A stretch of 64,000 nt of DNA from SAR202 cluster bacterium bin16 (GTDB taxonomy: Bacteria > Chloroflexota > Dehalococcoidia > Lucifugimonadales > Australimonadaceae), in the NCBI GenBank assembly GCA_002238425.1, contig MPMJ01000015.1:1-64000 (forward strand). The letters run 5' to 3'. Numbering within the stretch: the first letter of the stretch is position 1; each line of letters begins with the position of its first letter. The notes beneath the pieces are model-generated. The model was not told the origin of the DNA. It saw nothing but the letters and a program-made list of their open reading frames with translations, and searched no databases. Position numbers and translations under genes: made by a program. Positions 1 through 64,000 of the stretch are shown in pieces.

Positions 1-280
1 CGCCCTGGAACGGCATCCGGATGGGCGGGTCGCCGACAATGAACCCCTCGACCGCCTCGCCGAAGTCGCCCGCCCAGCCGCTGCGCCGCAGCTCGCCGTC
101 CGTGTAGACGCCGATGCCGGCCTGCCGCTGGAGGTCGATCACGCGCAGGATGTGCTCGTTCTCCACCTCCCGCAGCGCCTCCTCGGAGATGCGCCCCCCC
201 TCGAACGCCTCCCGCGCCTCCTTCACCTCCGGCGGCCGCAGGAAGCTGCCAACGTGGTCTGCACGGAACCGGGTTGCCAT
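1..280 (-). CDS. MetE C-terminal-like methyltransferase, 3' part cut by window edge
   Basis: This is the first 93 codons of a gene that runs off the left edge. The start is ATG with GAGGAGGA about 5 bases upstream. The protein begins MATRFRADHVGSFLRP and continues with a TDGELRRSGW motif near residue 63. This is the N-terminal signature of the cobalamin-independent methionine synthase (MetE C-terminal-like, UROD/MetE TIM barrel) family, where the first His helps bind zinc or substrate. Stand-alone members are often called methionine synthase II, but many act on other thiols or are uncharacterised. The catalytic Cys/His region lies outside the window, so activity cannot be judged. The family call is fairly secure; the substrate is not. 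Confidence 0.75.
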   Translation of the reverse strand, partial: MATRFRADHVGSFLRPPEVKEAREAFEGGRISEEALREVENEHILRVIDLQRQAGIGVYTDGELRRSGWAGDFGEAVEGFIVGDPPIRMPFQG

Positions 281-356
281 CGTTGTCCTCCTCTAACCTT
301 CCGTCGTTCCTGCGAAGGCCCGCGCTTTAGCGCGCAACCCCGCAGCCCTGTTTGGT

Positions 357-462
357 GTAGGGGCGTCCCTGGTGGGCGCCCATGTCCCCCGTCGGCCGGG
401 CCGGGCACCCACAAGGGATGCCCCTACATCAGTCTGGATTCCCGCTTCGCGGGAATGACGGG
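357..462. repeat. Dispersed repeat A (inverted pair) plus GC hairpin
   Basis: Positions 403-427 hold one copy of a 25-26 bp repeat (GGGCACCCACAAGGGATGCC then CCTAC). Positions 357-381 hold a near copy in the opposite orientation, so the two could fold back on each other. Directly after, 438-455 is the hairpin ATTCCCGCTTCGCGGGAAT. The 281-469 gap between two minus-strand genes is filled mostly by these repeats. Other copies of repeat A lie near 1415, 25211, 45270 and 46679. Confidence 0.8.
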
Positions 463-469
463 TGAGAGG

Positions 470-1336
470 CTACCGCAGTGTGAACCCGCTCACCGGCCAG
501 TCGACGTCGATGCCGGGGCCGCTGCCGCCCTCGATCCATCCGAGCTCCCGAAGCAACTGCTGGCTGTAGCAGACCCGACCGCTCACCGCGTCGAGCGGCT
601 CCGTCGACAGCAACAGCACGGCCTGCGCGAGCACGTTCGGATGCTCGCCGCGCGGGTCGTCGTAGCCGGTCACGAGGTGATGGAACACGGTGCCCGGCGT
701 CGGCACGATGAGCGACGGCGCGACCGCCGCGACGCCCACGCCGTCCGCGTACACCTCCGACGCCAGCCCCTGCGAGAAGCGCTCCAACGCCGCCTTCTGC
801 GCGCCGTACCCCGTGCCGCCCTTCAGCCGGAACTCCTCCGCGTGCTCCCCATCGTACGGCCCGTGTCCCGGCCCGATCGCCGCGACCGACGAGATGTTGA
901 CGATGCGCCCGCTCTTGCGCGGGACCATGTCCTGCAACGCCAGTTGGCTCAGGATGAACGGCGCGTGAACGTTCACCGCCCACGAACGCATCCACCGGTT
1001 CACCGCGTAGTCCGTCACCGGCAGGAAGTAGGAGAGCGCCGCGTTGTTCACCAGCACGTCGACCGGCCCGTAGAGCGACCGCGCCTCCTGCACGAGGCGC
1101 TCGCACTCCTCCGCCTCCGAGATGTTCACCGCGACCGCCGACGCCTCATGCCCCGCATCGCGGATGCCCGCGACCGTGTGCTCGAGCGAGCCTTCCAGCG
1201 GATGGTCGCCCTCGCGCAGCGTCCGCGCCGCGCACACCACGCGCCCGCCCTCCGCCGCCAGCACCCGCGCGATCTCCGCCCCGATGCCCCGGCTCGCCCC
1301 GGTCACGATCACCGTCTGCCCATCCAGCTTGCCCAA
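470..1336 (-). CDS. SDR family NAD(P)-dependent oxidoreductase
   Basis: A cytosolic short-chain dehydrogenase of 288 residues. The Rossmann motif TGASRGIG is at residues 12-19, the NNAA motif follows near residue 98, and the catalytic Ser (NISSVAAIG) and YGAQK (YxxxK) are present. About 20 extra residues separate Ser and Tyr (GHGPYDGEHAEEF region), a modest insertion compared with classical SDRs. The start chosen is TTG at 1336 because GGGAGGTG sits 6 bases upstream. An in-frame GTG at 1345 overlaps that ribosome-binding site, and the ORF upstream of it reads through a dispersed repeat and is unlikely to be coding. The neighbouring MetE-like gene runs in the same direction but is separated by repeats. 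The substrate is unknown. Confidence 0.85.
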   Translation of the reverse strand: MGKLDGQTVIVTGASRGIGAEIARVLAAEGGRVVCAARTLREGDHPLEGSLEHTVAGIRDAGHEASAVAVNISEAEECERLVQEARSLYGPVDVLVNNAALSYFLPVTDYAVNRWMRSWAVNVHAPFILSQLALQDMVPRKSGRIVNISSVAAIGPGHGPYDGEHAEEFRLKGGTGYGAQKAALERFSQGLASEVYADGVGVAAVAPSLIVPTPGTVFHHLVTGYDDPRGEHPNVLAQAVLLLSTEPLDAVSGRVCYSQQLLRELGWIEGGSGPGIDVDWPVSGFTLR

Positions 1337-1342
1337 CGCGTT

Positions 1343-1369
1343 CACCTCCCACGTAGCCGGTGCATTGTA
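1343..1369 (-). promoter_or_regulatory. Candidate -10 and RBS for the SDR gene
   Basis: On the minus strand TACAAT (1364-1369) matches five of six -10 positions. It is followed by GGGAGGTG (1343-1350), a strong ribosome-binding site that decides the TTG start at 1336. No good -35 is evident. Confidence 0.45.
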
Positions 1370-1370
1370 A

Positions 1371-1440
1371 CCCTCACCCCCATCCCCTCTCCCAGCGGGA
1401 GAGGGGAGGCCGAAGGGCACCCACAAGGGATGCCCCTACA
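1371..1440. repeat. Dispersed hairpin repeat C followed by repeat A
   Basis: Positions 1372-1407 carry a CCTCACCCC...CTCTCCC AGC GGGAGAG hairpin, the same family as 5156-5190 and 11996-12027. Positions 1415-1440 carry repeat A. The 329-bp gap 1337-1665 therefore holds these two repeats, the 14-bp repeat cluster listed next, and a conserved 17-bp block at 1627-1643 shared with 43569-43585. No gene is seen in it. Confidence 0.75.
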
Positions 1441-1518
1441 CCAGGCACCGCTCCGCCTCCCCGGGGCTGCGAGGTTGCGCGCCAAGGCACGGGCCTCCGC
1501 AGGAACGACGGAAGGGGC

Positions 1519-1643
1519 GACCAAGAGTGTCAACGGGGGGTGTGATGACATTCTTGGTCTGGCTTCCAGGAGTGGAGCGCGGGCCTGCTTTGACATTCTT
1601 GGTCTCCATTCAAGAGGCGTTTCCGAGGCCGTGGCCTGCTTCC
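1519..1643. repeat. 14-bp repeat cluster downstream of ATPase copy 1
   Basis: Three copies of one 14-mer occur: GACCAAGAGTGTCA at 1519-1532, and its reverse-complement form TGACATTCTTGGTC at 1546-1559 and 1591-1604. The first and second could form a hairpin with a 13-base loop. A 17-bp block GGCCGTGGCCTGCTTCC at 1627-1643 follows. The same arrangement, with slightly changed repeats, lies downstream of ATPase copy 2 (43460-43585). The cluster lies beyond the 3' end of the ATPase gene and could be a terminator, a binding site or the end of a mobile unit. Confidence 0.7.
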
Positions 1644-1665
1644 CACAACCAAGGAACCAACAATC

Positions 1666-3192
1666 TCATGCGTTTACAACTTCATCGGGCGTTTCGGGTG
1701 TCTCATCCTGATGCAAAGGGTTGCGCTGGGGGAGCGACCAGTACCATGCTCCCGCGCCGTTTGAGCCGTCGGGAATGCTGACGCGGAATGCCCTGACGTT
1801 ACAAAGCGCGCGGGCGCGGACGAGGGTGGAACGGGATATGCCAATCATGGCAGCCTCGCGCTCGATCTCAGTGGCGGGACGCGGGCCATCTTGGAGAGCG
1901 CGCACGAGGAGGGACTGCGCCGCGCGGGTCTTCGCGCCGTCGTTGGGGCGGGGTCCGATCAGCGCCTTCATGTGGGCAGGGAAGACGGGTTTGCGCCAGG
2001 CGACGGTGAAGGCATCCGATGGGGGAAGGACGAAGGGGATGGCGGGGGCGTCGTCGCTCATGGCGGGCCGGAGGGGGATGAGGAAGCGGCGTTCCCCGGG
2101 TTCGACAACAGCGGTAGTGAAGACGACGGAGGCCTGTGCGAGGCGGCGTTGCATGGCGGTGACGGCTCGGGGGTAGCCGGGCGCGGGGTTGTGGGTGAGT
2201 GCAATCACGGCGGCGCCGGTGTGAGCAGCGAGGGCCCTGAGCATGCCGAGGATGGTGGCAGGCTGGGCGCGGTGCATCGAGGCTAAGTCCTCCGCCTGGT
2301 CGACAATGAGCAAGGCAGCGCTTCCGGCTTCGATGAGGTTGGCGAGGCGTCCCATGACGTGATTGAGGCTCGGCCATGGCGCCGCCAGTCTGGGTGCGGC
2401 GACCGTTGGTTCCTCGAACGTGAAGAGCTGCTGGGGGCGTCCCGAGCCAGAAGTATGCCGGGGAGCGGGCCGCTCCTCGTCGTCCCAGTCGTCCTCCTCG
2501 GCATCGTCCGGCTCGTCCGTGTCCTCGGCGGGCGGTTCGTCCGGGTAGTAGTCGATGGGGAGCGTGGTTGAGAGGAGGTCGGCGAGGTAGATGCGGTCGA
2601 GGTCCGCGCCGAACAGGCGGAGGGTGGGCAGGATGTCGGCCCTGGGGTTGCCGTTGAGCGGAGCGAGGACGACGGGCGCTGCGGGGAACGGGGTGTCCGG
2701 CTGATCGGGCGCGGGGGCGCCGCGTGAGACGCGTGCGGCGATGTCCAGGGCGATGGAGGTCTTGCCGGACGAGGGGTACCCGGCGATAAGGGTGAGCTTG
2801 CCGAGGGGGATGCGGTTGGGCCAGAGCCAATCAGGAGGTTGCTGAATGAGGAAGTTGAATGGCTGGAGCCCTGCCTCCTGCGCGCCGGACGAGGTGAAGA
2901 GGTGCGATTCCGGCAGGAGGCCGCGCCTCGCCAAGGCGTTCAGGATGCGGCGCTTCGGGCAGCGCGTGCATTCGAACGAGAAGCCGTAGCCGTGCTCGTA
3001 GCGGATGGTAAGTGTGGGCACTTCGGCGTTGTTATGGGAGGGACAGTGGACCTTGTAGCCGTCTGCACACGAGCAGCCGGAGACTCCGCACCTGAGGGCG
3101 TGCTTGAGCCGGAAGCCGTACTCCCTCTCCTCCGGTGAGAGTTCTTCGGGCGAGATGCGACGGACGGGCGCTGGCGGGGGTTGGGTAGTCAT
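1666..3192 (-). CDS. Zinc-finger RecA-like (AAA_25/RepA-type) ATPase, copy 1
   Basis: A 508-residue protein. The N-terminal part carries a Cys/His cluster (C35, C40, C42, C50, H53, C75, C78; includes CPSHNN and CTRC), resembling the zinc ribbons of primases. A RecA-fold ATPase follows with Walker A GYPSSGKT at residues 138-145 and a Walker B-like ALLIVDQAED near residue 300. An acidic Asp/Glu-rich stretch lies between. The C-terminal 70 residues look like a winged helix (ATEIEREAAMIGISRSTLVR). AAA_25/RepA-like ATPases of this kind are known from plasmids, phages and integrated elements as replicative helicases, but no Toprim or polymerase domain is seen. The ATG at 3192 is chosen because MTTQP is conserved in copy 2 (43616-45166); no clear Shine-Dalgarno is present. 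The DNA-helicase role is inferred. Confidence 0.7.
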   Translation of the reverse strand: MTTQPPPAPVRRISPEELSPEEREYGFRLKHALRCGVSGCSCADGYKVHCPSHNNAEVPTLTIRYEHGYGFSFECTRCPKRRILNALARRGLLPESHLFTSSGAQEAGLQPFNFLIQQPPDWLWPNRIPLGKLTLIAGYPSSGKTSIALDIAARVSRGAPAPDQPDTPFPAAPVVLAPLNGNPRADILPTLRLFGADLDRIYLADLLSTTLPIDYYPDEPPAEDTDEPDDAEEDDWDDEERPAPRHTSGSGRPQQLFTFEEPTVAAPRLAAPWPSLNHVMGRLANLIEAGSAALLIVDQAEDLASMHRAQPATILGMLRALAAHTGAAVIALTHNPAPGYPRAVTAMQRRLAQASVVFTTAVVEPGERRFLIPLRPAMSDDAPAIPFVLPPSDAFTVAWRKPVFPAHMKALIGPRPNDGAKTRAAQSLLVRALQDGPRPATEIEREAAMIGISRSTLVRARALCNVRAFRVSIPDGSNGAGAWYWSLPQRNPLHQDETPETPDEVVNA

Positions 3193-3251
3193 GAGGACAT
3201 GGTAGGGAGGGGTGGGTTGGGGGTGCAACGGGCGCGTGTCACAAAATCAAC
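3193..3251 (-). promoter_or_regulatory. Conserved 59-bp leader of ATPase copy 1
   Basis: The 59 bases upstream of the start codon closely match the 59 bases upstream of copy 2 (45167-45225), ending in the shared GTGTCACA-rich block (GGGCGCGTGTCACA). Similarity stops abruptly beyond 3251. Conservation outside coding sequence implies a promoter, operator or element end. Confidence 0.6.
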
Positions 3252-3382
3252 AGACACCTATGCGATGCCTAGGGAGGGGCGCGTTTTGATCCTGCAACAG
3301 GGGGGTCGTGATGGGCGATGGCTCTTGGCCTTGACGCTATCCCGAAGGTTCTACACAGGATTGCTTCTTGGCAACTTCCTCT

Positions 3383-3463
3383 TGATATAATCAACGAGCT
3401 AGCGACGCCTACTAGCCAATCAATCGGTTACCGTTATGGGAACGCCGGAGGCTGACAGGAGGA
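3383..3463 (+). promoter_or_regulatory. Extended -10 promoter and RBS of the TIR gene
   Basis: TGATATAAT at 3383-3391 is an extended -10 with a perfect TATAAT hexamer; TTGCTT at 3361-3366 is a possible -35 with a long 19-base spacer. AGGAGGA at 3457-3463 lies 5 bases before the GTG start at 3469. Confidence 0.6.
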
Positions 3464-3468
3464 AGTGA

Positions 3469-4275
3469 GTGGCCCACCCTCCCAAAGACAAGTCAATAGA
3501 ACGCCTGCGAAGCATGCGGAATACAATTGAAGAATTGCTGCACTTGCCGAGATTCTCACCTGAGTATGAGAGGTGGCGCAGGAATACTTCTATAGCGATA
3601 GCCAATACTTTTCGAGATGAACCTCATTATACTGAAGAATTCAACCGAATCGAATATACTTCTAAAGTCGCCTACTTTGGCATGCCCGACCAAATCGACC
3701 AGAGGGCCTACGAAGAGGGGCTAGGGTTCGCAGCTGCGATGCTTGATTCAATGATTGATGAGATCAAGGAGTATTGGGTGCAAGACCATGATATTCCAGC
3801 CTCCAATACTTCGGAAGCTGGGTTGATTCTCACAAATAAAGTCTTCGTGGTACATGGCAAAGATGATGGCACTAAGGAGACTGTTGCTCGGTTTCTAACG
3901 AAGCTAGGTTTAGACCCAGTAATTCTCCATGAACAGCCCAACCAAGGGCGTACGATAGTGGAAAAATTCGAGCAATATGCCAGTGTAGGCTTCGCCGTCG
4001 TATTGCTCACCCCTGATGATCTCTGTCAGCACCCCGATGATTCTGAGGGTTCACGCTATCGCGCTAGGCAGAACGTGATCCTTGAGTTGGGATTCTTCCT
4101 AGGAAAACTGGGCCGGAACAGGACTTTTGTCCTGCGGAAAGACAATGTAGAGATACCCTCCGACTATGATGGAGTGCTGTATACCCCAATCGACGACAGA
4201 GGGGCTTGGAGAATGCAGTTGGTGCGGGAAATCAAGGAAGCAGGAATCGAGGTGGACGCGAATTTGGCGTTGTAG
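3469..4275 (+). CDS. TIR-like nucleotide-binding protein (PF10137 / CAP12-type)
   Basis: A 268-residue protein. Residues 1-120 are an uncharacterised helical region. From residue 124 there is a TIR-like domain (KVFVVHGKDDGTKE, then VVLLTPDD), with RQNVILELGFFLGKL around 200-214. The Glu in this last motif (E206) is the expected catalytic residue for NAD+ cleavage. The family (Pfam TIR-like PF10137) includes effectors of CBASS and Pycsar antiphage systems. No cyclase or other partner gene is adjacent, so it may act alone or its trigger may lie elsewhere. Base composition is clearly lower in GC than the neighbours, suggesting transfer. It is divergent from ATPase copy 1. The GTG start is supported by AGGAGGA. 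Confidence 0.8.
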   Translation: MAHPPKDKSIERLRSMRNTIEELLHLPRFSPEYERWRRNTSIAIANTFRDEPHYTEEFNRIEYTSKVAYFGMPDQIDQRAYEEGLGFAAAMLDSMIDEIKEYWVQDHDIPASNTSEAGLILTNKVFVVHGKDDGTKETVARFLTKLGLDPVILHEQPNQGRTIVEKFEQYASVGFAVVLLTPDDLCQHPDDSEGSRYRARQNVILELGFFLGKLGRNRTFVLRKDNVEIPSDYDGVLYTPIDDRGAWRMQLVREIKEAGIEVDANLAL

Positions 4276-4353
4276 CAAACTGGGAGGGGGCTCCGTTCGA
4301 AATGATACACTCCCCATTCCCGCGGCCACGCGTGATCAGACGGCCACCCTGGC

Positions 4354-4374
4354 CCCGCTTTCGCGGGAATGACA
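4354..4374. repeat. GC hairpin repeat D
   Basis: CCCGC-TTTC-GCGGG followed by AATGAC. It belongs to the same small palindrome family as 438-460, 8087-8104, 19860-19880 and 46740-46757. Confidence 0.6.
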
Positions 4375-4431
4375 GCAGAGAAGACTGCAAGGGTGTGGCG
4401 CACCGCGCGCTTTCGCGCTAACGTTGCCCCC

Positions 4432-5148
4432 ATGCGCGACAAGGTCTACCCCGACTTCGACGCGGCCGTCGCCGACATCCCGGACGGCGCGTCCATCATG
4501 CTCGCCGGCTTCGCCGGGCCCGGCACCGCCCGCAACCTCATCGCCGCGCTCCACCGGCAGGGCGCGAAGGGGCTCACGCTCATCTCCAACACCCCCGGAC
4601 GCTGGCAGGACGACCGCATCGACTGCGGCGTCCTCGTCAAGGACGGGCGCGTTGCGAAGATCCACGCCGCGTTCACCGCCTCGCCGCACCCGTCCGTGCC
4701 GTCGCCGTTCACCGACCTCTACGAGGCGGGGAAGATCGAAGCGGAGCTGATGCCGCAGGGCACGCTCGCGGAGCGCATCCGCGCCGCCGGGGCGGGCATC
4801 GCCGCCTTCTACACGCCCACCGGCGTCGGCACCGAGATTGCGGACGGCAAGGAGACGCGCGTCTTCAACGGCAGGGAGTACGTGCTGGAGACCGCGCTGC
4901 CCGCCGACTACGCCTTCGTCCGCGCCCGCCGCGCCGACCGCATCGGCAACCTCCAGTACCACCGCACGCAGCGCAACTTCGGCCCCGTCATGGCCCGCGC
5001 CGCGAAGACGACCATCGTCGAGGTCGACGAGCCCGTCGTCGAGGAGGGGAGCATCGACCCCGACCACGTCCACACGCCGGGCTTGTTCGTGGACCGCATC
5101 GTCGTGGTGCCGCCGGACGGCATCCAGGAGGAGCCGCCCGAGCGATGA
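4432..5148 (+). CDS. CoA transferase subunit A (family I)
   Basis: A 238-residue alpha subunit of a heteromeric family I CoA transferase. It contains an AGFAGPGTARNLI segment near residues 24-36, resembling the glycine-rich CoA-binding loop of AtoD/ScoA/GctA, and a GVGTEIADGKE motif near 130-140. The start at ATG 4432 is chosen because the conserved sequence begins with MRDKVYPDF. The reading frame upstream is only repeat sequence. The next gene overlaps by ATGA, indicating translational coupling with subunit B. Family I enzymes move CoA from an acyl-CoA to a free acid such as acetoacetate, succinate or a 3-oxoacid; which acid cannot be decided here. Confidence 0.85.
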   Translation: MRDKVYPDFDAAVADIPDGASIMLAGFAGPGTARNLIAALHRQGAKGLTLISNTPGRWQDDRIDCGVLVKDGRVAKIHAAFTASPHPSVPSPFTDLYEAGKIEAELMPQGTLAERIRAAGAGIAAFYTPTGVGTEIADGKETRVFNGREYVLETALPADYAFVRARRADRIGNLQYHRTQRNFGPVMARAAKTTIVEVDEPVVEEGSIDPDHVHTPGLFVDRIVVVPPDGIQEEPPER

Positions 5149-5855
5149 CGGAACACCCTCACCCCAACCCTCTCCCAGCGGGAGAGGGGGCCAGACAACC
5201 CCTCGACCGGCAGACCATGGCCAACCGCCTCGCGATGGAGTTCCTCGACGGCTGGGTGGTCAACCTCGGCATCGGCATTCCGACGCTCTGCTCCAACTTC
5301 GTGCACCCGGACCGGCACGTCGTCTTCCAGTCGGAGAACGGCCTCGTCAACTATGGCCCGCTCGCCGAGCGCGGCGAGGAGGACCCGAACCTCGTGAACG
5401 CGGGCGGGCAGTACGTCGTGGAGATGGCCGGCATGGCCATCCTGGACCACGCGGACTCGTTCGCCCTGATCCGCGCCGGCTACGTCGACGTCACCGTCCT
5501 CGGCGCGTACGAGGTCGCCGCGAACGGCGACTTCGCCAACTGGAAGGTAGCGGGCGCGAAGGGCGGCGGCATCGGCGGTGCGATGGACCTCGCCGTCGGC
5601 GCGAAGAACGTCTTCCTGGCGCTGGAGCACACGACGCGCGACGGCAAGCCCCGGCTCGTCGAGCGCTGCGCGCTGCCCGTCACCGCGGTCGGCGTCGTCA
5701 AGCTCGTCGCCACCAACCTCGGCCTCTTCGAGGTCACGGAGCAAGGCTTCCTGCTCACCGAGATCGCCCCCGGCTACACCCCGGACGACGTCCAGGCCGT
5801 CACCGGCGCGCAGCTCAACGTCTCGCCAGACCTGCGGGAGTTTCGCCGTCGTTAA
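5145..5855 (+). CDS. CoA transferase subunit B (family I)
   Basis: A 236-residue beta subunit partnering the preceding gene. The catalytic glutamate is E64 in the motif FQSENGLVNYG, which forms the glutamyl-CoA intermediate in family I CoA transferases. GIGIP (residues 42-46) and GGGIGGAMDL (about 140-149) are typical. Oddly, the first about 15 residues (HPHPNPLPAGEG) are the translation of dispersed hairpin repeat C (5156-5190). The element either inserted at the 5' end of the gene or the true start is later (M25, at 5217, gives a conserved MANRLAMEF). The ATGA overlap favours 5145. Confidence 0.85.
   Translation: MTEHPHPNPLPAGEGARQPLDRQTMANRLAMEFLDGWVVNLGIGIPTLCSNFVHPDRHVVFQSENGLVNYGPLAERGEEDPNLVNAGGQYVVEMAGMAILDHADSFALIRAGYVDVTVLGAYEVAANGDFANWKVAGAKGGGIGGAMDLAVGAKNVFLALEHTTRDGKPRLVERCALPVTAVGVVKLVATNLGLFEVTEQGFLLTEIAPGYTPDDVQAVTGAQLNVSPDLREFRRR
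5156..5190. repeat. Hairpin repeat C inside a coding sequence
   Basis: CTCACCCCAACC followed by CTCTCCC-AGC-GGGAGAG. It is the same element as at 1372-1407, here read in frame as part of the CoA transferase B N-terminus. Confidence 0.7.
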
Positions 5856-5921
5856 TGATGCGGGAACCCGGCGTTAAAGATCTCGTGCTTATTATCGATG
5901 TATGAAGTATCGGAGAACTGG

Positions 5922-7394
5922 ATGAATTCGGTCACTTGGATGGAACGGCTGGCGTCGCATTACGAGGTGATGCGCAGCCGGTACCCGGAAGAGAAGCTGC
6001 TCATCCTGTTCGATATCGACGGCACGATACTGGACACCCGCTACCTGGTCCTCACCGTTCTTCAGGCCTACGATGCGGCCCACGGGACGTCCTGTTTCCG
6101 GGACCTTCGCATACCGGACATAACGACGCACGAGGACAACGTGCGGGGTCTCCTGGTGCGGTTGGGGCTGCCCACAACTGAACGCGAGCGGATCGCGGCG
6201 TGGTATGAGCGCACGTACTGGTCGCCGGATGCGGTCCTGCGGGCGCATCGGCCATTCTCCGGAGTCATGGAGGTCATGCGGTGGTTCCAGATTCAGCCCG
6301 ATACCTTCGTGGGGCTGAATACCGGCAGGACAGAGGCGATACGCGCCGGGACGCTGGACTGTTTGAATGAGTTGGGCAGGGAGTACAAGGTCCGGTTCAC
6401 CAGCGACCTGTTGTACATGAGGCCGGCCCCCAGGGATCGGAGCGTCCCACAGGTGAAGGCGGATGGGATCCTGCAGTTCCAGCGGGCGGGATACCGGGTG
6501 TTTGCCGCGGTGGATAACGAGCCGGCCAACCTGGCGGCGATCGCCGAGGTGGACCCCTCCCACGAGATCATGCTGCTCCACGCCGACACGATCTTCCAGT
6601 CCCAGCGGAAGGCGCTGCCGCTGCACTCTGTCAGCGGAGACATGTACGACCTCACACAACTGGCCCAGGAGACGGACCTGCCGCGGCACGTCCAGCTCGT
6701 GTGGCACGGGATCAACGACGCGCGCAACCTGCGCCAGTTCCTGGCGTCCAACGTGGCATGGGGTGAGGTGGACGTGCGACTGGACCCGGCGTCCGAGCAG
6801 CTGGTGCTCCGGCACGACCCCCTGGACGGCGCCTATCCCTGCCGGCGGCAAGACCTGCTGCCGCTGGAAGACGTGCTGGAGTCCGTGAGAGCCTCCGGCA
6901 GGTCGATCAAGCTGGACCTGAAAGAAGGCGGGTCGGTGGTCCACGAGAGCCTGGCAGCCCTGCGGGCGGCCGGCTTCGACGATTCCCGGGTCTGGTTCAA
7001 CGCCAACGCCAACGTCCTGGGGAAGGAGGGGTTCGCGGTCCTGCAGGACGCCTACCCCTCCGCGATCTTCCAGGTCCCCGTCGATACCATGATCCCTATC
7101 CTGCTGAGCAGGCCGGAGGAGGGGCTGGAGTGCCTGGAAGAGCTGCGCTCCTGGGGCATCAATCGGCTGTCGGTCAAGTGGGACAGGCCGCAGATGGGCG
7201 AGTTGGTGGATCAGTTGAACGCATGGGGGTTCGATGCCAACGTCTACAACGTCCCGGACCTGAAGGCCTTTCTGAAGACGGCGCTTCTCCTGCCCCGGTC
7301 GATCACATCCGACTTCAACTTCCCGCAGTGGCACTACTTCGGCAGGGGCTCAGGCCAGGAAGGCAAGTACCACGAGTATTCCATCAAGACCTGA
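5922..7394 (+). CDS. HAD-like domain fused to a FAM151/GDPD-like barrel
   Basis: A 490-residue, two-domain protein. The N-terminal half is a HAD phosphatase-like domain with LFDIDGTILDT (nucleophile D31, acid D33), NTGRTEA (motif II Thr) and a late AAVDNEPANL segment resembling motif IV. From about residue 235, HVQLVWHGINDARNL and EVDVRLDP followed by SIKLDLKE resemble the DUF2181/FAM151 (Menorin) fold, which is related to glycerophosphodiester phosphodiesterases. Known Menorin proteins are eukaryotic, and bacterial relatives are uncharacterised. ATG 5922 is favoured over 5898 because CGGAGA lies 5 bases upstream. The 3' end overlaps the convergent esterase by 11 bp. The function is unknown; a phosphate-ester hydrolase is a reasonable inference. 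Confidence 0.65.
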   Translation: MNSVTWMERLASHYEVMRSRYPEEKLLILFDIDGTILDTRYLVLTVLQAYDAAHGTSCFRDLRIPDITTHEDNVRGLLVRLGLPTTERERIAAWYERTYWSPDAVLRAHRPFSGVMEVMRWFQIQPDTFVGLNTGRTEAIRAGTLDCLNELGREYKVRFTSDLLYMRPAPRDRSVPQVKADGILQFQRAGYRVFAAVDNEPANLAAIAEVDPSHEIMLLHADTIFQSQRKALPLHSVSGDMYDLTQLAQETDLPRHVQLVWHGINDARNLRQFLASNVAWGEVDVRLDPASEQLVLRHDPLDGAYPCRRQDLLPLEDVLESVRASGRSIKLDLKEGGSVVHESLAALRAAGFDDSRVWFNANANVLGKEGFAVLQDAYPSAIFQVPVDTMIPILLSRPEEGLECLEELRSWGINRLSVKWDRPQMGELVDQLNAWGFDANVYNVPDLKAFLKTALLLPRSITSDFNFPQWHYFGRGSGQEGKYHEYSIKT

Positions 7395-8061
7395 GCGGCC
7401 CTGACCTGGGCGGCGCCTCACCCAGCACGCGCTTCATGAAGCTCTCCGCTATCTCCAGCCCTCGAGGGTCGATGCTGTGGCCGAGCTGCGGCAGGAGGTA
7501 CGCCTCCACCGGAAAGCCGAGGTCGGCGAGCGTCTGCCCCGCCTTCGCCGTCGACTCGGGCGGCAGCACCGGGTCCTGTTCGCCATGCACGAGGACGATG
7601 GGCGGCTTCTGCCGGACCTCGTCGGCCAGCCACTCCGGAAAGAGCAGCGCCCCGCTGAGCCCGACAACGCCCGCCACCTGCCGCTCCATCCGCGGCGCGG
7701 TGTACAGCGAGGTCATGCATCCCTGCGAGAAACCGATGAGCACGCACCGGTCGGGCGTCAGCCCGTACTCGTCCAGCAGTTCGCCGACGTACGCCTCGAC
7801 GATGCGTCCCGCCTCTCGCAGCCCTTCCGAGCGAGCCTCCGGCGGTTCGAGCGGGAACCAGCGCAGGCCGAAACCGGCCTCGACATACGGGTTGGGCGCG
7901 TCCGGCGAGTGGAAGGCCATGTGGGGGAAGCGCCGGCCCAGCGCTATCGTGAGCCCGATGAGGTCGTTCCCGTCCGCGCCCAGACCGTGCAGCAGTATCC
8001 CGAGCGAGTCCGGCGCGCCGCCCGCGAACGGTTGGCGGGACGGGCCATTCAGTATGGGCAT
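7384..8061 (-). CDS. Alpha/beta hydrolase (phospholipase/carboxylesterase family)
   Basis: A 225-residue serine hydrolase. The nucleophile elbow is GFSQG with S112, the acid is D163 (HGEQDPV) and the base is H195 (GHSID). The oxyanion motif LLHGLGADGND lies at residues 23-33. Length and motifs match the carboxylesterase/phospholipase (PF02230, YpfH/acyl-protein thioesterase-like) family. No signal peptide is present, so it acts in the cytosol. It converges on the HAD fusion gene with an 11-bp overlap. Confidence 0.85.
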   Translation of the reverse strand: MPILNGPSRQPFAGGAPDSLGILLHGLGADGNDLIGLTIALGRRFPHMAFHSPDAPNPYVEAGFGLRWFPLEPPEARSEGLREAGRIVEAYVGELLDEYGLTPDRCVLIGFSQGCMTSLYTAPRMERQVAGVVGLSGALLFPEWLADEVRQKPPIVLVHGEQDPVLPPESTAKAGQTLADLGFPVEAYLLPQLGHSIDPRGLEIAESFMKRVLGEAPPRSGPLRS

Positions 8062-8086
8062 GAGCTTCTTTCTCCTTCACGTCGTT

Positions 8087-8104
8087 CCCGCGAAGGCGGG
8101 GACC
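8087..8104. repeat. GC hairpin repeat D
   Basis: TTCCCGCGAAGGCGGGGA in the gap between the divergent esterase and DtxR-type genes. Confidence 0.5.
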
Positions 8105-8141
8105 TCGCAGCCGGTGTGGCGTTGCGGCGCGGGCGTTGTGA

Positions 8142-8147
8142 GATAAT
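8142..8147 (+). promoter_or_regulatory. Candidate -10 of the DtxR gene (leaderless)
   Basis: GATAAT at 8142-8147 matches five of six -10 positions and ends 6 bases before the ATG at 8154. A transcript starting at the usual distance would begin at or next to the start codon, and no Shine-Dalgarno is visible. This predicts leaderless translation. Confidence 0.4.
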
Positions 8148-8153
8148 ACCCGC

Positions 8154-8882
8154 ATGACGACACGGACACGAAACCGCCCGATAGGCTCCACGCGCATCTC
8201 CCATACGGCGGAGAACTACCTGCTCTCGCTCGCCATCCTCCAGGAGGACGGCCTGAAGCCGCACATGAGCGAGCTCGCCTCCTACCTGCGCCGCATCCCG
8301 GAGGGCGAGGAGGTCGGCACGACGCTCGCCTCCGTCTCCGGCATGGTGCAGCGCATGGCGAAGGACGGGCTGCTCCAAGTGAACCGGGAGAAGCGGATCG
8401 ACCTCACCCCCGCGGGGTTCGCCCGCGCCCGCGAGGTTGTGCGCCGCCACCGCCTCGCCGAGCGGCTGCTCGTCGACGTGCTCGGCGTGCCGCTGGAGCT
8501 CGCCGAGGCTGAGGCGCACAGCCTGGAGCACGGCATCTCGCCCCTCCTGATTGCGCGTATCGAGGAGCGGCTCGGCCACCCGGACACCTGCCCGTACGGA
8601 CGCCCCATCTACAAGGCGGACGACACCGCACTCCGCACGTCCGAGCCCGGCACGTTCCGCCTGAGCGAGGCGAAGAAGGGCCCCACCTACGTCGTGACCC
8701 GCATCCCGGACGAGGACTACCCGCTGCTCTCCTACCTCGTCAAGAGCGACGTGCTCCCCGGCAGGCGCATCGTCATCGTGGAGGTCGCGGACTACCGCGG
8801 CGTCGTCGACGTCAGCCGCGACGGCCAGCAGGTCTCCCTCGGCATGGACGTCGCAGCCCGCATCTGGGTGCGGCCCGCCTAG
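8154..8882 (+). CDS. DtxR/IdeR/MntR-family metal-dependent regulator
   Basis: A 242-residue transcriptional regulator. An N-terminal winged helix (ENYLLSLAIL, then LASVSGMVQRMAKDGLL) is followed by the dimerisation/metal-binding segment HRLAERLLVDVLGV and EAEAHSLEHGIS. CPYGRPI near residue 148 corresponds to the conserved CPHGNPI of the family, with Y for H. The C-terminal about 75 residues resemble a FeoA/SH3-like domain. Such proteins repress iron- or manganese-uptake genes when metal is bound. No metal transporter lies next to it, so its targets are elsewhere. Confidence 0.85.
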   Translation: MTTRTRNRPIGSTRISHTAENYLLSLAILQEDGLKPHMSELASYLRRIPEGEEVGTTLASVSGMVQRMAKDGLLQVNREKRIDLTPAGFARAREVVRRHRLAERLLVDVLGVPLELAEAEAHSLEHGISPLLIARIEERLGHPDTCPYGRPIYKADDTALRTSEPGTFRLSEAKKGPTYVVTRIPDEDYPLLSYLVKSDVLPGRRIVIVEVADYRGVVDVSRDGQQVSLGMDVAARIWVRPA

Positions 8883-8962
8883 CGGGCTGCGCGAGCCTTC
8901 GCGCGACCCAGCGACCGCCCTATCTTCCCTGAGGACCCTTGCGCAACCGGGCTCGGCGCGGC

Positions 8963-9050
8963 GTAGTTCTTCCCACCCTCCCGCCCGAACGCTGGTGGGG
9001 GACACCCCCACTCCCCCGGCAGAGGGCAGCACCCTCTGCACTCCCCCGAG
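8963..9050. repeat. Dispersed repeat B, copy 1
   Basis: An about 88-bp intergenic element beginning GTAGTTCTTCCCACCC. It contains two palindromes: one around GTGGGGGACACCCCCAC and one around AGAGGGCAGCACCCTCT. A second copy lies at 21093-21179. The 8883-9133 gap between convergent genes contains little else. Confidence 0.75.
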
Positions 9051-9133
9051 ACACACCTCGCCCCGCCGGTTCACTCTCACGCCTGCATCAAGTGCGGGGC
9101 GGCTCTCACAGTCCCTCATCGCGAGGGAAGGGA

Positions 9134-10961
9134 TCAGCGAGGCTGCATCAGCACGTCGACGACCGCAGGCTTGCCCGAGCGCACGACCGCTATCGCCTCG
9201 TCCAGCACCGCGCCGAGCGCGTCCGGGTCCGACACCGGCCCGAACCCGGCGATGTCGAACGCCCGCGCGAGCGTGGCGAAGTCCGGCGCGGGGTCGGTGA
9301 TCTGGATACCGATGCCCTTGTTCTCGACAGGGCGGTCACGCCAGCGGGCTATCCGCTCCTGGTGCTCCTCGTCGTTGTAGTACGAGCGGTTGTTGAACAC
9401 AACGACGAGCAGCGGGATGCCGCTGTGCGCGGCAGTCCATAGCGCGTTGGACGTCATCAGGAAGTCGCCGTCGCCGACGACGCTGATGCAGAGCCGCCCC
9501 GTGTCCCTGTACGCGAGCGCCGCGCCAACCGACGACGGCAGGCCGTAGCCAACCCCGGCGCCGCGTCCACCGCCCAGCTCGTGGGCGTGGTCCGTGATCT
9601 CGAGCACGTCGCGCACCCGCCGTCCGTGCGAGCTGACCATCGCCCACTCGACGCCCTTCACCCGCTCCGCGATCTCGCCGTAGAGCCGCGTTGCCGATAT
9701 GGGCGCGGCGTCCCAGTTGTCGCTCACCCACTTCGCCGCCGCGGCGCGCGCCTCCTCGTGCATCGCAGTCACCTGCGCACGGCGCTCCTCGACCGCCGCG
9801 GTGCCCGCGAGCCGCTCCCGCCGCCCCGCCGCCCCGCCCCCCGCCCGCGGGTTGCCCGGCGAGCCGCGCCCGCAGCCCGGCCGCCAGCAGCGGGACCGCC
9901 TGCGCGGTGTCGGCCGCGATGGGCACCTCCACCGGCAGCAGCCACTGGTTGTCGGTCACCCAGTTCTGCCGTTCCTGGTCAAGCAGCGTGACGTGGATGA
10001 GCCGCGTCCCCTGCGGCACGGCGAGTTGCAGTGCTCCGCGCTCACGCACCGACGGCCCCAGCGGCACGCCGAGGCTCGGCACGTCCAGCGCGAGCACGAC
10101 GTCGGCCTCGGCCAGCGCACGCTCGCGGACGCTGGTGAGGTCGAGCGGGTGCGTGTTCGGGAAGCCGAAGCGACCCTCGGCGTCGACGACGGCGCACGCC
10201 AGCGTGTCCGCAAGCTCTACGACCGCAGGCAGCGCCGACGGGTTGCGCCCCACCTCGCCGACGACCATCACCGGCCACGACGCTCCGGCGAGCACGTCCA
10301 CAGCCTTCGCCAGCGCATCGGGGTTCGGGGCGGGCGGGGCAGGGGGGCGGAAGAGCGATACGTCCGGCACGGGCAGCGCCTCGTCCATGCGCTGCTCCTG
10401 GATCGTGCTGTCGAGGCAGATGTACACCGGCCCCTTCGGGTCGGTCATCGCGGTGCGCATGGCGCGCAGCAGCGACTCGGGCATCGCCTCGATGCTCGCG
10501 GGCTGGTCGTCGAACTTCACGTAGTCGCGGACGGCGTTGCCCTGCACGAGCGCGGTGTGCACCCAGTCGGTCGAGCGACGCTGGTTCGCGTCCTGCGGCC
10601 CGCCGCCGCCGAGGTTGATAATGGCGGAGCGGTCGCACCACGCGTTGAAGATGGCCATCGAGGCGTGCTGCAGGCCGACGACGTTGTGGAGTCCCGTGGC
10701 GATAGGCTCGCCGGTGACGCGGAAGTAGCCGTTGGCCACGGCGACGGCGATCTCCTCGTGGGTGCAGAGGACCATCTCCGGGCCGCCAGAGCCGAAGTTG
10801 ACGATGGAGTCGTGCAGGCCGCGGTAGCTCGCGCCGGGGTTGAGGGCGATGTACTTCACGCCGAGCGCGCGCAGCACCTCGACCATGTAGTCGGAACCGT
10901 AGACGGCGTTGCTGGGCGTGCTGCCCCCGCTCATCGGTGTGTTCTTCTGGGTGGTCGTCAT
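9134..10961 (-). CDS. ThDP-dependent enzyme (acetolactate synthase-like), frame-disrupted
   Basis: A single thiamine-diphosphate enzyme gene read in two frames. Codons from ATG 10961 give the N-terminal Pyr domain (NPGASYRGLHDS, catalytic-type Glu in THEEIAVAVANGYFR) and central domain. The C-terminal PP domain, with the ThDP/Mg motif GDGDFLMTSNALWTAA then NNRSYYND, is in another frame from about 9815. The break lies in a 52-bp imperfect tandem duplication near 9807-9867; removing one unit restores one frame. A paralogue lies at 25241-27019. The family includes acetolactate synthase, benzoylformate and sulfopyruvate decarboxylases; the substrate is unknown. RBS GGAGAA precedes the ATG. The frameshift may be real or a sequence error. 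Confidence 0.75.
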
Positions 10962-11010
10962 GCGTTCTTCTCCATTACGCGTCTCAGTGCAGGGACGCGT
11001 TCGCGGGGTC

Positions 11011-11955
11011 TTACAGGCGCAGGAGGCGTTCGGCGTTGCCGTGGTAGATCGCCTCGCGTTCGTCGTCGGTGCAGTCGAGGCGGTCGACCATGCCGATGTG
11101 GTGGCCATTGCCGAACGGGTGGTCGGTGCCGAGCAGCAACCGGTCTGCGCCGAGGACGCGGTAGCAGTACGCGAGGGCGTCGTCGTTGTGGGCGACGGTG
11201 TCGACGTAGATGCGTGCGAAGTAGTCGCTCACCGGCTTCAGGTTGCCTTTGACGTTCGCGCGGATGCGTCCTCCCAGGTAGGGCAGCACGCCGCCGATGT
11301 GCGGCACGATGAGCTCGAATCCGGGCTCATCGTCGAAGATGCCCGACTGGATGAGGCGCACGGTGGCCAGGGAGGTGTCGTAGATGAAGCCCATGCCGGG
11401 CATGAGCGTGCCGTCTATCGTGGCGGTGTTCAGTGGGGAGGTGGGGTGCAGGTTCAGCGGAACGCCGAGGCTGGCGATGCGGCGGTAGACCGGCATGAAC
11501 TCCGGAGTGTCGAGTGGCTTTGCGTACGTGTTCGAGAAGAGCTGGAAGCCCTTGAAGCCGAGGTCGTTCACGCAGCGTTCGGCCTCCGCGATGGTCCGGT
11601 CAGGGTCGCCGAACCCCAGGCTTCCCATCGCTGTGAACTTGCCCGGGTATTGCTCGACGACGCGGGCGAGGAAATCGTTGATGCGGATGGCCCAATCGTC
11701 GGCCTCGGCGCCGCCGAGGAGCTCAGGGCCGGGGATGCCGTGGGTGAGCACGGAGAAGTCCACGCCCATGTTCTCCATCGCCGTGAGCTTGGCCTCGATG
11801 TCGCGGTGTCCGGGCGGGGAGACGATGCTGTACGCCGGTGAGCACGAGGTGATGACCTGGCCGTCCCTGATGACGACATTGGGAAACTCGTTGCGCGTCG
11901 CCAGGTAATCGGCGAAATCCTGGAAATAGGTATGCGAGTGAACGTCGATCTTCAT
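11011..11955 (-). CDS. Amidohydrolase family protein (ACMSD-like)
   Basis: A 314-residue metal-dependent hydrolase or decarboxylase of the amidohydrolase_2 family (PF04909). Metal ligands are visible: the N-terminal DVHSH (H6, H8), His in NLHPTSP, His in IVPHIGG, and the Asp in LLGTDHPFG. The family prototype, aminocarboxymuconate-semialdehyde decarboxylase, uses a single zinc. It lies 50 bp upstream of the ThDP enzyme in the same direction, so they may share a transcript and a pathway for an aromatic or dicarboxylic acid. That link is inference. Confidence 0.85.
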   Translation of the reverse strand: MKIDVHSHTYFQDFADYLATRNEFPNVVIRDGQVITSCSPAYSIVSPPGHRDIEAKLTAMENMGVDFSVLTHGIPGPELLGGAEADDWAIRINDFLARVVEQYPGKFTAMGSLGFGDPDRTIAEAERCVNDLGFKGFQLFSNTYAKPLDTPEFMPVYRRIASLGVPLNLHPTSPLNTATIDGTLMPGMGFIYDTSLATVRLIQSGIFDDEPGFELIVPHIGGVLPYLGGRIRANVKGNLKPVSDYFARIYVDTVAHNDDALAYCYRVLGADRLLLGTDHPFGNGHHIGMVDRLDCTDDEREAIYHGNAERLLRL

Positions 11956-11995
11956 AGGTCTTTCTGCTCCTCATGGGTGGGCCGCCCCGGAGGGC

Positions 11996-12027
11996 CCTCA
12001 CCCTAACCCTCTCCCTCAGGAGAGGGA
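11996..12027. repeat. Hairpin repeat C
   Basis: CCCTCACCCTAACCCTCTCC followed by CTCAGGAGAGGGA. It lies between the amidohydrolase and msrB. Confidence 0.6.
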
Positions 12028-12047
12028 ATCAGACCTCTCCGCTGCCA

Positions 12048-12410
12048 TTACGTTGCCGGTACGAACCGCATCGAGAGCGAGTTCACGCAGTGGCGCGCGT
12101 TGGTTGGCGTGAAGCCCTCGCCCATGAAGACGTGGCCCAGGTGCCCTCCGCAGGACGCACACTCGATCTCAGTGCGGAAGCCGTCCGGGTCCGGCAGTCG
12201 GTTCACCGCACCCTCGACCTCCTTGTCGAATGCCGGCCAGCCGCATCGTGCGTCGAACTTGTCGATGGAGCGGTAGAGCTCGGCGTCGCAGCGCCGGCAG
12301 ACGTACATGCCGGGCTCGTAGAAGTCGTCGTACTCGCCGGAGAAGGGGTACTCGGTCCCCTTCTTCTCGATCACGTAGCTTTCCATCGGAGTCAGTTCGT
12401 TCCAGGCCAT
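12048..12410 (-). CDS. msrB: Peptide-methionine (R)-S-oxide reductase
   Basis: A 120-residue MsrB. Zinc is bound by two CxxC pairs (C38/C41 and C84/C87), and the catalytic cysteine is C108 in RHCVNSLSMRF. The enzyme reduces methionine-R-sulfoxide in oxidised proteins using thioredoxin. The resolving Cys at the usual site near residue 55 appears present (C56, DARCGW). The start is ATG 12410 with GGAGAGA upstream; the longer upstream reading frame is antisense noise. It lies 26 bp downstream of the LLM oxidoreductase, in a minus-strand series with cofC/cofD. Confidence 0.92.
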   Translation of the reverse strand: MAWNELTPMESYVIEKKGTEYPFSGEYDDFYEPGMYVCRRCDAELYRSIDKFDARCGWPAFDKEVEGAVNRLPDPDGFRTEIECASCGGHLGHVFMGEGFTPTNARHCVNSLSMRFVPAT

Positions 12411-12436
12411 CGTTCTCTCCTCCCTGACGCCGGATA

Positions 12437-13405
12437 CTACGCGAACGCAGGCCAGACGTCCTGCTCGAATCGCTCCCACTGGCCGGGCTGGTCCCACGAC
12501 GCGAAGCGCACGATGACGGTGTCGGCGCCGGCGTCGCCGAACTCCTGGATGCGCGCAGCGACCTCGCCGGGCGTTCCCCACGGACCCCACGAGCTGCCCC
12601 AGTGAGCGACCTTGTAGTAGTTGATGAGGAAGTCGTGGGCTTCGGTCTCCGACGCTTCCTTGTCCTCGCCGAGGTTGACCGTGAGGTAGTAGGCGCGCTG
12701 GAACGGCGCATCGGCGCGTCCTTCCTCTGCGCGGACGGCGTCCACCTTCTGGACGGTCTCCGCGTACTGCTCCGGCGAGTCGGTGATGCCGATGATGCCG
12801 TCGCCGTGGCGTGCGGCGCGTCGCACCTGCGCCTCGGAGCCGGTGCGGTAGTGGGTCGCCAGCAGCATCGGAACGCCGCCGGGCTGCACGGGCTTCGGGT
12901 CGAGGGTCAGGTTATCGAACGCGAAGTGCGACCCGGCGAAGTCGATGTTGTCCTCTGTCCAGAGCCGCTTCATCAGCCGGACGGCCTCGGAGAAACGTCC
13001 CGCCCGCGACTCCGGCGCGACACCCGCGGCTATCCAGTCCTGCCGCTGGTCGTCGTTGAACGCGCCGCCGACGCCTGCGCCGATGACGATGCGTCCGCCG
13101 GAGACGATGTCCGCCGTGGCGATGCTGTGCGCCAGCGGCACGGGAGGACGGATCGCGGGTAGCAGCACGGCGGTGCCGATGCGGACGCGGGACGTGCGCG
13201 CGGCGATGGCGGTCATCGCGTTCACAGGCTCGAGCCGGGGCTTGGAGACGAGGCTGTCGCCAACCCAGACCGAGTCGAGCCCTGCGGCCTCGGCGCGCTC
13301 CGCGAGGGTGAGCATGCCGTCCGCGGAGTACGGCGTGCCCTCGCGCTGCGCGCGCATCACCATGCCCCTCGTTCCCAAGAGCAGACCTATCTTCGGTTTC
13401 GCCAT
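12437..13405 (-). CDS. LLM-class F420-dependent oxidoreductase
   Basis: A 322-residue luciferase-like (PF00296) TIM barrel. Typical features are the N-terminal KIGLLLGTRG, DSVWVGDS near residues 44-51, TSRVRIGTAVLLPAIRPP, and GGRIVIGAGVGG near 103-114. Proteins of this group use F420 or FMN for hydride transfer to diverse substrates. It begins 1 bp after the cofC stop, so it is co-transcribed with F420 biosynthesis genes. This supports F420 as its cofactor, but the substrate is unknown. Confidence 0.85.
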   Translation of the reverse strand: MAKPKIGLLLGTRGMVMRAQREGTPYSADGMLTLAERAEAAGLDSVWVGDSLVSKPRLEPVNAMTAIAARTSRVRIGTAVLLPAIRPPVPLAHSIATADIVSGGRIVIGAGVGGAFNDDQRQDWIAAGVAPESRAGRFSEAVRLMKRLWTEDNIDFAGSHFAFDNLTLDPKPVQPGGVPMLLATHYRTGSEAQVRRAARHGDGIIGITDSPEQYAETVQKVDAVRAEEGRADAPFQRAYYLTVNLGEDKEASETEAHDFLINYYKVAHWGSSWGPWGTPGEVAARIQEFGDAGADTVIVRFASWDQPGQWERFEQDVWPAFA

Positions 13406-14140
13406 CTATCTCTCCTGTTCGGGAATGGATGGGAACATTACGGACTCCACAGGGGGAGGAGCGTCTATGCCCATGTGCAGCCACTCCTGCCAGTTCAGAA
13501 TCATACCCGCGGCGCCTTGGACGTTCAGCCGTAGCCACTGATATTGCGCTTCCGTATCGATATCCATCATCAGGCCCGGCAGTTTCAGCGTGCGTATGCG
13601 GGTTCCGATACGCTTCGCCGCCTTTCGGTGCTTGGCGTAGCTGTTCTCACCGAAGTGCAACTCCATCTGCATACCGGCAGGTATGAATAACGCATTGGTC
13701 CCTCTTCCGTCAGCGGCGGGGACGCCCACCGGTCGAGTCAGCATCCGTCCGGCGTAAACGATGTCCAAGACGTACCGACTCTGGATCAGAGGGACATCGC
13801 CAGGAAGGTAGAGAACTGCCTCCACGCCGTCGGCGTAGGCATCCTGCATCGCGAGACGCAGAGCCTCATTGAGGCCGGACGCATGTTCAGGCACCCAGTC
13901 TGAACCGGATACCTCTGCGATGCGCCGAACGGTCTCATCCCCGCCGACTACAACACATGACCACCATCTCTGGCTGCGCGGTTCGACTGCATTGAGGACA
14001 CGCTCCAGCATGAATAGCACCAGAGCGTCACAGATGGCAGGCGGCAGATGCTTCCGTAATCGTGTCTTCGCCTCGGGGAGCGGTTTCATGGGGACGATGA
14101 CGCGGGTATAGGGAAGGCCATTCCGGCGCTGCGGAGTCAT
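13406..14140 (-). CDS. cofC: 2-phospho-L-lactate guanylyltransferase
   Basis: A 244-residue nucleotidyltransferase of the CofC/FbiD family. It activates phospholactate or phosphoenolpyruvate with GTP for F420 synthesis. Visible features are VIVPMKPLPEAKTRL (residues 14-28; the PxKxxxxAKTRL signature), LPGDVPLI (metal-binding Asp) and DGRGTNALFIP. The C-terminal about 30 residues extend beyond the usual core. The start codon overlaps the cofD stop (ATGA), indicating coupling. Confidence 0.9.
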   Translation of the reverse strand: MTPQRRNGLPYTRVIVPMKPLPEAKTRLRKHLPPAICDALVLFMLERVLNAVEPRSQRWWSCVVVGGDETVRRIAEVSGSDWVPEHASGLNEALRLAMQDAYADGVEAVLYLPGDVPLIQSRYVLDIVYAGRMLTRPVGVPAADGRGTNALFIPAGMQMELHFGENSYAKHRKAAKRIGTRIRTLKLPGLMMDIDTEAQYQWLRLNVQGAAGMILNWQEWLHMGIDAPPPVESVMFPSIPEQER

Positions 14141-15093
14141 CGTGCGCTCCGTCGATGTACGGTCTGGGATACGAGCGCCAGCACCTCGCGGGCGAGCGCG
14201 GTCTTGTCGGCCTCGGTCGTCATGATGGTCGGGGCGACGTGGGCTGCGATGCCGAGCGCTTCGACCGCCGCAACCTCGGCGGCATCGCCTTCGTCGAGCA
14301 CGAGCATGTCGATCAGTCCGGCGTAGCGGCGGGCGACACCTGCGTTGCTCACCTCCTCGCCGAGCTCCGCCATCATCTTCGCGGCGGGGCCCTTGAGCGC
14401 CCGCCCGCCGACGATGGGGCTGACGGCGATGCGCGGCCCGGCGAAGTGCTCGATGGCGTCGCGCACGCCCTGCACCGCGAGCACGGGCTCGATGCTCACG
14501 AGGGGGTTGGAGGGGCAGAAGACGATGGCGTCGGCGTTCGTCAGCGCTTCGTTCAGGGCAAGGGAGGGCGCCGCGTCGTCCGCGCCGTCGAACCGGACTC
14601 CGGTGATGCGCGGCTCGCAGGCATGGCGCACGAAGTACTCCTGGAACGCCATCTCGCCGTGCTCCGTGAGCGCGATCGTACGGACAGGGGCGTCCGACAT
14701 CGGCACGACGGGATGGCGGACGCCGAGGGCATCGCATATCGCGCGGGTCGTCTCGGTCAGCGTGCACCCCGCCGCGAGCAGTTCCGTGCGGCGCAGGTGC
14801 ATGGCGAGGTCGAGGTCGCCGAGACGGAACCAGGTCTCGCCGCCGAGCCTGCCGAGCGTCTCCAGCGCACGGAACGAATCGGCGGCGACGCCCCAGCCGG
14901 TCTCGGGGTTCGTGAGTCCGGCGAGCGCGTAGACGACGGTGTCGACGTCGGGCGAGACGTGCAGGCCGTGGAACGTCTCGTCGTCGCCGGTGTTGACGGC
15001 GATGGTCAGTTCGTCCGGGCCGAGCAGGCGCGACAGGCCGAAGGCGAGCTTCGCGCCGCCCACGCCGCCCGATATGGCAAGGACTCCCGGCAT
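14137..15093 (-). CDS. cofD: 2-phospho-L-lactate transferase
   Basis: A 318-residue CofD/FbiA enzyme. It transfers the phospholactyl (or phosphoenolpyruvyl) group to FO to make F420-0. Diagnostic motifs are AISGGVGGAKLAFGL at residues 6-20, NTGDDETFHGLHVSPDVDT at 34-52, and FCPSNPLVSIEP near 193-204. It is followed by cofC with a 4-bp overlap. A vapBC-like pair on the opposite strand separates it from cofH. Confidence 0.93.
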   Translation of the reverse strand: MPGVLAISGGVGGAKLAFGLSRLLGPDELTIAVNTGDDETFHGLHVSPDVDTVVYALAGLTNPETGWGVAADSFRALETLGRLGGETWFRLGDLDLAMHLRRTELLAAGCTLTETTRAICDALGVRHPVVPMSDAPVRTIALTEHGEMAFQEYFVRHACEPRITGVRFDGADDAAPSLALNEALTNADAIVFCPSNPLVSIEPVLAVQGVRDAIEHFAGPRIAVSPIVGGRALKGPAAKMMAELGEEVSNAGVARRYAGLIDMLVLDEGDAAEVAAVEALGIAAHVAPTIMTTEADKTALAREVLALVSQTVHRRSAR

Positions 15094-15102
15094 GGCTGGG
15101 CC

Positions 15103-15108
15103 ATTGTA
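15103..15108 (-). promoter_or_regulatory. Candidate -10 of the cofD-cofC unit
   Basis: TACAAT on the minus strand, 9 bases before the cofD start codon. This implies a very short or absent leader, as for the DtxR gene. Confidence 0.35.
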
Positions 15109-15151
15109 GCGGTACGAGGGGTAAAGACGGGTGTTTGCAGAGAGATTGTAA

Positions 15152-15165
15152 GCATGACATCATGC
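15152..15165. promoter_or_regulatory. Palindromic operator candidate for the TA pair
   Basis: GCATGA-CA-TCATGC, a 6-bp perfect dyad, lies 5 bases before the antitoxin ATG. Antitoxins of this type repress their own promoter by binding such dyads, so this is a plausible autoregulatory site. Confidence 0.45.
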
Positions 15166-15170
15166 ATACT

Positions 15171-15473
15171 ATGAAGCGCACGCAGGTCCAACTGGACGAA
15201 AAGAGCTATGAGCAGTTGCGGCGGAGAGCGCATGAGCGCCGCGTCTCCGTGGCGGCAGTCGTGCGGGAGGCAGTCGGACAGTACCTGGCCGAAGCACCGC
15301 GGCGAAAACGGACGCTTGCCGATTTCGGATTCATCGGGATCGGGAGGAGCGACCAGTCCGATTACGCACCGGTCTCCGAGCGGCACGACGAAGCCCTGGC
15401 GGACGCGATGTATGCGGAGATGCAGGGGAAGGCGGACGAGTTCAGCCGGCGGCACGGGCTGAATCGATCGTGA
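15171..15473 (+). CDS. Ribbon-helix-helix antitoxin (CopG/VapB-like)
   Basis: A 100-residue protein beginning MKRTQVQLDEKSYEQLRRRA, a classic ribbon-helix-helix DNA-binding start, followed by SVAAVVREAVGQYL. The C-terminal half (LADFGFIGIGRS) probably wraps the toxin. It overlaps the PIN-domain toxin gene by 4 bp. ATG 15171 is chosen over upstream in-frame codons because the conserved fold starts there. Confidence 0.8.
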   Translation: MKRTQVQLDEKSYEQLRRRAHERRVSVAAVVREAVGQYLAEAPRRKRTLADFGFIGIGRSDQSDYAPVSERHDEALADAMYAEMQGKADEFSRRHGLNRS

Positions 15474-15865
15474 TCTTCGTAGACACGTCGGCGATCTACG
15501 CGCTCGTCGATGCAGACGACCCGCGCCATGCCGCTGCGGTCTCGCTCTTCCAGGCCGCGAATGATAACGACGAGGCGCTCCTGGTCCATTCGTACGTTGT
15601 CTCCGAAGCCGCCGACCTGATGCGGCGCCGGCTGGGAACGGAAGCGGCCCTCGCCTTCCTGCATGGCCTCGCCCACTTCACGCTGCACTGGATAGACGCG
15701 AGCGACCATGCCGAAGCGGTGGCCCTGCTCGCGGCGCGCAACCGGCGGGGGCTCAGCCTTGTTGACTGCGCGAGTTTCATCATCATGCGCAGCTACGGGC
15801 TGACGCACGGGTTGTTCTTCGATGATGACTTCGAGCGGGAAGGGTTCGCGCTCTACTCAGGATGA
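15470..15865 (+). CDS. PIN-domain ribonuclease toxin (VapC-like)
   Basis: A 131-residue PIN-domain protein. The acidic metal-binding residues are D5 (FVDTSAIYAL), E46 (VVSEAADL), D99 (SLVDCASF) and the DDD near 118-120. VapC toxins cleave tRNA or rRNA. The GTG start overlaps the antitoxin TGA. The 3' end overlaps the convergent cofH stop by 9 bp. The pair sits between cofH and cofD and splits the F420 genes. Confidence 0.85.
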   Translation: MIFVDTSAIYALVDADDPRHAAAVSLFQAANDNDEALLVHSYVVSEAADLMRRRLGTEAALAFLHGLAHFTLHWIDASDHAEAVALLAARNRRGLSLVDCASFIIMRSYGLTHGLFFDDDFEREGFALYSG

Positions 15866-17194
15866 CCGGGCGAGTACCTCGGGCAGGGTAGGCCCCTGCA
15901 GGCTGGGCGCGCGCTGCCCCTCGTAGCGGAAGGCTTCGAGTTTGATGAGCTCGCGGTAGGAGCCAAACCGCTCCGGATGGGCGGCTGCGACGTCCAGCGG
16001 CTCCGGCTCCTCGGGCTCGACCTCGTGGACGCGGTGCGTCTCGTACAGCGTCGTGCGCTCGACGGGGAGTCGGCCTGCGTCGCGTATCCAGCGCCGCAGT
16101 TCGGAGGGCGGGACGAGCTGGCCGAAGGACGCGCCGGCGGCGGTGGAGATGCTCTCATTGATGAGGGTGCCTCCCACGTCGTTGCAGCCCGCTGTCAGCA
16201 GCAGTTGAGCGAGCTTCGGCCCCTCCTTCACCCACGAGCACTGGATGTTGTCTATCCACCCGTGGAGCATGATGCGGGCGATGGCGTGCATCCGCACGAC
16301 CTCGGCGCCGGTCGCGCCGGGGCGCATCTCGTCAGAGAGTTGGCGCACGAACATCGGCGCTTCCTCGTGGACGAAGCTCAGGGGGACGAACTCGGTGAAG
16401 CCGCCCGTCGCCTTCTGGATGTCGCGAAGGTAGGCGAGATGCGCGGCGCGGTGTGCGTTCGTTTCGATGTGGCCGAACATGATGGTGGACGTGGTGGGGA
16501 TGCCGAGCCGGTGCGCGGTGGTGATGACCTCCGTCCACTGGTCGACGGTGATTCGGCCCGGCGCGATCTTGTCGCGCACGGGCTGGTCGAGGATCTCCGC
16601 CGACGTGCCGGGAAGCGAGCCGACGCCGGCGTCGCGGAGGCTGCGCAGGTAGTCCTCGATGCTCCCGCGCGAGCGGACCGCGCCGTAGAGCACCTCCTCC
16701 GGCGAGAAGCCGTGGATGTGCAGGTGGGGGAGTTCCGCCTTCAATTCGCGGGTGAGGTCGATGTAGAGCGAGCCCTCCATCTTCGGTGGGAGGCCTGCCT
16801 GGATGCAGACCTCGGTCGCACCGAGGTCCGACGCCTCCTGCGCACGCCGGATGATCTCGTTCAGCGGGAGGAAGTAGCCCTCCTCCTGGCGGAAGTCTCG
16901 GCTGAAGGCGCAGAAGCCGCACCGCTTGATGCAGACGTTGGTGAAGTTGATGTTACGGTTGACGACGTAGGTGACGCGGTCGCCATTGACCTGCCGCCGC
17001 AGTTCGTCCGCCGTGGCCATCAGCGCGAGGAGCGCTGCGCCCTCGGCCTCGAAGAGGCGCGTGCCTTCCTCAACCGAGACCTCGCGTCCTTCCAGCGGTT
17101 TCGCAAGGATGGCGGCGATGTCCGCCGGTACGCCGCTCAACAGCGTCTCCAGCCCTCCCCAGCCGTGCTCGGTCTGTCCGTTCGATGTGCTCAC
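15857..17194 (-). CDS. cofH: FO synthase subunit 2
   Basis: A 445-residue radical SAM enzyme that joins the tyrosine-derived unit to the ribityl-uracil precursor in FO (8-HDF) synthesis, working with CofG. The [4Fe-4S] motif is C88-C92-C95 (CIKRCGFC). HGFSPEEVLYG and LPGTSAEILD are typical of CofH rather than MqnC/MqnE. The GTG start at 17194 overlaps the cofG stop (GTGA). The longer ORF upstream lies within cofG and is not used. Confidence 0.9.
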   Translation of the reverse strand: MSTSNGQTEHGWGGLETLLSGVPADIAAILAKPLEGREVSVEEGTRLFEAEGAALLALMATADELRRQVNGDRVTYVVNRNINFTNVCIKRCGFCAFSRDFRQEEGYFLPLNEIIRRAQEASDLGATEVCIQAGLPPKMEGSLYIDLTRELKAELPHLHIHGFSPEEVLYGAVRSRGSIEDYLRSLRDAGVGSLPGTSAEILDQPVRDKIAPGRITVDQWTEVITTAHRLGIPTTSTIMFGHIETNAHRAAHLAYLRDIQKATGGFTEFVPLSFVHEEAPMFVRQLSDEMRPGATGAEVVRMHAIARIMLHGWIDNIQCSWVKEGPKLAQLLLTAGCNDVGGTLINESISTAAGASFGQLVPPSELRRWIRDAGRLPVERTTLYETHRVHEVEPEEPEPLDVAAAHPERFGSYRELIKLEAFRYEGQRAPSLQGPTLPEVLARSS

Positions 17195-18342
17195 TGTTCG
17201 CAACTCCAACGTTCCAGTTCGGGTTTCACATAGCCTTCGTTGTCGGTCAACTCTGCGAGGCGCGATGCGATCTGCGGTGAACGCGTCCATGCGCCGTCGA
17301 GGACGTGGGACGGGTAGAGCGCGGTGCGCTCCCGCAACTCGTAGCCCGCCTCACGCGTGAGGTCGTGCAGGCGGTCGGTGTCGGGCCATGCCGCCTCGGG
17401 GTTGATGAAGTCCTTCGTCAGCGGGGAGACGCCTCCCCAGTCGTTGATGCCGCAGAGCAGGTATGTCTCGTAGCCGTCGGCCTGCAGGTTGGGCGGGGCC
17501 TGGATGTTCATGTCAGGGCCGAGCAGGAGGCGGGCGACGGCGAGCGTGCGCAGCATGTCCAGCGACGACGGCTCGGGCGCGCCACGCATCCGGGTTGCCG
17601 CCTTGGCGCGGAAGTTCTGGATGATGACCTCCTGGACGTTGCCGCAGCGCTCCTGCACGTCGCGTATCGCGAGCAGGGCGTCGACGCGCTCCTCGGGCGT
17701 CTCGCCGATGCCGATGAGGATGCCGGTCGTCATCGCGACGCCGAGGTCGGCTGCCGTCTCCAGCGTGGCGATGCGCTGCTCCGGGCGCTTCGTCACCGTG
17801 CCGTGGTGCGGGCCGCCTGGCTCGTGCAGGCGAAGGCTGGCGCTCTCCAGCATGATGCCCATGCTCGCGTTCCAGGGAGCTATCGCCGCCATCTCGTCAC
17901 GGTCGAGCGTGCCGCAGTTAGTGTGGGGCAGCAGGCCGGTCTCCTCCAGCACGAGCCTGCTCATCGCGGAGGTGTACTCGGGCGTCGAGTCGAAGCCGAG
18001 GTCGCGAAGCGTTTCGAGCATCTCGGGGTGGCGCTCTTCCGGGTGGTCGCCGAGGCTGAGCAGGGCTTCCTTGCAGCCGAGCTCCGCTCCGCGTCGGGCG
18101 ACGGCGAGCACCTCGTCGGGCGTCATCGTGTGCGCGCCGCGCTGGCGGGGGCCCTTCACGAACGTGCAGTAGCCGCAGCGGTCGCGGCAGAGGTTCGTGA
18201 GCGGTAGGAAGACCTTGCGGGAGTAGGTGATGCGCCGGTGGGGGCGGGCGCGGTCGTTCAACTCGCAGGCGGCCGCCATGAGCGCGGTGAGGCCGGCGGG
18301 GGCGCGCGACGGCCTCAGGCGGCAGCCGTCGTCCCCCGCCAC
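17191..18342 (-). CDS. cofG: FO synthase subunit 1, N-terminus disturbed by duplication
   Basis: A radical SAM 7,8-didemethyl-8-hydroxy-5-deazariboflavin synthase subunit. The cluster motif is C52-C56-C59 (CRDRCGYC) after the typical ITYSRKVFLPLTN. EYTSAMSRL, GIMLES and NFRAKA are family signatures. The likely original start is ATG 18502 (MATQTAHNSTQ), but a 94-bp imperfect tandem duplication (about 18273-18460) shifts the frame and creates a TAG at 18368. The 383-codon frame given starts at GTG 18342 without a strong RBS. The core domain is intact, so function may persist through a late start, or the duplication may be a sequence error. It is coupled to cofH by GTGA. Confidence 0.85.
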   Translation of the reverse strand: MAGDDGCRLRPSRAPAGLTALMAAACELNDRARPHRRITYSRKVFLPLTNLCRDRCGYCTFVKGPRQRGAHTMTPDEVLAVARRGAELGCKEALLSLGDHPEERHPEMLETLRDLGFDSTPEYTSAMSRLVLEETGLLPHTNCGTLDRDEMAAIAPWNASMGIMLESASLRLHEPGGPHHGTVTKRPEQRIATLETAADLGVAMTTGILIGIGETPEERVDALLAIRDVQERCGNVQEVIIQNFRAKAATRMRGAPEPSSLDMLRTLAVARLLLGPDMNIQAPPNLQADGYETYLLCGINDWGGVSPLTKDFINPEAAWPDTDRLHDLTREAGYELRERTALYPSHVLDGAWTRSPQIASRLAELTDNEGYVKPELERWSCEQ

Positions 18343-18460
18343 GCTCTCGCCCGCCCGCGCCTTGTCGCTAACCCCCCCGGGGGGGATGGGCGGGGTCGCG
18401 CGACGTCATCAGGCGGCAGCCGTCGTCCGCCGTCAGGCTCTCGCCTGCCAGCGCTTTGTC
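18273..18460 (-). repeat. 94-bp diverged tandem duplication at the cofG 5' end
   Basis: Two units, 18460-18367 and 18366-18273 on the minus strand, both encode a D-K-A-x-A-G-E-S then DDGCRL segment. Over the first about 72 bases I count nine differences, and every change from the first to the second unit is to G or C. Between them is a C7G7 tract (18372-18385). The unit length of 94 (3n+1) shifts the reading frame. Confidence 0.75.
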
Positions 18461-18625
18461 GATAACCGCCTGGGTGGAATTGTGGGCCGTCTGCGTTGCC
18501 ATCGCTCCCCGGAATCGGAAATGAGTAATCGCACCCGCGACGGCGGTACGCCGGTCAGCGGGCCGAGGCGCGATGGGCCTCCCACGGAAGTTGGATGGTA
18601 CCATGCGCGCGGAGGCTGGCCAACC

Positions 18626-19021
18626 ATGGGAACAACGACCCTCGCCGTGCGGTCGCTCGCGATCGTGGCGCTTGGAGCCGCGACGCTCGTGTCGCTGGGC
18701 GCGCTGCGCGACTGGCTGGGCGACTGGGCGGCGCTGCTCTGGATGTGCGGGACGATGTTCTTCCCGTGGGCTTCGGGCATGGCGGTTGGCCGCAGGATCG
18801 GCGTGAACGCCACGGCCAAGCTCACGGGTGCGGCTCTCGGCGTCATCGTCGTCATCGCGCCGCTGTATGCGTTCGCGGCGATGCCGCTCAGGGACGTTCC
18901 CATGGACGGCGACTGGTGGCTGCTGGCGGTGGTGTTCGCCGCCCTTGGCGCGGTGCTTGGCGGCATGGCGCTGCCGGTTGGCGTTCGTGTGCGGAGCGCG
19001 AGGCGCCGCGCGGACGCATAG
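18626..19021 (+). CDS. Small integral membrane protein, unknown
   Basis: A 131-residue protein with four predicted membrane helices (LAIVALGAATLVSLGAL; WAALLWMCGTMFFPWA; LTGAALGVIVVIAPLYAF; LLAVVFAALGAVLGGMAL) and a basic Arg-rich tail. No family is recognised. The ATG at 18626 is preceded by GGAGG at 18611-18615. It is divergent from cofG and 49 bp upstream of the 3-hydroxybutyrate dehydrogenase-like gene. Confidence 0.6.
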   Translation: MGTTTLAVRSLAIVALGAATLVSLGALRDWLGDWAALLWMCGTMFFPWASGMAVGRRIGVNATAKLTGAALGVIVVIAPLYAFAAMPLRDVPMDGDWWLLAVVFAALGAVLGGMALPVGVRVRSARRRADA

Positions 19022-19070
19022 CGCGGCCAGACCTCGGCGCAACAGACAAGCGGAACGGAGTATCTCTGAC

Positions 19071-19835
19071 ATGGCAACTCTCGCAGGCAAGACTGCGCTT
19101 GTGACCGGCGGCGCGAGCGGCATCGGGAAGGCGATCGCCGAATGCTTCGCGGAAGAGGGCGCGCACGTCATCGTCAACAACATCACGGAGACCGGCAGCA
19201 AGGTCGCGGAAGCCATCGGTGGTTCCTTCGTGCAAGCCGATCTCTCGGACCCGGAGCAGGCGCGAAGCCTCGCCGAGCAGGTGCTGGACGAGCACGGTGG
19301 TGCGGACATCCTCGTGAACAACGCGGGCGTTCAGCACGTCGCGCCCATCGAGGAGTTCCCGGAGGAGGAGTGGTCGCGGATGCTGCAGATCATGCTGACC
19401 GCCCCGTTCCAGCTGACGAAGCACCTGTTGCCCACGATGAAGGAGCGGGGGTGGGGGCGCATCATCAACATGTCGTCCGTGCACGGCCTCATCGCGAGCC
19501 CGAACAAGTCCGCATACATCGCGGCGAAGCATGGCATCGTGGGGCTGACCAAGGCCACGGCTGTGGAGGCCGGAGCGTTCGGCGTCACTGCGAACGCTAT
19601 CTGCCCATCCTTCGTGCGAACGCCGCTCGTCGAGAACCAGTTGCCGGACCTTGCGCGGATGGCAGGGGTCAGCGTCGAGGACGTCCTGGACCAGGTCGTG
19701 CTCGCACAGGCGGTGGTCAAGCGTCTCATCGAGCCCCAGGAGGTAGCGGGACTTGCGCTATTCCTCGCGTCCGACGCAGGCAGCGCGCTCACCGGCGCGA
19801 CGTACAACATCGACCTTGCGTGGACGGCCCGCTGA
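19071..19835 (+). CDS. 3-hydroxybutyrate dehydrogenase-like SDR
   Basis: A 254-residue SDR. NAD-binding TGGASGIG is at residues 12-19, NNAG is present, the catalytic Ser lies in NMSSVHGL and YIAAKHG provides YxxxK. The string GVQHVAPIEEFPEEEW, together with SPNKSAYIAAKHGIVGLTK and ICPSFVRTPLVE, closely resembles bacterial D-3-hydroxybutyrate dehydrogenases. These interconvert 3-hydroxybutyrate and acetoacetate. With the family I CoA transferase at 4.4-5.9 kb this could form a ketone-body route, but the genes are 14 kb apart. GGAG lies 10 bases before the ATG. Confidence 0.8.
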   Translation: MATLAGKTALVTGGASGIGKAIAECFAEEGAHVIVNNITETGSKVAEAIGGSFVQADLSDPEQARSLAEQVLDEHGGADILVNNAGVQHVAPIEEFPEEEWSRMLQIMLTAPFQLTKHLLPTMKERGWGRIINMSSVHGLIASPNKSAYIAAKHGIVGLTKATAVEAGAFGVTANAICPSFVRTPLVENQLPDLARMAGVSVEDVLDQVVLAQAVVKRLIEPQEVAGLALFLASDAGSALTGATYNIDLAWTAR

Positions 19836-19856
19836 GGCCGGGGACCGGGCTGCGAG

Positions 19857-19882
19857 ATGCCCGCCTGCGCGGGAATGACGGG
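19857..19882. repeat. GC hairpin repeat D
   Basis: GATGCCCGCCTGCGCGGGAA then TGACGG follows the 3-hydroxybutyrate dehydrogenase-like gene. It may also slow transcription, but it has no T tract. Confidence 0.5.
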
Positions 19883-19973
19883 GACCTCGCGTGGACGGCT
19901 CGGTGAGCGTTGACGCACGGCCCCGTCGGGCGTACGCTCGGGCCATCGTCCAAACAGTTGGAGGAGGTTCGCG

Positions 19974-21047
19974 ATGACTACGACACAGGATGCCCCGGCC
20001 GGTGTGCTCGACCTCTCCGGTGAGGTGCTGATCTCTGCCGACTCCCACGTCATGGAGGAGCCGGACTTCTGGCACAGCAAGTTGCCCGACAACCTGAAGG
20101 GCGACGTTCCCGAATTCCCTCCGCGCCCCAAGACGGGCACCGAGATGGACGACCAGCGCCCCGGCGGCTACAACCCGACGGAACGCATCACCGAGATGGA
20201 GACGGACGGCGTCTCCGCCGAAGTGCTGTACCCGACGCTCGGGCTGCGGCTGTTCAGCCTGGAGAGCCCGGAGGCGCAGGAGGCGTGCTTCAACATCTAC
20301 AACGACTGGCTGATGGAGTACTGCTCCATCGCTCCCAAGCGGCTCGTCGGCATCCCGTGCATCGCGACCTACGACATCGACAAGGCAGTTGCGGAGCTGT
20401 ACCGGACGCACGAGGGCGGGCTGTACGGCGCGCTCGTCTGGCAGGTGCCGCACCCGGACCTGCAGTTCACGGGCGACCATTACGACAAGCTCTGGGCCGC
20501 GATGGAGGAGTTGGACGTTCCGGTGCACCTGCACATCCTCACGGGCTTCGACTACAGCGCGCACACGAACTTCGGAGATCGGAAGGGCAACCACCTGCTC
20601 GCCCACCGCGGCTCCGTGAACCTCAAGCTGCAGAGTGTGACGAACTCGCTGTTCGACCTCATCTTCACGGGCGTGTTCGAACGCTTCCCCAAGCTGAAGG
20701 TGGTGGTCGTGGAGAGCGAGATCGGGTGGATACCGTTCGTGCTGCAGCAGTGGGACTACTACTACAAGCGGTTCAAGGACTCACGGCCCATGCCGATGTC
20801 GATGCTGCCGAGCGAGTACTTCTACCGCAACTGCTACGCCACGTTCTTCAACGACTACGTGGGCGGGCAGTTGCTCTCCTGGTGGGGGCAGGACAACTGC
20901 ATGTGGTCCACGGACTACCCGCACCCTAACTCGCCGTGGCCCAACTCGCGACGGGTGCTCGCGGAGAACCTCGGCCACCTGCCGGTGGAGACCATCCACA
21001 AGCTGGTGAACACGAACGTCCGGAAGCTGTATCCCATCGCGGGGTAG
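19974..21047 (+). CDS. Amidohydrolase family protein (ACMSD-like)
   Basis: A 357-residue PF04909 protein. SADSHVMEEPDFW replaces the usual DxHxH with a DSH form, HLHIL supplies a His, VVESEIGW lies on the sixth strand and WSTDYPHPNSPWPNS carries the conserved Asp. This DSH-type subgroup is frequent in environmental bacteria and resembles the gene at 33202-34365. GGAGGTTCGCG precedes the ATG. It lies 138 bp downstream of the SDR in the same direction. The reaction is unknown; decarboxylation or hydrolysis of a ring-cleavage product is typical for the family. Confidence 0.8.
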   Translation: MTTTQDAPAGVLDLSGEVLISADSHVMEEPDFWHSKLPDNLKGDVPEFPPRPKTGTEMDDQRPGGYNPTERITEMETDGVSAEVLYPTLGLRLFSLESPEAQEACFNIYNDWLMEYCSIAPKRLVGIPCIATYDIDKAVAELYRTHEGGLYGALVWQVPHPDLQFTGDHYDKLWAAMEELDVPVHLHILTGFDYSAHTNFGDRKGNHLLAHRGSVNLKLQSVTNSLFDLIFTGVFERFPKLKVVVVESEIGWIPFVLQQWDYYYKRFKDSRPMPMSMLPSEYFYRNCYATFFNDYVGGQLLSWWGQDNCMWSTDYPHPNSPWPNSRRVLAENLGHLPVETIHKLVNTNVRKLYPIAG

Positions 21048-21092
21048 GGCATTCCACCCCGCCACCGCGGGGATCTGGCTTGCGTGGCAGGG

Positions 21093-21179
21093 GTAGTTCT
21101 TCCCACCCACCCGCCCGGTGCGTTGTGGGGGACCCCCCCACGCCCCCGCCAGAGGGGCATGCCCCTCTGCACTCCCCAG
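21093..21179. repeat. Dispersed repeat B, copy 2
   Basis: Starts GTAGTTCTTCCCACCC, with palindromes around GTGGGGGACCCCCCCAC and AGAGGGGCATGCCCCTCT. It matches 8963-9050. A small hairpin (CTCTCC TTCA GGAGAG, 21203-21218) follows at the 3' end of the convergent DUF3052 gene. Confidence 0.75.
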
Positions 21180-21207
21180 CAAGAAGTCCACAATCCCCTC
21201 CTCTCCT

Positions 21208-21642
21208 TCAGGAGAGGAGATGTGCAGGTGGCCATGTGGCGCGGAGTTCCTTGCGGACGACGAACCGCAGGCCCGACCAAGTCTCGTCTATCGCACAGAC
21301 CTTGTTGTCGACGAGGCCAGTCGGGAGGAGCACCTCGCGAAGGACGTCCTCAGTGATGTCGGTTGGGACGCCCGAGGAGCGCTTGGGCCACGCGATCCAG
21401 TAGCCGCCGTTAGGGACGATGCGGTGTGCCTGGGCGGGGAATGACGATTCCAGCGTCTCGCGGCTTAGGTGGAAGGCGACGAGGACATCGATGCCGGCCT
21501 CTCCCTCGTCAGCGTAGCGGACGCCGTCTGGGAGCTCGCCGAGCGTGGCGTCGAAGCCGGTTGGGGCGTTCTCGATGGCGAGCGTTGCGCCGGGCTTGAT
21601 GCCGAGCTTGCGCGGGAGGGGCGTGCCTGAGTAGCCGGCCAC
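21208..21642 (-). CDS. DUF3052 family protein
   Basis: A 144-residue protein starting at GTG with AGYSGTPLPRKLGIKPG and containing WIAWPKRSSGVPTDITE and VCAIDETWSGLRFVVR. These match the DUF3052 family, common in actinobacteria and Chloroflexota but without a known role. It starts 3 bp after the Rieske-like gene stops, so the two are probably co-transcribed. Confidence 0.8.
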   Translation of the reverse strand: MAGYSGTPLPRKLGIKPGATLAIENAPTGFDATLGELPDGVRYADEGEAGIDVLVAFHLSRETLESSFPAQAHRIVPNGGYWIAWPKRSSGVPTDITEDVLREVLLPTGLVDNKVCAIDETWSGLRFVVRKELRATWPPAHLLS

Positions 21643-21645
21643 GGA

Positions 21646-22893
21646 TCAGACTTCGGGGGCGATGCCTCTGAGGACCTGCTCATCCTCATCGAAGGCCTCG
21701 GCATCGGCGACCTGCGCGGCGTAAGCGCGGACGCGGTAGGCTTCGCCCTTGTGGACGATGACGGGGATGGTGCCCTCCATCAGGTCGACGGCGGCCTGCA
21801 TGAGGATGCGGCGCGCGCCCTCGACGGCGCCGTCGTTAGGGCCGAGCATCTCCTGGGAGCGGTCGACGATGGAGCCCATGCTCTCCTGGCAGGCGAGCGC
21901 CATCTCGAACGAGGTCTCGAACCGCGATGCGAAGTCGGTGGGGCGTTCCTTCCCCTCCGGCACGTAGGCGTTCTCGCGGTTGCGCTCGCGGCGGTACATG
22001 CCCTCCTGGAGCTTCGGGTGGATGCGCTTGCCCTGGCGTATCTCCGTGAGCAGGCGCTTGCTGAGCGGCTTGCGCGGGCTGTAGGTCACCGCGAATGCCA
22101 TCGTGCTCTCGTCGTCGATGGGGGCCCAGGCCGTGCCCTCGTAGATGTCGCGCTTGCCGGATGCCAGCGTGGTGTAGAAGGGCATGAGCCACTGGGCGAC
22201 AGACATCTCCGCCTGCTGCGCTTCGGACTCGACCGCGGTGCCGACGAGCAGCCCGTACTCGGTCTCGCGCGCCTGCACCGTGTGGGCGGCATCCTCGCCC
22301 ATCGGGTCGTCCGGGCCGAGCGCGCCCGCCTTCTTGAGCGCGGCGACACGGGCGGCGTCCAGCCCGCCCTCCATCGCCTGCATGTAGTTGCACTCGACGA
22401 GGAAGCGGGAGAGGTAGCGCTGCTCCGGCTCGACGCGCGTCCACTCGAACTCCGGGAGGTCGGGAACGTCGTCCTGCGGACCGACGTAGCCCCAGAGGAG
22501 CCCGCCGAACTCGACGATGCGGAACGAGGGCGCTTTCACCTCGGCCCAGAGAGGGCTGTCCGCCGGCTCTAGGGGCATGTCGAGGATGTTGCCCTCGACG
22601 TCGAACTTCCAGTAGCAGCGTCCGCAGCGGATGCCGCCTTCCTCCACGAGGCCGAACGAGAGGTCGGCGCCGCGATGCGGGCAGCGGGCGTCCAGCAGGC
22701 CGAGCCTGCCCTGGGTGTCGCGGAACGCGGCGAAGAACTCGCCGAAGAGCTTGACCCGTATGGGCGGCGAATCCGGCTCCGGCAGTTCGTTCGCGAGGAG
22801 GACGGGCGTCCAGAAGCGGCGGAAGAGTTCGCCCATCGGGGTTTCCGGCCCCACGCGTGTCAGCAGTTCGTTGTCTTCTTTGGAAAGCGCCAT
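21646..22893 (-). CDS. Rieske oxygenase alpha-subunit-like protein with altered ligands
   Basis: A 415-residue protein with the architecture of phthalate-type ring-hydroxylating dioxygenase alpha subunits. The first Rieske pair is normal (CPHRG), but the second, usually CxYHGWKFD, reads CGRCYWKFD. The His ligand is therefore replaced by Cys, giving a possible 3Cys:1His cluster. The mononuclear-iron motif, usually DxxHVxxLH, reads LDAARVAALKK, so both His ligands are lost. QAMEGGLD shows that the alignment is right. The protein therefore probably lacks normal oxygenase activity and may be electron-transfer, structural or inactive. It is co-oriented with DUF3052, with a strong extended -10 upstream. 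Confidence 0.8.
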   Translation of the reverse strand: MALSKEDNELLTRVGPETPMGELFRRFWTPVLLANELPEPDSPPIRVKLFGEFFAAFRDTQGRLGLLDARCPHRGADLSFGLVEEGGIRCGRCYWKFDVEGNILDMPLEPADSPLWAEVKAPSFRIVEFGGLLWGYVGPQDDVPDLPEFEWTRVEPEQRYLSRFLVECNYMQAMEGGLDAARVAALKKAGALGPDDPMGEDAAHTVQARETEYGLLVGTAVESEAQQAEMSVAQWLMPFYTTLASGKRDIYEGTAWAPIDDESTMAFAVTYSPRKPLSKRLLTEIRQGKRIHPKLQEGMYRRERNRENAYVPEGKERPTDFASRFETSFEMALACQESMGSIVDRSQEMLGPNDGAVEGARRILMQAAVDLMEGTIPVIVHKGEAYRVRAYAAQVADAEAFDEDEQVLRGIAPEV

Positions 22894-22902
22894 CGAGAAA
22901 CG

Positions 22903-22911
22903 ATTCTACCA
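22903..22911 (-). promoter_or_regulatory. Extended -10 promoter of the Rieske-like gene
   Basis: TGGTAGAAT on the minus strand, ending 9 bases before the ATG. It shares the TGNTAGAAT form seen upstream of tRNA-Thr, the 48257 gene and aroA. Confidence 0.5.
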
Positions 22912-23234
22912 GCCTTCGTGATGTTGCTCCTGCGTACCGTTCGACGCAGCGTTCTGTTCTGTTCCCGAGCGTGGATGTGCCCGGATGTTGCAGCCCACGC
23001 ACTCGTGACACCGTGGAAATCACGAGTGAATGACGGGGCCTTCGCTACTGCTGGTGGAACATCCTGCAACATTCTGTAACACACCACTCGTAGCCGGGAT
23101 GGGGCTCCTCCTTCGGAACGCGTGTGCGTACGGACAGGGTAGGAGACCAGGGCGCGTTCGGGGAAGGGGCGGGTGTCAGAGGGGTGTCCGGTATACTTAA
23201 AGAGACAGTCCCATCGATCAAGGTAGCGTGTCGT
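22912..23234. other. Intergenic region between divergent genes
   Basis: No gene is supported here. TATACT at 23192-23197 is a possible -10 for the plus-strand lipoprotein gene, about 38 bases before its ATG, without a clear -35. The remainder shows no recognised repeat. Confidence 0.4.
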
Positions 23235-24833
23235 ATGTTTCGTCCCTTCCTCAGCGCCATCCCCCTGCTGGCGCTCGTTCTCCTGACCGTCGCTGCGTGC
23301 TCGGAACCGACGCCGGTCCCGGTGTTCGTCGCGAGGGCGACGCCTACGTTCACGCCAACCCCCACGTCGACGCCAACGGTAACGCCTACTCCCACGTTGA
23401 CGCCGACGCCCACGCTGACGCCAACCCCCACCCTGACACCGACGCCGACACCGACACATACTCCGACGTTCACGCCCACGCCGACGGCTACCGGGACCGC
23501 GACTCCCACGGTGACACCAACACCCACGGCCACGCCCACCCCCACGGCGACGCCGTTCCCCACACCCGTCGCTCCGGCGGCGCCCACGGTCCAGCAGAAC
23601 GGCACGGACAAGGCCCTCGTGACGTGGAGCGCGCCGTCCGGCCCGCAGCCAGTCACCGACTACGACTACCGCTACCGCGCGCGCATCCTCGACGGCGAAT
23701 GGACCGAGGTGACGAACACCATACAGACGGCGACGCAGGTGGAACTCGACCTGCTGACACCCGGCACGACGTACGACGTGCAGGTACGTGCCGTGAACCA
23801 GGGCGGGCCCGGCGAATGGTCGGGCACCAACAGCGCGCAGACGCTCTTCCCGCCGACGCCAACCCCTGTGGCGGGGGCGCAGCTCCTCACGTTCTCCGAC
23901 CCTGGCACGGAGACCGCGTCGCTCCAGATCGCGATAGCCCGGACGATCCTGGAGTACGGCTACGGGTACCGGACGCTCACCGTGTCTGGCACCGAGAGGC
24001 AGGCGATACAGAACCTGGGCAACGGCCTGACGAACATCCATATGGAGGTGCGGCTCCCGGCCTTCCAGTCGGTCTGGGACGACGTTTTCGACGTAGACAC
24101 CATCCTGACCCTGGGGGACAGTTTCGCGGGGGTCGTATCCCAGAGCGCGTTCCTCATCCCGCAGTACACCGCGAACGCGAACCCCGCCCTGTTCAGGGTG
24201 CAGGGCCTGCAGGAGTCGCAGCATCAGCAGCTCTTTGCCGGACCCGACGGCGGCAAGGCCCGGCTCATCACCTGCGTCACCGAGTGGGAGTGCGCGCGCA
24301 TCAACGAGAAGCAGGTGCACGGGTACGGTCTGGACGAGTTCGTCGAGCTGGTCGACCCCCGCACTCCGGAAGCGCTGTACAACCAGATACTCTCGGCGTT
24401 CGAGAACCAGGAGAACATCCTGTTCTACTACTGGTGGCCGTCGGCGCTGGCCACGACCCTCGAGGAACTGGGAGGCTTCGAGCAACTGAGGGAGCCTTCG
24501 TTCGGCGAGGGCTGCTGGGAGCGGCTGACATCGACCGTCGCAGCGTCGGAAATCAACCAGGCATGCGAATACCCGGACTCGTCGTCGCTCATCGCCGTGC
24601 GGAAGGACGTGGAAGAGTTCTCGCCGGACGTGGTCGAGTTCTTCAAGGAATGGACGCTGGACCGGGAGGAGCTGAACGAGTTGCTCGGGTACAAGGGGCG
24701 GTTCCGCTTCTTCGTGCTGCAGGAGAGCGAGTACCGCGAGGCTGCGTTCACGTGGCTGCGCAACTCGGACGAGTGGAAGGACTGGGTCGCCACCGGCGTC
24801 GCGGACAGGGTGCTCGACGGGATCGGCAGGTAA
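23235..24833 (+). CDS. Lipoprotein: Thr-Pro linker, FN3 domain, OpuAC-like binding domain
   Basis: A 532-residue exported lipoprotein. The signal peptide ends in a lipobox LTVAAC (Cys at about residue 22). Residues 30-110 are an about 80-residue Thr/Pro low-complexity linker ([14 protein letters not shown]). A fibronectin type III domain follows ([20 protein letters not shown] ... [18 protein letters not shown]). The C-terminal about 320 residues resemble the substrate-binding domain of glycine-betaine/choline ABC systems (OpuAC): [18 protein letters not shown], and a Trp/Tyr-rich YYWWPS. No ABC permease is adjacent, so it is an orphan binding protein, or the ligand is delivered elsewhere. 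The ligand is unknown. Confidence 0.7.
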
Positions 24834-24851
24834 GGACGAGGGCTGTCCTTA
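24831..24851 (+). terminator. Weak hairpin at the lipoprotein stop
   Basis: TAAGGAC and GTCCTTA form a 7-bp stem around a 7-base loop starting at the stop codon. There is no T tract, so termination is uncertain. Confidence 0.3.
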
Positions 24852-24894
24852 CCCGAGAGGTGTGTAGGCCCCGCTCAACATGACACGGGACAGC

Positions 24895-25191
24895 CTACCG
24901 CCCGATGAGGTCCTCGCCGGAGAGGTGTTCGACGGTCTGCCCGGTGTCGGCGAACGTGCGGGTGACGCTCGTGGAGGCGTAGACCCACATGATCTTCATC
25001 GGCACGTCGCCGGTGTTGCGGAAGCAGTGGGTGACTCCGCCGGGCACGTTCAGTCCGGGAGGGAAGTGGCTGATGCCGGCGGTGAAGGCGTTGGTGCCGT
25101 CAGCGCCGCCGACGAGCGGGTAGGTCATCGCGCCGTTCCCCCGCGAGATCGGGGGCTGTTCGCCGAACCGCATGTATTTCAGGTCTGTCAT
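24895..25191 (-). CDS. Short cupin-like protein lacking the central motif
   Basis: A 98-residue protein. The N-terminal GISHFPPGLNVPGG and the C-terminal VTHCFRNTGDVPMKIMWVYA look like the two ends of a single-domain cupin. The middle, where the first cupin motif (HxH plus Glu) should lie, is absent: FPPG is followed almost directly by the THCFRN strand. About 40 residues seem to be missing without a frameshift. Metal binding is therefore doubtful. RBS AGAGGAG precedes ATG 25191. It lies downstream of the second ThDP enzyme in the same direction, so it may belong to that pathway. Confidence 0.6.
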   Translation of the reverse strand: MTDLKYMRFGEQPPISRGNGAMTYPLVGGADGTNAFTAGISHFPPGLNVPGGVTHCFRNTGDVPMKIMWVYASTSVTRTFADTGQTVEHLSGEDLIGR

Positions 25192-25210
25192 GGGGTGCTC
25201 CTCTTGCATC

Positions 25211-25236
25211 GGGCACCCACGAGGGATGCCCCTACA
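25211..25236. repeat. Dispersed repeat A
   Basis: GGGCACCCACGAGGGATGCC then CCTACA, between the ThDP gene and the cupin gene. It has one base difference from the 1415 copy. Confidence 0.75.
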
Positions 25237-25240
25237 CGTC

Positions 25241-27019
25241 CTACCGCTCGCCAACTTCGGTGACGACGTCCACGAGGGCGAGGCGGCCGTTCTCGACGAC
25301 CTCACGCTTGGCGCGTTCGAGGGCGCCGCGCAGGTCGGCGGGGTTGTCGACGGGGCCCTCGGCCCACGCGCCGAACGAGCGCGCCATGCCCGCGAAGTCC
25401 ACGTAGGGGTCGTCGATGTCGATGCCGATGGTCCTGCGCTCGATGGGCCTGCCCCGCACCTCCGCCATGAGGCCCTGGTGGCCGAGGTCGTTGCCGTAGG
25501 TGCGGTTGTTGTACATAACGACGAGCATCGGGATGCGGTGGTGGACGGCCGTCCAGACCGCGGCGGGCGTGAAGAGGAAGTCGCCGTCCGATTGGATGTT
25601 GATGGTGAGCCGCCCCTTGTCGCGGTTCGCCAGCGCGACGCCGAGGGCGTGGCCGAAGCCCATGCCGAGCCCGCCGCCGCCGCGCGACTCGATGACCTGG
25701 TGCGGGGCGTTGTAGTCCCAGAGGCGCTCCGTCCAGCCGCGCAGGTTGCCGTTGCCGAGCACCCAGTCCGTGTCCTTGACGACCTCCCACATCTCCGATG
25801 CGAGGTAGGGCAGGGCGATGGGTGACTCGCCGGAGCGGTTGGCCACGACGTCCGCTGCCTGCTTCTGCGCTCCGTCATGCAGCGCGGCGACCCGCCCGTG
25901 GCGCTCGCGCAACTCGCTCGAACGGTCGGGGCCGTCGTTGAGGCGGCGCTCGACGAGGTCGGCGAGCGCGGGGATGGCGAGCGCGGTGTCGGCCTGCACG
26001 GAGAGCGAGGTTGGGTAGAGTCCGCCGTAGTCCGCCGTCCAGCTGCGGATGGCGAGCTGGCGGAGCGACACGTCGATGAGCTTCGCGCCGGGCGGCAGCA
26101 GGTGCTGCAACTGGCGGGCGCGGTAGTCCTGCCCGGTGAGCGCCTGCTGGAGGTCGTACACGTCGAGCGTGAGCACGACGTCGGCCTCCTGCAGCAGTTG
26201 CCGCTTGGCCGTCGTGACGTTCAGCGGGTGGCGCGACGGGAAGTTGTAGAGGTCGCCACCGGAAACGACGGGCAGGGAGAGCAGCTCTGCAAGCCGCACG
26301 AGGCCGTTGGCCGCCTCCTCCGAGCGTCCGAGGAAATCGGCGAGGACGACAGGGCGCTGCGCGTCCACGAGCAGGCTTGCGGCCTGCTCGAGCGCGTCAG
26401 GGTCGGCCTGGAAGCGCGTCGGCGCCGGGAAGGAGTCGAAGTCCGGCATCTCGAACGGCTCGGTGAGCTGCTCCTCCTGCGTCGAAACGTCGAAATTGAC
26501 GTAGACCGGCCCCTCCGGCTGGCTGGTGGCGATGTGGTAGGCGCGGATGAGCGATTCGACCGACGCGCCGACGCTGGCGGGCTGGTCGTCCCACTTCACG
26601 TAGTCGCGGACGGCGTTGCCCTGGACGTTGGCGGTGTGTATCCACTCGATCCACGGTCGGCGCTCGTCGGCGGCCATGGGGCCGGTGCCGCCGAGCACGA
26701 GGACGGCGGAGCGGTTCGCGGACGCGTTGAAGATGGCCATAGTCGCGTGCAGCAGGCCGACGACGTTGTGGACGTAGGCCGCCATCGGCTTGCCCGCGGC
26801 CTTGCCGTAGCCGTGCGCGACGGCGACGGCAATCTCCTCGTGAGGGCAGAGGATGAGCTCGGGGCGCTCGTTTCCGAGGTAGTTGACGAGCGAGTCGTGG
26901 ACGCCCCGGAAGCTTGCGCCGGGGTTCATGGCGACGTACTCGATGCCGAGGCCGCGCAGTGTCTCGACGATGACGTCGGAGCCCCACTCGGCCTTGCTGA
27001 TGCGCCCGTTGGTGGTCAT
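25241..27019 (-). CDS. ThDP-dependent enzyme (acetolactate synthase/decarboxylase-like)
   Basis: A 592-residue intact paralogue of the disrupted gene at 9134-10961. The Pyr domain has NPGASFRGVHDS and the conserved Glu in PHEEIAVAVAHGYGK. The central domain follows. The PP domain carries IQSDGDFLFTPAAVW and NNRTYGNDLGHQG, matching the GDGx(24-27)NN ThDP/Mg motif with SDG for GDG. The shared RDYVKxDDQPAS string shows that the two paralogues form one subfamily, distinct from housekeeping acetolactate synthase. GGGAGGGAAGCGC precedes ATG 27019. The product is unknown; decarboxylation of a 2-oxoacid is the family reaction. Confidence 0.82.
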   Translation of the reverse strand: MTTNGRISKAEWGSDVIVETLRGLGIEYVAMNPGASFRGVHDSLVNYLGNERPELILCPHEEIAVAVAHGYGKAAGKPMAAYVHNVVGLLHATMAIFNASANRSAVLVLGGTGPMAADERRPWIEWIHTANVQGNAVRDYVKWDDQPASVGASVESLIRAYHIATSQPEGPVYVNFDVSTQEEQLTEPFEMPDFDSFPAPTRFQADPDALEQAASLLVDAQRPVVLADFLGRSEEAANGLVRLAELLSLPVVSGGDLYNFPSRHPLNVTTAKRQLLQEADVVLTLDVYDLQQALTGQDYRARQLQHLLPPGAKLIDVSLRQLAIRSWTADYGGLYPTSLSVQADTALAIPALADLVERRLNDGPDRSSELRERHGRVAALHDGAQKQAADVVANRSGESPIALPYLASEMWEVVKDTDWVLGNGNLRGWTERLWDYNAPHQVIESRGGGGLGMGFGHALGVALANRDKGRLTINIQSDGDFLFTPAAVWTAVHHRIPMLVVMYNNRTYGNDLGHQGLMAEVRGRPIERRTIGIDIDDPYVDFAGMARSFGAWAEGPVDNPADLRGALERAKREVVENGRLALVDVVTEVGER

Positions 27020-27113
27020 GCGCTTCCCTCCCAAGGGGTTGTGATGGGGGGAGTATACTCGCGTGCACACGGCACGCGCATTAGCTCCTGTCACACACTG
27101 TTTTCACTCCAAT

Positions 27114-27467
27114 TCAGGGCCGGATAGAATCTAGTGCTAGTTCAAGACGACCTTCTATACAAGTTCCACAGTAGCATCCGCCTCCGTCTGTGATTTTAGA
27201 AGCCAGATCTAGTGTCCGCAGTCCCATAACAGGCATTGGGTAAGCAATGCGTGCATAGATGGTCAATTCGTCGTTCATTTCCAAGTCTATTGAAGGAACA
27301 TCCGCTCGAAATATGAGGAAACCGGCTTCGTATTCGTAGGCTGCGCCACGTGCAGGAAGGCCATGGCATTTTCCTATCAACGGGAGTCTGGCCTGCTGGT
27401 CTACAAAAACCGTCAGAGGTTTGACGGGTCTTTCCTGCATTTCCATGATGAGATCAGCGATGAGCAT
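27114..27467 (-). CDS. Hypothetical protein coupled to an HNH nuclease
   Basis: A 117-residue protein beginning MLIADLIMEMQERPVKP, with alternating hydrophobic strands suggesting a beta-rich fold and a CYCGTC motif near residue 97 that could bind metal. No family is recognised. It starts 4 bases after the HNH gene stop, with AAAGG upstream, so the two are translated together. GC content is lower than in the neighbours. Its tight coupling suggests an accessory, specificity or immunity role, which is inference. Confidence 0.55.
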   Translation of the reverse strand: MLIADLIMEMQERPVKPLTVFVDQQARLPLIGKCHGLPARGAAYEYEAGFLIFRADVPSIDLEMNDELTIYARIAYPMPVMGLRTLDLASKITDGGGCYCGTCIEGRLELALDSIRP

Positions 27468-27471
27468 CACA

Positions 27472-28233
27472 TTAACCTTTGAAGATGTGCTCTCTATGGT
27501 AGCGGAGAAACTGCTTGTCAGGCTCGAATTTCTCCGGGCGGAGTATGGGTTGCCCGTCGTAGTGGCCAATGGCCGACGCGAAGAACTCGTCGTTGTCGGG
27601 TCTGTGCTTACGCGAGACGCGGACGACCAATTCATCGTCCAGAGTCAAGAGACCCGCGTCGAACGCTTTGTCATGCAGCGTGGATAGCAAGAGTCCATTC
27701 TTCGGATTCAATCTGTTCTGCTCGTCTACGCGCCAAGGAACGATGTGGCTCGCTACGAGTAGGGCCGGTAACGATAGCCCTGTGATACAGCATTGCTCGT
27801 TGTAGGCGCTCATCACGGAATTGCGGAAGAACTGTTGCCCAACCCGAGCCTGGGCCTCTACAGGACGGTCTTCACCTTCGCGGTCAGATTGTTCTTCATC
27901 AGGTGCGCTCGGAATCAGCTGTGCTCTGGTGGAGATAGCAATAACCGCCTCCTCCGAAGCGATAGCAAACTTCTCCCAGTCGCTCTGCATTTCGTCCCAC
28001 ATTGATCGGTCAGCCGAGGATGCTCGGTTGAGACTTCTACGGCCGGGAGACATCGTTGAATCCAGGCTTGCGATGTTCCAGAGCTTCATTTTCAGGGACG
28101 CCCGTGAACGGCCTATCGCTTGCGCGTACCGGACGATGTCAGGGTCGGCTTCTCTGAACCGGCTGCATGGCAGCCGATGGTATAAAGCAAAGGCCACAAG
28201 CAACTCAGTCCGAGTCCAATTGCCTGTTGCCAT
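27472..28233 (-). CDS. HNH endonuclease
   Basis: A 253-residue protein. The N-terminal about 90 residues (NWTRTELLVAFALYHRLP, then ARYAQAIGRS-type helices reading IGRSRASLKMKLWN) form a domain often found in front of HNH nucleases. The C-terminal HNH has CCITG, ASHIVPW (catalytic His) and NPKNGLLLSTLHDKAFD (Asn and second His). Such proteins are usually annotated as restriction-type endonucleases. No methyltransferase is adjacent, so a modification-dependent or standalone defence role is possible. Lower GC than flanking genes suggests transfer. GGAGGGCAC precedes the ATG. Confidence 0.8.
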   Translation of the reverse strand: MATGNWTRTELLVAFALYHRLPCSRFREADPDIVRYAQAIGRSRASLKMKLWNIASLDSTMSPGRRSLNRASSADRSMWDEMQSDWEKFAIASEEAVIAISTRAQLIPSAPDEEQSDREGEDRPVEAQARVGQQFFRNSVMSAYNEQCCITGLSLPALLVASHIVPWRVDEQNRLNPKNGLLLSTLHDKAFDAGLLTLDDELVVRVSRKHRPDNDEFFASAIGHYDGQPILRPEKFEPDKQFLRYHREHIFKG

Positions 28234-28257
28234 GTGCCCTCCTTGGACGGCGCTCTC

Positions 28258-29349
28258 CTAGATAACGGCGCGGCCTTCGAAGCGCTCGAGCCAGCGGGGG
28301 ATGACTTCCTTGTTGAAGACGTGCTCCGGCAACTGGCCGCGCAAGGCGCGCAGCACGTCCTCCGTGCCCCACTCAATGCCGGGGCCGATGCCCGCGCCGT
28401 GGTTGTGCGCCGCGACGTGCGGCGAGAGCAGGACGCGCTCGTCCATCTGGCGCAGCGGGCTGTCCATCGGAAGCGGCTCGACCCCGAACAACGCCAGCCC
28501 CGGAGCCCCGGCGGGGCCCGCTCTTCGGGCGGCGGAGCGCGCGATGGTCTCGTTCTGCAGAGCGGCGACGAGCGCCTTCTCGTCGATCACGGGGCCGCGC
28601 GAAGTGTTGAGGAGGATGGCAGTCGGCTTCATCATGCCGAGTTCCCGCTCGCCGATCATGTGGTGCGTCTCCGCCGTGAGGATGACGTGGAGCGTCACGA
28701 CGTCGGACTCCTGCAGGAGAGTGTCGAGGTCGACGCGCTCGACGTTCGCGTGGATGAAGCGGTCGATGGGCTGGTAAGGGTCGTAGGCGATCATGCGGAC
28801 GCGCCAGGGCGCGAGCATCTGGGCGAGCCGTCCGCCGATGCGCCCCAGTCCCACGATGCCGACCGTCAGGCCGGGGTAACCGTCCTCGCGCCGTCCGAGG
28901 TGGGTCGCGGTGAGCGCCGGCGTCCGCCAGGCCGTGCCCTGCTTCAGCGCAGCGTCGCGCTGGCGGGACTTCTTGAGCAGCGTGAGCAACTGCTGCATCG
29001 TGGTCTCGACGACCCCGCCCCAGTTCGCCTCGGTCGGCGCGTGCGTGACGATGATGCCGAGTTCCGTGGCGACGTCGGTGTCGATCTCGTCGACGCCGAC
29101 GGTGTACTTGGCGACGATGCGGAGCTGCTCGGAGGCGAGCATCACGCCGCGGTCTATGCGTCCGCCCTTGATGGACGTGCCGACGAGCGCGTCGGCGTCG
29201 ACGGCCATCGCGGCAATCTCATCGGTGGTGTTGCCGGTGGGGTCGGCCCACGAGGCCTTGCCGAGCGTGACGTCGCATCCGGCCTCCTCGAACCGCTGGT
29301 AGCTCCGCTCATCACCGGGCGCAAAGACGACGACCTTGGGTGCGGTCAT
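28258..29349 (-). CDS. D-isomer-specific 2-hydroxyacid dehydrogenase
   Basis: A 363-residue NAD-dependent dehydrogenase related to phosphoglycerate dehydrogenase. The Rossmann motif is GIVGLGRIGGRLAQ, the catalytic Arg is in LNTSRGPVID, and the catalytic His is in LLSPHVAAHNHG. The usual IAGxGLDVFxxEPLP segment is interrupted by about 13 residues (RSAARRAGPAGAP) encoded by a GC-rich palindromic stretch at about 28498-28540, a likely in-frame repeat insertion. Its effect on activity is unclear because it precedes the EPLP loop near the active-site Glu. AGGAGGGAGTC precedes ATG 29349. Confidence 0.83.
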   Translation of the reverse strand: MTAPKVVVFAPGDERSYQRFEEAGCDVTLGKASWADPTGNTTDEIAAMAVDADALVGTSIKGGRIDRGVMLASEQLRIVAKYTVGVDEIDTDVATELGIIVTHAPTEANWGGVVETTMQQLLTLLKKSRQRDAALKQGTAWRTPALTATHLGRREDGYPGLTVGIVGLGRIGGRLAQMLAPWRVRMIAYDPYQPIDRFIHANVERVDLDTLLQESDVVTLHVILTAETHHMIGERELGMMKPTAILLNTSRGPVIDEKALVAALQNETIARSAARRAGPAGAPGLALFGVEPLPMDSPLRQMDERVLLSPHVAAHNHGAGIGPGIEWGTEDVLRALRGQLPEHVFNKEVIPRWLERFEGRAVI

Positions 29350-29431
29350 GACTCCCTCCTGCTGCGTAGCGCGCGGGCGCAATGATGCGCTACCGCACCC
29401 ATCGGCGCAAGGCGGGGAGGGATGGTCAGCC

Positions 29432-30237
29432 CTATTGCGGCGTGAGCGCCAGCAGCACTTCGACGCGGACCTCGTCCTCGACGCTCACGACGCTGCGGGC
29501 GGTCGGCACGGGTTCGCCGATCTGGTCCCAGGTGAACGTCGAGCGCCCGAGTACGAAGACCTCGTCGCCGTCGTCGCGGGCGGTGATGGCGAACGTGAGG
29601 GGCACGTCCATGCCGTTGATGTTGAGCGTGCCCACGACCTCAGTCGTTACCTCGTCGCCGTTCGTGAAACCGCCGGGCAGAGGGGTCAGGTTCCCGAAAG
29701 TTACGCTCGCGGTCGGCTGGCCCGGAAACATGCGGCTCTGCACGTAGCGGTCGCGGAACGGTTCGTCGCTCTCCATGCTGTGCAGGTTCACCGTAACGAC
29801 CGAGGCTTCGCCGTCGAGCCGCACCTCGCCGCTCAGGCCGGTGGTGCGCATCACGGCCTCGTAGTTCGGGATCGAAACGTTGGCGAGCACCTCGCCAACG
29901 GAGAAGGTCGCCTCGGAACCCTCTGACACGACGAACACGATGCCGTCGACCTGCCCGGTTGAGCGCTCGGCGGGCTCGGCCTGCTCCTCAGTGGGCTCTG
30001 GATGGTGTTCGGCGGGAGTAGGCGTGGGGGTGGGAGCTGCCGCTGCGGCGTCGGTTGGGGTGGGGGCCGGTGTGGGGGTGACCGCGGCGACGTTGGCGGG
30101 GGGGGGCGGGGAGGGGGGTGGGGGGGGGGGGGGGGGGGGGGGGTGGGGGGGGGGTCGGTGCAGGCGGAGAGGGCGAGCAGCACGGCGAGCGCCAGCGGCA
30201 GGATGAGTTTCGGGTATCGAGAGGCGAAAGCGGGCAT
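29432..30237 (-). CDS. YceI-family lipoprotein, frame-disrupted by a poly-G tract
   Basis: Two reading frames belong to one gene. From ATG 30237 (AGGAG upstream) there is a lipoprotein signal ending LLALSAC. Then a Pro/Thr linker is encoded by a tract of G on the plus strand (30097-30154, C on the coding strand). The C-terminal YceI-like domain (FVVSEGSEATFSVGEV, then FRDRYVQSRMFP, LNINGMDVPLTFAI) is in a different frame from about 30090. YceI proteins are lipocalin-like isoprenoid or polar-lipid binders. The broken linker may be a sequencing error in a homopolymer, or a phase-variable switch. Confidence 0.7.
30097..30154. repeat. Long poly-G tract in the YceI lipoprotein linker
   Basis: The plus strand contains an uninterrupted run of 24 G (30120-30143), one T, then 10 more G, preceded by shorter G runs. 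It is inside the linker-coding region and shifts the frame. Such runs are error-prone in sequencing. Confidence 0.85.
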
Positions 30238-30254
30238 CGGCAACTCCTGAAGTG

Positions 30255-30770
30255 CTATGCGTCGATTCTATATGTGTCGTACCCGGCGCGGGGCGGCAGC
30301 TCCAGCCGTCCGCTCTCCTGGTCGCCCTGCCCGGCGAAACCGATGCCCACGGCAGCCGCGACGACGAGCGCCACGACGATGACCGGCCATCGCGAGGCGA
30401 GCGGCACTCGTGCGAACAGGGGCGTGAGCACGGCGATGCCGCCGAACGCTATCGCGGCGAGCGGCACGCTGAACGCGACCATGCGCGTCAGCATCGTCCC
30501 GGTGGCGAACGCCACACCCACCCAGATGAAGAAGCCAACAGCCATGAGTGCGGCGAAACGGGGCACGGCATTCGGCGCGTCGCTCAGCCTCCGCCAGGCG
30601 AGGCCGCTCACCAGCGCGAGCAGCAGCACGCCCCAGGTGACGCTCGCGGAGTTCAGGAGGGCGTCGTGCGGCGAGTGCAGCGGCAGCGAGACGAGCGCGG
30701 CCACGACAGCGGAGAGCGCTCCCGCAAGAAGCGCTCCGCGTACGGGGGCGGGGCTGGGGTTAGGGTCCAT
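30255..30770 (-). CDS. Hypothetical integral membrane protein
   Basis: A 171-residue protein with about five hydrophobic helices (GALLAGALSAVVAALVSL; ASVTWGVLLLALVSGLA; FAALMAVGFFIWVGVAF; MVAFSVPLAAIAFGGIAVL; WPVIVVALVVAAAVGIGF) and a short polar tail. No family is recognised. It lies 17 bp upstream of the YceI lipoprotein gene in the same direction, so the two may be co-transcribed. Confidence 0.6.
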   Translation of the reverse strand: MDPNPSPAPVRGALLAGALSAVVAALVSLPLHSPHDALLNSASVTWGVLLLALVSGLAWRRLSDAPNAVPRFAALMAVGFFIWVGVAFATGTMLTRMVAFSVPLAAIAFGGIAVLTPLFARVPLASRWPVIVVALVVAAAVGIGFAGQGDQESGRLELPPRAGYDTYRIDA

Positions 30771-30834
30771 GCACCGGATGATACGTTACGGGAGGGAGGG
30801 CGGTTTTACGCGCGGCATGAGCGGGGAGCGGGGC

Positions 30835-30909
30835 TGGAGCCACCGAACGGATTCGAACCGTTGACCTGCTGTTTACGAAACAGCTGCTCTGCCACTGAGC
30901 TACGGTGGC
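30835..30909 (-). tRNA. tRNA-Thr (CGT anticodon)
   Basis: The minus strand folds into a cloverleaf. The acceptor stem is GCCACCG/CGGTGGC, the D arm GCTCAGTGGCAGAGC, the anticodon arm GCTGT-TTCGTAA-ACAGC with anticodon CGT, and the T arm has GGTTCGAATCC. Position 73 is T, and CCA is encoded at 30835-30837. It reads ACG codons. Confidence 0.95.
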
Positions 30910-30948
30910 TCTCGGAGGAACGCCCCTCGTCCGAGGAGACGCGGGAAC

Positions 30949-30957
30949 ATTCTAGCA
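30949..30957 (-). promoter_or_regulatory. Extended -10 promoter of tRNA-Thr
   Basis: TGCTAGAAT on the minus strand, about 40 bases upstream of the mature tRNA 5' end. It has the same form as the aroA and Rieske promoters. Confidence 0.5.
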
Positions 30958-30990
30958 CCCAGCCCGGGAGGCGCTCACGCGTGGCACGGC

Positions 30991-32385
30991 TCACGCGTCC
31001 TCGTTCTTGCTGAGCAGGTGACGCGCCACTGCGTACACGGCGATGAGCACCGCCCATAGTACGAGTGCAGTGCGTACGGTGTGGCGGACCGGCGCAGCGC
31101 GCAGGACGGGCGGGCTGGCGATGAGCATCATCACGATGGCGGCGAGGAACATGAACGAGAAGATGGTGAAGGCCTGTTCGTAGCTGCCGGTCTGGTCGCG
31201 TATCCAGGCGGCTGCGAGCGGCCCCACAGGGTTGATGAACGCCGTCATCAGCCCCATCTGGCCGCGTATGCCTCCCACGGAGCGGCGTCCGAAGTAGTTC
31301 GGCACGATGATGCGCTGGCTCACGGTCCAGCCGCCCTGCGCGACCCCGAACACGACGCCGAAGAGCACCGCCCCCGCGAATGTGTGCGCGTTGATGATGA
31401 CGACCATGGAACCGAAGTAGAGGAGCGAGACTATCGCGATGACGAAGCGCACGTGGAGGCGGTCCATCACCCAGCCCCAGGGCACGGTCATCACCGCCGA
31501 GATGGCAGCGAATATGAACACGATGACGACCGAGCTCTCGAAGGAGACACCCCGCGTCTGGAAGTGCGGCGCGGCGTGGAGGTTCGTCGCGGTCTGGGCG
31601 AAGAACATGATGGAGGTGGTGAGCAGGATGAGCCAGAAGGCGGCTGTCTTCCGCGCCTGGGACGTCGTCCACTGCGCCTCAGTCTCGCGTGGCTCTCCCT
31701 CGCTGCCGTTCGTTGGCTCGGAGGGCGGTTCGCCGTCGGGCAGCAGGCCGTAGTCCTCCGGTCTGCGCCGGAGATAGACGAGCGCCGGTGCAGTGACGAG
31801 CAGGATCGCGGAGATAGCGAGCAGGCCGAAGGCCCAACGCCAACTGAGCAGCACGATGATCACTGCTGCGGCGAGCGGGACGAGCGCCTGCCCCGCGCGC
31901 AGGCCGAACCCCGCGAAGGACGTCGCCGTGCCGCGTTTGCGGATGAACCAGTTGGCGATGGCGACCGTCGTGCCGATCTGCACGCCCGCGATAGCAAATG
32001 CGCGCCCCGTGCCGAAGAAGAGCCACATCTGCCACGGCGCCTGCATGAACGCGAGCCCCACCATGCAGCCCGCGAGCACCATGCCGGAGAGCGCCATGAT
32101 GGTGCGCGTGCCGTAGCGGTCCATCACCCTGCCGATGACGGCGGTGAGGATGGAACCGGAGAAGCTGCCGATGGTGAACGACGCCGCGATCTCCCACGAT
32201 TCCCAGCCCGTCTCCTCGCGGATCGGCTCGAACCAGACGCTGAGCACCGGCCCGTAGAAGACGGACGACGCGAAGGAGACGATGAGGGCCGTCCACGCGA
32301 TGGCCCAGCCATAATAGGCGTCGAACGGCCAGAAGAGGTTCGTGCGCCTGCGCGGGCGAGGGGCGATCAGGCTAGGTCCAGCCAC
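30991..32385 (-). CDS. MFS transporter
   Basis: A 464-residue permease with 12 hydrophobic segments in two halves. The loop motif DRYGTR (GRVMDRYGTRTIM) after helix 2 and MDRLHVRF after helix 8 are MFS signatures. A hydrophilic central loop of about 40 residues (GEPPSEPTNGSEGEPRE) separates the halves. The arrangement resembles the monocarboxylate/oxalate-formate antiporter group. The GTG start overlaps the end of the class II aldolase gene by 14 bp, so the two are coupled. The substrate is probably an organic acid related to that enzyme, by inference. Confidence 0.8.
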   Translation of the reverse strand: MAGPSLIAPRPRRRTNLFWPFDAYYGWAIAWTALIVSFASSVFYGPVLSVWFEPIREETGWESWEIAASFTIGSFSGSILTAVIGRVMDRYGTRTIMALSGMVLAGCMVGLAFMQAPWQMWLFFGTGRAFAIAGVQIGTTVAIANWFIRKRGTATSFAGFGLRAGQALVPLAAAVIIVLLSWRWAFGLLAISAILLVTAPALVYLRRRPEDYGLLPDGEPPSEPTNGSEGEPRETEAQWTTSQARKTAAFWLILLTTSIMFFAQTATNLHAAPHFQTRGVSFESSVVIVFIFAAISAVMTVPWGWVMDRLHVRFVIAIVSLLYFGSMVVIINAHTFAGAVLFGVVFGVAQGGWTVSQRIIVPNYFGRRSVGGIRGQMGLMTAFINPVGPLAAAWIRDQTGSYEQAFTIFSFMFLAAIVMMLIASPPVLRAAPVRHTVRTALVLWAVLIAVYAVARHLLSKNEDA

Positions 32386-33109
32386 GGTTCCACGGTTCGC
32401 CGCGGGCCAGTTTCCTCGTGTAGTAGCGCCAGTCGTCGGAGTGGTCGACCTTGGGGCGGTTGATGGAAGCCTGGCGCTCGCTCATCTTGCGGGCGTTGCC
32501 GGCCATCTCCTCCTGGAACGCGCCGTCGACATGGTCGAACCCCAGCATCCGCGCGGCCTGGATGATCTTGGCCGTGCGCTCCATGTGGACGGCGGTGAAG
32601 CACGCCTCGTCGATACTCTTGCCCACGGTGACGATGCCGTGGCCGTTGATGGTCAGGCCGGGCGCGTCTCCGAGCGTTCGTGCTATGGCGTCGCCGTCCG
32701 CATCGTCGGAGACGTAGGTGGGCACGGGGTACACCGGCAGGCCTTCGCCGAACTTCGCGGAGGCGAGGTGGACGCCGTTGATGGGCACGCCCGCCAGGCC
32801 GAGCACGATGCACATGTTGGCGTGCGCGTGTACGATGGCGTTGACCTCAGGCTTGGCGCGGAAGATGCGCGTGTAGATGGCGGCCTCGCCCGGCACGGTG
32901 CCGTCACCGGAGAGCTTGTTGCCGTCCATGTCGAACTGCATCATCCAGTTCTCCGCTCCGGGGAGCTGCGGCGCGCGCAGCATCTTGACCGCGATGCCCT
33001 CGTCGTTCGGCAGCCGCACGCCGACGTGCCCGATGATGTCCCCGAACTCCCACTCGATGATGGTGGACGCCGTTACGAGGTCGCTCTGCAGTTCGTCCGC
33101 TTCGCTCAT
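32372..33109 (-). CDS. Class II aldolase/adducin family protein
   Basis: A 245-residue protein with the zinc-binding HAHAN motif (residues about 94-98) and a third His in INGHGIVTVG, typical of fuculose-1-phosphate aldolase relatives. The Glu base expected in the early-middle region lies near GEAAIYTRIF. Many members are decarboxylases or aldolases acting on hydroxy acids. It is followed by the MFS gene with a 14-bp overlap and preceded by an amidohydrolase, so the three probably form one catabolic unit. Confidence 0.8.
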   Translation of the reverse strand: MSEADELQSDLVTASTIIEWEFGDIIGHVGVRLPNDEGIAVKMLRAPQLPGAENWMMQFDMDGNKLSGDGTVPGEAAIYTRIFRAKPEVNAIVHAHANMCIVLGLAGVPINGVHLASAKFGEGLPVYPVPTYVSDDADGDAIARTLGDAPGLTINGHGIVTVGKSIDEACFTAVHMERTAKIIQAARMLGFDHVDGAFQEEMAGNARKMSERQASINRPKVDHSDDWRYYTRKLARGEPWNRGWT

Positions 33110-33201
33110 GGGGAACCTCCATGCTCAGGTGTGGTGGTTTCCACTACCGCTCCCCGGCTGTGTGGCCTGCCGGTGAGGCGCCAGTGCAGTGGGGGCGCGC
33201 C

Positions 33202-34365
33202 TCAGTTCCGCTCGGGCAAGTGGAAGAAGTCCACGGCGTTCTGGACGATCATCTTGTAGACCTCGTCTTCTGGAACGCCTGTGAAGTTGTGCTCCATCAC
33301 CATGTCCGAGTTCGGCCAGTCCGACTCCTGGTGCGGGAAGTCCGCTGCCCAGATGAGGCGGTTGACGTTCATGTGGTGGCGCAGGTCGACGCCGGAGCGG
33401 TCCTGCTGGAAGCCCCAGTAGAAGTACTCGTTGAGCAGTTCACTCGGCATCGCCTTCAGGGGAGTGAAGCCGTGCATCGTTTGCGCCCAGTGGATGTGGC
33501 GGTTGTAGCGCACGTCCGCGATCTCCAGGAAGAACGGCACCCAGCCGATGGAGGTCTCGGCGAGGCAGACGCGCAGGTCGGGGAAGCGGTCGAACAGGCC
33601 GGAGAGCAGCAGTTGCACGGCATTCGTGCCGCCGCCCCGCGCGGCGAACCGCTGCACCTGGAACGCGAGCTCCGTGGTCACGCGGTCGTCCTCGGCGGGG
33701 TAGTCGAGCATCTTGCCGCCGCGCTTGCCGCTCCGGTCGAGTTCGACGTGGATGGAGACTGGCATCTGCAGGTCGATCGACGTGGCCCAGAAGCGGTCGT
33801 CCTCCGGCAGGGGCTTGCCGCCGCCGTTGGGAAAAGTCATCAGTTGCACGCCGGTCAGCCCCACGGACTTGCAGTGCTCCAACTCAGCGACGGCGTCGTC
33901 GATGCCCGTGGCGGGGATCGCGCCGATGCCGAGGAGCCGGTCCGGCGCCTCCGAGCAGTACTCTTCGCCGAGCCAGGTGTTCCAGCCCCGGAAGAGCGCC
34001 CGGTGGAGGCCGTCGTCCTTCACCTGCATCCAGAGCCGCGGGCCGCAGACGACGGCAGGGTAGAGGATCTCGGCGTCCAGACCGTCCTTGTGCTGCTCCT
34101 GCACGCGCTGCTGGGGTGAGCCGGTGCCGGGCGTGGACTCGTAGGTCTGTCCGCCGGGATACCAGATGTCGCGCCCCTTGCCGCCGTAGAGGTCCATCGG
34201 GTTCTGTGTGTGGGGCAGGTCTTCCAGTTGTGTTGCGTCCGCGCCGGTCTCGAGTTTCACCGTTCGCGGTGCGCGTTCGCGGTACTCGGGGTCGATGCGG
34301 TGCGTCCACCGCTCGTTCGCCACTTCCAGGTGAGAGTCACCTGAGATGCGTTTGTAGGGAGCCAT
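33202..34365 (-). CDS. Amidohydrolase family protein (ACMSD-like)
   Basis: A 387-residue PF04909 protein of the DSH subtype (ISGDSHLEV near residues 7-15). Conserved positions include HVELDRSG, CLAETSIGWVPF (strand 6 with Glu) and IWAADFPHQESDWPNS (catalytic-type Asp). It resembles the protein at 19974-21047 in layout. It heads a minus-strand group with the class II aldolase and the MFS transporter. The substrate is unknown. Confidence 0.8.
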   Translation of the reverse strand: MAPYKRISGDSHLEVANERWTHRIDPEYRERAPRTVKLETGADATQLEDLPHTQNPMDLYGGKGRDIWYPGGQTYESTPGTGSPQQRVQEQHKDGLDAEILYPAVVCGPRLWMQVKDDGLHRALFRGWNTWLGEEYCSEAPDRLLGIGAIPATGIDDAVAELEHCKSVGLTGVQLMTFPNGGGKPLPEDDRFWATSIDLQMPVSIHVELDRSGKRGGKMLDYPAEDDRVTTELAFQVQRFAARGGGTNAVQLLLSGLFDRFPDLRVCLAETSIGWVPFFLEIADVRYNRHIHWAQTMHGFTPLKAMPSELLNEYFYWGFQQDRSGVDLRHHMNVNRLIWAADFPHQESDWPNSDMVMEHNFTGVPEDEVYKMIVQNAVDFFHLPERN

Positions 34366-34555
34366 GCGCCGAGCCTCCTCTGCGTCACGTCAGGGTCGGG
34401 CGCAGTATAGCGGTTCGTGGGTTGGGCGGGCGCGCCAGTCTCGGCATGCTGCAAAGGGAGCAGGAGGCTGGGTATGCCTGTCAATCCATCCCCTTGGCGA
34501 TGATAATCACGGTGCATCTGGTCGACAGAACCGGTGACCTGCAGGAGGCAACCAC

Positions 34556-35482
34556 ATGGCAACGACGGCCGAGGGTGCGACAAGGGCCGCGATCCACACG
34601 ATTGGGTTGACGAAGTACTACGGCCAGAACCGTGGCATGGAGGACGTGGACCTGGACGTCAGGGAGGGCGAGGTCTTCGGATTCCTCGGGCCGAACGGGG
34701 CGGGAAAGACCACGACGATCAGGACGCTGCTGGATGAGATCAGGCCCACGGCCGGGACTGCGACCATCCTGGGCCTGGACACGCACCGGGATGCCGTGGA
34801 AATCCGAAGGCATATCGGGTACATCCCCGGAGACCTCGCCCTGTACCCGAACCTCACAGGCCGGGATACGCTGACGTACTTCGCGAACATGCGTGGCGGC
34901 GTCGACTGGTCCCATGTCGACGAACTGGCCGAACGACTGGCCTCCGACCTTTCCCGGAAGGTCGGTGACCTGTCGACCGGCAACCGTCAGAAGGTCGGGA
35001 TCATCCAGGCCTTCATGAACCGGCCGGACCTGCTGATCATGGACGAGCCGACATCCGGACTCGATCCGCTGGTCCAACGGGAGTTTCAGAACATGGTGCG
35101 CGAGGTGACCGCACAGGGGTGCACCGTCTTCCTGTCCAGCCACACGCTTTCAGAGGTCCAGCGCGTCGCAGACCGCGTCGGGATCATCCGGGACGGCTAC
35201 CTCATCACGGTGGAGTCGGTTGCGGAGCTGAGGTCGAAGGCGATGCGCCGGGTGGAGTTCGTGCTCGACTCGGAGGCGGACGCCTCGGTCTTCGAGGCCG
35301 TGGCCGGTGTGCGCAACGTTGTCACTAGCGGCGCCAACGTCGAGATGTCCTTCGACGGCGATATGGGCGACCTCCTCAAGGCCGCAACGGACCGGTACGC
35401 CGTGGAGGACATCAGGACGAGCGAGACTGACCTCGAGGAGATATTCCTCACGTACTACCACACCGATGAGGAGGCCCGGTGA
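34556..35482 (+). CDS. ABC transporter ATP-binding protein
   Basis: A 308-residue ATPase of the ABC-2 export type. Walker A is GPNGAGKTT (residues 44-52), the signature is LSTGNRQKVG, Walker B LLIMDEPTSGLD, and the switch His is in LSSHT. The C-terminal about 85 residues form the extension common to drug or polysaccharide exporters. The start is ATG 34556 with CAGGAGG about 8 bases upstream. Its stop overlaps the start region of the permease gene (TGATG). Confidence 0.9.
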   Translation: MATTAEGATRAAIHTIGLTKYYGQNRGMEDVDLDVREGEVFGFLGPNGAGKTTTIRTLLDEIRPTAGTATILGLDTHRDAVEIRRHIGYIPGDLALYPNLTGRDTLTYFANMRGGVDWSHVDELAERLASDLSRKVGDLSTGNRQKVGIIQAFMNRPDLLIMDEPTSGLDPLVQREFQNMVREVTAQGCTVFLSSHTLSEVQRVADRVGIIRDGYLITVESVAELRSKAMRRVEFVLDSEADASVFEAVAGVRNVVTSGANVEMSFDGDMGDLLKAATDRYAVEDIRTSETDLEEIFLTYYHTDEEAR

Positions 35483-37134
35483 TGACGCTGTCCAGCATAT
35501 CGCTCAAGGTGGCGCGCGACCGCTGGCTGGGGTGGGCGATCTCGGCGGCCAGCCTTACGCTGCTGCTGTTGTTCGGGATGGCGGCCTACCGGGACATCGA
35601 CCTCACCCTCTACAACGAGATGCCCGAGGCGTTCCGTTCGTTGCTCGGCATCCGGGAGAACGTTGACGTAGGGGGGCTGGCTATCGGCTACATCTTCGGG
35701 TCGTTCGGCGCCGTGGTGGTGGCCGTTATGGCGCTCGTCATGGGCAGCGCGGCGATCGCGGGCGAGGAGCGGAACGGCACGATGAACGTTCTGCTCGCGA
35801 ACCCGAGGAGCCGCACGCACGTCCTGCTGTCCAAGGCCCTGGCCCTCGTCCTGCTCACGGGCCTCGCCGTCGCCGCCATCTGGATCACGGTCCACCCGAT
35901 CGCCGCCTTGATGAGTGTTGAGATCGGCGGCTTGAACGTGGAAGCCCTGGCGCTCCACCTGTACGTCAACGCCGTCTTCTACGGGATGCTTGCCCTAACC
36001 ATCGGCGCTGCGACTGGCAACCGGGACACGGCGACGGGCGCGACGTCGGGCATCCTTGTCCTGTCCTTCTTTGCGGTGGGCCTCCTGCCCCTTGTCCAGG
36101 GGCTGGAGGGGCTGCGCAAGGCGTTCCCCTGGTACTACTTCGACGGCAGCGAGCCGGTCTACAACGGCATCGCATGGGGACACCTGGCAATGCTCCTTGT
36201 CGCATCGGTAGTTCTCCTGGTCGTGGCGGTGGTCGGCTTCAACCGGCGTGACCTGAGGAGCCAGTCCGTTGGCACCTCGCTGCTGGACAGGGTCAGAGGG
36301 AACCCGTACCTCAACAAGGTGATCGGACGCCTTGCCGGTTCGGCCAGGGTCTCGTCGATATGGGTTAAGACCATCTCGGACTACCAGACCCTGCTTCTCG
36401 TCACGTCGGGCGCGATGTTCCTGGTCATGGGCGTCATGTTGGGCCCGATGTACGCGTCGTTGCCCGAGGAGACACTGGCTGCGTTCGACAGCTTCCCCGA
36501 GGAGCTGATCGCGCTCTTCGGAGGCGGAGACCTGGGTACGCCGGAGGGTTGGTACACGTTGGAAACGTTCGGCTTGATGGCCCCCCTGTCGGTCATCCTC
36601 GTCACAGCCGTTATGGGCGCCGGAGCTCTCGCCGGCGAGGAGTCGCGCCGGACCATGGCGCTGCTGCTGTCCAACCCGATACCACGGTCCCGGGTCGTGA
36701 TGGAGAAGGCCGTAACGATGGTGCTGTTCGGTGTCGCCGTCGGCATCGCGACGTTTGCCGGAGTGGCCCTCGGATCGGTGCTCGGCAGCCTCGGGATGTC
36801 TATAGGCAACATAGCCGCGACCTCGGCGCTCCAGGTGCTCGTGGGTCTGGTATTCGGCGCCCTCGCGCTGGCGCTCAGCGCGGGTACCGGACGCACGGGA
36901 GTCGCGGTCTTCGGCGCGGCAGGGGCCGCGCTCGCCTTCCACCTGCTGACCTCCCTGGCAAACATCACGGGTGCGATATCGGCAATTGAGTGGTTGTCGC
37001 CATTCCACTACTACCTGGGCAGCGACCCGCTCACCACCGGGATGGACTGGGGGAACGCCGTCGTGCTGATCGCACTGTCGGTGATGCTCATCGGCCTCTC
37101 ATTCGTGCTGTTCCAGCGGCGAGACATCAGATAG
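35482..37134 (+). CDS. ABC-2 type permease (two repeated halves)
   Basis: A 550-residue membrane protein with about 12 helices in two similar halves. Each half contains the motif AGEE(R/S)xxxTMxxLLxNPxxRxxVxxxKA (at about residues 93-115 and again near 387-410), showing internal duplication. One gene may therefore supply both membrane halves for the preceding ATPase. Exporters of this type often move drugs or lipids. The start is ATG 35482 (TGATG overlap); GTG one codon earlier is also possible. Confidence 0.85.
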   Translation: MTLSSISLKVARDRWLGWAISAASLTLLLLFGMAAYRDIDLTLYNEMPEAFRSLLGIRENVDVGGLAIGYIFGSFGAVVVAVMALVMGSAAIAGEERNGTMNVLLANPRSRTHVLLSKALALVLLTGLAVAAIWITVHPIAALMSVEIGGLNVEALALHLYVNAVFYGMLALTIGAATGNRDTATGATSGILVLSFFAVGLLPLVQGLEGLRKAFPWYYFDGSEPVYNGIAWGHLAMLLVASVVLLVVAVVGFNRRDLRSQSVGTSLLDRVRGNPYLNKVIGRLAGSARVSSIWVKTISDYQTLLLVTSGAMFLVMGVMLGPMYASLPEETLAAFDSFPEELIALFGGGDLGTPEGWYTLETFGLMAPLSVILVTAVMGAGALAGEESRRTMALLLSNPIPRSRVVMEKAVTMVLFGVAVGIATFAGVALGSVLGSLGMSIGNIAATSALQVLVGLVFGALALALSAGTGRTGVAVFGAAGAALAFHLLTSLANITGAISAIEWLSPFHYYLGSDPLTTGMDWGNAVVLIALSVMLIGLSFVLFQRRDIR

Positions 37135-37244
37135 AGAGGGTAGCGTTCTGCCCGGCACCACGAACGGCAGAGCGTGCGGATGGGCAGGAGACGCGGAGTG
37201 CTATTCTCTGAAGAGGGTACGGAAGAGCATGCAAGGGTGAAGCG

Positions 37245-37424
37245 ATGCGGCAAGTGGTTCTCCATCCGGGTGAGGACGGATTCTGGGTTGTTGAATGCCC
37301 CAGCCTGCCGGGCTGTGTCAGCCAGGGAGAAACCAGGGACGCCGCCATCGCCAATATCAGGGAGGCGATAGCGGTATACACCGCAGCCTTGGAAGATGGT
37401 GGACGCCTCGGAGGGGAGGGCTGA
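37245..37424 (+). CDS. HicB-like small protein, first of a tandem pair
   Basis: A 59-residue protein (MRQVVLHPGEDGFWVVE, then CPSLPGCVSQGETRDAAIAN) matching the HicB-like partial RNase H fold of antitoxins. The family motif CPxLPGCxxxG is clear. There is no C-terminal DNA-binding domain. The start ATG has GGGTGAAG upstream. The next gene follows after 1 bp. No HicA toxin gene is adjacent, so an antitoxin role is unproven. Confidence 0.75.
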   Translation: MRQVVLHPGEDGFWVVECPSLPGCVSQGETRDAAIANIREAIAVYTAALEDGGRLGGEG

Positions 37425-37425
37425 C

Positions 37426-37638
37426 ATGCACAAGTACGAGGTCGTCATCTACTGGAGCAAGGAAGACGGCGTCTTTGTAGCTGAAGCGCCGGAACTCCCC
37501 GGATGCATGGCTCACGGCGGCACGCAGGAAGCGGCTCTAGAGCAGATCAATCAGGCCATGGACCTGTGGCTGGATACCGCACGTGAGTTCGGCGACCCGA
37601 TACCGGAACCCAAAGGCAAGCGTCTGACTCCTGCGTGA
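37426..37638 (+). CDS. HicB-like small protein, second of a tandem pair
   Basis: A 70-residue protein (MHKYEVVIYWSKEDGVFVAE, then APELPGCMAHGGTQEAAL) of the same HicB-like family as the preceding gene but divergent in sequence. It has the APELPGC motif and ends with DPIPEPKGKRL, typical of HicB proteins. GGAGGGGAGGG precedes the ATG. Again no HicA is seen. The downstream neighbour is on the other strand. Confidence 0.78.
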   Translation: MHKYEVVIYWSKEDGVFVAEAPELPGCMAHGGTQEAALEQINQAMDLWLDTAREFGDPIPEPKGKRLTPA

Positions 37639-37674
37639 CGCCTCACGCCTTGGCCCACCCGGTTCACCCGACGC

Positions 37675-38550
37675 TCACTTGGCTGGAGCAGCGTACTCGG
37701 CGTCCAGCGCGAGCATGTCGGTGAGGCCAACCGTGTCGAAACACTCCTGGATGCTGACCATGCGGTCGGCGACCAGGTGTGCCGTCGTGCCGGTGTCGCG
37801 CAGCTCGCGCATGAGATCGGCCATCGTCCTCAGCGCGGCGAGCATCGCGCTGATGGGGAATATCACGAGCTTGAACCCCAGCTCCTCCAACTCGGCGACG
37901 GGCAGCAGCGGAGACTTCCCCGTCTCGACGAAGTTGTACAGCACGGGCACGTCGAACCGGCCGGTCACGTCCAACGCCTGCTCCCGCGTCTGGATGGCCT
38001 CGAGGAAGAGCACGTCCGCGCCCGCCTCGACGTACGCTTCGCAGCGCCGCAGCGCGTCGTCCCAGCCGGTGACGGCGAGCGCGTCGCAGCGCGCGATGAT
38101 CGTGAAGTCGTCGTCCTCGCGGGCGTCGAGCGCTGCATGGAGTTTGCGCACCATCTCCTCCTGCGGAACGACGCGCTTGTCGTCGAGGTGGCCGCAGCGC
38201 TTCGGCGACTCCTGGTCCTCGATGTGGATGCCCGCGACGCCCGCCCGCTCGTACTCGCGAATCGTGCGCTGCACCTGCAGCACGTCGCCATAGCCGGTGT
38301 CCGCGTCGGCGATGACGGGCACGCTGACCGTGCGTGCGATGGCAGCCGCGTTCGCGACCATCTCGCTCATCGTCGTGAGTCCGATGTCCGGGTAGCCGGT
38401 GCGGGATATGGACGTGCCCGCGCCGGTCATGTAGACGACCGGGAACCCGGCGCGCTCGATGACGGCGGCGCTGAGGCAGTCGTATGCGCCGGGCGCAGGG
38501 ACGATGCCCGGCGACGCGAGCAGCTCTCGCAGGCGTGTGGTCGTTCTCAT
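37675..38550 (-). CDS. Isocitrate lyase/PEP mutase superfamily enzyme
   Basis: A 291-residue TIM-barrel C-C bond lyase. PGAYDCLSA and VYMTGAG start the barrel, DADTGYG supplies Mg-binding Asp residues, and KRCGHLDDKR is the active-site loop in which the Cys acts as catalytic acid in methylisocitrate lyase. Relatives include 2-methylisocitrate lyase, oxaloacetate decarboxylase and carboxyphosphonoenolpyruvate phosphonomutase, and these cannot be separated here. GGAGGCTGCC precedes ATG 38550. Confidence 0.85.
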   Translation of the reverse strand: MRTTTRLRELLASPGIVPAPGAYDCLSAAVIERAGFPVVYMTGAGTSISRTGYPDIGLTTMSEMVANAAAIARTVSVPVIADADTGYGDVLQVQRTIREYERAGVAGIHIEDQESPKRCGHLDDKRVVPQEEMVRKLHAALDAREDDDFTIIARCDALAVTGWDDALRRCEAYVEAGADVLFLEAIQTREQALDVTGRFDVPVLYNFVETGKSPLLPVAELEELGFKLVIFPISAMLAALRTMADLMRELRDTGTTAHLVADRMVSIQECFDTVGLTDMLALDAEYAAPAK

Positions 38551-38672
38551 GGCAGCCTCCCTCCGATGCTTGCGCGAGGACTCGCGCCCTCCCTGCGCTC
38601 GGCGCAGCCTACCGTATCCGCGGAAGAGATGGGGTAACCTGTCGTCCACGGTTGACCAGGTGGTGCTCAACG

Positions 38673-39383
38673 ATGACTGCGAATGCTGATTACTCCGCGT
38701 CCTTCTACGCGCGTCACGCACAGCGTTACGCTGAGGTGAGCCACAACTTCATCCAGTCGGTCTACACCAACGTTTCACACCCGGGGCTCACGAGCGACAC
38801 CGACCTGATGGACCGCCTGCAGGAGCTCGTCCCCGCCGGGGCCCGCGGACTGGACGCCGGCTGCGGCGCGGGCGCCCGCGACGTCTTCTTCTACTGGCAG
38901 AAGGGGTACGACATCTACGGCGTGGACGCCATCGAGGAGAACATCGCGGAAGCGCGCAGGCTGCATCCGGATTTCGCTGGCCGAGGGGAGGGGGCCGACC
39001 TGGGCGAGCCCGCCGACGTGCGCGAGCCGCTCCGCCATCCGGATGCGTCATTCGACTTCATCCTGTGCAACGCCGTCATACAGCACATCGCCCCGGACGT
39101 CGCGTTTGGAGTGACGTTGCCGGAGTTCGCCCGGCTCCTGAAGAGCGGCGGCGTTCTCCAGCTCATGTTCAAGGTCGGAGGGGGAGTGGCGACGGTCTAC
39201 GACAAGGACTACGGATCGGACAGGACATTCCAGCTCTACGACCCGGACGAGGTGCTCGCCCTGCTGACCGGCATGGGCCTGGAGCTGATCCCGGAGGAAG
39301 GCGCGAAGCTGGGAGGAGTCATGTACTTCACAGATCCCAAGCCGATGGACCACTGCGTCCTCTACGCGCGTAAGGCGGCATGA
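38673..39383 (+). CDS. SAM-dependent methyltransferase
   Basis: A 236-residue class I methyltransferase. Motif I is GLDAGCGAGARDVFF (about residues 58-72), motif II VDAIEENI, and DFILCNAVIQHI forms the post-core strand. The substrate is unknown. The stop overlaps the ATG of the phosphotransferase gene (ATGA), so the two are translated together and may modify the same compound. Confidence 0.82.
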   Translation: MTANADYSASFYARHAQRYAEVSHNFIQSVYTNVSHPGLTSDTDLMDRLQELVPAGARGLDAGCGAGARDVFFYWQKGYDIYGVDAIEENIAEARRLHPDFAGRGEGADLGEPADVREPLRHPDASFDFILCNAVIQHIAPDVAFGVTLPEFARLLKSGGVLQLMFKVGGGVATVYDKDYGSDRTFQLYDPDEVLALLTGMGLELIPEEGAKLGGVMYFTDPKPMDHCVLYARKAA

Positions 39384-40477
39384 CCGGTTCGAGCATCCCA
39401 GGAAGCCTGCAGGAGATCACCCCGCTCTGGCTGTCAGAGGCCCTCGAAAGGTCCGGAGCGGGCGGCGGCGCTCACGTGACCGCGTACTCGGCCGAGCCTG
39501 TGGCCGATGAGACGGGGTTCATGAACCAGCTGTTCCGCCTGCACCTCGAGTACGACTCCGAGCACCCGGACGCGCCGCGCACCATCATGGTGAAGTTGCC
39601 CTCCACCGACCCGCTTATCAGGACAGTCTTCGACAAATTGCAGCCGAACCTGCGCGAGGCCCGGTTCTACAAGGAGGTCGCGGGCGGGAGCCGTCTGCAG
39701 ACTCCTCGCAGCTACTTCTGCGGGACGGACCCGGCTGCCGGGCACACGGTCCTGCTGCTCGAGGACCTGAGCGACACTCGCCAGGGCGACAGCGTGGCTG
39801 GTTGCTCCCGGGCTGACGCTGAGCACGTCATGGAGCAGTTGGCCGCGTTCCATGCCTCCTGGTGGAACAACCCGCGCCTGGACGAACTGGACTGGATGCC
39901 GTCGCGGGATGCTGAATCGAGGGCCTACCAGGAGATATACACGGACGCCTGGCAGTCCTTCCTGGGCACGGCCCGGGACGTGATGCCCGAAGGATTGCGC
40001 TCGCTCGGCGATCGCTTGATCACGGAGATCCCGAAGATAAAGGCCATGCTCGCGAAGCCTCCCAGGACGATCGTTCACGGAGACCTCCGCCTCGACAACT
40101 GCTTCTTCCCCTCCGACGCCGGAGCGCGCTGGCCGGTCGTATTCGATTGGGAGTTCTGCGTACGAGGCCGGGGCGTCAACGACGTCGCCACCTTCGTCAG
40201 CGACACCTACGCGCCGCAGGAGCGGAGGGACGTCGAGAAGGGGCTTCTCCACACGTACCATGCAGCGCTGGTGGACAACGGCGTGAGCGGTTACTCGTTC
40301 GAGGAGTGCCTGCGCGACTACCGGATCTCCATGCTGGAAGTCGTCGTGTTCTGGATAGTCATAGGCGGCTACTGCGACTACTCCGGCGAGCGCGCCGCGC
40401 TGTACCTGCGCAACTCGCTGGAGCGCTTCGACGCCGCCATATCCGACCTCGCTTCCGCCGAGCTGCTCGCAGGGTAG
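39380..40477 (+). CDS. Aminoglycoside phosphotransferase/ecdysteroid kinase-like protein
   Basis: A 365-residue kinase-like fold. TIMVKLPS carries the ATP-binding Lys, the catalytic loop is VHGDLRLDNCFF (Asp and Asn), and VVFDWEFCVRG provides the Mg-binding Asp. The family also includes choline kinases and acyl-CoA dehydrogenase-linked kinases. It is coupled to the upstream methyltransferase by a 4-bp overlap. Phosphorylation of a small alcohol is likely; the substrate is unknown. Confidence 0.8.
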   Translation: MTGSSIPGSLQEITPLWLSEALERSGAGGGAHVTAYSAEPVADETGFMNQLFRLHLEYDSEHPDAPRTIMVKLPSTDPLIRTVFDKLQPNLREARFYKEVAGGSRLQTPRSYFCGTDPAAGHTVLLLEDLSDTRQGDSVAGCSRADAEHVMEQLAAFHASWWNNPRLDELDWMPSRDAESRAYQEIYTDAWQSFLGTARDVMPEGLRSLGDRLITEIPKIKAMLAKPPRTIVHGDLRLDNCFFPSDAGARWPVVFDWEFCVRGRGVNDVATFVSDTYAPQERRDVEKGLLHTYHAALVDNGVSGYSFEECLRDYRISMLEVVVFWIVIGGYCDYSGERAALYLRNSLERFDAAISDLASAELLAG

Positions 40478-40576
40478 GGCACGCAGGGCGCCGCACGGCT
40501 GAAGGCGCATTTGACGCGGCAACGGGCCGACCATAGGCTACGGCGCGTCCCCTACGCTTGTCCGAGGAGAATGAAG

Positions 40577-41218
40577 ATGGCATACGACGCCCTCGACCCG
40601 AAGAAGACGGGACTCGTGTTCTTCGACATGCTCAACGTCTATTTCCGGGGCTCCAGCGAGGAGAACCAGCGCAGGATGGAGCCCATCGTGGCCAACTGCG
40701 TGAAGGTGCGCGAGGTGGCGTCGGCGCTCGGCGTGCCGTCATTCTACCCGAAGGCGGACCACCGCGCGGATGGGATGGACTCGGCGCTCATCTACTCCGA
40801 CACCAACTACGCGCTGGAACCCTGGCCGGACCCGGAACAGGGCTTCACGGCCGCGTTCCGCAACGTCCACCACGGCAGCTGGACGTCCGAGGTGATCGAC
40901 GAACTGACCCCGACGCCGGACGACTACCTGATCGCCAAGCACCGGTGGAGTTCGTTCCACCAGACGCACCTGCAGCTGAGCCTGCGCACGCGGGGCATCG
41001 ACACCATCGTCCTGTTCGGCGGCGCGATCCACATCGGCGTCGCGAGCACGGCCTACTCCGCGCGGGACCTGGACTTCAACATCGTCGTCGTCAGCGACGC
41101 CTGCTCCGGCCCGGACGACAACCTCGAGATGTTCATGGAGCGCATCTTCCCCATCTTCACGCGCGTCCGCACGGCGGACGAGGTCGTTGAGATGTTCAAG
41201 CGGGGCGCGGAGGGCTGA
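40577..41218 (+). CDS. Isochorismatase-like protein lacking the catalytic Cys
   Basis: A 213-residue protein with the isochorismatase/nicotinamidase fold. The catalytic-triad Asp is in LVFFDMLN and Lys in IAKHRWSSF. The nucleophile position, normally Cys in a GxxTxxCVxSTA motif, reads GGAIHIGVASTA, so Gly replaces Cys (codon GGC; TGC would restore it). The protein is therefore probably not a normal cysteine hydrolase. ATG 40577 is preferred over 40571 because GAGGAGA is then 6 bases upstream. It lies 99 bp downstream of the kinase-like gene on the same strand. Confidence 0.75.
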   Translation: MAYDALDPKKTGLVFFDMLNVYFRGSSEENQRRMEPIVANCVKVREVASALGVPSFYPKADHRADGMDSALIYSDTNYALEPWPDPEQGFTAAFRNVHHGSWTSEVIDELTPTPDDYLIAKHRWSSFHQTHLQLSLRTRGIDTIVLFGGAIHIGVASTAYSARDLDFNIVVVSDACSGPDDNLEMFMERIFPIFTRVRTADEVVEMFKRGAEG

Positions 41219-41255
41219 GCCCCGTCGTTCCTGGGCAGGCAGGAAGCTCGCAGCC

Positions 41256-42728
41256 TTATCTCCTCCTCCTCCGGTACCGCCGCCAGATCGAGACGAACAC
41301 AGCGACGAGCAAGGCGGCCGTGACCGCTTGCGCGATCAATCCCCGTCCGGCCCCGTCCGACATCAAGGGCATGTGCGTCCCGCCGGCGGGCTGCGGCGTC
41401 GGTGTTGGATTCGCAGCGGGCGCGCTCGTGGGGGTGGGCAGGGGAGTGGGAGCGGCTGTGCCGGGGGCGGCTGGAACAGCCGTTGATGCAGCCGTTGGCG
41501 CGAGGGGCGACGCCTCCTCGCCGACCGGCGTATGCGTCGGCGTTGGCTGCGGCTCTGTGCCCGGCGGCCCGGCGAACGTGTAGATGCCGCCGTCGAAGCC
41601 CAGCACGTAGACCTCGCCTGCCTCGTCCTCGCCGAACGACGGTATCTGGAAGTCGGCGCGGGCCAGTTGCGCCTGCTCCGTGACGCGCTCGCCGTCGTGG
41701 CGCAGTCCCCAGATGCGCCCTGAGCAGAAGTCCGCGTACAGGTAGACGCCCCGCAGGTCGGGCAGGCGCTGCCCGCGGTAGACGTAGCCGCCCGTGATGG
41801 AGCAGCCCATCTCCCGGCCATACTCGGCTGCCGGCGGTTCGAAGTCGTCCGCGTTGCACGACGCGGAGCGGAAGCAGCGCGAGCCTTCCATCACGTTCCA
41901 GCCGTAGTTGCCGCCCCGCCGGACGACATCGACCTCCTCCAAGGCATTCTGGCCGACGTCGCCCGCCCACAGGTCACCGGTCTCGCGGTCGAACGAGAAC
42001 CGCCACGCGTTGCGCAGGCCGTACGCCCATATCTCGCCGCGAGCGCCGCTCCGGCCCACGAACGGGTTGTCGGCGGGTATGGCGTACGGAGCCCCGGCCC
42101 CTGACGTTACGTCGATGCGGAGGATGGTTCCGAGCAGCGTCCCGAGGTCCTGCCCGTGCCGCTGCGGGTCGCCCGCCGACCCGCCGTCGCCCAGCGCGAC
42201 GTAGAGCATGCCGTCCGGCCCGAACTCGATCATGCCGCCGTTGTGGTTGGAGAACGGCTGCGGCACTTCGAGCAGGACGGACTCGGAAGCGGGGTCGCCA
42301 AGCCCGCCGCTGCCGGTCTCGAACCGCGACAGCACCGACCGTCGCGGTGACGCAGCGCTGTAGTAGACGTAGAAGCGTCCGTTCTCCGTGAAGCCGGGGT
42401 CGAATGCCAGCCCCAGCAGACCTTCCTCGTTGCCTCGCCTGCTCACGCGCGGGCTGATGTCGAGGAACACGTCAGTCCGCTCCGGCGTCGCGGGGTCTAT
42501 CCGGTGGATGACGCCATGCTGCTCCACGACGTACACCTGCCCTGAGCCGTCGCCCGCGTGCGTGAGCAGCACGGGCCGCTCGAACGTGAGCGCAGGGAAG
42601 AGCCGCTCCAGCTCCAACGCGGGGAGCGCGGCGTTCGGAGCATGCGCAACTCCCGCGAGTGCGGTGAGCGCAAGGAGCAGAAGGGCGGCAATGGGGAGCA
42701 GCCTGTTCGGGAACCTGGGAGCGCGCAT
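41256..42728 (-). CDS. PQQ-type glucose/sorbosone dehydrogenase family protein
   Basis: A 490-residue exported beta-propeller. A signal peptide (LLPIAALLLLALTALAGVAHA) is followed by the sugar dehydrogenase domain: GLLGLAFDPGF, FSNHNGGMIEFGPDGMLYVA, GDGGSAGDP, YGLRNAWRFSFD, GDVGQNALEEVD and GGNYGWNVMEG. The C-terminus has a Pro/Thr linker, one membrane helix (LIAQAVTAALLVAVFVSIW) and an Arg-rich tail, anchoring it to the membrane with the propeller outside. The reading frame extends far upstream of 42728 but crosses repeats and the coxG-like gene, so the signal-peptide Met is chosen. Confidence 0.85.
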   Translation of the reverse strand: MRAPRFPNRLLPIAALLLLALTALAGVAHAPNAALPALELERLFPALTFERPVLLTHAGDGSGQVYVVEQHGVIHRIDPATPERTDVFLDISPRVSRRGNEEGLLGLAFDPGFTENGRFYVYYSAASPRRSVLSRFETGSGGLGDPASESVLLEVPQPFSNHNGGMIEFGPDGMLYVALGDGGSAGDPQRHGQDLGTLLGTILRIDVTSGAGAPYAIPADNPFVGRSGARGEIWAYGLRNAWRFSFDRETGDLWAGDVGQNALEEVDVVRRGGNYGWNVMEGSRCFRSASCNADDFEPPAAEYGREMGCSITGGYVYRGQRLPDLRGVYLYADFCSGRIWGLRHDGERVTEQAQLARADFQIPSFGEDEAGEVYVLGFDGGIYTFAGPPGTEPQPTPTHTPVGEEASPLAPTAASTAVPAAPGTAAPTPLPTPTSAPAANPTPTPQPAGGTHMPLMSDGAGRGLIAQAVTAALLVAVFVSIWRRYRRRRR

Positions 42729-42760
42729 GGGAGGCCAGCCTACCACGAGCCCCCGGCCTG

Positions 42761-42885
42761 CTCCCCTCTCCCGATGTCGGGAGAGGGGAATGCGCTTCAG
42801 CGCGCGGTGAGGGTACTTCCGTGTGGCGGTGTCATTCCGAGCGGAGTGCAGCGGAGTCGAGGGATCTCTCGGGGATAGCCCGCTT
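42761..42885. repeat. Hairpin repeat C and a TCATTCCGAGCGGAG-type repeat
   Basis: 42766-42785 is CTCCCCTCTCCCGATGTCGG then GAGAGGGG. 42831-42875 contains TCATTCCGAGCGGAGTGCAG followed by CGGAGTCGAGGGATCTCT, a form of intergenic repeat known in many genomes. The region lies between divergent genes. Confidence 0.5.
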
Positions 42886-42989
42886 ACAGTGAGCAGGGTG
42901 TTTGCCCCCCTGCGTGTCGCCCACCATGCGCTATCATGGGAGAGGCCCCGCCGTTGCGTTGGGGCGACTCTCTCCCTGAAAGGCGCTGC

Positions 42990-43436
42990 ATGGAATTCAA
43001 TTTCACGTACAAGGTCAACACGCCGCCCGACGCGCTCTGGGCGTTCGTGACTGACATCCCCGCCGTCGGCATGTGCATCCCCGGCGCGGCGGACGTGGCG
43101 GAGACGGACGGGACGTACACGGGCACGGTCAAGGTGCGCGTCGGCCCGGTCGCGCTGGGGCTCGTCGGCAAGCTGTGGGTGGACTCTCGGGACGACGCCG
43201 CGAGGCGCGTCTCGATGACCGGCGAAGGCGCGGACCGCAAGGTGCCGGGCAACGTCCGGGTGAAGATCGACATGGCGGTGGAGGATGCGGGCGACGGCGG
43301 CAGCAACCTCGTTGTGCGCTCGGACGCCAACATCATGGGCAAGCTCGGCGAGTTCGGCCAGGGCATCATCAAGCGCAAGACGGACGGCATCATGCAGGAA
43401 TTCGGGCGCAACCTGACGAAGAAAGTCAGCGGCTGA
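42990..43436 (+). CDS. CoxG-like SRPBCC protein
   Basis: A 148-residue protein of the CO dehydrogenase subunit G (CoxG/COG3427) group. It begins MEFNFTYKVNTPPDALWAFV and contains CIPGAADV, YTGTVKVRVGPV and MGKLGEFGQGIIKRK. The SRPBCC fold binds hydrophobic ligands. CoxG helps anchor CO dehydrogenase to the membrane, but no cox genes are in the window, so its role here is open. AAAGG lies 5 bases before the ATG. Confidence 0.8.
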   Translation: MEFNFTYKVNTPPDALWAFVTDIPAVGMCIPGAADVAETDGTYTGTVKVRVGPVALGLVGKLWVDSRDDAARRVSMTGEGADRKVPGNVRVKIDMAVEDAGDGGSNLVVRSDANIMGKLGEFGQGIIKRKTDGIMQEFGRNLTKKVSG

Positions 43437-43459
43437 CGCGCACCTCTTCTCCGCCGGCT

Positions 43460-43585
43460 GAACAAGAATGTCAGCCGGCACTGCGATGAGATCCTTGTTC
43501 CCCCGTTCTACGAGTGGCGGGGGAGTCCGTTCTGACATTCTTGTTCCGGTTTTGACAGACATTTTCATGGCCGTGGCCTGCTTCC
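43460..43585. repeat. 14-bp repeat cluster downstream of ATPase copy 2
   Basis: GAACAAGAATGTCA at 43460-43473, a degenerate ATCCTTGTTC at 43491-43500, and TGACATTCTTGTTC at 43533-43546 reproduce the orientation and order of the copy 1 cluster (1519-1604). The 17-bp block at 43569-43585 is identical to 1627-1643. CCGGC arms flank the first repeat and extend the palindrome. Confidence 0.7.
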
Positions 43586-43615
43586 TGCGCCTGAGGCAAC
43601 AACAATCTCATGCGT

Positions 43616-45166
43616 TTACAAGTTCGGCGGCGCGTCGTGTTCGGCGTCGTGTTCGGCGTGGGTGTCCGGGATCGACCAGTACCACGCGCCCGGACCGCTC
43701 GGGACTCCCGGCGTGCTGACGCGGAAAGCCTTGACGTTGCAGAGCACGCGGGCGCGGACGAGGGTGGACCTGGATATGCCAAGCATGGCGGCTTCGCGCT
43801 CGACCTGAGCGGCGGGTCGAGGGCCGTCTGCGAGGGCGCGCATGAGGAGGGACCGGGCGGCGCGTGTCCTCGCTCCTTGATCACGGTTGGGGTCGGCGAG
43901 GGCGTTGATGTGCGCAGGGAAGACGGGTTTGCGCCAGGCGACGGCGACGGCGTCGGTGGACGGAAGGACGTAGGGGATGGCGGGGGCGTCGTCGCTCATG
44001 GCGGGGCGGAGGGGTATGAGGAAGCGGCGGCCGCCGGGTTCCACGACGGCGGTGGTGAAGACGACGGATGCCTGAGCGAGCCTGCGCTGCATGGCGGCGA
44101 CGGCGCGGGGGTAGTTGGGCGCGGGGTTGTGGGTGAGGGCGACGACGGCTGCGCCGGAGCGCGCGGCGAGGGCCTTGAGCATTCCCAGGACGGTCGCCGG
44201 TTGAGCGCGGTGCATGGAAGCGAGGTCCTCGACCTGGTCGACGATCAACAGGGCGGCGCTTCCGGCCTCAATGAGGCTGGCGAGCCGCCTCATCACCTTG
44301 TTGAGGCCAGGCCACGGGGCGGTGAAGTCCGTCGCAGGGTCCGACGGCGGCTTCCAGGGAAGCGGGGGCGGAACCCTGACGCCGACCGGACGGCGGCGTG
44401 GAACGCGTATCTCATTGCCGTCGTTGTCGAACAGGTACTCCTCCTCGTCCTCGTCGTCCCGGTCATCATCGTCGTAGCGGGGGTCGTCCTCGTCGTCGTC
44501 GTTGGGCGGGTCGTCGGGGTAGTAGTCGATCGGGTGGGTGGGGGAGAGGAGGTCTGCGAGGTAGATGCGTCCGAGTTCCGCTCCGAAGAGGCGGAGGACG
44601 GGGAGGACGTCGGACTTCGGGTTGCCGTTGAGGAGGGCGAGGACGACGGGGGCGTAAGGGAAGAGGGCGTCCGGCTGGTCGGGGGCTGCCGCGCCGCGCG
44701 AGGCGCGGGCGGCGATATCGAGCGCGATGGAGGTCTTGCCGGAGGAGGGGTACCCGGCGATGAGGGTGAGCTTGCCGAGGGGGATGCGGTTTGGCCAGAG
44801 CCAGTCGGTCGGTTGCTGGATGAGGAGGTTGAGGGGTTGGAGTCCGGCTTCCTGAGCGCCGGAGGAGGAGTAGAGGTGCGTTCGGGGCATGAGACCGCGC
44901 CTGGCGAGGGCGTCCAGCACCTTTGCGAAGGGGCAGCGGGTGCACTCGAACGAGACGCCGTGTTTCGGGTTCCAGGTGACGCTGAGGGTGGGGACGTCGG
45001 GGTTGTCGTGGGAGGGGCAGTGGAACCTGCCGGGGTTTTCGCACGAGCAGCCGGGGACGCCGCAGCGGAGGGCGGTCTTGAGGCGCTCGACGTAGGCGCC
45101 GTCCTGCGGCGGGAGCATGTCGGGGGTGGCGTAGCCTTCGGGCACGGGAGCGGGTTGTGTAGTCAT
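43616..45166 (-). CDS. Zinc-finger RecA-like (AAA_25/RepA-type) ATPase, copy 2
   Basis: A 516-residue paralogue of the protein at 1666-3192. All zinc-cluster residues sit at identical positions (C35, C40, C42, C50, H53, C75, C78), as does Walker A (GYPSSGKT, 138-145). Residues 100-150 differ at only four positions. The acidic middle (EDDPRYDDDDRDDEDEEE) and the region after it are most variable. The C-terminal winged-helix segment (AAQVEREAAMLGISRSTLVR) is kept. Conservation with divergence suggests both copies are or were functional. A replicative helicase/primase-accessory role is inferred from the family; neither copy has a recognisable integrase or transposase beside it. Confidence 0.7.
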   Translation of the reverse strand: MTTQPAPVPEGYATPDMLPPQDGAYVERLKTALRCGVPGCSCENPGRFHCPSHDNPDVPTLSVTWNPKHGVSFECTRCPFAKVLDALARRGLMPRTHLYSSSGAQEAGLQPLNLLIQQPTDWLWPNRIPLGKLTLIAGYPSSGKTSIALDIAARASRGAAAPDQPDALFPYAPVVLALLNGNPKSDVLPVLRLFGAELGRIYLADLLSPTHPIDYYPDDPPNDDDEDDPRYDDDDRDDEDEEEYLFDNDGNEIRVPRRRPVGVRVPPPLPWKPPSDPATDFTAPWPGLNKVMRRLASLIEAGSAALLIVDQVEDLASMHRAQPATVLGMLKALAARSGAAVVALTHNPAPNYPRAVAAMQRRLAQASVVFTTAVVEPGGRRFLIPLRPAMSDDAPAIPYVLPSTDAVAVAWRKPVFPAHINALADPNRDQGARTRAARSLLMRALADGPRPAAQVEREAAMLGISRSTLVRARVLCNVKAFRVSTPGVPSGPGAWYWSIPDTHAEHDAEHDAPPNL

Positions 45167-45225
45167 GGGGACATGGTAGGGAGGGGTGCGTTGACCACGC
45201 AACGGGCGCGTGTCACATATTCAAC
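45167..45225 (-). promoter_or_regulatory. Conserved 59-bp leader of ATPase copy 2
   Basis: It aligns over its whole length with 3193-3251, including ACATGGTAGGGAGGGGTG and GGGCGCGTGTCACA. Sequence beyond 45225 is unrelated to that beyond 3251. Confidence 0.6.
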
Positions 45226-45269
45226 GGGCGGGGAGGATGGGGGGGGAAAGGGATGGGAGCGGGGGACAA

Positions 45270-45355
45270 GGGCACCCACAAGGGATGCCCCTACACTGGG
45301 CATCCTCACCCGCCGCCGGGACGGCACCCTCTCCCAAGAGGAGAGGGGATCAGGG
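45270..45355. repeat. Dispersed repeat A plus hairpin repeat C
   Basis: Repeat A at 45270-45295 is followed by a CCCTCTCCC...GAGAGGGG hairpin near 45328-45350. The gap between ATPase copy 2 and the membrane protein gene contains only these. Confidence 0.7.
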
Positions 45356-45370
45356 GCAGCGGCTCAATAC

Positions 45371-46162
45371 CTACAGTGCCGAGAGCATCAGAAGCGAAAT
45401 GCCGAACAGCGAGCCCAGAGATATCGTTCTCTCCGTCTTCCGGTAGAGGGGATGAGCAATCACCCCAGGCGCCGGCTCCGGAACAAAGCCAACCCGGTGC
45501 GTCGACACGGACAATACGCACATAAGCGCTCCGAACCAGGACGCCAGTGCGATTTCGAACCAGGTGACGGCGAACAGGGGCGTTTCGGTGTCAAGCAAGG
45601 CCGGCATCAAATGCAGCCAAACCGTGATGACGAAAATACAGATAGGCAAATAGATGGCAATGGCTCGAAGGGCATTCTTCAGATCGTACCCTGCTCTCAG
45701 CCTGAACACGAGTCCGTGAAGCACGAGGTTCAGGGTTGCCATTCCTCCAAATATGTACAACCCGGACCTGAATACTGCGTCACCGAACCTGTCGGAAACC
45801 GGGAAGATCATGGAGGTTATGCTTGCCAGTGCGGCGAACAGCAGGACGGAGATGCACGGGAGCAGCAGGGACACAGCCACTTGCTTCCGTGTGCGCGCCG
45901 TCCTCGCCGTATAGTCACGCAAGAGCAGCACCTTGAGTGCGTTCCTGCGGACCGCCCCAGTCCTCGCTGTTTCCATACGCTCTCTGGCCGCTGAGCGGAC
46001 CAGGTCGACAGCACATTGCGTCCAGACCACCAGAGTTCCCACTCCGCCGCCGTCGCGACTCATCCGGTCACGAAAAAGCTGGACCATCGGTTCCCCGAAC
46101 TCACGTCTGTGTTCCTTCGGGTAGGCCAAGAGCAGTGCGCGGTAGATCCGCTCTGAGAGCAT
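45371..46162 (-). CDS. PadR-linked membrane protein, unknown
   Basis: A 263-residue protein. The N-terminal MLSERIYRALLLAYPKEHR and EFGEPMVQLFRDR are typical of membrane proteins encoded next to PadR regulators. About five membrane helices follow (VSLLLPCISVLLFAALASI; FGGMATLNLVLHGLVF; AIAIYLPICIFVITVWL; FEIALASWFGALMCVL; LGSLFGISLLML). The start codon lies at the PadR stop with GGGGGAGG upstream, so the pair is coupled. Its function is unknown; such pairs often respond to membrane stress. Confidence 0.7.
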   Translation of the reverse strand: MLSERIYRALLLAYPKEHRREFGEPMVQLFRDRMSRDGGGVGTLVVWTQCAVDLVRSAARERMETARTGAVRRNALKVLLLRDYTARTARTRKQVAVSLLLPCISVLLFAALASITSMIFPVSDRFGDAVFRSGLYIFGGMATLNLVLHGLVFRLRAGYDLKNALRAIAIYLPICIFVITVWLHLMPALLDTETPLFAVTWFEIALASWFGALMCVLSVSTHRVGFVPEPAPGVIAHPLYRKTERTISLGSLFGISLLMLSAL

Positions 46163-46163
46163 C

Positions 46164-46538
46164 TCAGACGCCTCCCCCAGGCAGTGTCTGTCCAAGGGCC
46201 GACCATCCAGTCCGGGCGATGCGGGCAAGCCGCTCCATCCGTGCGACCTCGGCGTCCAGAGCGCGAGCACCCAAGCCTGTGAGTCTGTAGTAGCGGCGAC
46301 GGGCGTCATCCAGCTCCGGGTCTGGTCGTTCGTCGGCCTCTTCGACAAGTCCCGCTTTCATCATTCTCTTAATGGCTCCGTACAACGTCCCCGGGCCCAT
46401 TGTGACTGATCCCTCGGTCAAGACCTCAACGCGGCCCATGATTGCGTAGCCGTGCTTCTGTCCGTCGGCCAAAGCGAGCATGATGTGCAACTGCGCGACC
46501 GGCAGGGGCAGGCGATGCGAAGAATCGGGAGTGGTCAC
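46164..46538 (-). CDS. PadR-family transcriptional regulator
   Basis: A 124-residue winged-helix regulator. AQLHIMLALADGQKHGYAIM, VTMGPGTLYGAIKRMMKAGL and RRYYRLTGLGARAL match the PadR family. GTG 46538 is chosen because AAGGAG lies 9 bases upstream; TTG 46544 would be too close to it. It is followed directly by the membrane-protein gene, which it probably represses together with itself. Confidence 0.85.
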   Translation of the reverse strand: MTTPDSSHRLPLPVAQLHIMLALADGQKHGYAIMGRVEVLTEGSVTMGPGTLYGAIKRMMKAGLVEEADERPDPELDDARRRYYRLTGLGARALDAEVARMERLARIARTGWSALGQTLPGGGV

Positions 46539-46569
46539 TCTCAATCACTCCTTAGGAAGGTTCAAGCCA

Positions 46570-46597
46570 ACTATATCGCACACGGATATAATCTCAA
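46570..46597 (-). promoter_or_regulatory. Promoter of the padR-like unit
   Basis: TTGAGA (46592-46597), a 16-base spacer and TATAGT (46570-46575) on the minus strand, one of the better sigma-70-like promoters in the window. Confidence 0.55.
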
Positions 46598-46678
46598 TGA
46601 GGGCTGTTCCAAGATGCGTCGGCGTGGTGCCTTTTCACAGGAATGGCGGGTGGGGGCGCGGGGATGACGCGGGGGCAA

Positions 46679-46762
46679 GGGCACCCACAAGGGATGCCCC
46701 ACACCGGGCACCGTCACCCGCCGCCGGCGCGGCACGCTGGGTTCCCGTTTTCACGGGAACTC
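46679..46762. repeat. Dispersed repeat A plus GC hairpin D
   Basis: Repeat A at 46679-46704 has lost one T relative to the others. TTCCCGTTTTCACGGGAA follows at 46741-46758. The gap 46539-46773 contains the promoter above and these repeats. Confidence 0.65.
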
Positions 46763-46773
46763 TTGGTCGCGGC

Positions 46774-47313
46774 CTACTCCACGAAGATGTGTTCGCGGTA
46801 GTAGCGCAGTTCCTCGATGCTCTCGCGGATGTCGTCGAGGGCGAGGTGGGCGCGGCGCTTGCGGTGGGGCGGCAGGTCCGGGTACCAGCGCTTCACGAGC
46901 TCCTTGATGGTGCTCACGTCCACGATGCGGTAGTTCAGGTACGCCTCCAGCGCCGGCATCTCGGCGCGCAGGAAGAGCCTGTCCTGGTGCACGGAGTTGC
47001 CGCAGAGCGGCGCCTTCTTCTCCTTCACCCACTGCCGCACGAAGTCCAGCGTGAGCCGCTCCGCCTCCTCCACGCCGACGGTCGACTCCTGCACCCGAGC
47101 CAGCAGGCCCGATTCCGTGTGCGTGCGGAGGCTCCAGTCGTCGATGCGGGCCATCTCGTCGTCGCTGCGTCTGACGGCGATGACCGGCCCTTCGGCCACC
47201 ACCTCCAGGTCCGCGTCGGTGATGAGCGTCGCTATCTCCAGCGTGACGTGCCGGTCCGGGTCCAGCCCGGTCATCTCCATGTCGATCCAGACGAGCCTGC
47301 CAGAGTCAGCCAT
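46774..47313 (-). CDS. orn: Oligoribonuclease
   Basis: A 179-residue DEDDh exonuclease that degrades short RNA oligonucleotides to monomers. [10 protein letters not shown] supplies the first Asp/Glu, [11 protein letters not shown] the third acid, and [12 protein letters not shown] the catalytic His and last Asp. Length and motifs match the Orn family, which also removes pGpG from cyclic-di-GMP breakdown. It overlaps the end of the pseudouridine synthase gene by 8 bp. Confidence 0.93.
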
Positions 47314-48181
47314 GCGACGCCTTTCGCGCTTCCTGCGCAGAGAGTTCACGGACACTGCCGGAGGGCAGCCTGCCGAGCCGCAGCCCGCCGACGCGCACGC
47401 GCGTCAGCCGGAGCACGCGACGTCCGACCGCGCGCATCATCAGCCGCACCTCGCGCTTCTTGCCCTCCGCCAGCTCCAGGCTGTAACGCGGCTCGACGCT
47501 TGCGGCGAACGGGGGAGGCCGGAGCGCCGCCTGGATGCCTCCCACCGAAGCGAGAGAGGACTGGCGCGATGGCGTCCGGCGCGAAGCGGGCCGCCTGTCG
47601 GGCCGCTTGCTCTGAGGCCTCTCGCCCTGAGGGGCCCCGAACGGCGAGACCGACAGCGCCCGTGCGAGGCCGCCTTCGATCTCGACGCCGCTCAGCAGAC
47701 GCGCCTGGTCGCGCGGGGAGATCGGCCTGTCCAGCAGGACGTCGTACTCTTTCACGACGCCGTAGCGCGGATGCGTAACGCGCTCCACGAACGCGCCGTC
47801 GTTCGACAGCAGCAGCAGGCCGGTGCTGTCGGCGTCGAGCCGTCCGACCGGCACGAGCCCGGCGACGCGCAGCGCACTCGGCACGAGGTCGAGCACGGTG
47901 GGGCGTCCGCGCGAGTCGCTCACCGTACAGAGGTAGCCGCGTGGCTTGTTGAGCACCAGGTAGACGACACGCTTCTCCGCCTGCGCGAGCGGCCGGCCGT
48001 TGATGGAGACGGCGTCGGACGTTTTCACGGGGTGGTTCAGGTTCGTCGCGGGCTGGCCGTTCACGGAGACCGCGCCGGAGAAGATCAACTCAGCCGCGCG
48101 GCGGCGCGATCCCGCCCCTCCGGCAACGAGTCGCTTCACCAGCGGCATGGAGGGAGCGCGGGATGGCGGGCTGCTGACCAT
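47306..48181 (-). CDS. 23S rRNA pseudouridine synthase, RluB/RsuA family
   Basis: A 291-residue protein. An N-terminal S4 RNA-binding domain ([20 protein letters not shown]) is followed by the synthase domain with the catalytic Asp in [14 protein letters not shown] and the C-terminal [15 protein letters not shown]. Between ALSVSPF and YSLELAEG there are about 50 residues rich in Arg, Pro and Ser that family members normally lack. The DNA there contains palindromic GC repeats (about 47520-47645), so this looks like an in-frame repeat insertion. It is co-transcribed with orn. The start at ATG 48181 is uncertain, because MPLVKRL at 48148 is also possible. Confidence 0.85.
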
Positions 48182-48211
48182 GGAATGAGGGTAGCACAGG
48201 CGGGGGGTCGC

Positions 48212-48220
48212 TGGTAGAAT
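48212..48220 (+). promoter_or_regulatory. Extended -10 promoter
   Basis: TGGTAGAAT, 36 bases before the ATG of the next gene. Confidence 0.5.
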
Positions 48221-48256
48221 CCCGCTTCCGGGGAGGAGGCAGGGACGAGGAATTCC

Positions 48257-49036
48257 ATGGGCAAACTCACAGACAAACTCGAACGCGCCGAGAAGGGCGC
48301 AGGTCAACCGCTGGGGTTCGGCGGCGCCGCGAAGCGTGAGTCCATCGCGCCGCTGCTGCTGCTGGGCGCTGTCGAGGCGGGCGACGCCGCACAGGCGGGG
48401 GTCGTGACCGCGTCGGAGATAGACGGCGCGCTCATCGCCGGCGCCGGGAGCGCGAAGAAGACGGCGCTGAACGGTTCGGTCAAGGCGCTTGGGGACACCC
48501 TCTTCGGCGTGTGGACGGACGAAGGGCAGGCCGAGGAGGCCGGAGGCGCGGACTTCCAGGTGTTCTCCTCCGATGCGACGCCCGCGGGGGCGCTTTCCGG
48601 CGAGGGTCGCACGCTCGTCATGCAGGTGCAGCCGGAACTGCCGGACAGCCTGCTGCGCACGATCGACCAACTGCCGGTGGACGCCTTCCTCGTCTCACTG
48701 GACACGCCGCTCACGGTGGCGCAGCTCATGCGGCTGGCCCGCGTGCGCGGCGCGACGTCGAAACGGCTCCTCGTGCACTTGGGCGCTCTGCCCGCGAAGG
48801 CCGACGCCGAGCAGCTGCGCGACGCCGGAGCATCCGCCCTCGTCGTGGACGCGGCAGGACAGACCGCCGACACCTTCCGCGAGACGCTCGCGATGCTGCG
48901 CGAACTGCCGCGCAAGTCGCCCCGCCAACGCGACGGCGAGCGCTCCGGCGCGACCGTGCCGCAGCCCTCGTTCGGAGCGGCCCGCTCGGCCCCTCAGCCT
49001 CCGCCCGACGACGATGACGACTGGGACGACGACTAG
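48257..49036 (+). CDS. Hypothetical protein with acidic tail
   Basis: A 259-residue soluble protein beginning MGKLTDKLERAEKG. Alternating beta strands and helices (LLLLGAVEAGDAAQ, TLVMQVQPELPD, AFLVSLDTPLTV, LLVHLGALPAKADAEQL, ALVVDAAG) suggest a TIM-barrel-like fold. The C-terminus is disordered and ends in DDDDDWDDD. No family is recognised. It is divergent from the pseudouridine synthase and 77 bp upstream of the site-2 protease. Confidence 0.65.
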   Translation: MGKLTDKLERAEKGAGQPLGFGGAAKRESIAPLLLLGAVEAGDAAQAGVVTASEIDGALIAGAGSAKKTALNGSVKALGDTLFGVWTDEGQAEEAGGADFQVFSSDATPAGALSGEGRTLVMQVQPELPDSLLRTIDQLPVDAFLVSLDTPLTVAQLMRLARVRGATSKRLLVHLGALPAKADAEQLRDAGASALVVDAAGQTADTFRETLAMLRELPRKSPRQRDGERSGATVPQPSFGAARSAPQPPPDDDDDWDDD

Positions 49037-49113
49037 TCCCGGCTTAGTGACCTCACTCACCCGTACAATGTTCTTAGTGACGTCTGGATCGGCGGGGTAG
49101 GGCGAGGCGCGCG

Positions 49114-49800
49114 ATGCTGCTGGCGGGAATCAACGGCCTCTTCGACGATCCGTTCCGAGCGCTCGTATGGTTCGTCGCCATCGCGGCCTCGCTGCTCATC
49201 GCCATCACGTTCCACGAGGCGTCGCACGCCGTCACCGCGTTGCGGCTCGGAGACGACACGGCGGCAAGGCTGGGGCGGGTGACGCTCAACCCGAAGCGGC
49301 ACCTCGACCCGGCAGGCACGGTCATGTTGCTCATCGTGGGGTTCGGCTGGGGCAAGCCGGTGCCGGTGAACCCGTCCCGCCTGCGTACCGGCAGGACGGG
49401 CATGGCGATGGTCTCGGCCGCAGGCCCGATGGCGAACGTCGCGCTTGCGGTCGCGTTCGCGCTGCTGTTCCGCCTGGGCGTGCTCGACGGCAGCATCACG
49501 CGGGACGAGTTGCAATCGCTGTCACCGATGGCGTGGGCGAGCATCATCGCGTGGTACGGGGTCGCGCTGAACCTGCTACTGGCCGTGTTCAACCTGCTGC
49601 CGCTCCCACCGCTGGACGGCGGCGGCATCATCCAGGGCATCGCGCCGCGGAGTTGGCGTCCGGCCGTCGTGCAGTTGCAGCGATTCGGGCCGATCGTGCT
49701 CATCGTGCTCATCGCGCTGACGTTTGCGACAGACATCAACCCGCTGGGGTACGTCTTCCGCCCCGTCTATGCCGTCGCGGATGCGCTCAGGGGCGTCTGA
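49114..49800 (+). CDS. Site-2 protease family (M50) membrane metalloprotease
   Basis: A 228-residue intramembrane zinc protease. HEASH (in ITFHEASHAVTAL, about residues 29-41) is the HExxH zinc site, and NLLPLPPLDGGGII provides the NPxPxLDG third ligand. About five membrane helices are present. Short M50 proteins of this type are widespread; they cleave membrane-embedded substrates, and targets are unknown. Confidence 0.85.
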   Translation: MLLAGINGLFDDPFRALVWFVAIAASLLIAITFHEASHAVTALRLGDDTAARLGRVTLNPKRHLDPAGTVMLLIVGFGWGKPVPVNPSRLRTGRTGMAMVSAAGPMANVALAVAFALLFRLGVLDGSITRDELQSLSPMAWASIIAWYGVALNLLLAVFNLLPLPPLDGGGIIQGIAPRSWRPAVVQLQRFGPIVLIVLIALTFATDINPLGYVFRPVYAVADALRGV

Positions 49801-49809
49801 GGGGCGACG

Positions 49810-50142
49810 CTACTGCCAGGGCAGCGACATCGTCCCGTAGACCTCTATCCCGCAGCCGGCAATGCCGAGGTGCGGATGGTCCGCGAGCAGCGCCTGCGCG
49901 GCGGCCATGTCCTCTGCCTGGAGGACGGAATAGGTCACCACTCCCATCTCGTTCGAGGAGCTTCCCGACGCGGTGATCCTCCCGCCCGGGCTCAGCGGGG
50001 ACATCTCGACCAGAGCGTCGCCACACCGGTCGGACCACGCCTTCCACGCGTCCATGACGGCCTGCATATCCTCCGGCTTGGAGTCCATCATCGCCTGCAT
50101 AGCTGCCGCCGGAGCGAGATACAGCACAAGATACTTCTGCAC
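49810..50142 (-). CDS. YCII-related domain protein
   Basis: A 110-residue protein (VQKYLVLYLAPAAAMQAMM, then MDAWKAWSDRCGDALVEMS) resembling the YCII/DGPF dimeric alpha-beta barrel. The GTG start at 50142 has AGGAGGT 6 bases upstream. It converges with the site-2 protease gene. The biochemical role is unknown. Confidence 0.7.
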   Translation of the reverse strand: MQKYLVLYLAPAAAMQAMMDSKPEDMQAVMDAWKAWSDRCGDALVEMSPLSPGGRITASGSSSNEMGVVTYSVLQAEDMAAAQALLADHPHLGIAGCGIEVYGTMSLPWQ

Positions 50143-50242
50143 CTGAGACACCTCCTGGGGTTCGCCCCGGCGTGTTCCGGAGCCGCGACAGGATAGGGGG
50201 TGAAGGCGGCTGCAGCAACGGCAGGCGGTGGCTGCCATGCGA

Positions 50243-50251
50243 TGATATAGT
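50243..50251 (+). promoter_or_regulatory. Extended -10 promoter of the TA pair
   Basis: TGATATAGT, 46 bases before the antitoxin ATG; AAGGAGCGAGGGAG just before the ATG provides the RBS. Confidence 0.5.
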
Positions 50252-50297
50252 TGTGCTGTGCCTGCGGCAGGCTGCCCCGGCGGAAGGAGCGAGGGAG

Positions 50298-50495
50298 ATG
50301 GCTTCTCGAAAGAAGACTCCGGTCTCAGGAAGGCCGAAGACGGAAGGCATCTTCCTGGAGATGACCGAGGAGCTGTACGACCAGGCGATGAACTCCAAAG
50401 TGCTCCTGGAAGGTACGTTGAAAGGGGCTCGCGAGCTAGACCAGGGACTGGGGGTGCGCTGGGAGGATGTCCTCCGAGAACGCAAGCCCCGTTGA
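50298..50495 (+). CDS. Antitoxin-like small protein
   Basis: A 65-residue basic/acidic protein (MASRKKTPVSGRPKTEGIFL, then EMTEELYDQAMNSKVLLEG). Its position 28 bp overlapping a RelE/ParE-like gene, together with its size, suggests an antitoxin. No DNA-binding fold is certain. The start has a strong RBS. Confidence 0.6.
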   Translation: MASRKKTPVSGRPKTEGIFLEMTEELYDQAMNSKVLLEGTLKGARELDQGLGVRWEDVLRERKPR

Positions 50496-50763
50496 CGCGA
50501 TTCTCTCTCCGATCGCCAGACAGGCCTTCGACGCCCAGGATGCTTCCGGGCAGGAACGTATGCAGGCCGCTATCGAGCAGATGATGCGGGACCCTCACCC
50601 AGACGGTGTTACCAAAGCCTTGCTCGGCGCTCCCTATCCGCGCGGCACAGTAGGACTGGTCTCCCGTGACTACTGGATCACGTACCGCTTCCTCAACAGC
50701 ACCGTCGTCGAAGTCCTCCGGATCCTCCCGTGGGAGGAGTTCCTGCCGGACGCTGGCAGGTAG
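50467..50763 (+). CDS. RelE/ParE-like toxin
   Basis: A 98-residue protein. The C-terminal half (GTVGLVSRDYWITYRFLN, then STVVEVLRILPWEEF) has the strand pattern and basic/aromatic residues of RelE/ParE-fold toxins. The start overlaps the upstream gene by 29 bp. Whether it cleaves mRNA or targets gyrase cannot be judged from the sequence. Confidence 0.6.
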   Translation: MSSENASPVDAILSPIARQAFDAQDASGQERMQAAIEQMMRDPHPDGVTKALLGAPYPRGTVGLVSRDYWITYRFLNSTVVEVLRILPWEEFLPDAGR

Positions 50764-50780
50764 CGTCCCGCTCGCCGCAC

Positions 50781-50945
50781 TCAGTGCGCGGACTTGGCCG
50801 ATTGGATTTCGTCCATCATCATCCGCTTCATGGTCTCGGCGATGCGGGTGAGTTCATTCGTGGTAAGTTTCGGGCCCATGAGTTCACGCTCGTACGCGGC
50901 GATGACGTTGAGCAGCGTACGGTCGTTCGGTGTGGTAAGCGCCAT
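50781..50945 (-). CDS. Small hypothetical protein (54 aa)
   Basis: MALTTPNDRTLLNVIAAYER, followed by ELMGPKLTTNELTRIAETMK and an acidic/Met-rich end. It looks like a single helical hairpin. GAGG lies 7 bases before the ATG. It is divergent from DUF952. The codon pattern looks coding, but no family is known. Confidence 0.45.
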   Translation of the reverse strand: MALTTPNDRTLLNVIAAYERELMGPKLTTNELTRIAETMKRMMMDEIQSAKSAH

Positions 50946-50975
50946 GACGGAACCTCGGAGCGGAGACTGCCGGAG

Positions 50976-51323
50976 ATGATAGCGCAAGAGCATATCCTGC
51001 ACGTGACGACACCGGAGGCGTGGCGGCGCGGCGCAGACACCCCGCTCTACGAGGCTGAATCTCTCGCCACCGAGGGGTTCATCCACAACTGCCGTCCCGC
51101 GCAGTTGCAAGGCGTGCTCGGCAGGCACTTCGCAGGCCACCGGGCGCTCGTGCTGCTGGTCGTAGACCCGGCGCGGCTCACGTCCGAGGTCAGGGAAGAG
51201 GAAGCCGTCGGCGAGACGTTCCCGCACGTCTACGGGCCGATAGACCGCGCAGCCGTCGTCAGCGTGCTTCCGATCGAGGCGGACAGCACGGGCAGGTTCA
51301 CGCTGCCGGATGGCATCGAGTAG
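50976..51323 (+). CDS. DUF952 family protein
   Basis: A 115-residue protein. HILHVTTPEAW, GFIHNCRPAQLQGV, LVLLVVDPARLTSEV and FPHVYGPIDRAAVV match DUF952, an uncharacterised small enzyme-like fold with conserved His residues. GGAG precedes the ATG. Confidence 0.8.
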   Translation: MIAQEHILHVTTPEAWRRGADTPLYEAESLATEGFIHNCRPAQLQGVLGRHFAGHRALVLLVVDPARLTSEVREEEAVGETFPHVYGPIDRAAVVSVLPIEADSTGRFTLPDGIE

Positions 51324-51350
51324 CGAGCCGGTCACCGTTGCCACCGGCGC

Positions 51351-51359
51351 TGCTAGAAT
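51351..51359 (+). promoter_or_regulatory. Extended -10 promoter of aroA
   Basis: TGCTAGAAT, 33 bases before the ATG; AGGAG follows at 51379-51383. Confidence 0.5.
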
Positions 51360-51392
51360 AGCCGCACCTTCCGGCGCAGGAGCGAGTCCCCC

Positions 51393-52749
51393 ATGCAGAT
51401 GACAGTGCGGCGGCCCAGACGCTTGCGCGGCGACGTGACCCCGCCGGGCGACAAATCGATCTCCCACCGCGCGGCCATCTTCAACGCCATCGCCGACGGC
51501 GAGGCGCGCGTCGAGAACTACGGCACCGGCGCGGACCTGGCCTCCACGCTCCGCGTGCTGCGCGGTCTCGGCACGCAGATCGAGCGTCACGACGACGGCG
51601 CGTTCACGGTGCGCGGCGGCATCCTCGCCGAGCCTTCGGACATCCTCAACACGGGCAACAGCGGCACGACGACGCGCCTGATGGCAGGCGTACTCGCAGG
51701 CCAGCCGTTCATGTCCGTGATGACGGGCGACCGCTCGATACGCTCCCGGCCGATGGCCCGCATTGTGGACCCGCTGCGCCTGATGGGTGCGGACGTGGAC
51801 GGACGGGACGGGGGCAGGGTCCCGCCGCGGAGCGTACGCGGGGGGAGCGCGGACGGGGGAGGGCGCGGCCGTCGACGGACGGGACGGGGGCAGGCTCGCG
51901 CCGCTGACGTTCCGCGGCGGCAGCCTGCACGGCATCGAGTACCGCATGCCCGTCGCATCGGCGCAGGTGAAGAGCGCCCTCCTCCTCGCGGGACTGTTCG
52001 CCGAGGGCGAGACGACGTTGGAGCAGCCCGCCGTCTCCCGCGACCACACGGAGTTGATGTTCCGTTCGATGGGGGTCGAGGTGATCGAGGACGGGTTGAC
52101 GGTGAGCGTGCGTCCCGGACGGCTCACCGCCATGGACGTGACCGTGCCCGCCGATATCAGTTCGGCGGCGTACTGGCTCGTCGCGGGGGTCTGCCACCCT
52201 GACGCGGAAGTGCGCGTGCGCAACGTGGGCGTGAACCCCACGCGCACCGGCATCCTCGACGCGCTGGCGATGATGGGCGCGGACGTGAGCGTCGAGAACG
52301 AGCGCACCGAGGGCGGGGAGGCTGTCGCCGACCTCGTGGCCCGCTCGAGCAGCCTCCGCGCAGCGGACATAGGAGGGGACCTCATCCCGCGCCTCGTGGA
52401 CGAGGTGCCGGTGCTTGCGCTCGCCGCCTGCTTCGCCGAGGGTACGACTGTCATCCGCGACGCTTCCGAACTGCGCATCAAGGAGAGCGACAGGCTCATG
52501 GCCTCCCGCGTCGAACTGTCCCGGTCCGGCGCACAGGTCGAAGAGTTGGACGACGGCCTGCGCATCACGGGCGGTCGCGCCCTGCACGGCACGACACACC
52601 GGACGTACGCCGACCATCGCATCGCGATGACGATGGGAGTAGCAGGGGTGGTCGCTTCCGGCGAAACGACGATAAGCGCGGCGCAGACGGCGTCGGTCTC
52701 CTACCCGACGTTCTGGGACGACCTCGGCTCGCTGGGGGAGGGCGCATAG
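51393..52749 (+). CDS. aroA: 3-phosphoshikimate 1-carboxyvinyltransferase (EPSP synthase), frame-disrupted
   Basis: The sixth step of the shikimate pathway. The first frame gives GDKSISHRAAIFNAIADGEA (EPSP signature with Lys), LNTGNSGTTTRLMAG and DRSIRSRPM. The second frame, from about 51880, gives YRMPVASAQVKSALLLAGL, RDHTELMF, ELRIKESDR, YADHRIAM and the conserved C-terminus. The frames are separated by a 76-bp imperfect tandem duplication (51798-51949); deleting one unit rejoins MGADVDGRDGGR with LAPLTFRGG. Every other feature is intact. The enzyme is otherwise conserved, so a sequence error is as likely as a true pseudogene. Confidence 0.88.
51798..51949 (+). repeat. 76-bp diverged tandem duplication in aroA
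   Basis: Both units start with the same 21 bases (GACGGACGGGACGGGGGCAG then G). The rest of the first unit is a G-rich, diverged version of the second, which encodes the normal protein. The length of 76 is 3n+1 and breaks the frame. Confidence 0.75.
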
Positions 52750-52768
52750 CCGTGAGGCGCCGTACACG

Positions 52769-53374
52769 GTGAGCACCGCCGAGCCGCATCCGCTCCTCGT
52801 CGTCGTCTCCGGTCCGTCCGGTGTCGGCAAGGATGCGATGCTCGCCCTCGTTCGAGAACAGCGCCCGGAGGTGTTCTGGGCCATCACCGCGACGACCCGG
52901 GCGGTGCGCCCCGGCGAGGAGCACGGCGTGCACCACCTCTTCCACACCCGTGAGGAGTTCCTCGAACTGCTGGAGCGCGGCGAACTGCTGGAGCACGCGG
53001 AGGTGTACGGCAACCTCTACGGCGTGCCGAAGGCGCCGGTGCGCGAGGCGCTTGCCGAAGGGCGCGACGCCATCGTGCGGACGGACGTGCAGGGCGCGGC
53101 CTCGATCCGCGCGCTCGCGCCGGACGCGCTGCTGATCTTCGTCGCGCCGCCGTCGCTGGAGGAACTCGAACGCCGCCTGCGCAGCCGCGATACGGAATCG
53201 GCGGAGGAGACGGCCCTGCGCGTCGAGACGTCCCGCCAGGAGATGCGCGACGCCGCGTGGTTCGACGCCGTCATCGTCAACGAGACCGGGGGGCTGGAGG
53301 ACGCCGCGCAGGAAACCATCGCCGTCATAGAGCGTGAGCGGAAGCGCGTCCCCCCGCGCGAGGTGAGCCTGTAG
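52769..53374 (+). CDS. gmk: Guanylate kinase
   Basis: A 201-residue kinase that phosphorylates GMP to GDP. The P-loop GPSGVGKDAML carries Asp-Ala where many relatives have Gly/Ser-Thr. The GMP-binding region (TTRAVRPGEEHGVHHLF), LEHAEVYGNLYGVPKAPV and VRTDVQGAASIRA are present. GTG 52769 follows the aroA stop by 19 bp. It is probably co-transcribed with aroA. Confidence 0.9.
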   Translation: MSTAEPHPLLVVVSGPSGVGKDAMLALVREQRPEVFWAITATTRAVRPGEEHGVHHLFHTREEFLELLERGELLEHAEVYGNLYGVPKAPVREALAEGRDAIVRTDVQGAASIRALAPDALLIFVAPPSLEELERRLRSRDTESAEETALRVETSRQEMRDAAWFDAVIVNETGGLEDAAQETIAVIERERKRVPPREVSL

Positions 53375-53432
53375 CCCAGAATCCTGCGCACCTCTGCTAT
53401 CCTCCGCGCTATCCCGCACGAGGTAGGTGCTG

Positions 53433-54575
53433 ATGATTACGAAGTTCTCCGTCCTCTACGTCGGCTTCACGGAACTGGACAACGTGGGGCTGGACGGCAC
53501 GCCGCCGGACGAGCGGCATCTCTCCAATGAACAGATCGTGAAGGCGTACAAGATGTCGCTTGACGTGGCGCAGCACATGGACAAGCTCGGGTTCGACACA
53601 CTCTGGGGCGCGGAGCACCACTTCCAGCGCGAGGGCTACGAGGTCGTCCCGAACCTCATCCTGTGGGGGACATACCTGGCGGCGCGCACTGAGCGCCTGA
53701 AGCTCGGCTGCGCGTTCAACGTGAGCCCCGTCTGGCATCCCATCCGCCTCGCCGAGGACTATGCGATGGCCGACATCATGACCGACGGGCGCGTGATCTT
53801 CGGCGTGGGGCGCGGCTACCAGACGCGCGAGGTCGAGACGATGGGCGCCCCCCTGCTCGATCAGGACGCCAACCGCGAGTTGTTTGAGGAGCAGATGGAA
53901 ATCATGATGAAGGCGTTCCACCAGGACTCCTTCAGCCACCACGGCAAGCACTACACCATCCCCGCGCCAACGAAATTCCGCGGCTACGAACCGACGGAGG
54001 TGACGCTGGTGCCCCGTCCAATCCACCAGCCGGTGGAGATATGGCAGGCGATAGCCAGCGGGAGGTCCATCCCCTACATGGCGCGCAACGGCATCAAAGG
54101 GATGATCACGCAGAACGGCGACCGGCTGGCGCGGCAGATATTCCACACGTACCAGGAAGAGGCCGCGAAGGCTGGCCGGCAGCTGGAGCTCGGCGAGGAC
54201 CTCTGCCTCGGTGTCGCGATGTCCATCGCGCCGACGCCCGAGGAGGCGGTCGAGAAGGTGCGCCCGTACCACGACGAGGCGTACAAGTGGTTCGCGCCGT
54301 TCGGGTTCGTGCGCTACGTGGATGAAGACGGACGTCCGTGGGGCACGCCCGGCGCACCTGCCAGAGTGCCCACGATAGAGGAGGGCGTGCGACAGCGCGC
54401 GTGGCTGTGCGGCCCGCCGGAGTTGGTCATCCGTGAGATCAAGGCCTACGAGGCGGAGTTCCCCGGCCTGGACCAGGTGATGTTCCGCTGGCCGGAAGGC
54501 ATGCCCGCGGAAGATTTCAAGGAGCAACTCTCACTCTTCGCCGAGCACGTCATGCCGCACTTCGGGCAGGGGTAA
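53433..54575 (+). CDS. LLM-class flavin/F420-dependent oxidoreductase
   Basis: A 380-residue luciferase-like protein. LGFDTLWGAEHHFQREG, TERLKLGCAFNVSPVWHP, DIMTDGRVIFGVGRGYQTRE and the late GPPELVIREIKAYEAE define the group. EHHF is the substrate-side motif of bacterial luciferase-like monooxygenases. Unlike the gene at 12437 it is far from the cof genes, so flavin or F420 use is open. ATG 53433 follows GAGGTAGG. Confidence 0.85.
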   Translation: MITKFSVLYVGFTELDNVGLDGTPPDERHLSNEQIVKAYKMSLDVAQHMDKLGFDTLWGAEHHFQREGYEVVPNLILWGTYLAARTERLKLGCAFNVSPVWHPIRLAEDYAMADIMTDGRVIFGVGRGYQTREVETMGAPLLDQDANRELFEEQMEIMMKAFHQDSFSHHGKHYTIPAPTKFRGYEPTEVTLVPRPIHQPVEIWQAIASGRSIPYMARNGIKGMITQNGDRLARQIFHTYQEEAAKAGRQLELGEDLCLGVAMSIAPTPEEAVEKVRPYHDEAYKWFAPFGFVRYVDEDGRPWGTPGAPARVPTIEEGVRQRAWLCGPPELVIREIKAYEAEFPGLDQVMFRWPEGMPAEDFKEQLSLFAEHVMPHFGQG

Positions 54576-54578
54576 CCT

Positions 54579-55328
54579 TTACGACACTTCCTTACCGCCG
54601 TTGACCGCGATGAGTTGCCCGGTGATGAAGTCCGCGTCGTCGGAGAAGAGGAAGGCGACGGTGCCCGCGAGATCGTTCGGAACGCCGCGGCGTCCGAACG
54701 CCCGCGACGCTTCCTCGGTTGCCTCGTTGCCGGTGAGCGAAGGGTCCTGGTCTGTGCCGCCGGGCGCGAGCGTGTTGACGTTGATGTTGTGCTCGCCGAG
54801 CTCGCGGCAGATGGCGCGGGTGAATGCCATCACCGCGCCCTTGGAGGCGACGTAGTGCGGGTTGCTGTCGCGCACGTTGTTGGACGTGCGGAGCATCGTG
54901 GTGGAGCCGACGTTAACGATCTTTCCGCCGCCCTGATCGCGCATGTACGGGAAGACGGCGCGCACGCAGAGGAACGTCCCACGTGCGTTCACCGAGAAGA
55001 CTTTGTCCCACCAGTCCGGGTCGACGTCCATGAGCGAGGGGCCGGTGATGTTCCGCATGAGGCCGGCGTTGTTGAGCAGACCGTCGATGCGTCCAAAGCG
55101 CTCGACGGTCTGGCGCGCCAGGGCCATCGTCTCTTCCTCGCTGGAAACGTCCACGTTGAGCGGGAGCACCTCGGCTCCCTCGGCCTCGCAGAGGCGAGCC
55201 GTCTCCGAGCAGTCGAGCACGTCAGCGACGGTGAGCTTCGCGCCTTCCTTAGCCAGCCGTACGGCGTAGGCCTGCCCCAGATGGCGCGCCGCGCCGGTAA
55301 CGATGATGACCTTGCCTTCCAGGCGCAT
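54579..55328 (-). CDS. SDR family oxidoreductase
   Basis: A 249-residue classical SDR. TGAARHLG (residues 11-18) replaces the usual TGxxxGIG, with His-Leu-Gly at its end. NNAG, a serine in VNVGSTTML and YVASKGA (YxxxK) are present. It lies downstream of lutC (26 bp) in the same direction. The substrate is unknown. Confidence 0.83.
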   Translation of the reverse strand: MRLEGKVIIVTGAARHLGQAYAVRLAKEGAKLTVADVLDCSETARLCEAEGAEVLPLNVDVSSEEETMALARQTVERFGRIDGLLNNAGLMRNITGPSLMDVDPDWWDKVFSVNARGTFLCVRAVFPYMRDQGGGKIVNVGSTTMLRTSNNVRDSNPHYVASKGAVMAFTRAICRELGEHNINVNTLAPGGTDQDPSLTGNEATEEASRAFGRRGVPNDLAGTVAFLFSDDADFITGQLIAVNGGKEVS

Positions 55329-55354
55329 CGGTCGCCTCCTCCGGTCGTCGCTGG

Positions 55355-56107
55355 TCAGCCCAGGATGACCATGTGCACTTCTCCGGGGCCGTGGACGCCG
55401 ATGGTGAGCGTCTGTTCTATGTCAGCCGTGCGGGACGGCCCGGAGATGAAGTTGAAGTAGTTGGCGGTCCGCCCGCGCGCCTGCATGCGGTTCAGCCGCG
55501 TGATGGCGAAAAAGTCGTCCAGCGTTTCGAGCACCTGCTCCGGCTCGATGAGCAGGACGAGTCTGGGCGGCGCGAGCGAGGCGAGGCGCGCCACGCCCCT
55601 GCGTGGTGTGACTGCGCAACTGGCTGTCTCGGCGATGGCGTAGGAGACGCCAGTCACGCCCATGTCGGCGCGGAACGCCATATCGCGCAAGGCACCCCGG
55701 GTTCGCGATCTTCCGGATGCGAGGATCGCGGGGGAGACACCGACAGAGCGGAGCGGCGTGTCTATGTTCACTCGCTTGAATACGTCCTCAGCCGAGCGGA
55801 CGAGACTCTTCACGCCTGACTGCTGGGCGATCTCGGCAATGATGCCTGCGGCTTCCTCCGCGTCGCCCGCCCTGCGGACGTTCCATGAAGCCGCGGCGGC
55901 GGTCCGGGCGAGACGGTCCAGCGTAGAGCTCCTGCGCGCCTCGTTCCTTGCAACGATGGTACGCACCTTCTCCTGCTGGCGCATAGCGTTCGATTTGAGC
56001 GATGGGTGGTCCGGCATGTGGACGATGGGCTCGGTGCGCCCCAGCGCCGAGCGGACGCGCAGCAGGAAAGCGGTCTTGTTCGGGTGTTCTTCCGGCGTTG
56101 GGGACAC
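55355..56107 (-). CDS. lutC: LutC-like lactate utilization protein (LUD domain)
   Basis: A 250-residue LUD-domain protein. The N-terminal KTAFLLRVRSALGR and the late ETASCAVTPRRGVARLAS, PRLVLLIEPEQVLETL and YFNFISGPSRTADIEQ are family features; the last is the conserved SGPSxTADIE motif. It acts with LutA and LutB in the iron-sulfur L-lactate (or glycolate-like) oxidase. The gene is separated from lutB by 3 bp. Confidence 0.88.
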   Translation of the reverse strand: MSPTPEEHPNKTAFLLRVRSALGRTEPIVHMPDHPSLKSNAMRQQEKVRTIVARNEARRSSTLDRLARTAAAASWNVRRAGDAEEAAGIIAEIAQQSGVKSLVRSAEDVFKRVNIDTPLRSVGVSPAILASGRSRTRGALRDMAFRADMGVTGVSYAIAETASCAVTPRRGVARLASLAPPRLVLLIEPEQVLETLDDFFAITRLNRMQARGRTANYFNFISGPSRTADIEQTLTIGVHGPGEVHMVILG

Positions 56108-56110
56108 GGC

Positions 56111-57571
56111 CTACCTCAGTTCCGTCCCGTTGTCGTGTGCGAGCTCCTCTCGCCACAGCCGGGCGAACGACCTGGGCGCAGGCGCGGGGAAGTCGCGGCT
56201 CGCTGTCCAGCCGCTCACCATCGGAGTGAACGGCAGTTTGCGCACCTTACCGCCGCGCGCGAACGGGCGTGTGAGCAGCCTGCCGAGGTTCGCCTTGCCC
56301 TCCAGCGCCCTGCGGCTCCGCATCGCGCCGTGCCACTGGCCTACGAAGAGCCGCTCCATCCATGTCGTGCTCCGTTCGCCGATGGCGCCTTCAGCCACCT
56401 TGTAGCGCAGGTGCAGCAGCAGGCGGGGGATGTCTATCTTGACAGGGCACACGTCCTTGCACGTGCCGCAGAGCGTCGAAGCGTAAGGCAGGTCGCGTGC
56501 GACCTTCATGTTGGTCATGGGCGGGGTTACGATCGCGCCGATGGGACCGGAGTAGACCCAGCCGTAGGCGTGTCCGCCTATCTTGCGGTAGACGGGGCAG
56601 TGGTTCAGGCAAGCACCGCAGCGGATGCAGCGCAGCGCCTCCCGCATCACCTCGTCGCGCAGCAGGTTGAGGCGGCCGTTGTCCACGAGGATGAGGTGGA
56701 ACTCCTCGGGGCCGTCCTCGTCGCTCGGCGCGCGCGGGCCACTCGCGAAGGTGTTGTAGCTCGTGATGCGCTGTCCGGTGGCGGAGCGCGGCAGCAGGCG
56801 CAGGAAGAGCGCAAGGTCCTCGATGGCAGGGACGATCTTCTCCATGCCCGCGAGGACGACGTGGATACGGGGCGCCGAGGTCGTCATGCGACCGTTCCCC
56901 TCGTTCGTAACGAGGCAGACCGTGCCGGTCTCGGCCACGACGAAGTTCGCGCCGCTGATGCCCATGTCCGCTACGGCGAACTTCTCGCGCAATGCATCGC
57001 GCGCGTACACACAAAGGCGCTTGATGTCCTGCGTCGGCGCGGTCTTCAGCCACTCCTGAAAGAGCGTGGACACTTCTTGTCGCGTCTTGTGCATCGCCGG
57101 AGCGATGATGTGGAACGGCGTCTCGCCCGCCAGCTGGATGATGTACTCGCCGAGGTCCGTCTCCACCGGTTCGATGCCCTCGCCCTCGAGGACGTGGTTG
57201 ATGCCCATCTCCTCGGAGACCATGGACTTGCTCTTGATGACGGTCTTCACGCCGTTGCGCTTCGCGATGTCGAGCACGATGGCGTTCGCCTGCGCCGCGT
57301 CGTCCGCGAAGTAGACGTGGCCCCCGTTCCGGCGGACGCTCTTGTCGACCATGTCGAGGTAGTAGTCGAGGTGCTCCAGCGTGGACTGCTTGATGCCGGC
57401 GGCGCGGGTGCGCATCGCCTCCCAGCTCTCGTCGCCGAAGTCGTCCTCGATGACGTTGGCGCGCGCGCCGACGAAGTGCTCCATGACGTGCTCCAGTGAG
57501 TGCTGGAGCTTCTCGTCACGCAGCGCCTTGCCGGACGCCTTCTTGAACTCTGCGCTCTTGACCTCAGCCAT
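56111..57571 (-). CDS. lutB: LutB-like iron-sulfur protein
   Basis: A 486-residue protein with an N-terminal LUD-like region (GNGRMTTSAPRIHVVLAGMEK, about residues 225-245) and two [4Fe-4S] motifs: CIRCGACLNHCPVY (about 310-323) and CGTCKDVCPVKID (about 358-370). It is the electron-transfer core of the LutABC oxidase. The start overlaps the lutA stop by 8 bp. Confidence 0.9.
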   Translation of the reverse strand: MAEVKSAEFKKASGKALRDEKLQHSLEHVMEHFVGARANVIEDDFGDESWEAMRTRAAGIKQSTLEHLDYYLDMVDKSVRRNGGHVYFADDAAQANAIVLDIAKRNGVKTVIKSKSMVSEEMGINHVLEGEGIEPVETDLGEYIIQLAGETPFHIIAPAMHKTRQEVSTLFQEWLKTAPTQDIKRLCVYARDALREKFAVADMGISGANFVVAETGTVCLVTNEGNGRMTTSAPRIHVVLAGMEKIVPAIEDLALFLRLLPRSATGQRITSYNTFASGPRAPSDEDGPEEFHLILVDNGRLNLLRDEVMREALRCIRCGACLNHCPVYRKIGGHAYGWVYSGPIGAIVTPPMTNMKVARDLPYASTLCGTCKDVCPVKIDIPRLLLHLRYKVAEGAIGERSTTWMERLFVGQWHGAMRSRRALEGKANLGRLLTRPFARGGKVRKLPFTPMVSGWTASRDFPAPAPRSFARLWREELAHDNGTELR

Positions 57572-58388
57572 CAGTTCCGTCCTCAGCCAGCAGTTCGGCG
57601 ATGTGCATGGCGCGGACGTTCATGCCGCGCCGCTCCATCGCCCCGCGGATGTGCATCAGGCAGCCGCAGTCGTTCGCGACAACGGCGCCCGCGCCCGACT
57701 CGGCGATGGTCTTCAACTTCTCGTCGAGGATGGCGGTCGATATCTCGGGAAACTTCACGGAGAAGAGGCCGCCGAAACCGCAGCAGGCGTCCGGGTTCTC
57801 CATCTCCTGCAGTTCGACGCCCCGTACGTTCCCGATGAGGTCCCGGGGCGCTTCCTTGATGCGCAGCTCGCGCAGCAGGTGACAGGCGTCGTGGTACGTC
57901 ACGAGTCCCTCTGACGCTGCTCCCACATCCGACGTGCCAACGACGTTGACGATGTAGTCCGAGAGCTCGCGCGTCTTCTCGCCGACGGCCTGGGCGCGCT
58001 CCAGTGTTTCGGGATCGTCCTCGAACAGTTCGCGGTAATAGACCTTGATCATGCTGGCGCACGAGCCAGATGGCACGACGACCTGCTCCTCGTTCTCGAA
58101 CACGTCCAGGAAGTGCTTCGCGACGTCGGCAGCGTGGGAGCGGAAGCCACCGTTGAAGGCGATCTGGCCGCAGCAGGTCTGGTCTTCAGGGAATGAGACG
58201 TCTACACCGAGGCGGCGCAGCACCTTGACAGCAGCGACGCCAACCTCCGGGTAGAACTGGTCGACGAGGCAGGTGGCGCAGAGCGCCGCCCGGAACTTCG
58301 GGGACTGCTGCCCTCGCTGCCTTCCGCCCGTTCTGGGCCTGCCGGAGGAACGTCTGGAATATGCGGGGGAACCGCGTCGTCGAGCCAC
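57564..58388 (-). CDS. lutA: LutA-like Fe-S oxidoreductase
   Basis: A protein of up to 274 residues with two Cys-rich CCG domains: TCCGQIAFNGG near residue 88 and ACCGFGGLFSVKFPE near residue 192, plus FRAALCATCLVDQFYPEVG at the start. These match LutA/YkgE. The N-terminal start is uncertain: family members begin near the ALCATCLVDQ strand, whereas the frame continues to GTG 58388 through an Arg-rich stretch. No RBS decides it. It forms the first gene of lutABC. Confidence 0.85.
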   Translation of the reverse strand: MARRRGSPAYSRRSSGRPRTGGRQRGQQSPKFRAALCATCLVDQFYPEVGVAAVKVLRRLGVDVSFPEDQTCCGQIAFNGGFRSHAADVAKHFLDVFENEEQVVVPSGSCASMIKVYYRELFEDDPETLERAQAVGEKTRELSDYIVNVVGTSDVGAASEGLVTYHDACHLLRELRIKEAPRDLIGNVRGVELQEMENPDACCGFGGLFSVKFPEISTAILDEKLKTIAESGAGAVVANDCGCLMHIRGAMERRGMNVRAMHIAELLAEDGTDG

Positions 58389-58465
58389 GAGAGCAAGGTA
58401 GCAGAGCGGGGCAGGCGTGGCAACCGGCGGGGGGCACCCGCCGGTTGCCAATCACATTCCTCTGC

Positions 58466-60934
58466 TTACATACCGCTGCCGAAGATCTCCCGTCCGATCC
58501 ACTCGAGGAGCGCGGGCTGCGGCCAGATGACGAACAGGACGTTGTCTGCCATCACGAACTCGAACAGGAAGACGAAGCACATCGTGATGACGGCCGCGAG
58601 TATGCGCCAGGAGAAGAGCCATTCAAGGGCCGCAGGAGGCTGGAATTCCCGGACAGGGCGCGCGAAGAGGAGCAGCATCGGAGCGACGCCTGGCAGGAGC
58701 CTGATCGCCCAGCCCAGTGGATTGTCCGGCCAACCGGCCGTGAAGAGGATGGTGACAACAAGCGAGAACGTCAGCGCGACGACGCCCATGACACCTGGGA
58801 TGGCGGGCATGCCGCCGACACCCTGCGCTCCGATCGAGAGGACGTATGCCACGGTAAGCGCCACAACAACGCCGGTGGCGATGATCTGACCGGTGTCCGC
58901 AGTACCGATGAGCGCCGCGCCGATCGCCGAAAGCGCGCCCACGATGATGCCGGCGCCGACCGCCTTGGGCAAGGGGAAGCTCGCTTGGCCAAGCAGGGTG
59001 AACGGCAGGTAGCCCGCCAGCGCCATCACGCTCCACCGCAGGCCGATGGTGCCCGTCAGCAGTGCGAACATGACGAACCCGCCGGCGATGAGCAGTGCTG
59101 CCTGCTTGGCGCCCGGCAGAACAAGGCTGTGCATGCCGAGGTCCATGATCTCCGTGTGCCGGTGGCCGCGCTCTCTAAGGTGGAACATCAGCTGCACCAG
59201 TGACAACACGATGATCAAGACGACCATGAGTCGGGTGAGGAACCACGACTCGGTAGCCTGGAAGCCGAGGCTGCCCCACCAGAACGCTATGCTCCCTGCA
59301 ACGAGCAGGAAGATGGGGAAGTTCCGGACCTCAACCAGTCGCCTCAAGAAGCCGGGACGCTCTTGCTCACCGGTGCCCGATCCACCTGCAGGCGGCTGCG
59401 CCGCTGCGGAGGAAAGCGTCTGGCTTCCCGCGGCGCGGGAGAAGAAGTAGGCGGTGGCCAGCGCGATCAGGATGAGCGCGATAGTGAGCGGTCGCAGCAG
59501 CACGCCGAGCACATCGCTGTCATGACCGCCGATCGACACCGGGTCCACCACGTTGAGCGCGGAGAGGAAGTTCTCCTCGATGATGGGCCCAAGGATGATA
59601 CCGAGCAGGAGTGGCGGCCTTGGCCACTGGAACAGCTTCATCATGATGCCGATGCCCATGAAGACTGCCATCACCGGAAGAGCAAGCCAGGTCGTCCAGT
59701 TGATGACCGCGGCGAGGATGGAGATGGGGATGAACACGCCGCCGATGAGGGGGTAGGGGATCCGGGTGAGCTTCGCCAGCTGACCTGTAGCGACGATGCC
59801 GATCATCGTGACGATGAAGTTGCCGATGGCGAGGGTTATGACGAACAGGATGGTCACGTCTGCCTGATCGCCGAGGAGTCGTGGACCGGGCGTGAAGTCC
59901 AGCGCGATCATCGCGACCAGCACCAGCGCCCAGGCGAGGCCGCCGGGAACGCCCAGCGCAAGCGTCGGGAGCGCTTGTCCCGCCTCCTTCGAGTTCTGTG
60001 CTGATTCGGCGAAGAGCACGCCGTCCAGCGAACCCTTGCCGAACTGGCTCTTGTCCTTGGTCCAGAAGATGCCGAAGGCGTAGGACAGCCAGTCGATGAC
60101 CGCGGCGCCAACGCCCGGAATGGCGCCGAGCACGACGCCGAACACGGACTGGCGAATCACCATCGGCCCGCGTGTGAAGCCGTGCCTTGCTCCGCGCCAT
60201 ACCTCGCGGGTGTTGACGATAGAGCCAGGCGGTGCGACTGGCCGCCGCGCGATGGCGAGGTCAATCATCTCCGGCAGCGCGAAGAAGCCCAGTGTTACCA
60301 CGATGATGGGCAACCCTTCCCAGAGGTTGGGCTGGTCGAACACGAACCGTACGTCGCCGGTGATGGCGTTGATGCCCACCGTGCCGAACATTATTCCGAG
60401 CGCACCTGCGGCGAGCCCCTTCACCATGGCCCCCGCGCTCAGCGCGGAGACCATTGCGATGCCGAAGAACGCCACCGCCGCAATCTCAGGGAAGCCGAAC
60501 AGCAGGATGACCGGTTTCACCACCGGTATCAGAATCGCCAGGACGATCGCGCCGACGAGGCCGCCCATCGCAGAGACGGCATAGACGGCGCCCAGCGTAT
60601 GGGCTGCGCGGCCCTGGCGCGCCAACTGATGGCCTTCGAGGAACGTCACCTGGGTGGCAGCGGAGGGCTGGCCGAAGAGGACGGCCGGGATGGAGTCCAG
60701 CGTGTTGTTCACGCCGGTCATGGAAGCGAGCATGACGAGACCGATCGCCGCCTGGTCGCCTCTGAAGAATTCGACGATGAATGGGATGGACAGCGCCATG
60801 ATGATGACGCCGGATGCACCCGGCACCATGCCGGTGAGCCCAGCGACGAATACCGCCACTACCACAGCTATCCAGTAGAGTGGATCGGCCAGGTAACCCA
60901 GCGCTTGCCCGAGTTCGCCGTACAGTTCGCCCAA
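58466..60934 (-). CDS. Tripartite tricarboxylate transporter, fused TctA-TctB
   Basis: An 822-residue integral membrane protein. Residues 1-500 are a TctA permease (GMVPGASGVIIMALSIPF, LDSIPAVLFGQPSAATQ, FAESAQNSKEAGQALP, GVPGGLAWALVLV, PRPPLLLGIILGPIIEE). After a Gly/Gln/Glu linker near 520-530, the rest has five or more helices resembling a TctB small subunit, with extra helices. TctA and TctB are usually separate genes. The binding proteins are encoded upstream. The gene ends 77 bp before lutA. Confidence 0.85.
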   Translation of the reverse strand: MGELYGELGQALGYLADPLYWIAVVVAVFVAGLTGMVPGASGVIIMALSIPFIVEFFRGDQAAIGLVMLASMTGVNNTLDSIPAVLFGQPSAATQVTFLEGHQLARQGRAAHTLGAVYAVSAMGGLVGAIVLAILIPVVKPVILLFGFPEIAAVAFFGIAMVSALSAGAMVKGLAAGALGIMFGTVGINAITGDVRFVFDQPNLWEGLPIIVVTLGFFALPEMIDLAIARRPVAPPGSIVNTREVWRGARHGFTRGPMVIRQSVFGVVLGAIPGVGAAVIDWLSYAFGIFWTKDKSQFGKGSLDGVLFAESAQNSKEAGQALPTLALGVPGGLAWALVLVAMIALDFTPGPRLLGDQADVTILFVITLAIGNFIVTMIGIVATGQLAKLTRIPYPLIGGVFIPISILAAVINWTTWLALPVMAVFMGIGIMMKLFQWPRPPLLLGIILGPIIEENFLSALNVVDPVSIGGHDSDVLGVLLRPLTIALILIALATAYFFSRAAGSQTLSSAAAQPPAGGSGTGEQERPGFLRRLVEVRNFPIFLLVAGSIAFWWGSLGFQATESWFLTRLMVVLIIVLSLVQLMFHLRERGHRHTEIMDLGMHSLVLPGAKQAALLIAGGFVMFALLTGTIGLRWSVMALAGYLPFTLLGQASFPLPKAVGAGIIVGALSAIGAALIGTADTGQIIATGVVVALTVAYVLSIGAQGVGGMPAIPGVMGVVALTFSLVVTILFTAGWPDNPLGWAIRLLPGVAPMLLLFARPVREFQPPAALEWLFSWRILAAVITMCFVFLFEFVMADNVLFVIWPQPALLEWIGREIFGSGM

Positions 60935-61052
60935 GGGTCGCCTCCCTGCGCGCCGTAGCGCTGTGTACCGCCTGCGCTCCTGGAACGCAAACGCCCGCCC
61001 CTTGAGGGCCGTATCCGGCTCTAATGGGGCGGGCGGATTCTATGCACAGGAA

Positions 61053-61080
61053 GGGCGGCCTGACAACCATCAGGCCGCCC
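61053..61080. terminator. Strong inverted repeat after TctC copy 1
   Basis: GGGCGGCCTGA and TCAGGCCGCCC form an 11-bp stem with a 6-base loop, just after the stop of the 61092 gene. It lies between the TctC and TctA genes and could reduce read-through, giving more binding protein than permease. Confidence 0.65.
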
Positions 61081-61091
61081 TCGTGATCATC

Positions 61092-62372
61092 CTATCGGAC
61101 GAACTTCTCGTGTACTTCCTCGAGGAGGTCGTCGATCGTGCCGCGGTTGGCCTCGAAACCGTTCACCATGTCGATGACGATCTGCTGGGCCGTAGCCCCG
61201 TCAGTGAACAGGTTCTGGATGCCGGTGAAGCCCTGCATGGAGGCAGCGAACTCCTCGTCCGCCATCGCCGCCGCGAGTGCGTCGCGCAGAGTCTGCGTTA
61301 CCTCGGGACCCATTCCCGGCGGGCCGACGATGTTCTTGGCGATGACAGACCGGGGCCGCATCGCGAGCCACAGTTCCAAGTCCTCGCCTTCCAAGTACGT
61401 GTCGGCAACGTTCGGGCAGTGGAAGTCAGCCTCGCCGTTGTGCCCCAAGTCAAAGCCCGGAACCGACAGGTCGGCGAACGGGCGGAGGAATCCGTCTCTG
61501 GTCCATCCCGGACGCGTGATGGGGTACTGGTCCCAGATCGTGCCGGTAACCCAGGAGTTCACGTCACCCCGCTCGATCATGACGTACTGCTCGGCGGAGC
61601 CCGCAGCAGAGACGTTCCGGATCTCCAATGGGATGTTGTACTTGAGGGCGAGCCAGCCGATGGAGACGTTCGAACTGAGGTCGGCGGGTGTGGGAGCACT
61701 GATACCAACGGTCAGTGCAGGCCCAGGCGAGTCAAAGGCAGTGTCCATGCAGTCGTAGGGCAACGTGCCCCGGATGACCCAGGCTCCCTCTCCGCCGGAG
61801 GTAACGCCGATCATGGTTGACTCACGGACGTCGAACTGCGCCTGTGGTGTGAACGTGTCCGCAACGCCTGGCGTTGCCTCGATGGCGAGCGTCAGACCGT
61901 CCGGCTTCGCGTTCCAGACGAAGTTGCGCTCGACCACTACCGGCGTCAGGTTCCTGACGACGATGCGGGGCTCGCCGGGGATGAACTTCGGCCATGCGCG
62001 GGACATGAACCGCGCCTGTGCGTCGGTGCCGCCGCCGGGGTTGAATCCGACCATCAAGCTGATGGTCTTGCCCTTGAAGTACGCCTCGGCGTCGAAACCG
62101 GGGTCAACCGGCAACGGGGTTGCCGTGGGGCGCGCGGTCGGGGTGGGGGTTGCGGGCACTGCTGTAACGCCTTCCGGCAATGGGGTAGGCGTTGCCTCGT
62201 CTTCCATCATCGCCGTCGGAGTGGGCTCCGCTTCCATCATCGCTGTGGGAGTAGGTGTCGCAGCCGGACGAGGGGTTGCCGTCGGCTCTTCGCCGCCGCA
62301 GGCAGCGAGCACAAGGGAGAGCATCAGGCCGAGAGCCCCGATGACTCCGATCTTCTGAGACATCTTCACCAT
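61092..62372 (-). CDS. TctC-like substrate-binding lipoprotein, copy 1
   Basis: A 426-residue periplasmic/external binding protein. The lipobox is LVLAAC (Cys about residue 25). Residues 28-90 form a Pro/Thr linker with PTPTAMM repeats. The binding domain contains SLMVGFNPGGGTDAQARFMS (TctC signature), PRIVVRNLTP and IRNVSAAGSAEQYVMIERGD. RBS GGAGGTTTCGG precedes the ATG. The substrate is probably a carboxylic acid. It forms a tandem with the next gene. Confidence 0.85.
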   Translation of the reverse strand: MVKMSQKIGVIGALGLMLSLVLAACGGEEPTATPRPAATPTPTAMMEAEPTPTAMMEDEATPTPLPEGVTAVPATPTPTARPTATPLPVDPGFDAEAYFKGKTISLMVGFNPGGGTDAQARFMSRAWPKFIPGEPRIVVRNLTPVVVERNFVWNAKPDGLTLAIEATPGVADTFTPQAQFDVRESTMIGVTSGGEGAWVIRGTLPYDCMDTAFDSPGPALTVGISAPTPADLSSNVSIGWLALKYNIPLEIRNVSAAGSAEQYVMIERGDVNSWVTGTIWDQYPITRPGWTRDGFLRPFADLSVPGFDLGHNGEADFHCPNVADTYLEGEDLELWLAMRPRSVIAKNIVGPPGMGPEVTQTLRDALAAAMADEEFAASMQGFTGIQNLFTDGATAQQIVIDMVNGFEANRGTIDDLLEEVHEKFVR

Positions 62373-62444
62373 CCGAAACCTCCATATCGTCTGCGAACGA
62401 CTACATGTAATGAGCCTCCAGGATATCCCGCAGGCCGATGTAGA

Positions 62445-62474
62445 ACCCTATCGGGCGGGTGGGAGTGTTGTCAA
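62445..62474 (-). promoter_or_regulatory. Promoter of TctC copy 1
   Basis: TTGACA (62469-62474), an 18-base spacer, and TAGGGT (62445-62450) on the minus strand. Confidence 0.45.
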
Positions 62475-62516
62475 TCGGGGGCGTGCGTTTCAGCGCTAAG
62501 CCGGTCCATGAAACAC

Positions 62517-62551
62517 AAGAGAGGCCTGCCACTACCCGGCAGGCCTCTCTT
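62517..62551. terminator. Bidirectional terminator between TctC genes
   Basis: AAGAGAGGCCTGCC and GGCAGGCCTCTCTT form a 14-bp perfect stem with a 7-base loop, 23 bp after the stop of the 62575 gene. Confidence 0.75.
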
Positions 62552-62574
62552 CAGGCGATTCTGTAGGGTCCGAC

Positions 62575-63867
62575 TTAGCGCACGTACTTGTCGAATACGG
62601 CCTGCGTAATCTCGTCGATCTGGGCCTGTCTGTTGATGTAGGAGTTCACCGTAGCGGTCAACTCCTGTGCGGCCACGTCACCGTGCGTGAATGCGTTCTT
62701 GATGCCTGTGAAATCTTGCATCGTGTTGGCGAACTCCTCGTTCGCCATGGCATCGGCGAGCGCCGTGCGGAGTACTGCGGTTACTTCGTTCGGGATGCCG
62801 GCCGGACCGATGATGTTCTTGGATGCGTAGACCTGCGGACCGCGCAGCGCAACCCAGAGGTCGAGTTCTTCACCCTCGAAATACTCGTCCGCGACGTTCG
62901 GACAGTGGAAGTCGGCCTCGCCGTTGTGGCCGAGGTCAAAGCCGGGGAATGACAGATCCGCGAACGGGCGGATGAAGCCACTGCCCGTCCAACCGGGACG
63001 TGTCCGCGGGTACTGGTCCCAGATCGTGCCGGACACCCAAGAGTTCACGTCGCCGCGCTCGATCATGACGTACTGCTCGGCGGAGCCCGCGGCGGAAACG
63101 TTCCGGATCTCCAGCGGCACGTTCAGCCTGTCCGCCAGCCAGCCCACGGCAACGTACGAGGCGAGGTCGGCAGGCGTCGGCGCGCTGGTACCGACCGTCA
63201 ACGCGGGTCCCTGCGAGTCGAAGGCGGAGTCGATGCAATCGTACGGCATTGTGCCCCGTATGACCCACAGCCCCTCCTTACCGGAGGTGATGCCAATCAT
63301 CGTTATCTCGCGCAGGTCGAACTCAGCCGTCGGAGTGAACTGGGCGAAGATGCCCGAGGAGGCTTCGAGTCCAAGGGTCAGACCGTCCGGTTTGGAGTTC
63401 CAGACGAAATTCCGCTGCACGACGTTGGGGGTCAGGTTCCTGACAACGATGCGCGGGTTGCCGGGGATGTACTCCGGCCAGGCGCGGGACATAAAACGGG
63501 CTTGGGCGTCGGTTCCGCCGCCAGGGTTGTAACCGACCATCATGCTGATCGTCTTGCCTTTGAAGTACGCCTCAGCGTCGAAGCCGGGGTCGACGGGTAG
63601 CGGGGTCGGCGTGGGGCGTGGAACTGGCGTCGGGGTAGGGGCGGGCCCAGTGGAGCCGCTGGTGTCCGGCGTCGGTGTGGCCTCCTCTTCCATCATCGCT
63701 TCGGGTGTAGGCGTCGGCTCTGCCGCCATCATCGCCGCCGTTGGCGTAGGCGTCGCAGCGGGGCGTGGTGTTGGCGTAGGGTCTTCGCCCCCGCAGGCGA
63801 TGAGGAGCGTGGAGAGAGCGAGGGCAGTAGCGCCGAGCGCTCCGATCTTCCTGAGCATCTTCAGCAT
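62575..63867 (-). CDS. TctC-like substrate-binding lipoprotein, copy 2
   Basis: A 430-residue paralogue of the 61092-62372 protein, with the lipobox LLIAC (STLLIACGG), a longer Pro/Thr linker (about residues 28-95, with AMMEEEATPTP) and the same binding-domain motifs (VGYNPGGGTDAQARFMSRAW, IRNVSAAGSAEQYVMIERGD). The two binding domains are near identical in places but differ near the ligand loops (EASSGIFAQF compared with EATPGVADTF), so ligands may differ. GGGAGGTTTCGG precedes ATG 63867. Confidence 0.85.
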   Translation of the reverse strand: MLKMLRKIGALGATALALSTLLIACGGEDPTPTPRPAATPTPTAAMMAAEPTPTPEAMMEEEATPTPDTSGSTGPAPTPTPVPRPTPTPLPVDPGFDAEAYFKGKTISMMVGYNPGGGTDAQARFMSRAWPEYIPGNPRIVVRNLTPNVVQRNFVWNSKPDGLTLGLEASSGIFAQFTPTAEFDLREITMIGITSGKEGLWVIRGTMPYDCIDSAFDSQGPALTVGTSAPTPADLASYVAVGWLADRLNVPLEIRNVSAAGSAEQYVMIERGDVNSWVSGTIWDQYPRTRPGWTGSGFIRPFADLSFPGFDLGHNGEADFHCPNVADEYFEGEELDLWVALRGPQVYASKNIIGPAGIPNEVTAVLRTALADAMANEEFANTMQDFTGIKNAFTHGDVAAQELTATVNSYINRQAQIDEITQAVFDKYVR

Positions 63868-63943
63868 CCGAAACCTCCCCTGTCGTTCTGCATACGTGGC
63901 GACGCAAACAAAGCCTGGGGAACGCGCTCGCAGGCAGTGCGTA

Positions 63944-63972
63944 ACGCTACCTGTCTCATGGTGCCTTGTCAA
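63944..63972 (-). promoter_or_regulatory. Promoter of TctC copy 2
   Basis: TTGACA (63967-63972), a 17-base spacer and TAGCGT (63944-63949) on the minus strand. It is the only feature seen in 63868-64000. Confidence 0.45.
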
Positions 63973-64000
63973 AGGGGGATTACGAGAGAGCCACCCCGCA

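What the first reader, a model, noticed from the sequence alone, without database searches (positions are those of the whole stretch)
1519..3251. Possible undescribed dispersed element built around a zinc-finger RecA-like ATPase
Two copies (about 1519-3251 and 43460-45225) share a 59-bp leader of identical length, a 500-odd residue ATPase with identically placed Cys/His ligands and Walker A, a 17-bp identical block and a cluster of 14-bp repeats in the same order. Sequence similarity seems to end abruptly on both sides, as for a mobile unit. No transposase or integrase is visible. Established knowledge: AAA_25/RepA-like ATPases occur in plasmid and phage replication modules. The idea that this is a self-contained or hitch-hiking element is inference.
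Basis: partly seen in the sequence, partly recalled or inferred. Interest (0 to 1): 0.75.

Follow-up and report, generated by a model that had tools for sequence, protein, structure and literature searches.

The report
Dispersed ATPase element with matched repeats
Two look-alike 1.75-kb units in this window are full-length members of an apparently undescribed family of jumping-gene-like elements in sponge-associated Chloroflexota bacteria, whose only gene is a phage-type ATPase that seems to read a set of repeats at the element's end, with many short gene-less relatives scattered in front of other genes.

Summary
The two copies (75% DNA identity, 69-70% protein) align from a 59-bp leader to a terminal repeat and stop sharply on both sides. 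The idea of a dispersed element is supported well beyond the window. Five of six genomes of the genus carry 15-26 copies of the conserved right-hand core; one has none. Most copies are about 300 bp with the same two ends and no ATPase, and some are plain internal-deletion derivatives. Copy 1 is absent from the matching place in related species; copy 2 is shared with one. One short copy has an empty site in three species. No copy has any other gene between its ends, and there are no terminal inverted repeats or target-site duplications. The right end holds four copies of a bipartite ~14-bp repeat whose sequence differs between elements but is shared within one; it behaves like duplex DNA sites, not RNA stems. 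The ATPase's C-terminal winged helix co-varies with the repeats. Best reading: a mobile element family whose phage-replication-type ATPase binds its own end repeats. How it moves is not known. Short copies sit mostly just upstream of co-oriented genes, so a regulatory role remains possible.

The parts
1519..3251 (-). Element copy 1, full length (1.73 kb), left end at 3251, right end at 1519
3193..3251 (-). Left end / 59-bp leader (GTGACACGCGCCCGTTGCA...TACCATGTCCTCATG): promoter-like, -10-like TACCAT 6 bp before the ATG, suggesting a leaderless mRNA (inferred)
1666..3192 (-). ATPase gene (P0001, 508 aa): N-terminal Cys/His domain, RecA-like AAA_25 core, C-terminal winged helix
1647..1668 (-).
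1616..1644 (-). Conserved core GGGAAGCAGGCCACGGCCTCGGAAACGCC
1591..1604 (-). Repeat R2 (GACCAAGAATGTCA)
1566..1574 (-). Conserved CACTCCTGG motif (ACTCsT in all but a few copies)
1546..1559 (-). Repeat R3 (GACCAAGAATGTCA)
1519..1532 (-). Repeat R4, terminal (TGACACTCTTGGTC)
43460..45225 (-). Element copy 2, full length (1.77 kb), left end at 45225, right end at 43460
45167..45225 (-). Left end / 59-bp leader of copy 2
43616..45166 (-). ATPase gene of copy 2 (P0002, 516 aa)
43589..43610 (-). Repeat R1 of copy 2
43558..43586 (-). Conserved core of copy 2
43533..43546 (-). Repeat R2 of copy 2 (GAACAAGAATGTCA)
43487..43500 (-). Repeat R3 of copy 2 (GAACAAGGATCTCA)
43460..43473 (-). Repeat R4 of copy 2, terminal (TGACATTCTTGTTC)

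Best explanation
The two units are full-length members of a dispersed, historically mobile element family. Each has a promoter-like left end, one gene (an ATPase related to phage primase-helicase proteins but lacking a primase) and a right end with four bipartite repeats around a conserved core. Shown: precise ends, many copies, internal-deletion derivatives that keep both ends, species-specific presence, purifying selection on the ATPase, and co-variation of the ATPase recognition helix with the repeats. Inferred: the ATPase binds the four repeats as a sequence-specific initiator-like protein and works on its own end, and on short copies with matching repeats, by opening the DNA or loading replication factors, much as a Rep protein does on iterons. 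New copies would arise from that replication intermediate, or through an unlinked recombinase. The joining step is unknown.
For: Copy number and ends: 7 ATPase matches in the own genome and 4-6 in each of four congeners, none in G001; 15-26 core copies per genome, control 0; unit lengths are 1.76-1.82 kb or mostly 288-312 bp. No other gene lies between the ends. Deletion derivatives: L052 joins left leader and right end. Movement: L052/L116 filled in G000 and G003, empty in G002, G004 and G005; the copy 1 junction occurs only in G000, copy 2 only in G000 and G003; the L050 site holds an ATPase copy in G005 and short copies in G000 and G003. Repeats: within-element identity 0.71-0.85 versus 0.40-0.62 when shuffled among elements; none of 2000 shuffles reaches the observed value, also for same-strand pairs. 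G-U is not commoner than A-C in the putative stems, so duplex sites are favoured. Reader: recognition helix + wing versus repeat r=0.59, p=0.0002 (n=17), control segment r=0.17; one per type r=0.33, p=0.03 (n=10). dN/dS is 0.19-0.44. AlphaFold gives a RecA-like core and a well-scored C-terminal winged helix; nearest viral models are phage AAA/primase proteins.
Against: No target-site duplication, no terminal inverted repeats, no two near-identical copies seen in one genome, so recent transposition is not shown. Many short copies sit at orthologous places in several species, and the short copies lie mostly just upstream of co-oriented genes, which fits a kept regulatory role. Many more repeat types exist than intact ATPases. 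Binding of ATPase to repeats is only inferred from co-variation. Presence/absence data come largely from draft MAGs.
Confidence: 0.62

Rival explanations
1. The elements are non-autonomous and are moved in trans by an ordinary transposase or integrase coded elsewhere in the genome; the ATPase is a cargo or accessory (target-choice, MuB/TnsC/IstB-like) protein.
For: No transposase between the ends of any copy. The left end begins with TG and multiple binding repeats lie at one end, as in Mu/Tn7-like ends. Weak hits of P0002 to TniB (E 0.026) and of the C-terminus to a 'DNA transposition protein' PHROG (E 0.0007).
Against: The right end has no matching CA terminus or inverted repeat, and no target-site duplication was found. 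The fold is RecA/AAA_25-like, closest to phage replication ATPases. The one conserved gene is the ATPase, under purifying selection.
Confidence: 0.2
2. The short elements are kept as upstream regulatory cassettes (promoter plus operator array), and the ATPases are regulators that read the operators; dispersal is ancient.
For: Downstream gene co-oriented in 53 of 61 scored short copies, usually 0-150 bp from the right end. Promoter-like left end. Many orthologous placements.
Against: Repeat types switch wholesale at orthologous places; presence/absence varies; full ATPase copies do not share the gene-proximal placement consistently; one genome lacks everything; far more repeat types than ATPases.
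Confidence: 0.13
3. The right end is a structured RNA (repeats are stems), and the ATPase works with that RNA.
For: Paired arms co-vary: 235 cells changed on both sides versus 121 shuffled.
Against: G-U pairs are not favoured over A-C. Same-strand arms R1/R4 and R2/R3 also agree, and R1:R3 fits as well as R1:R2. No Rfam match, and folding z-scores for the two window copies are only about -2.
Confidence: 0.05

Closest known systems
Phage/satellite Rep-ori modules (iteron plasmids; P4 alpha and SaPI Rep as recalled, not tested here)
   Same: An ATPase with a C-terminal winged helix and a nearby array of repeats that varies together with the recognition domain
   Different: RecA-like AAA_25 core rather than SF3/AAA+; no primase domain; about 1.75 kb, chromosomal, no integrase, many dispersed gene-less copies
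Phage AAA_25 primase-helicase / replicative ATPases
   Same: Sequence (Pfam AAA_25, E 2e-15) and fold match; Cys/His N-terminus reminiscent of a primase zinc finger
   Different: No primase domain and no phage genes around; found as the only gene of a dispersed unit
MITEs with their autonomous insertion sequence
   Same: Short internal-deletion copies keeping both ends of a longer coding copy
   Different: No terminal inverted repeats, target duplications or transposase
REP/RAYT systems
   Same: Many short extragenic repeats linked to a single-gene family
   Different: No HUH tyrosine transposase; repeats are 300-bp arrays with element-specific 14-mers; the ATPase copies carry the same ends
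IS91/Helitron-like elements
   Same: Asymmetric ends without inverted repeats or target duplications
   Different: No HUH Rep protein; a fixed target tetranucleotide was not looked for systematically

Membership tests
Insertion sequence / MITE | Transposase gene between the ends of at least one copy | tested here: not met
   76 core copies examined: only ATPase or nothing lies between left and right end
Insertion sequence / MITE | Terminal inverted repeats | tested here: not met
   Ends TGACAC... and ...CTTNNTC are unrelated
Insertion sequence / MITE | Target-site duplication | tested here: not met
   Flanking direct repeats equal the shuffled expectation in 66 copies
Transposable element in the broad sense | Multiple dispersed copies with common ends and presence/absence variation | tested here: met
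Transposable element in the broad sense | Observed excision or new insertion | not testable with these tools
   No reads or strain series; copies within one genome are divergent
Iteron replicon (Rep + ori) | Initiator with DNA-binding winged helix matched to nearby repeats | tested here: met
   Recognition helix co-varies with repeats, r=0.59; winged helix predicted. Correlative, not binding data
Iteron replicon (Rep + ori) | Autonomous replication from the repeats | not testable with these tools
   Needs a plasmid replication assay
Integrative satellite / phage island | Integrase and attachment-site integration | tested here: not met
   No integrase within the unit; varied sites
AAA_25 ATPase family (protein) | Pfam AAA_25 above gathering score with Walker A and B | tested here: met
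   57.1 and 42.5 bits versus a cut-off of 27; GYPSSGKTS and LLIVDQ conserved
Known structured RNA family | Rfam match | tested here: not met
   No match in the right ends of six loci at E<=5
IS110-like bridge RNA element | Guide RNA plus DEDD recombinase | tested here: not met
   No recombinase in any copy; RNA pairing not supported

The most novel reading that the evidence does not exclude
A self-mobilising class of DNA element that uses no transposase or integrase: a phage-replication-type RecA-like ATPase binds variable repeats at its own end, initiates copying there, and spreads both itself and gene-less copies. Repeat and recognition helix diverge together so that co-resident families do not cross-react, as with plasmid incompatibility.
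Probability: 0.33. Interest if true: 0.92.

Novelty: new variant of a known kind. Interest (0 to 1): 0.76.

Why it matters
If the ATPase is the mobilising factor, DNA can be spread around a bacterial chromosome by a replication-type protein without any known transposition enzyme, which would add a mechanism to the list of mobile elements. Even if not, this is a clean natural series of protein-DNA pairs (17 recognition helices with their presumed cognate 14-mers) in which specificity has changed many times, and it explains a prominent, apparently unannotated repeat class in sponge-symbiont Chloroflexota.

Tried and rejected
RNA reading: attractive because arms co-vary, but G-U is not favoured and same-strand arms agree too; RNAalifold finds little common structure; no Rfam match. 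A second gene in the ~300-bp class: none found between the ends. Target-site duplications: none (a first attempt failed with a script error). Phage or plasmid home: no relative in viral contigs; only weak ATPase-core hits in phages and plasmids. Wider spread: the covariance model finds the right end only in the genus, plus single short-contig hits in G057 and G076 whose contigs are about 93-98% identical to genus loci and are probably misbinned. Full ATPase relatives elsewhere in the phylum are distant. A prophage link through one left-end-like motif in G001 was weak (3 mismatches; one search showed no coherent prophage). Literature searches found no matching description in the open-access library.

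Full report
OBSERVATION. The two units are real. Window 3251->1519 and 45225->43460 (both minus strand) align at 75% identity over 1776 columns and nothing beyond aligns except an unrelated dispersed 35-bp repeat. Each has a 59-bp leader, an ATPase gene (508 and 516 aa) and a right end of about 150 bp.

FAMILY. In the window's own genome (G000, 3.2 Mb in 101 contigs) the ATPase has seven matches, from full length to fragments. Four of five other genomes of the genus have four to six each; G001, a single-contig genome, has none. A pattern for the conserved core of the right end gives 21, 26, 22, 15 and 23 hits in G000, G003, G004, G002 and G005, 0 in G001, and 0 for the control. I fetched most of these. 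Distances between left end and core fall in two classes: about 1.76-1.82 kb units with the ATPase, and short units, mostly 288-312 bp. Some short units are internal deletions of the ATPase unit: L052 joins the leader directly to the right end, and others keep the leader motif CACCCCTCCCTACCATG. The larger class has the same promoter-like left end but a different short interior with two small hairpin-like palindromes. The left-end motif alone is still more common (33 in G000) and also heads units with other, unrelated repeat arrays, so the family is part of a larger group. Named relatives are all Chloroflexota/Dehalococcoidia MAGs; that these are sponge-associated I infer from the bin names.

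MOBILITY. Joined-flank searches and alignment show that the L052 unit is present in G000 and G003 and missing in G002, G004 and G005. At the L050 site G000 and G003 have short copies and G005 an ATPase copy. Copy 1 of the window has no counterpart upstream of the same SDR gene in G003, G004 or G005; copy 2 is shared with G003 only.

REPEATS. Every right end reads R1-core-R2-ACTCsT-R3-R4. R1 and R4 are inverted relative to R2 and R3. The 14-mer is bipartite (TTGRNNNYCTTRNTC). Its variable bases differ between elements but agree within one: identity 0.71-0.77 for the first half-site against 0.40-0.48 in shuffles, 0.85 against 0.62 for the second. Agreement holds for same-strand pairs too. In the putative stems G-U is no commoner than A-C (38 v 49, 34 v 49), and R1:R3 fits as well as R1:R2. 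This fits duplex protein sites better than RNA helices.

THE PROTEIN. Pfam AAA_25 is the only family above its cut-off. Cysteines and histidine of the N-terminal domain and Walker A/B are conserved. dN/dS between copies is 0.19-0.44. The AlphaFold model (mean pLDDT 65; folded domains mostly 70-87) has an N-terminal Cys/His domain, a RecA-like core and a C-terminal winged helix whose third helix is at 454-463. PDB neighbours are KaiC and RecA; viral neighbours are phage AAA and primase proteins. In 17 copies that keep the C-terminus, similarity of helix 3 plus wing follows similarity of the terminal repeat (r=0.59, p=0.0002), unlike the adjacent segment (r=0.17, p=0.05); with one copy per recognition type r=0.33, p=0.03. 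Examples: GISRRTLFRAR..GIRSTRIGAS with TGGCACCCTTAATC in two species; GISRSTLVRAR with TGACAYTCTTG. This is the main evidence that the ATPase reads the repeats. A relative in another genus (L029, about 30% identical) is followed by a shorter hairpin around a similar core.

PLACEMENT. Of 61 short copies scored by a crude gene finder, 53 have a co-oriented gene downstream, typically 0-150 bp from R4. Copies at orthologous places are hardly more alike than random pairs, while downstream flanks are 89% identical; repeat types often switch as a block, e.g. L102/L150 and L103/L120/L149. This could be block replacement by gene conversion, re-insertion at favoured places, or fast co-evolution; I cannot separate these.

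VERDICT. Membership in insertion sequences, MITEs or integrative satellites fails on tested features. It works like an initiator-plus-repeats module that has become dispersed. The step that joins new copies to the chromosome is the open question.

Noticed in passing
window 3469-4275 (+): A gene with a CAP12/Pycsar-type TIR effector domain (Pfam E 1e-38) sits directly beside copy 1; the sequence on that side of copy 1 has no match in the other genomes of the genus.
   Followed up: partly
L165-L182 (own genome), e.g. L178, L169, L173, L176: Units with the same left end but quite different repeat arrays (TGAGCAGAAATGAGCAG..., GGCTCAAAATGGCTCACTTT...), several visibly upstream of co-oriented genes: probably sister families with other repeat readers.
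   Followed up: partly
window 1413-1447, 45268-45302, 403-432, 46677-46713, 25211-25237: A dispersed ~35-bp repeat TGTAGGGGCATCCCTTGTGGGTGCCCTT occurs many times in the window and in relatives.
   Followed up: no
L057 (G000:C87) and L068 (G004:C17): A second ATPase subfamily (about 47% identical to copy 1) at an orthologous place in front of the same amidohydrolase-like gene, whose reading frame runs through the conserved core (EQGRGLLD).
   Followed up: partly
L166, L181, L182: Short units contain an apparently open 62-codon frame that runs from the possibly leaderless ATG through the core (EAGHGLV) to the conserved ACTCGTAA/ACTCCTGA stop.
   Followed up: no
L224 (G057:C83): A contig assigned to another family of the order carries an element and flanks 95-98% identical to G000; probably misbinned, or very recent transfer.
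   Followed up: partly
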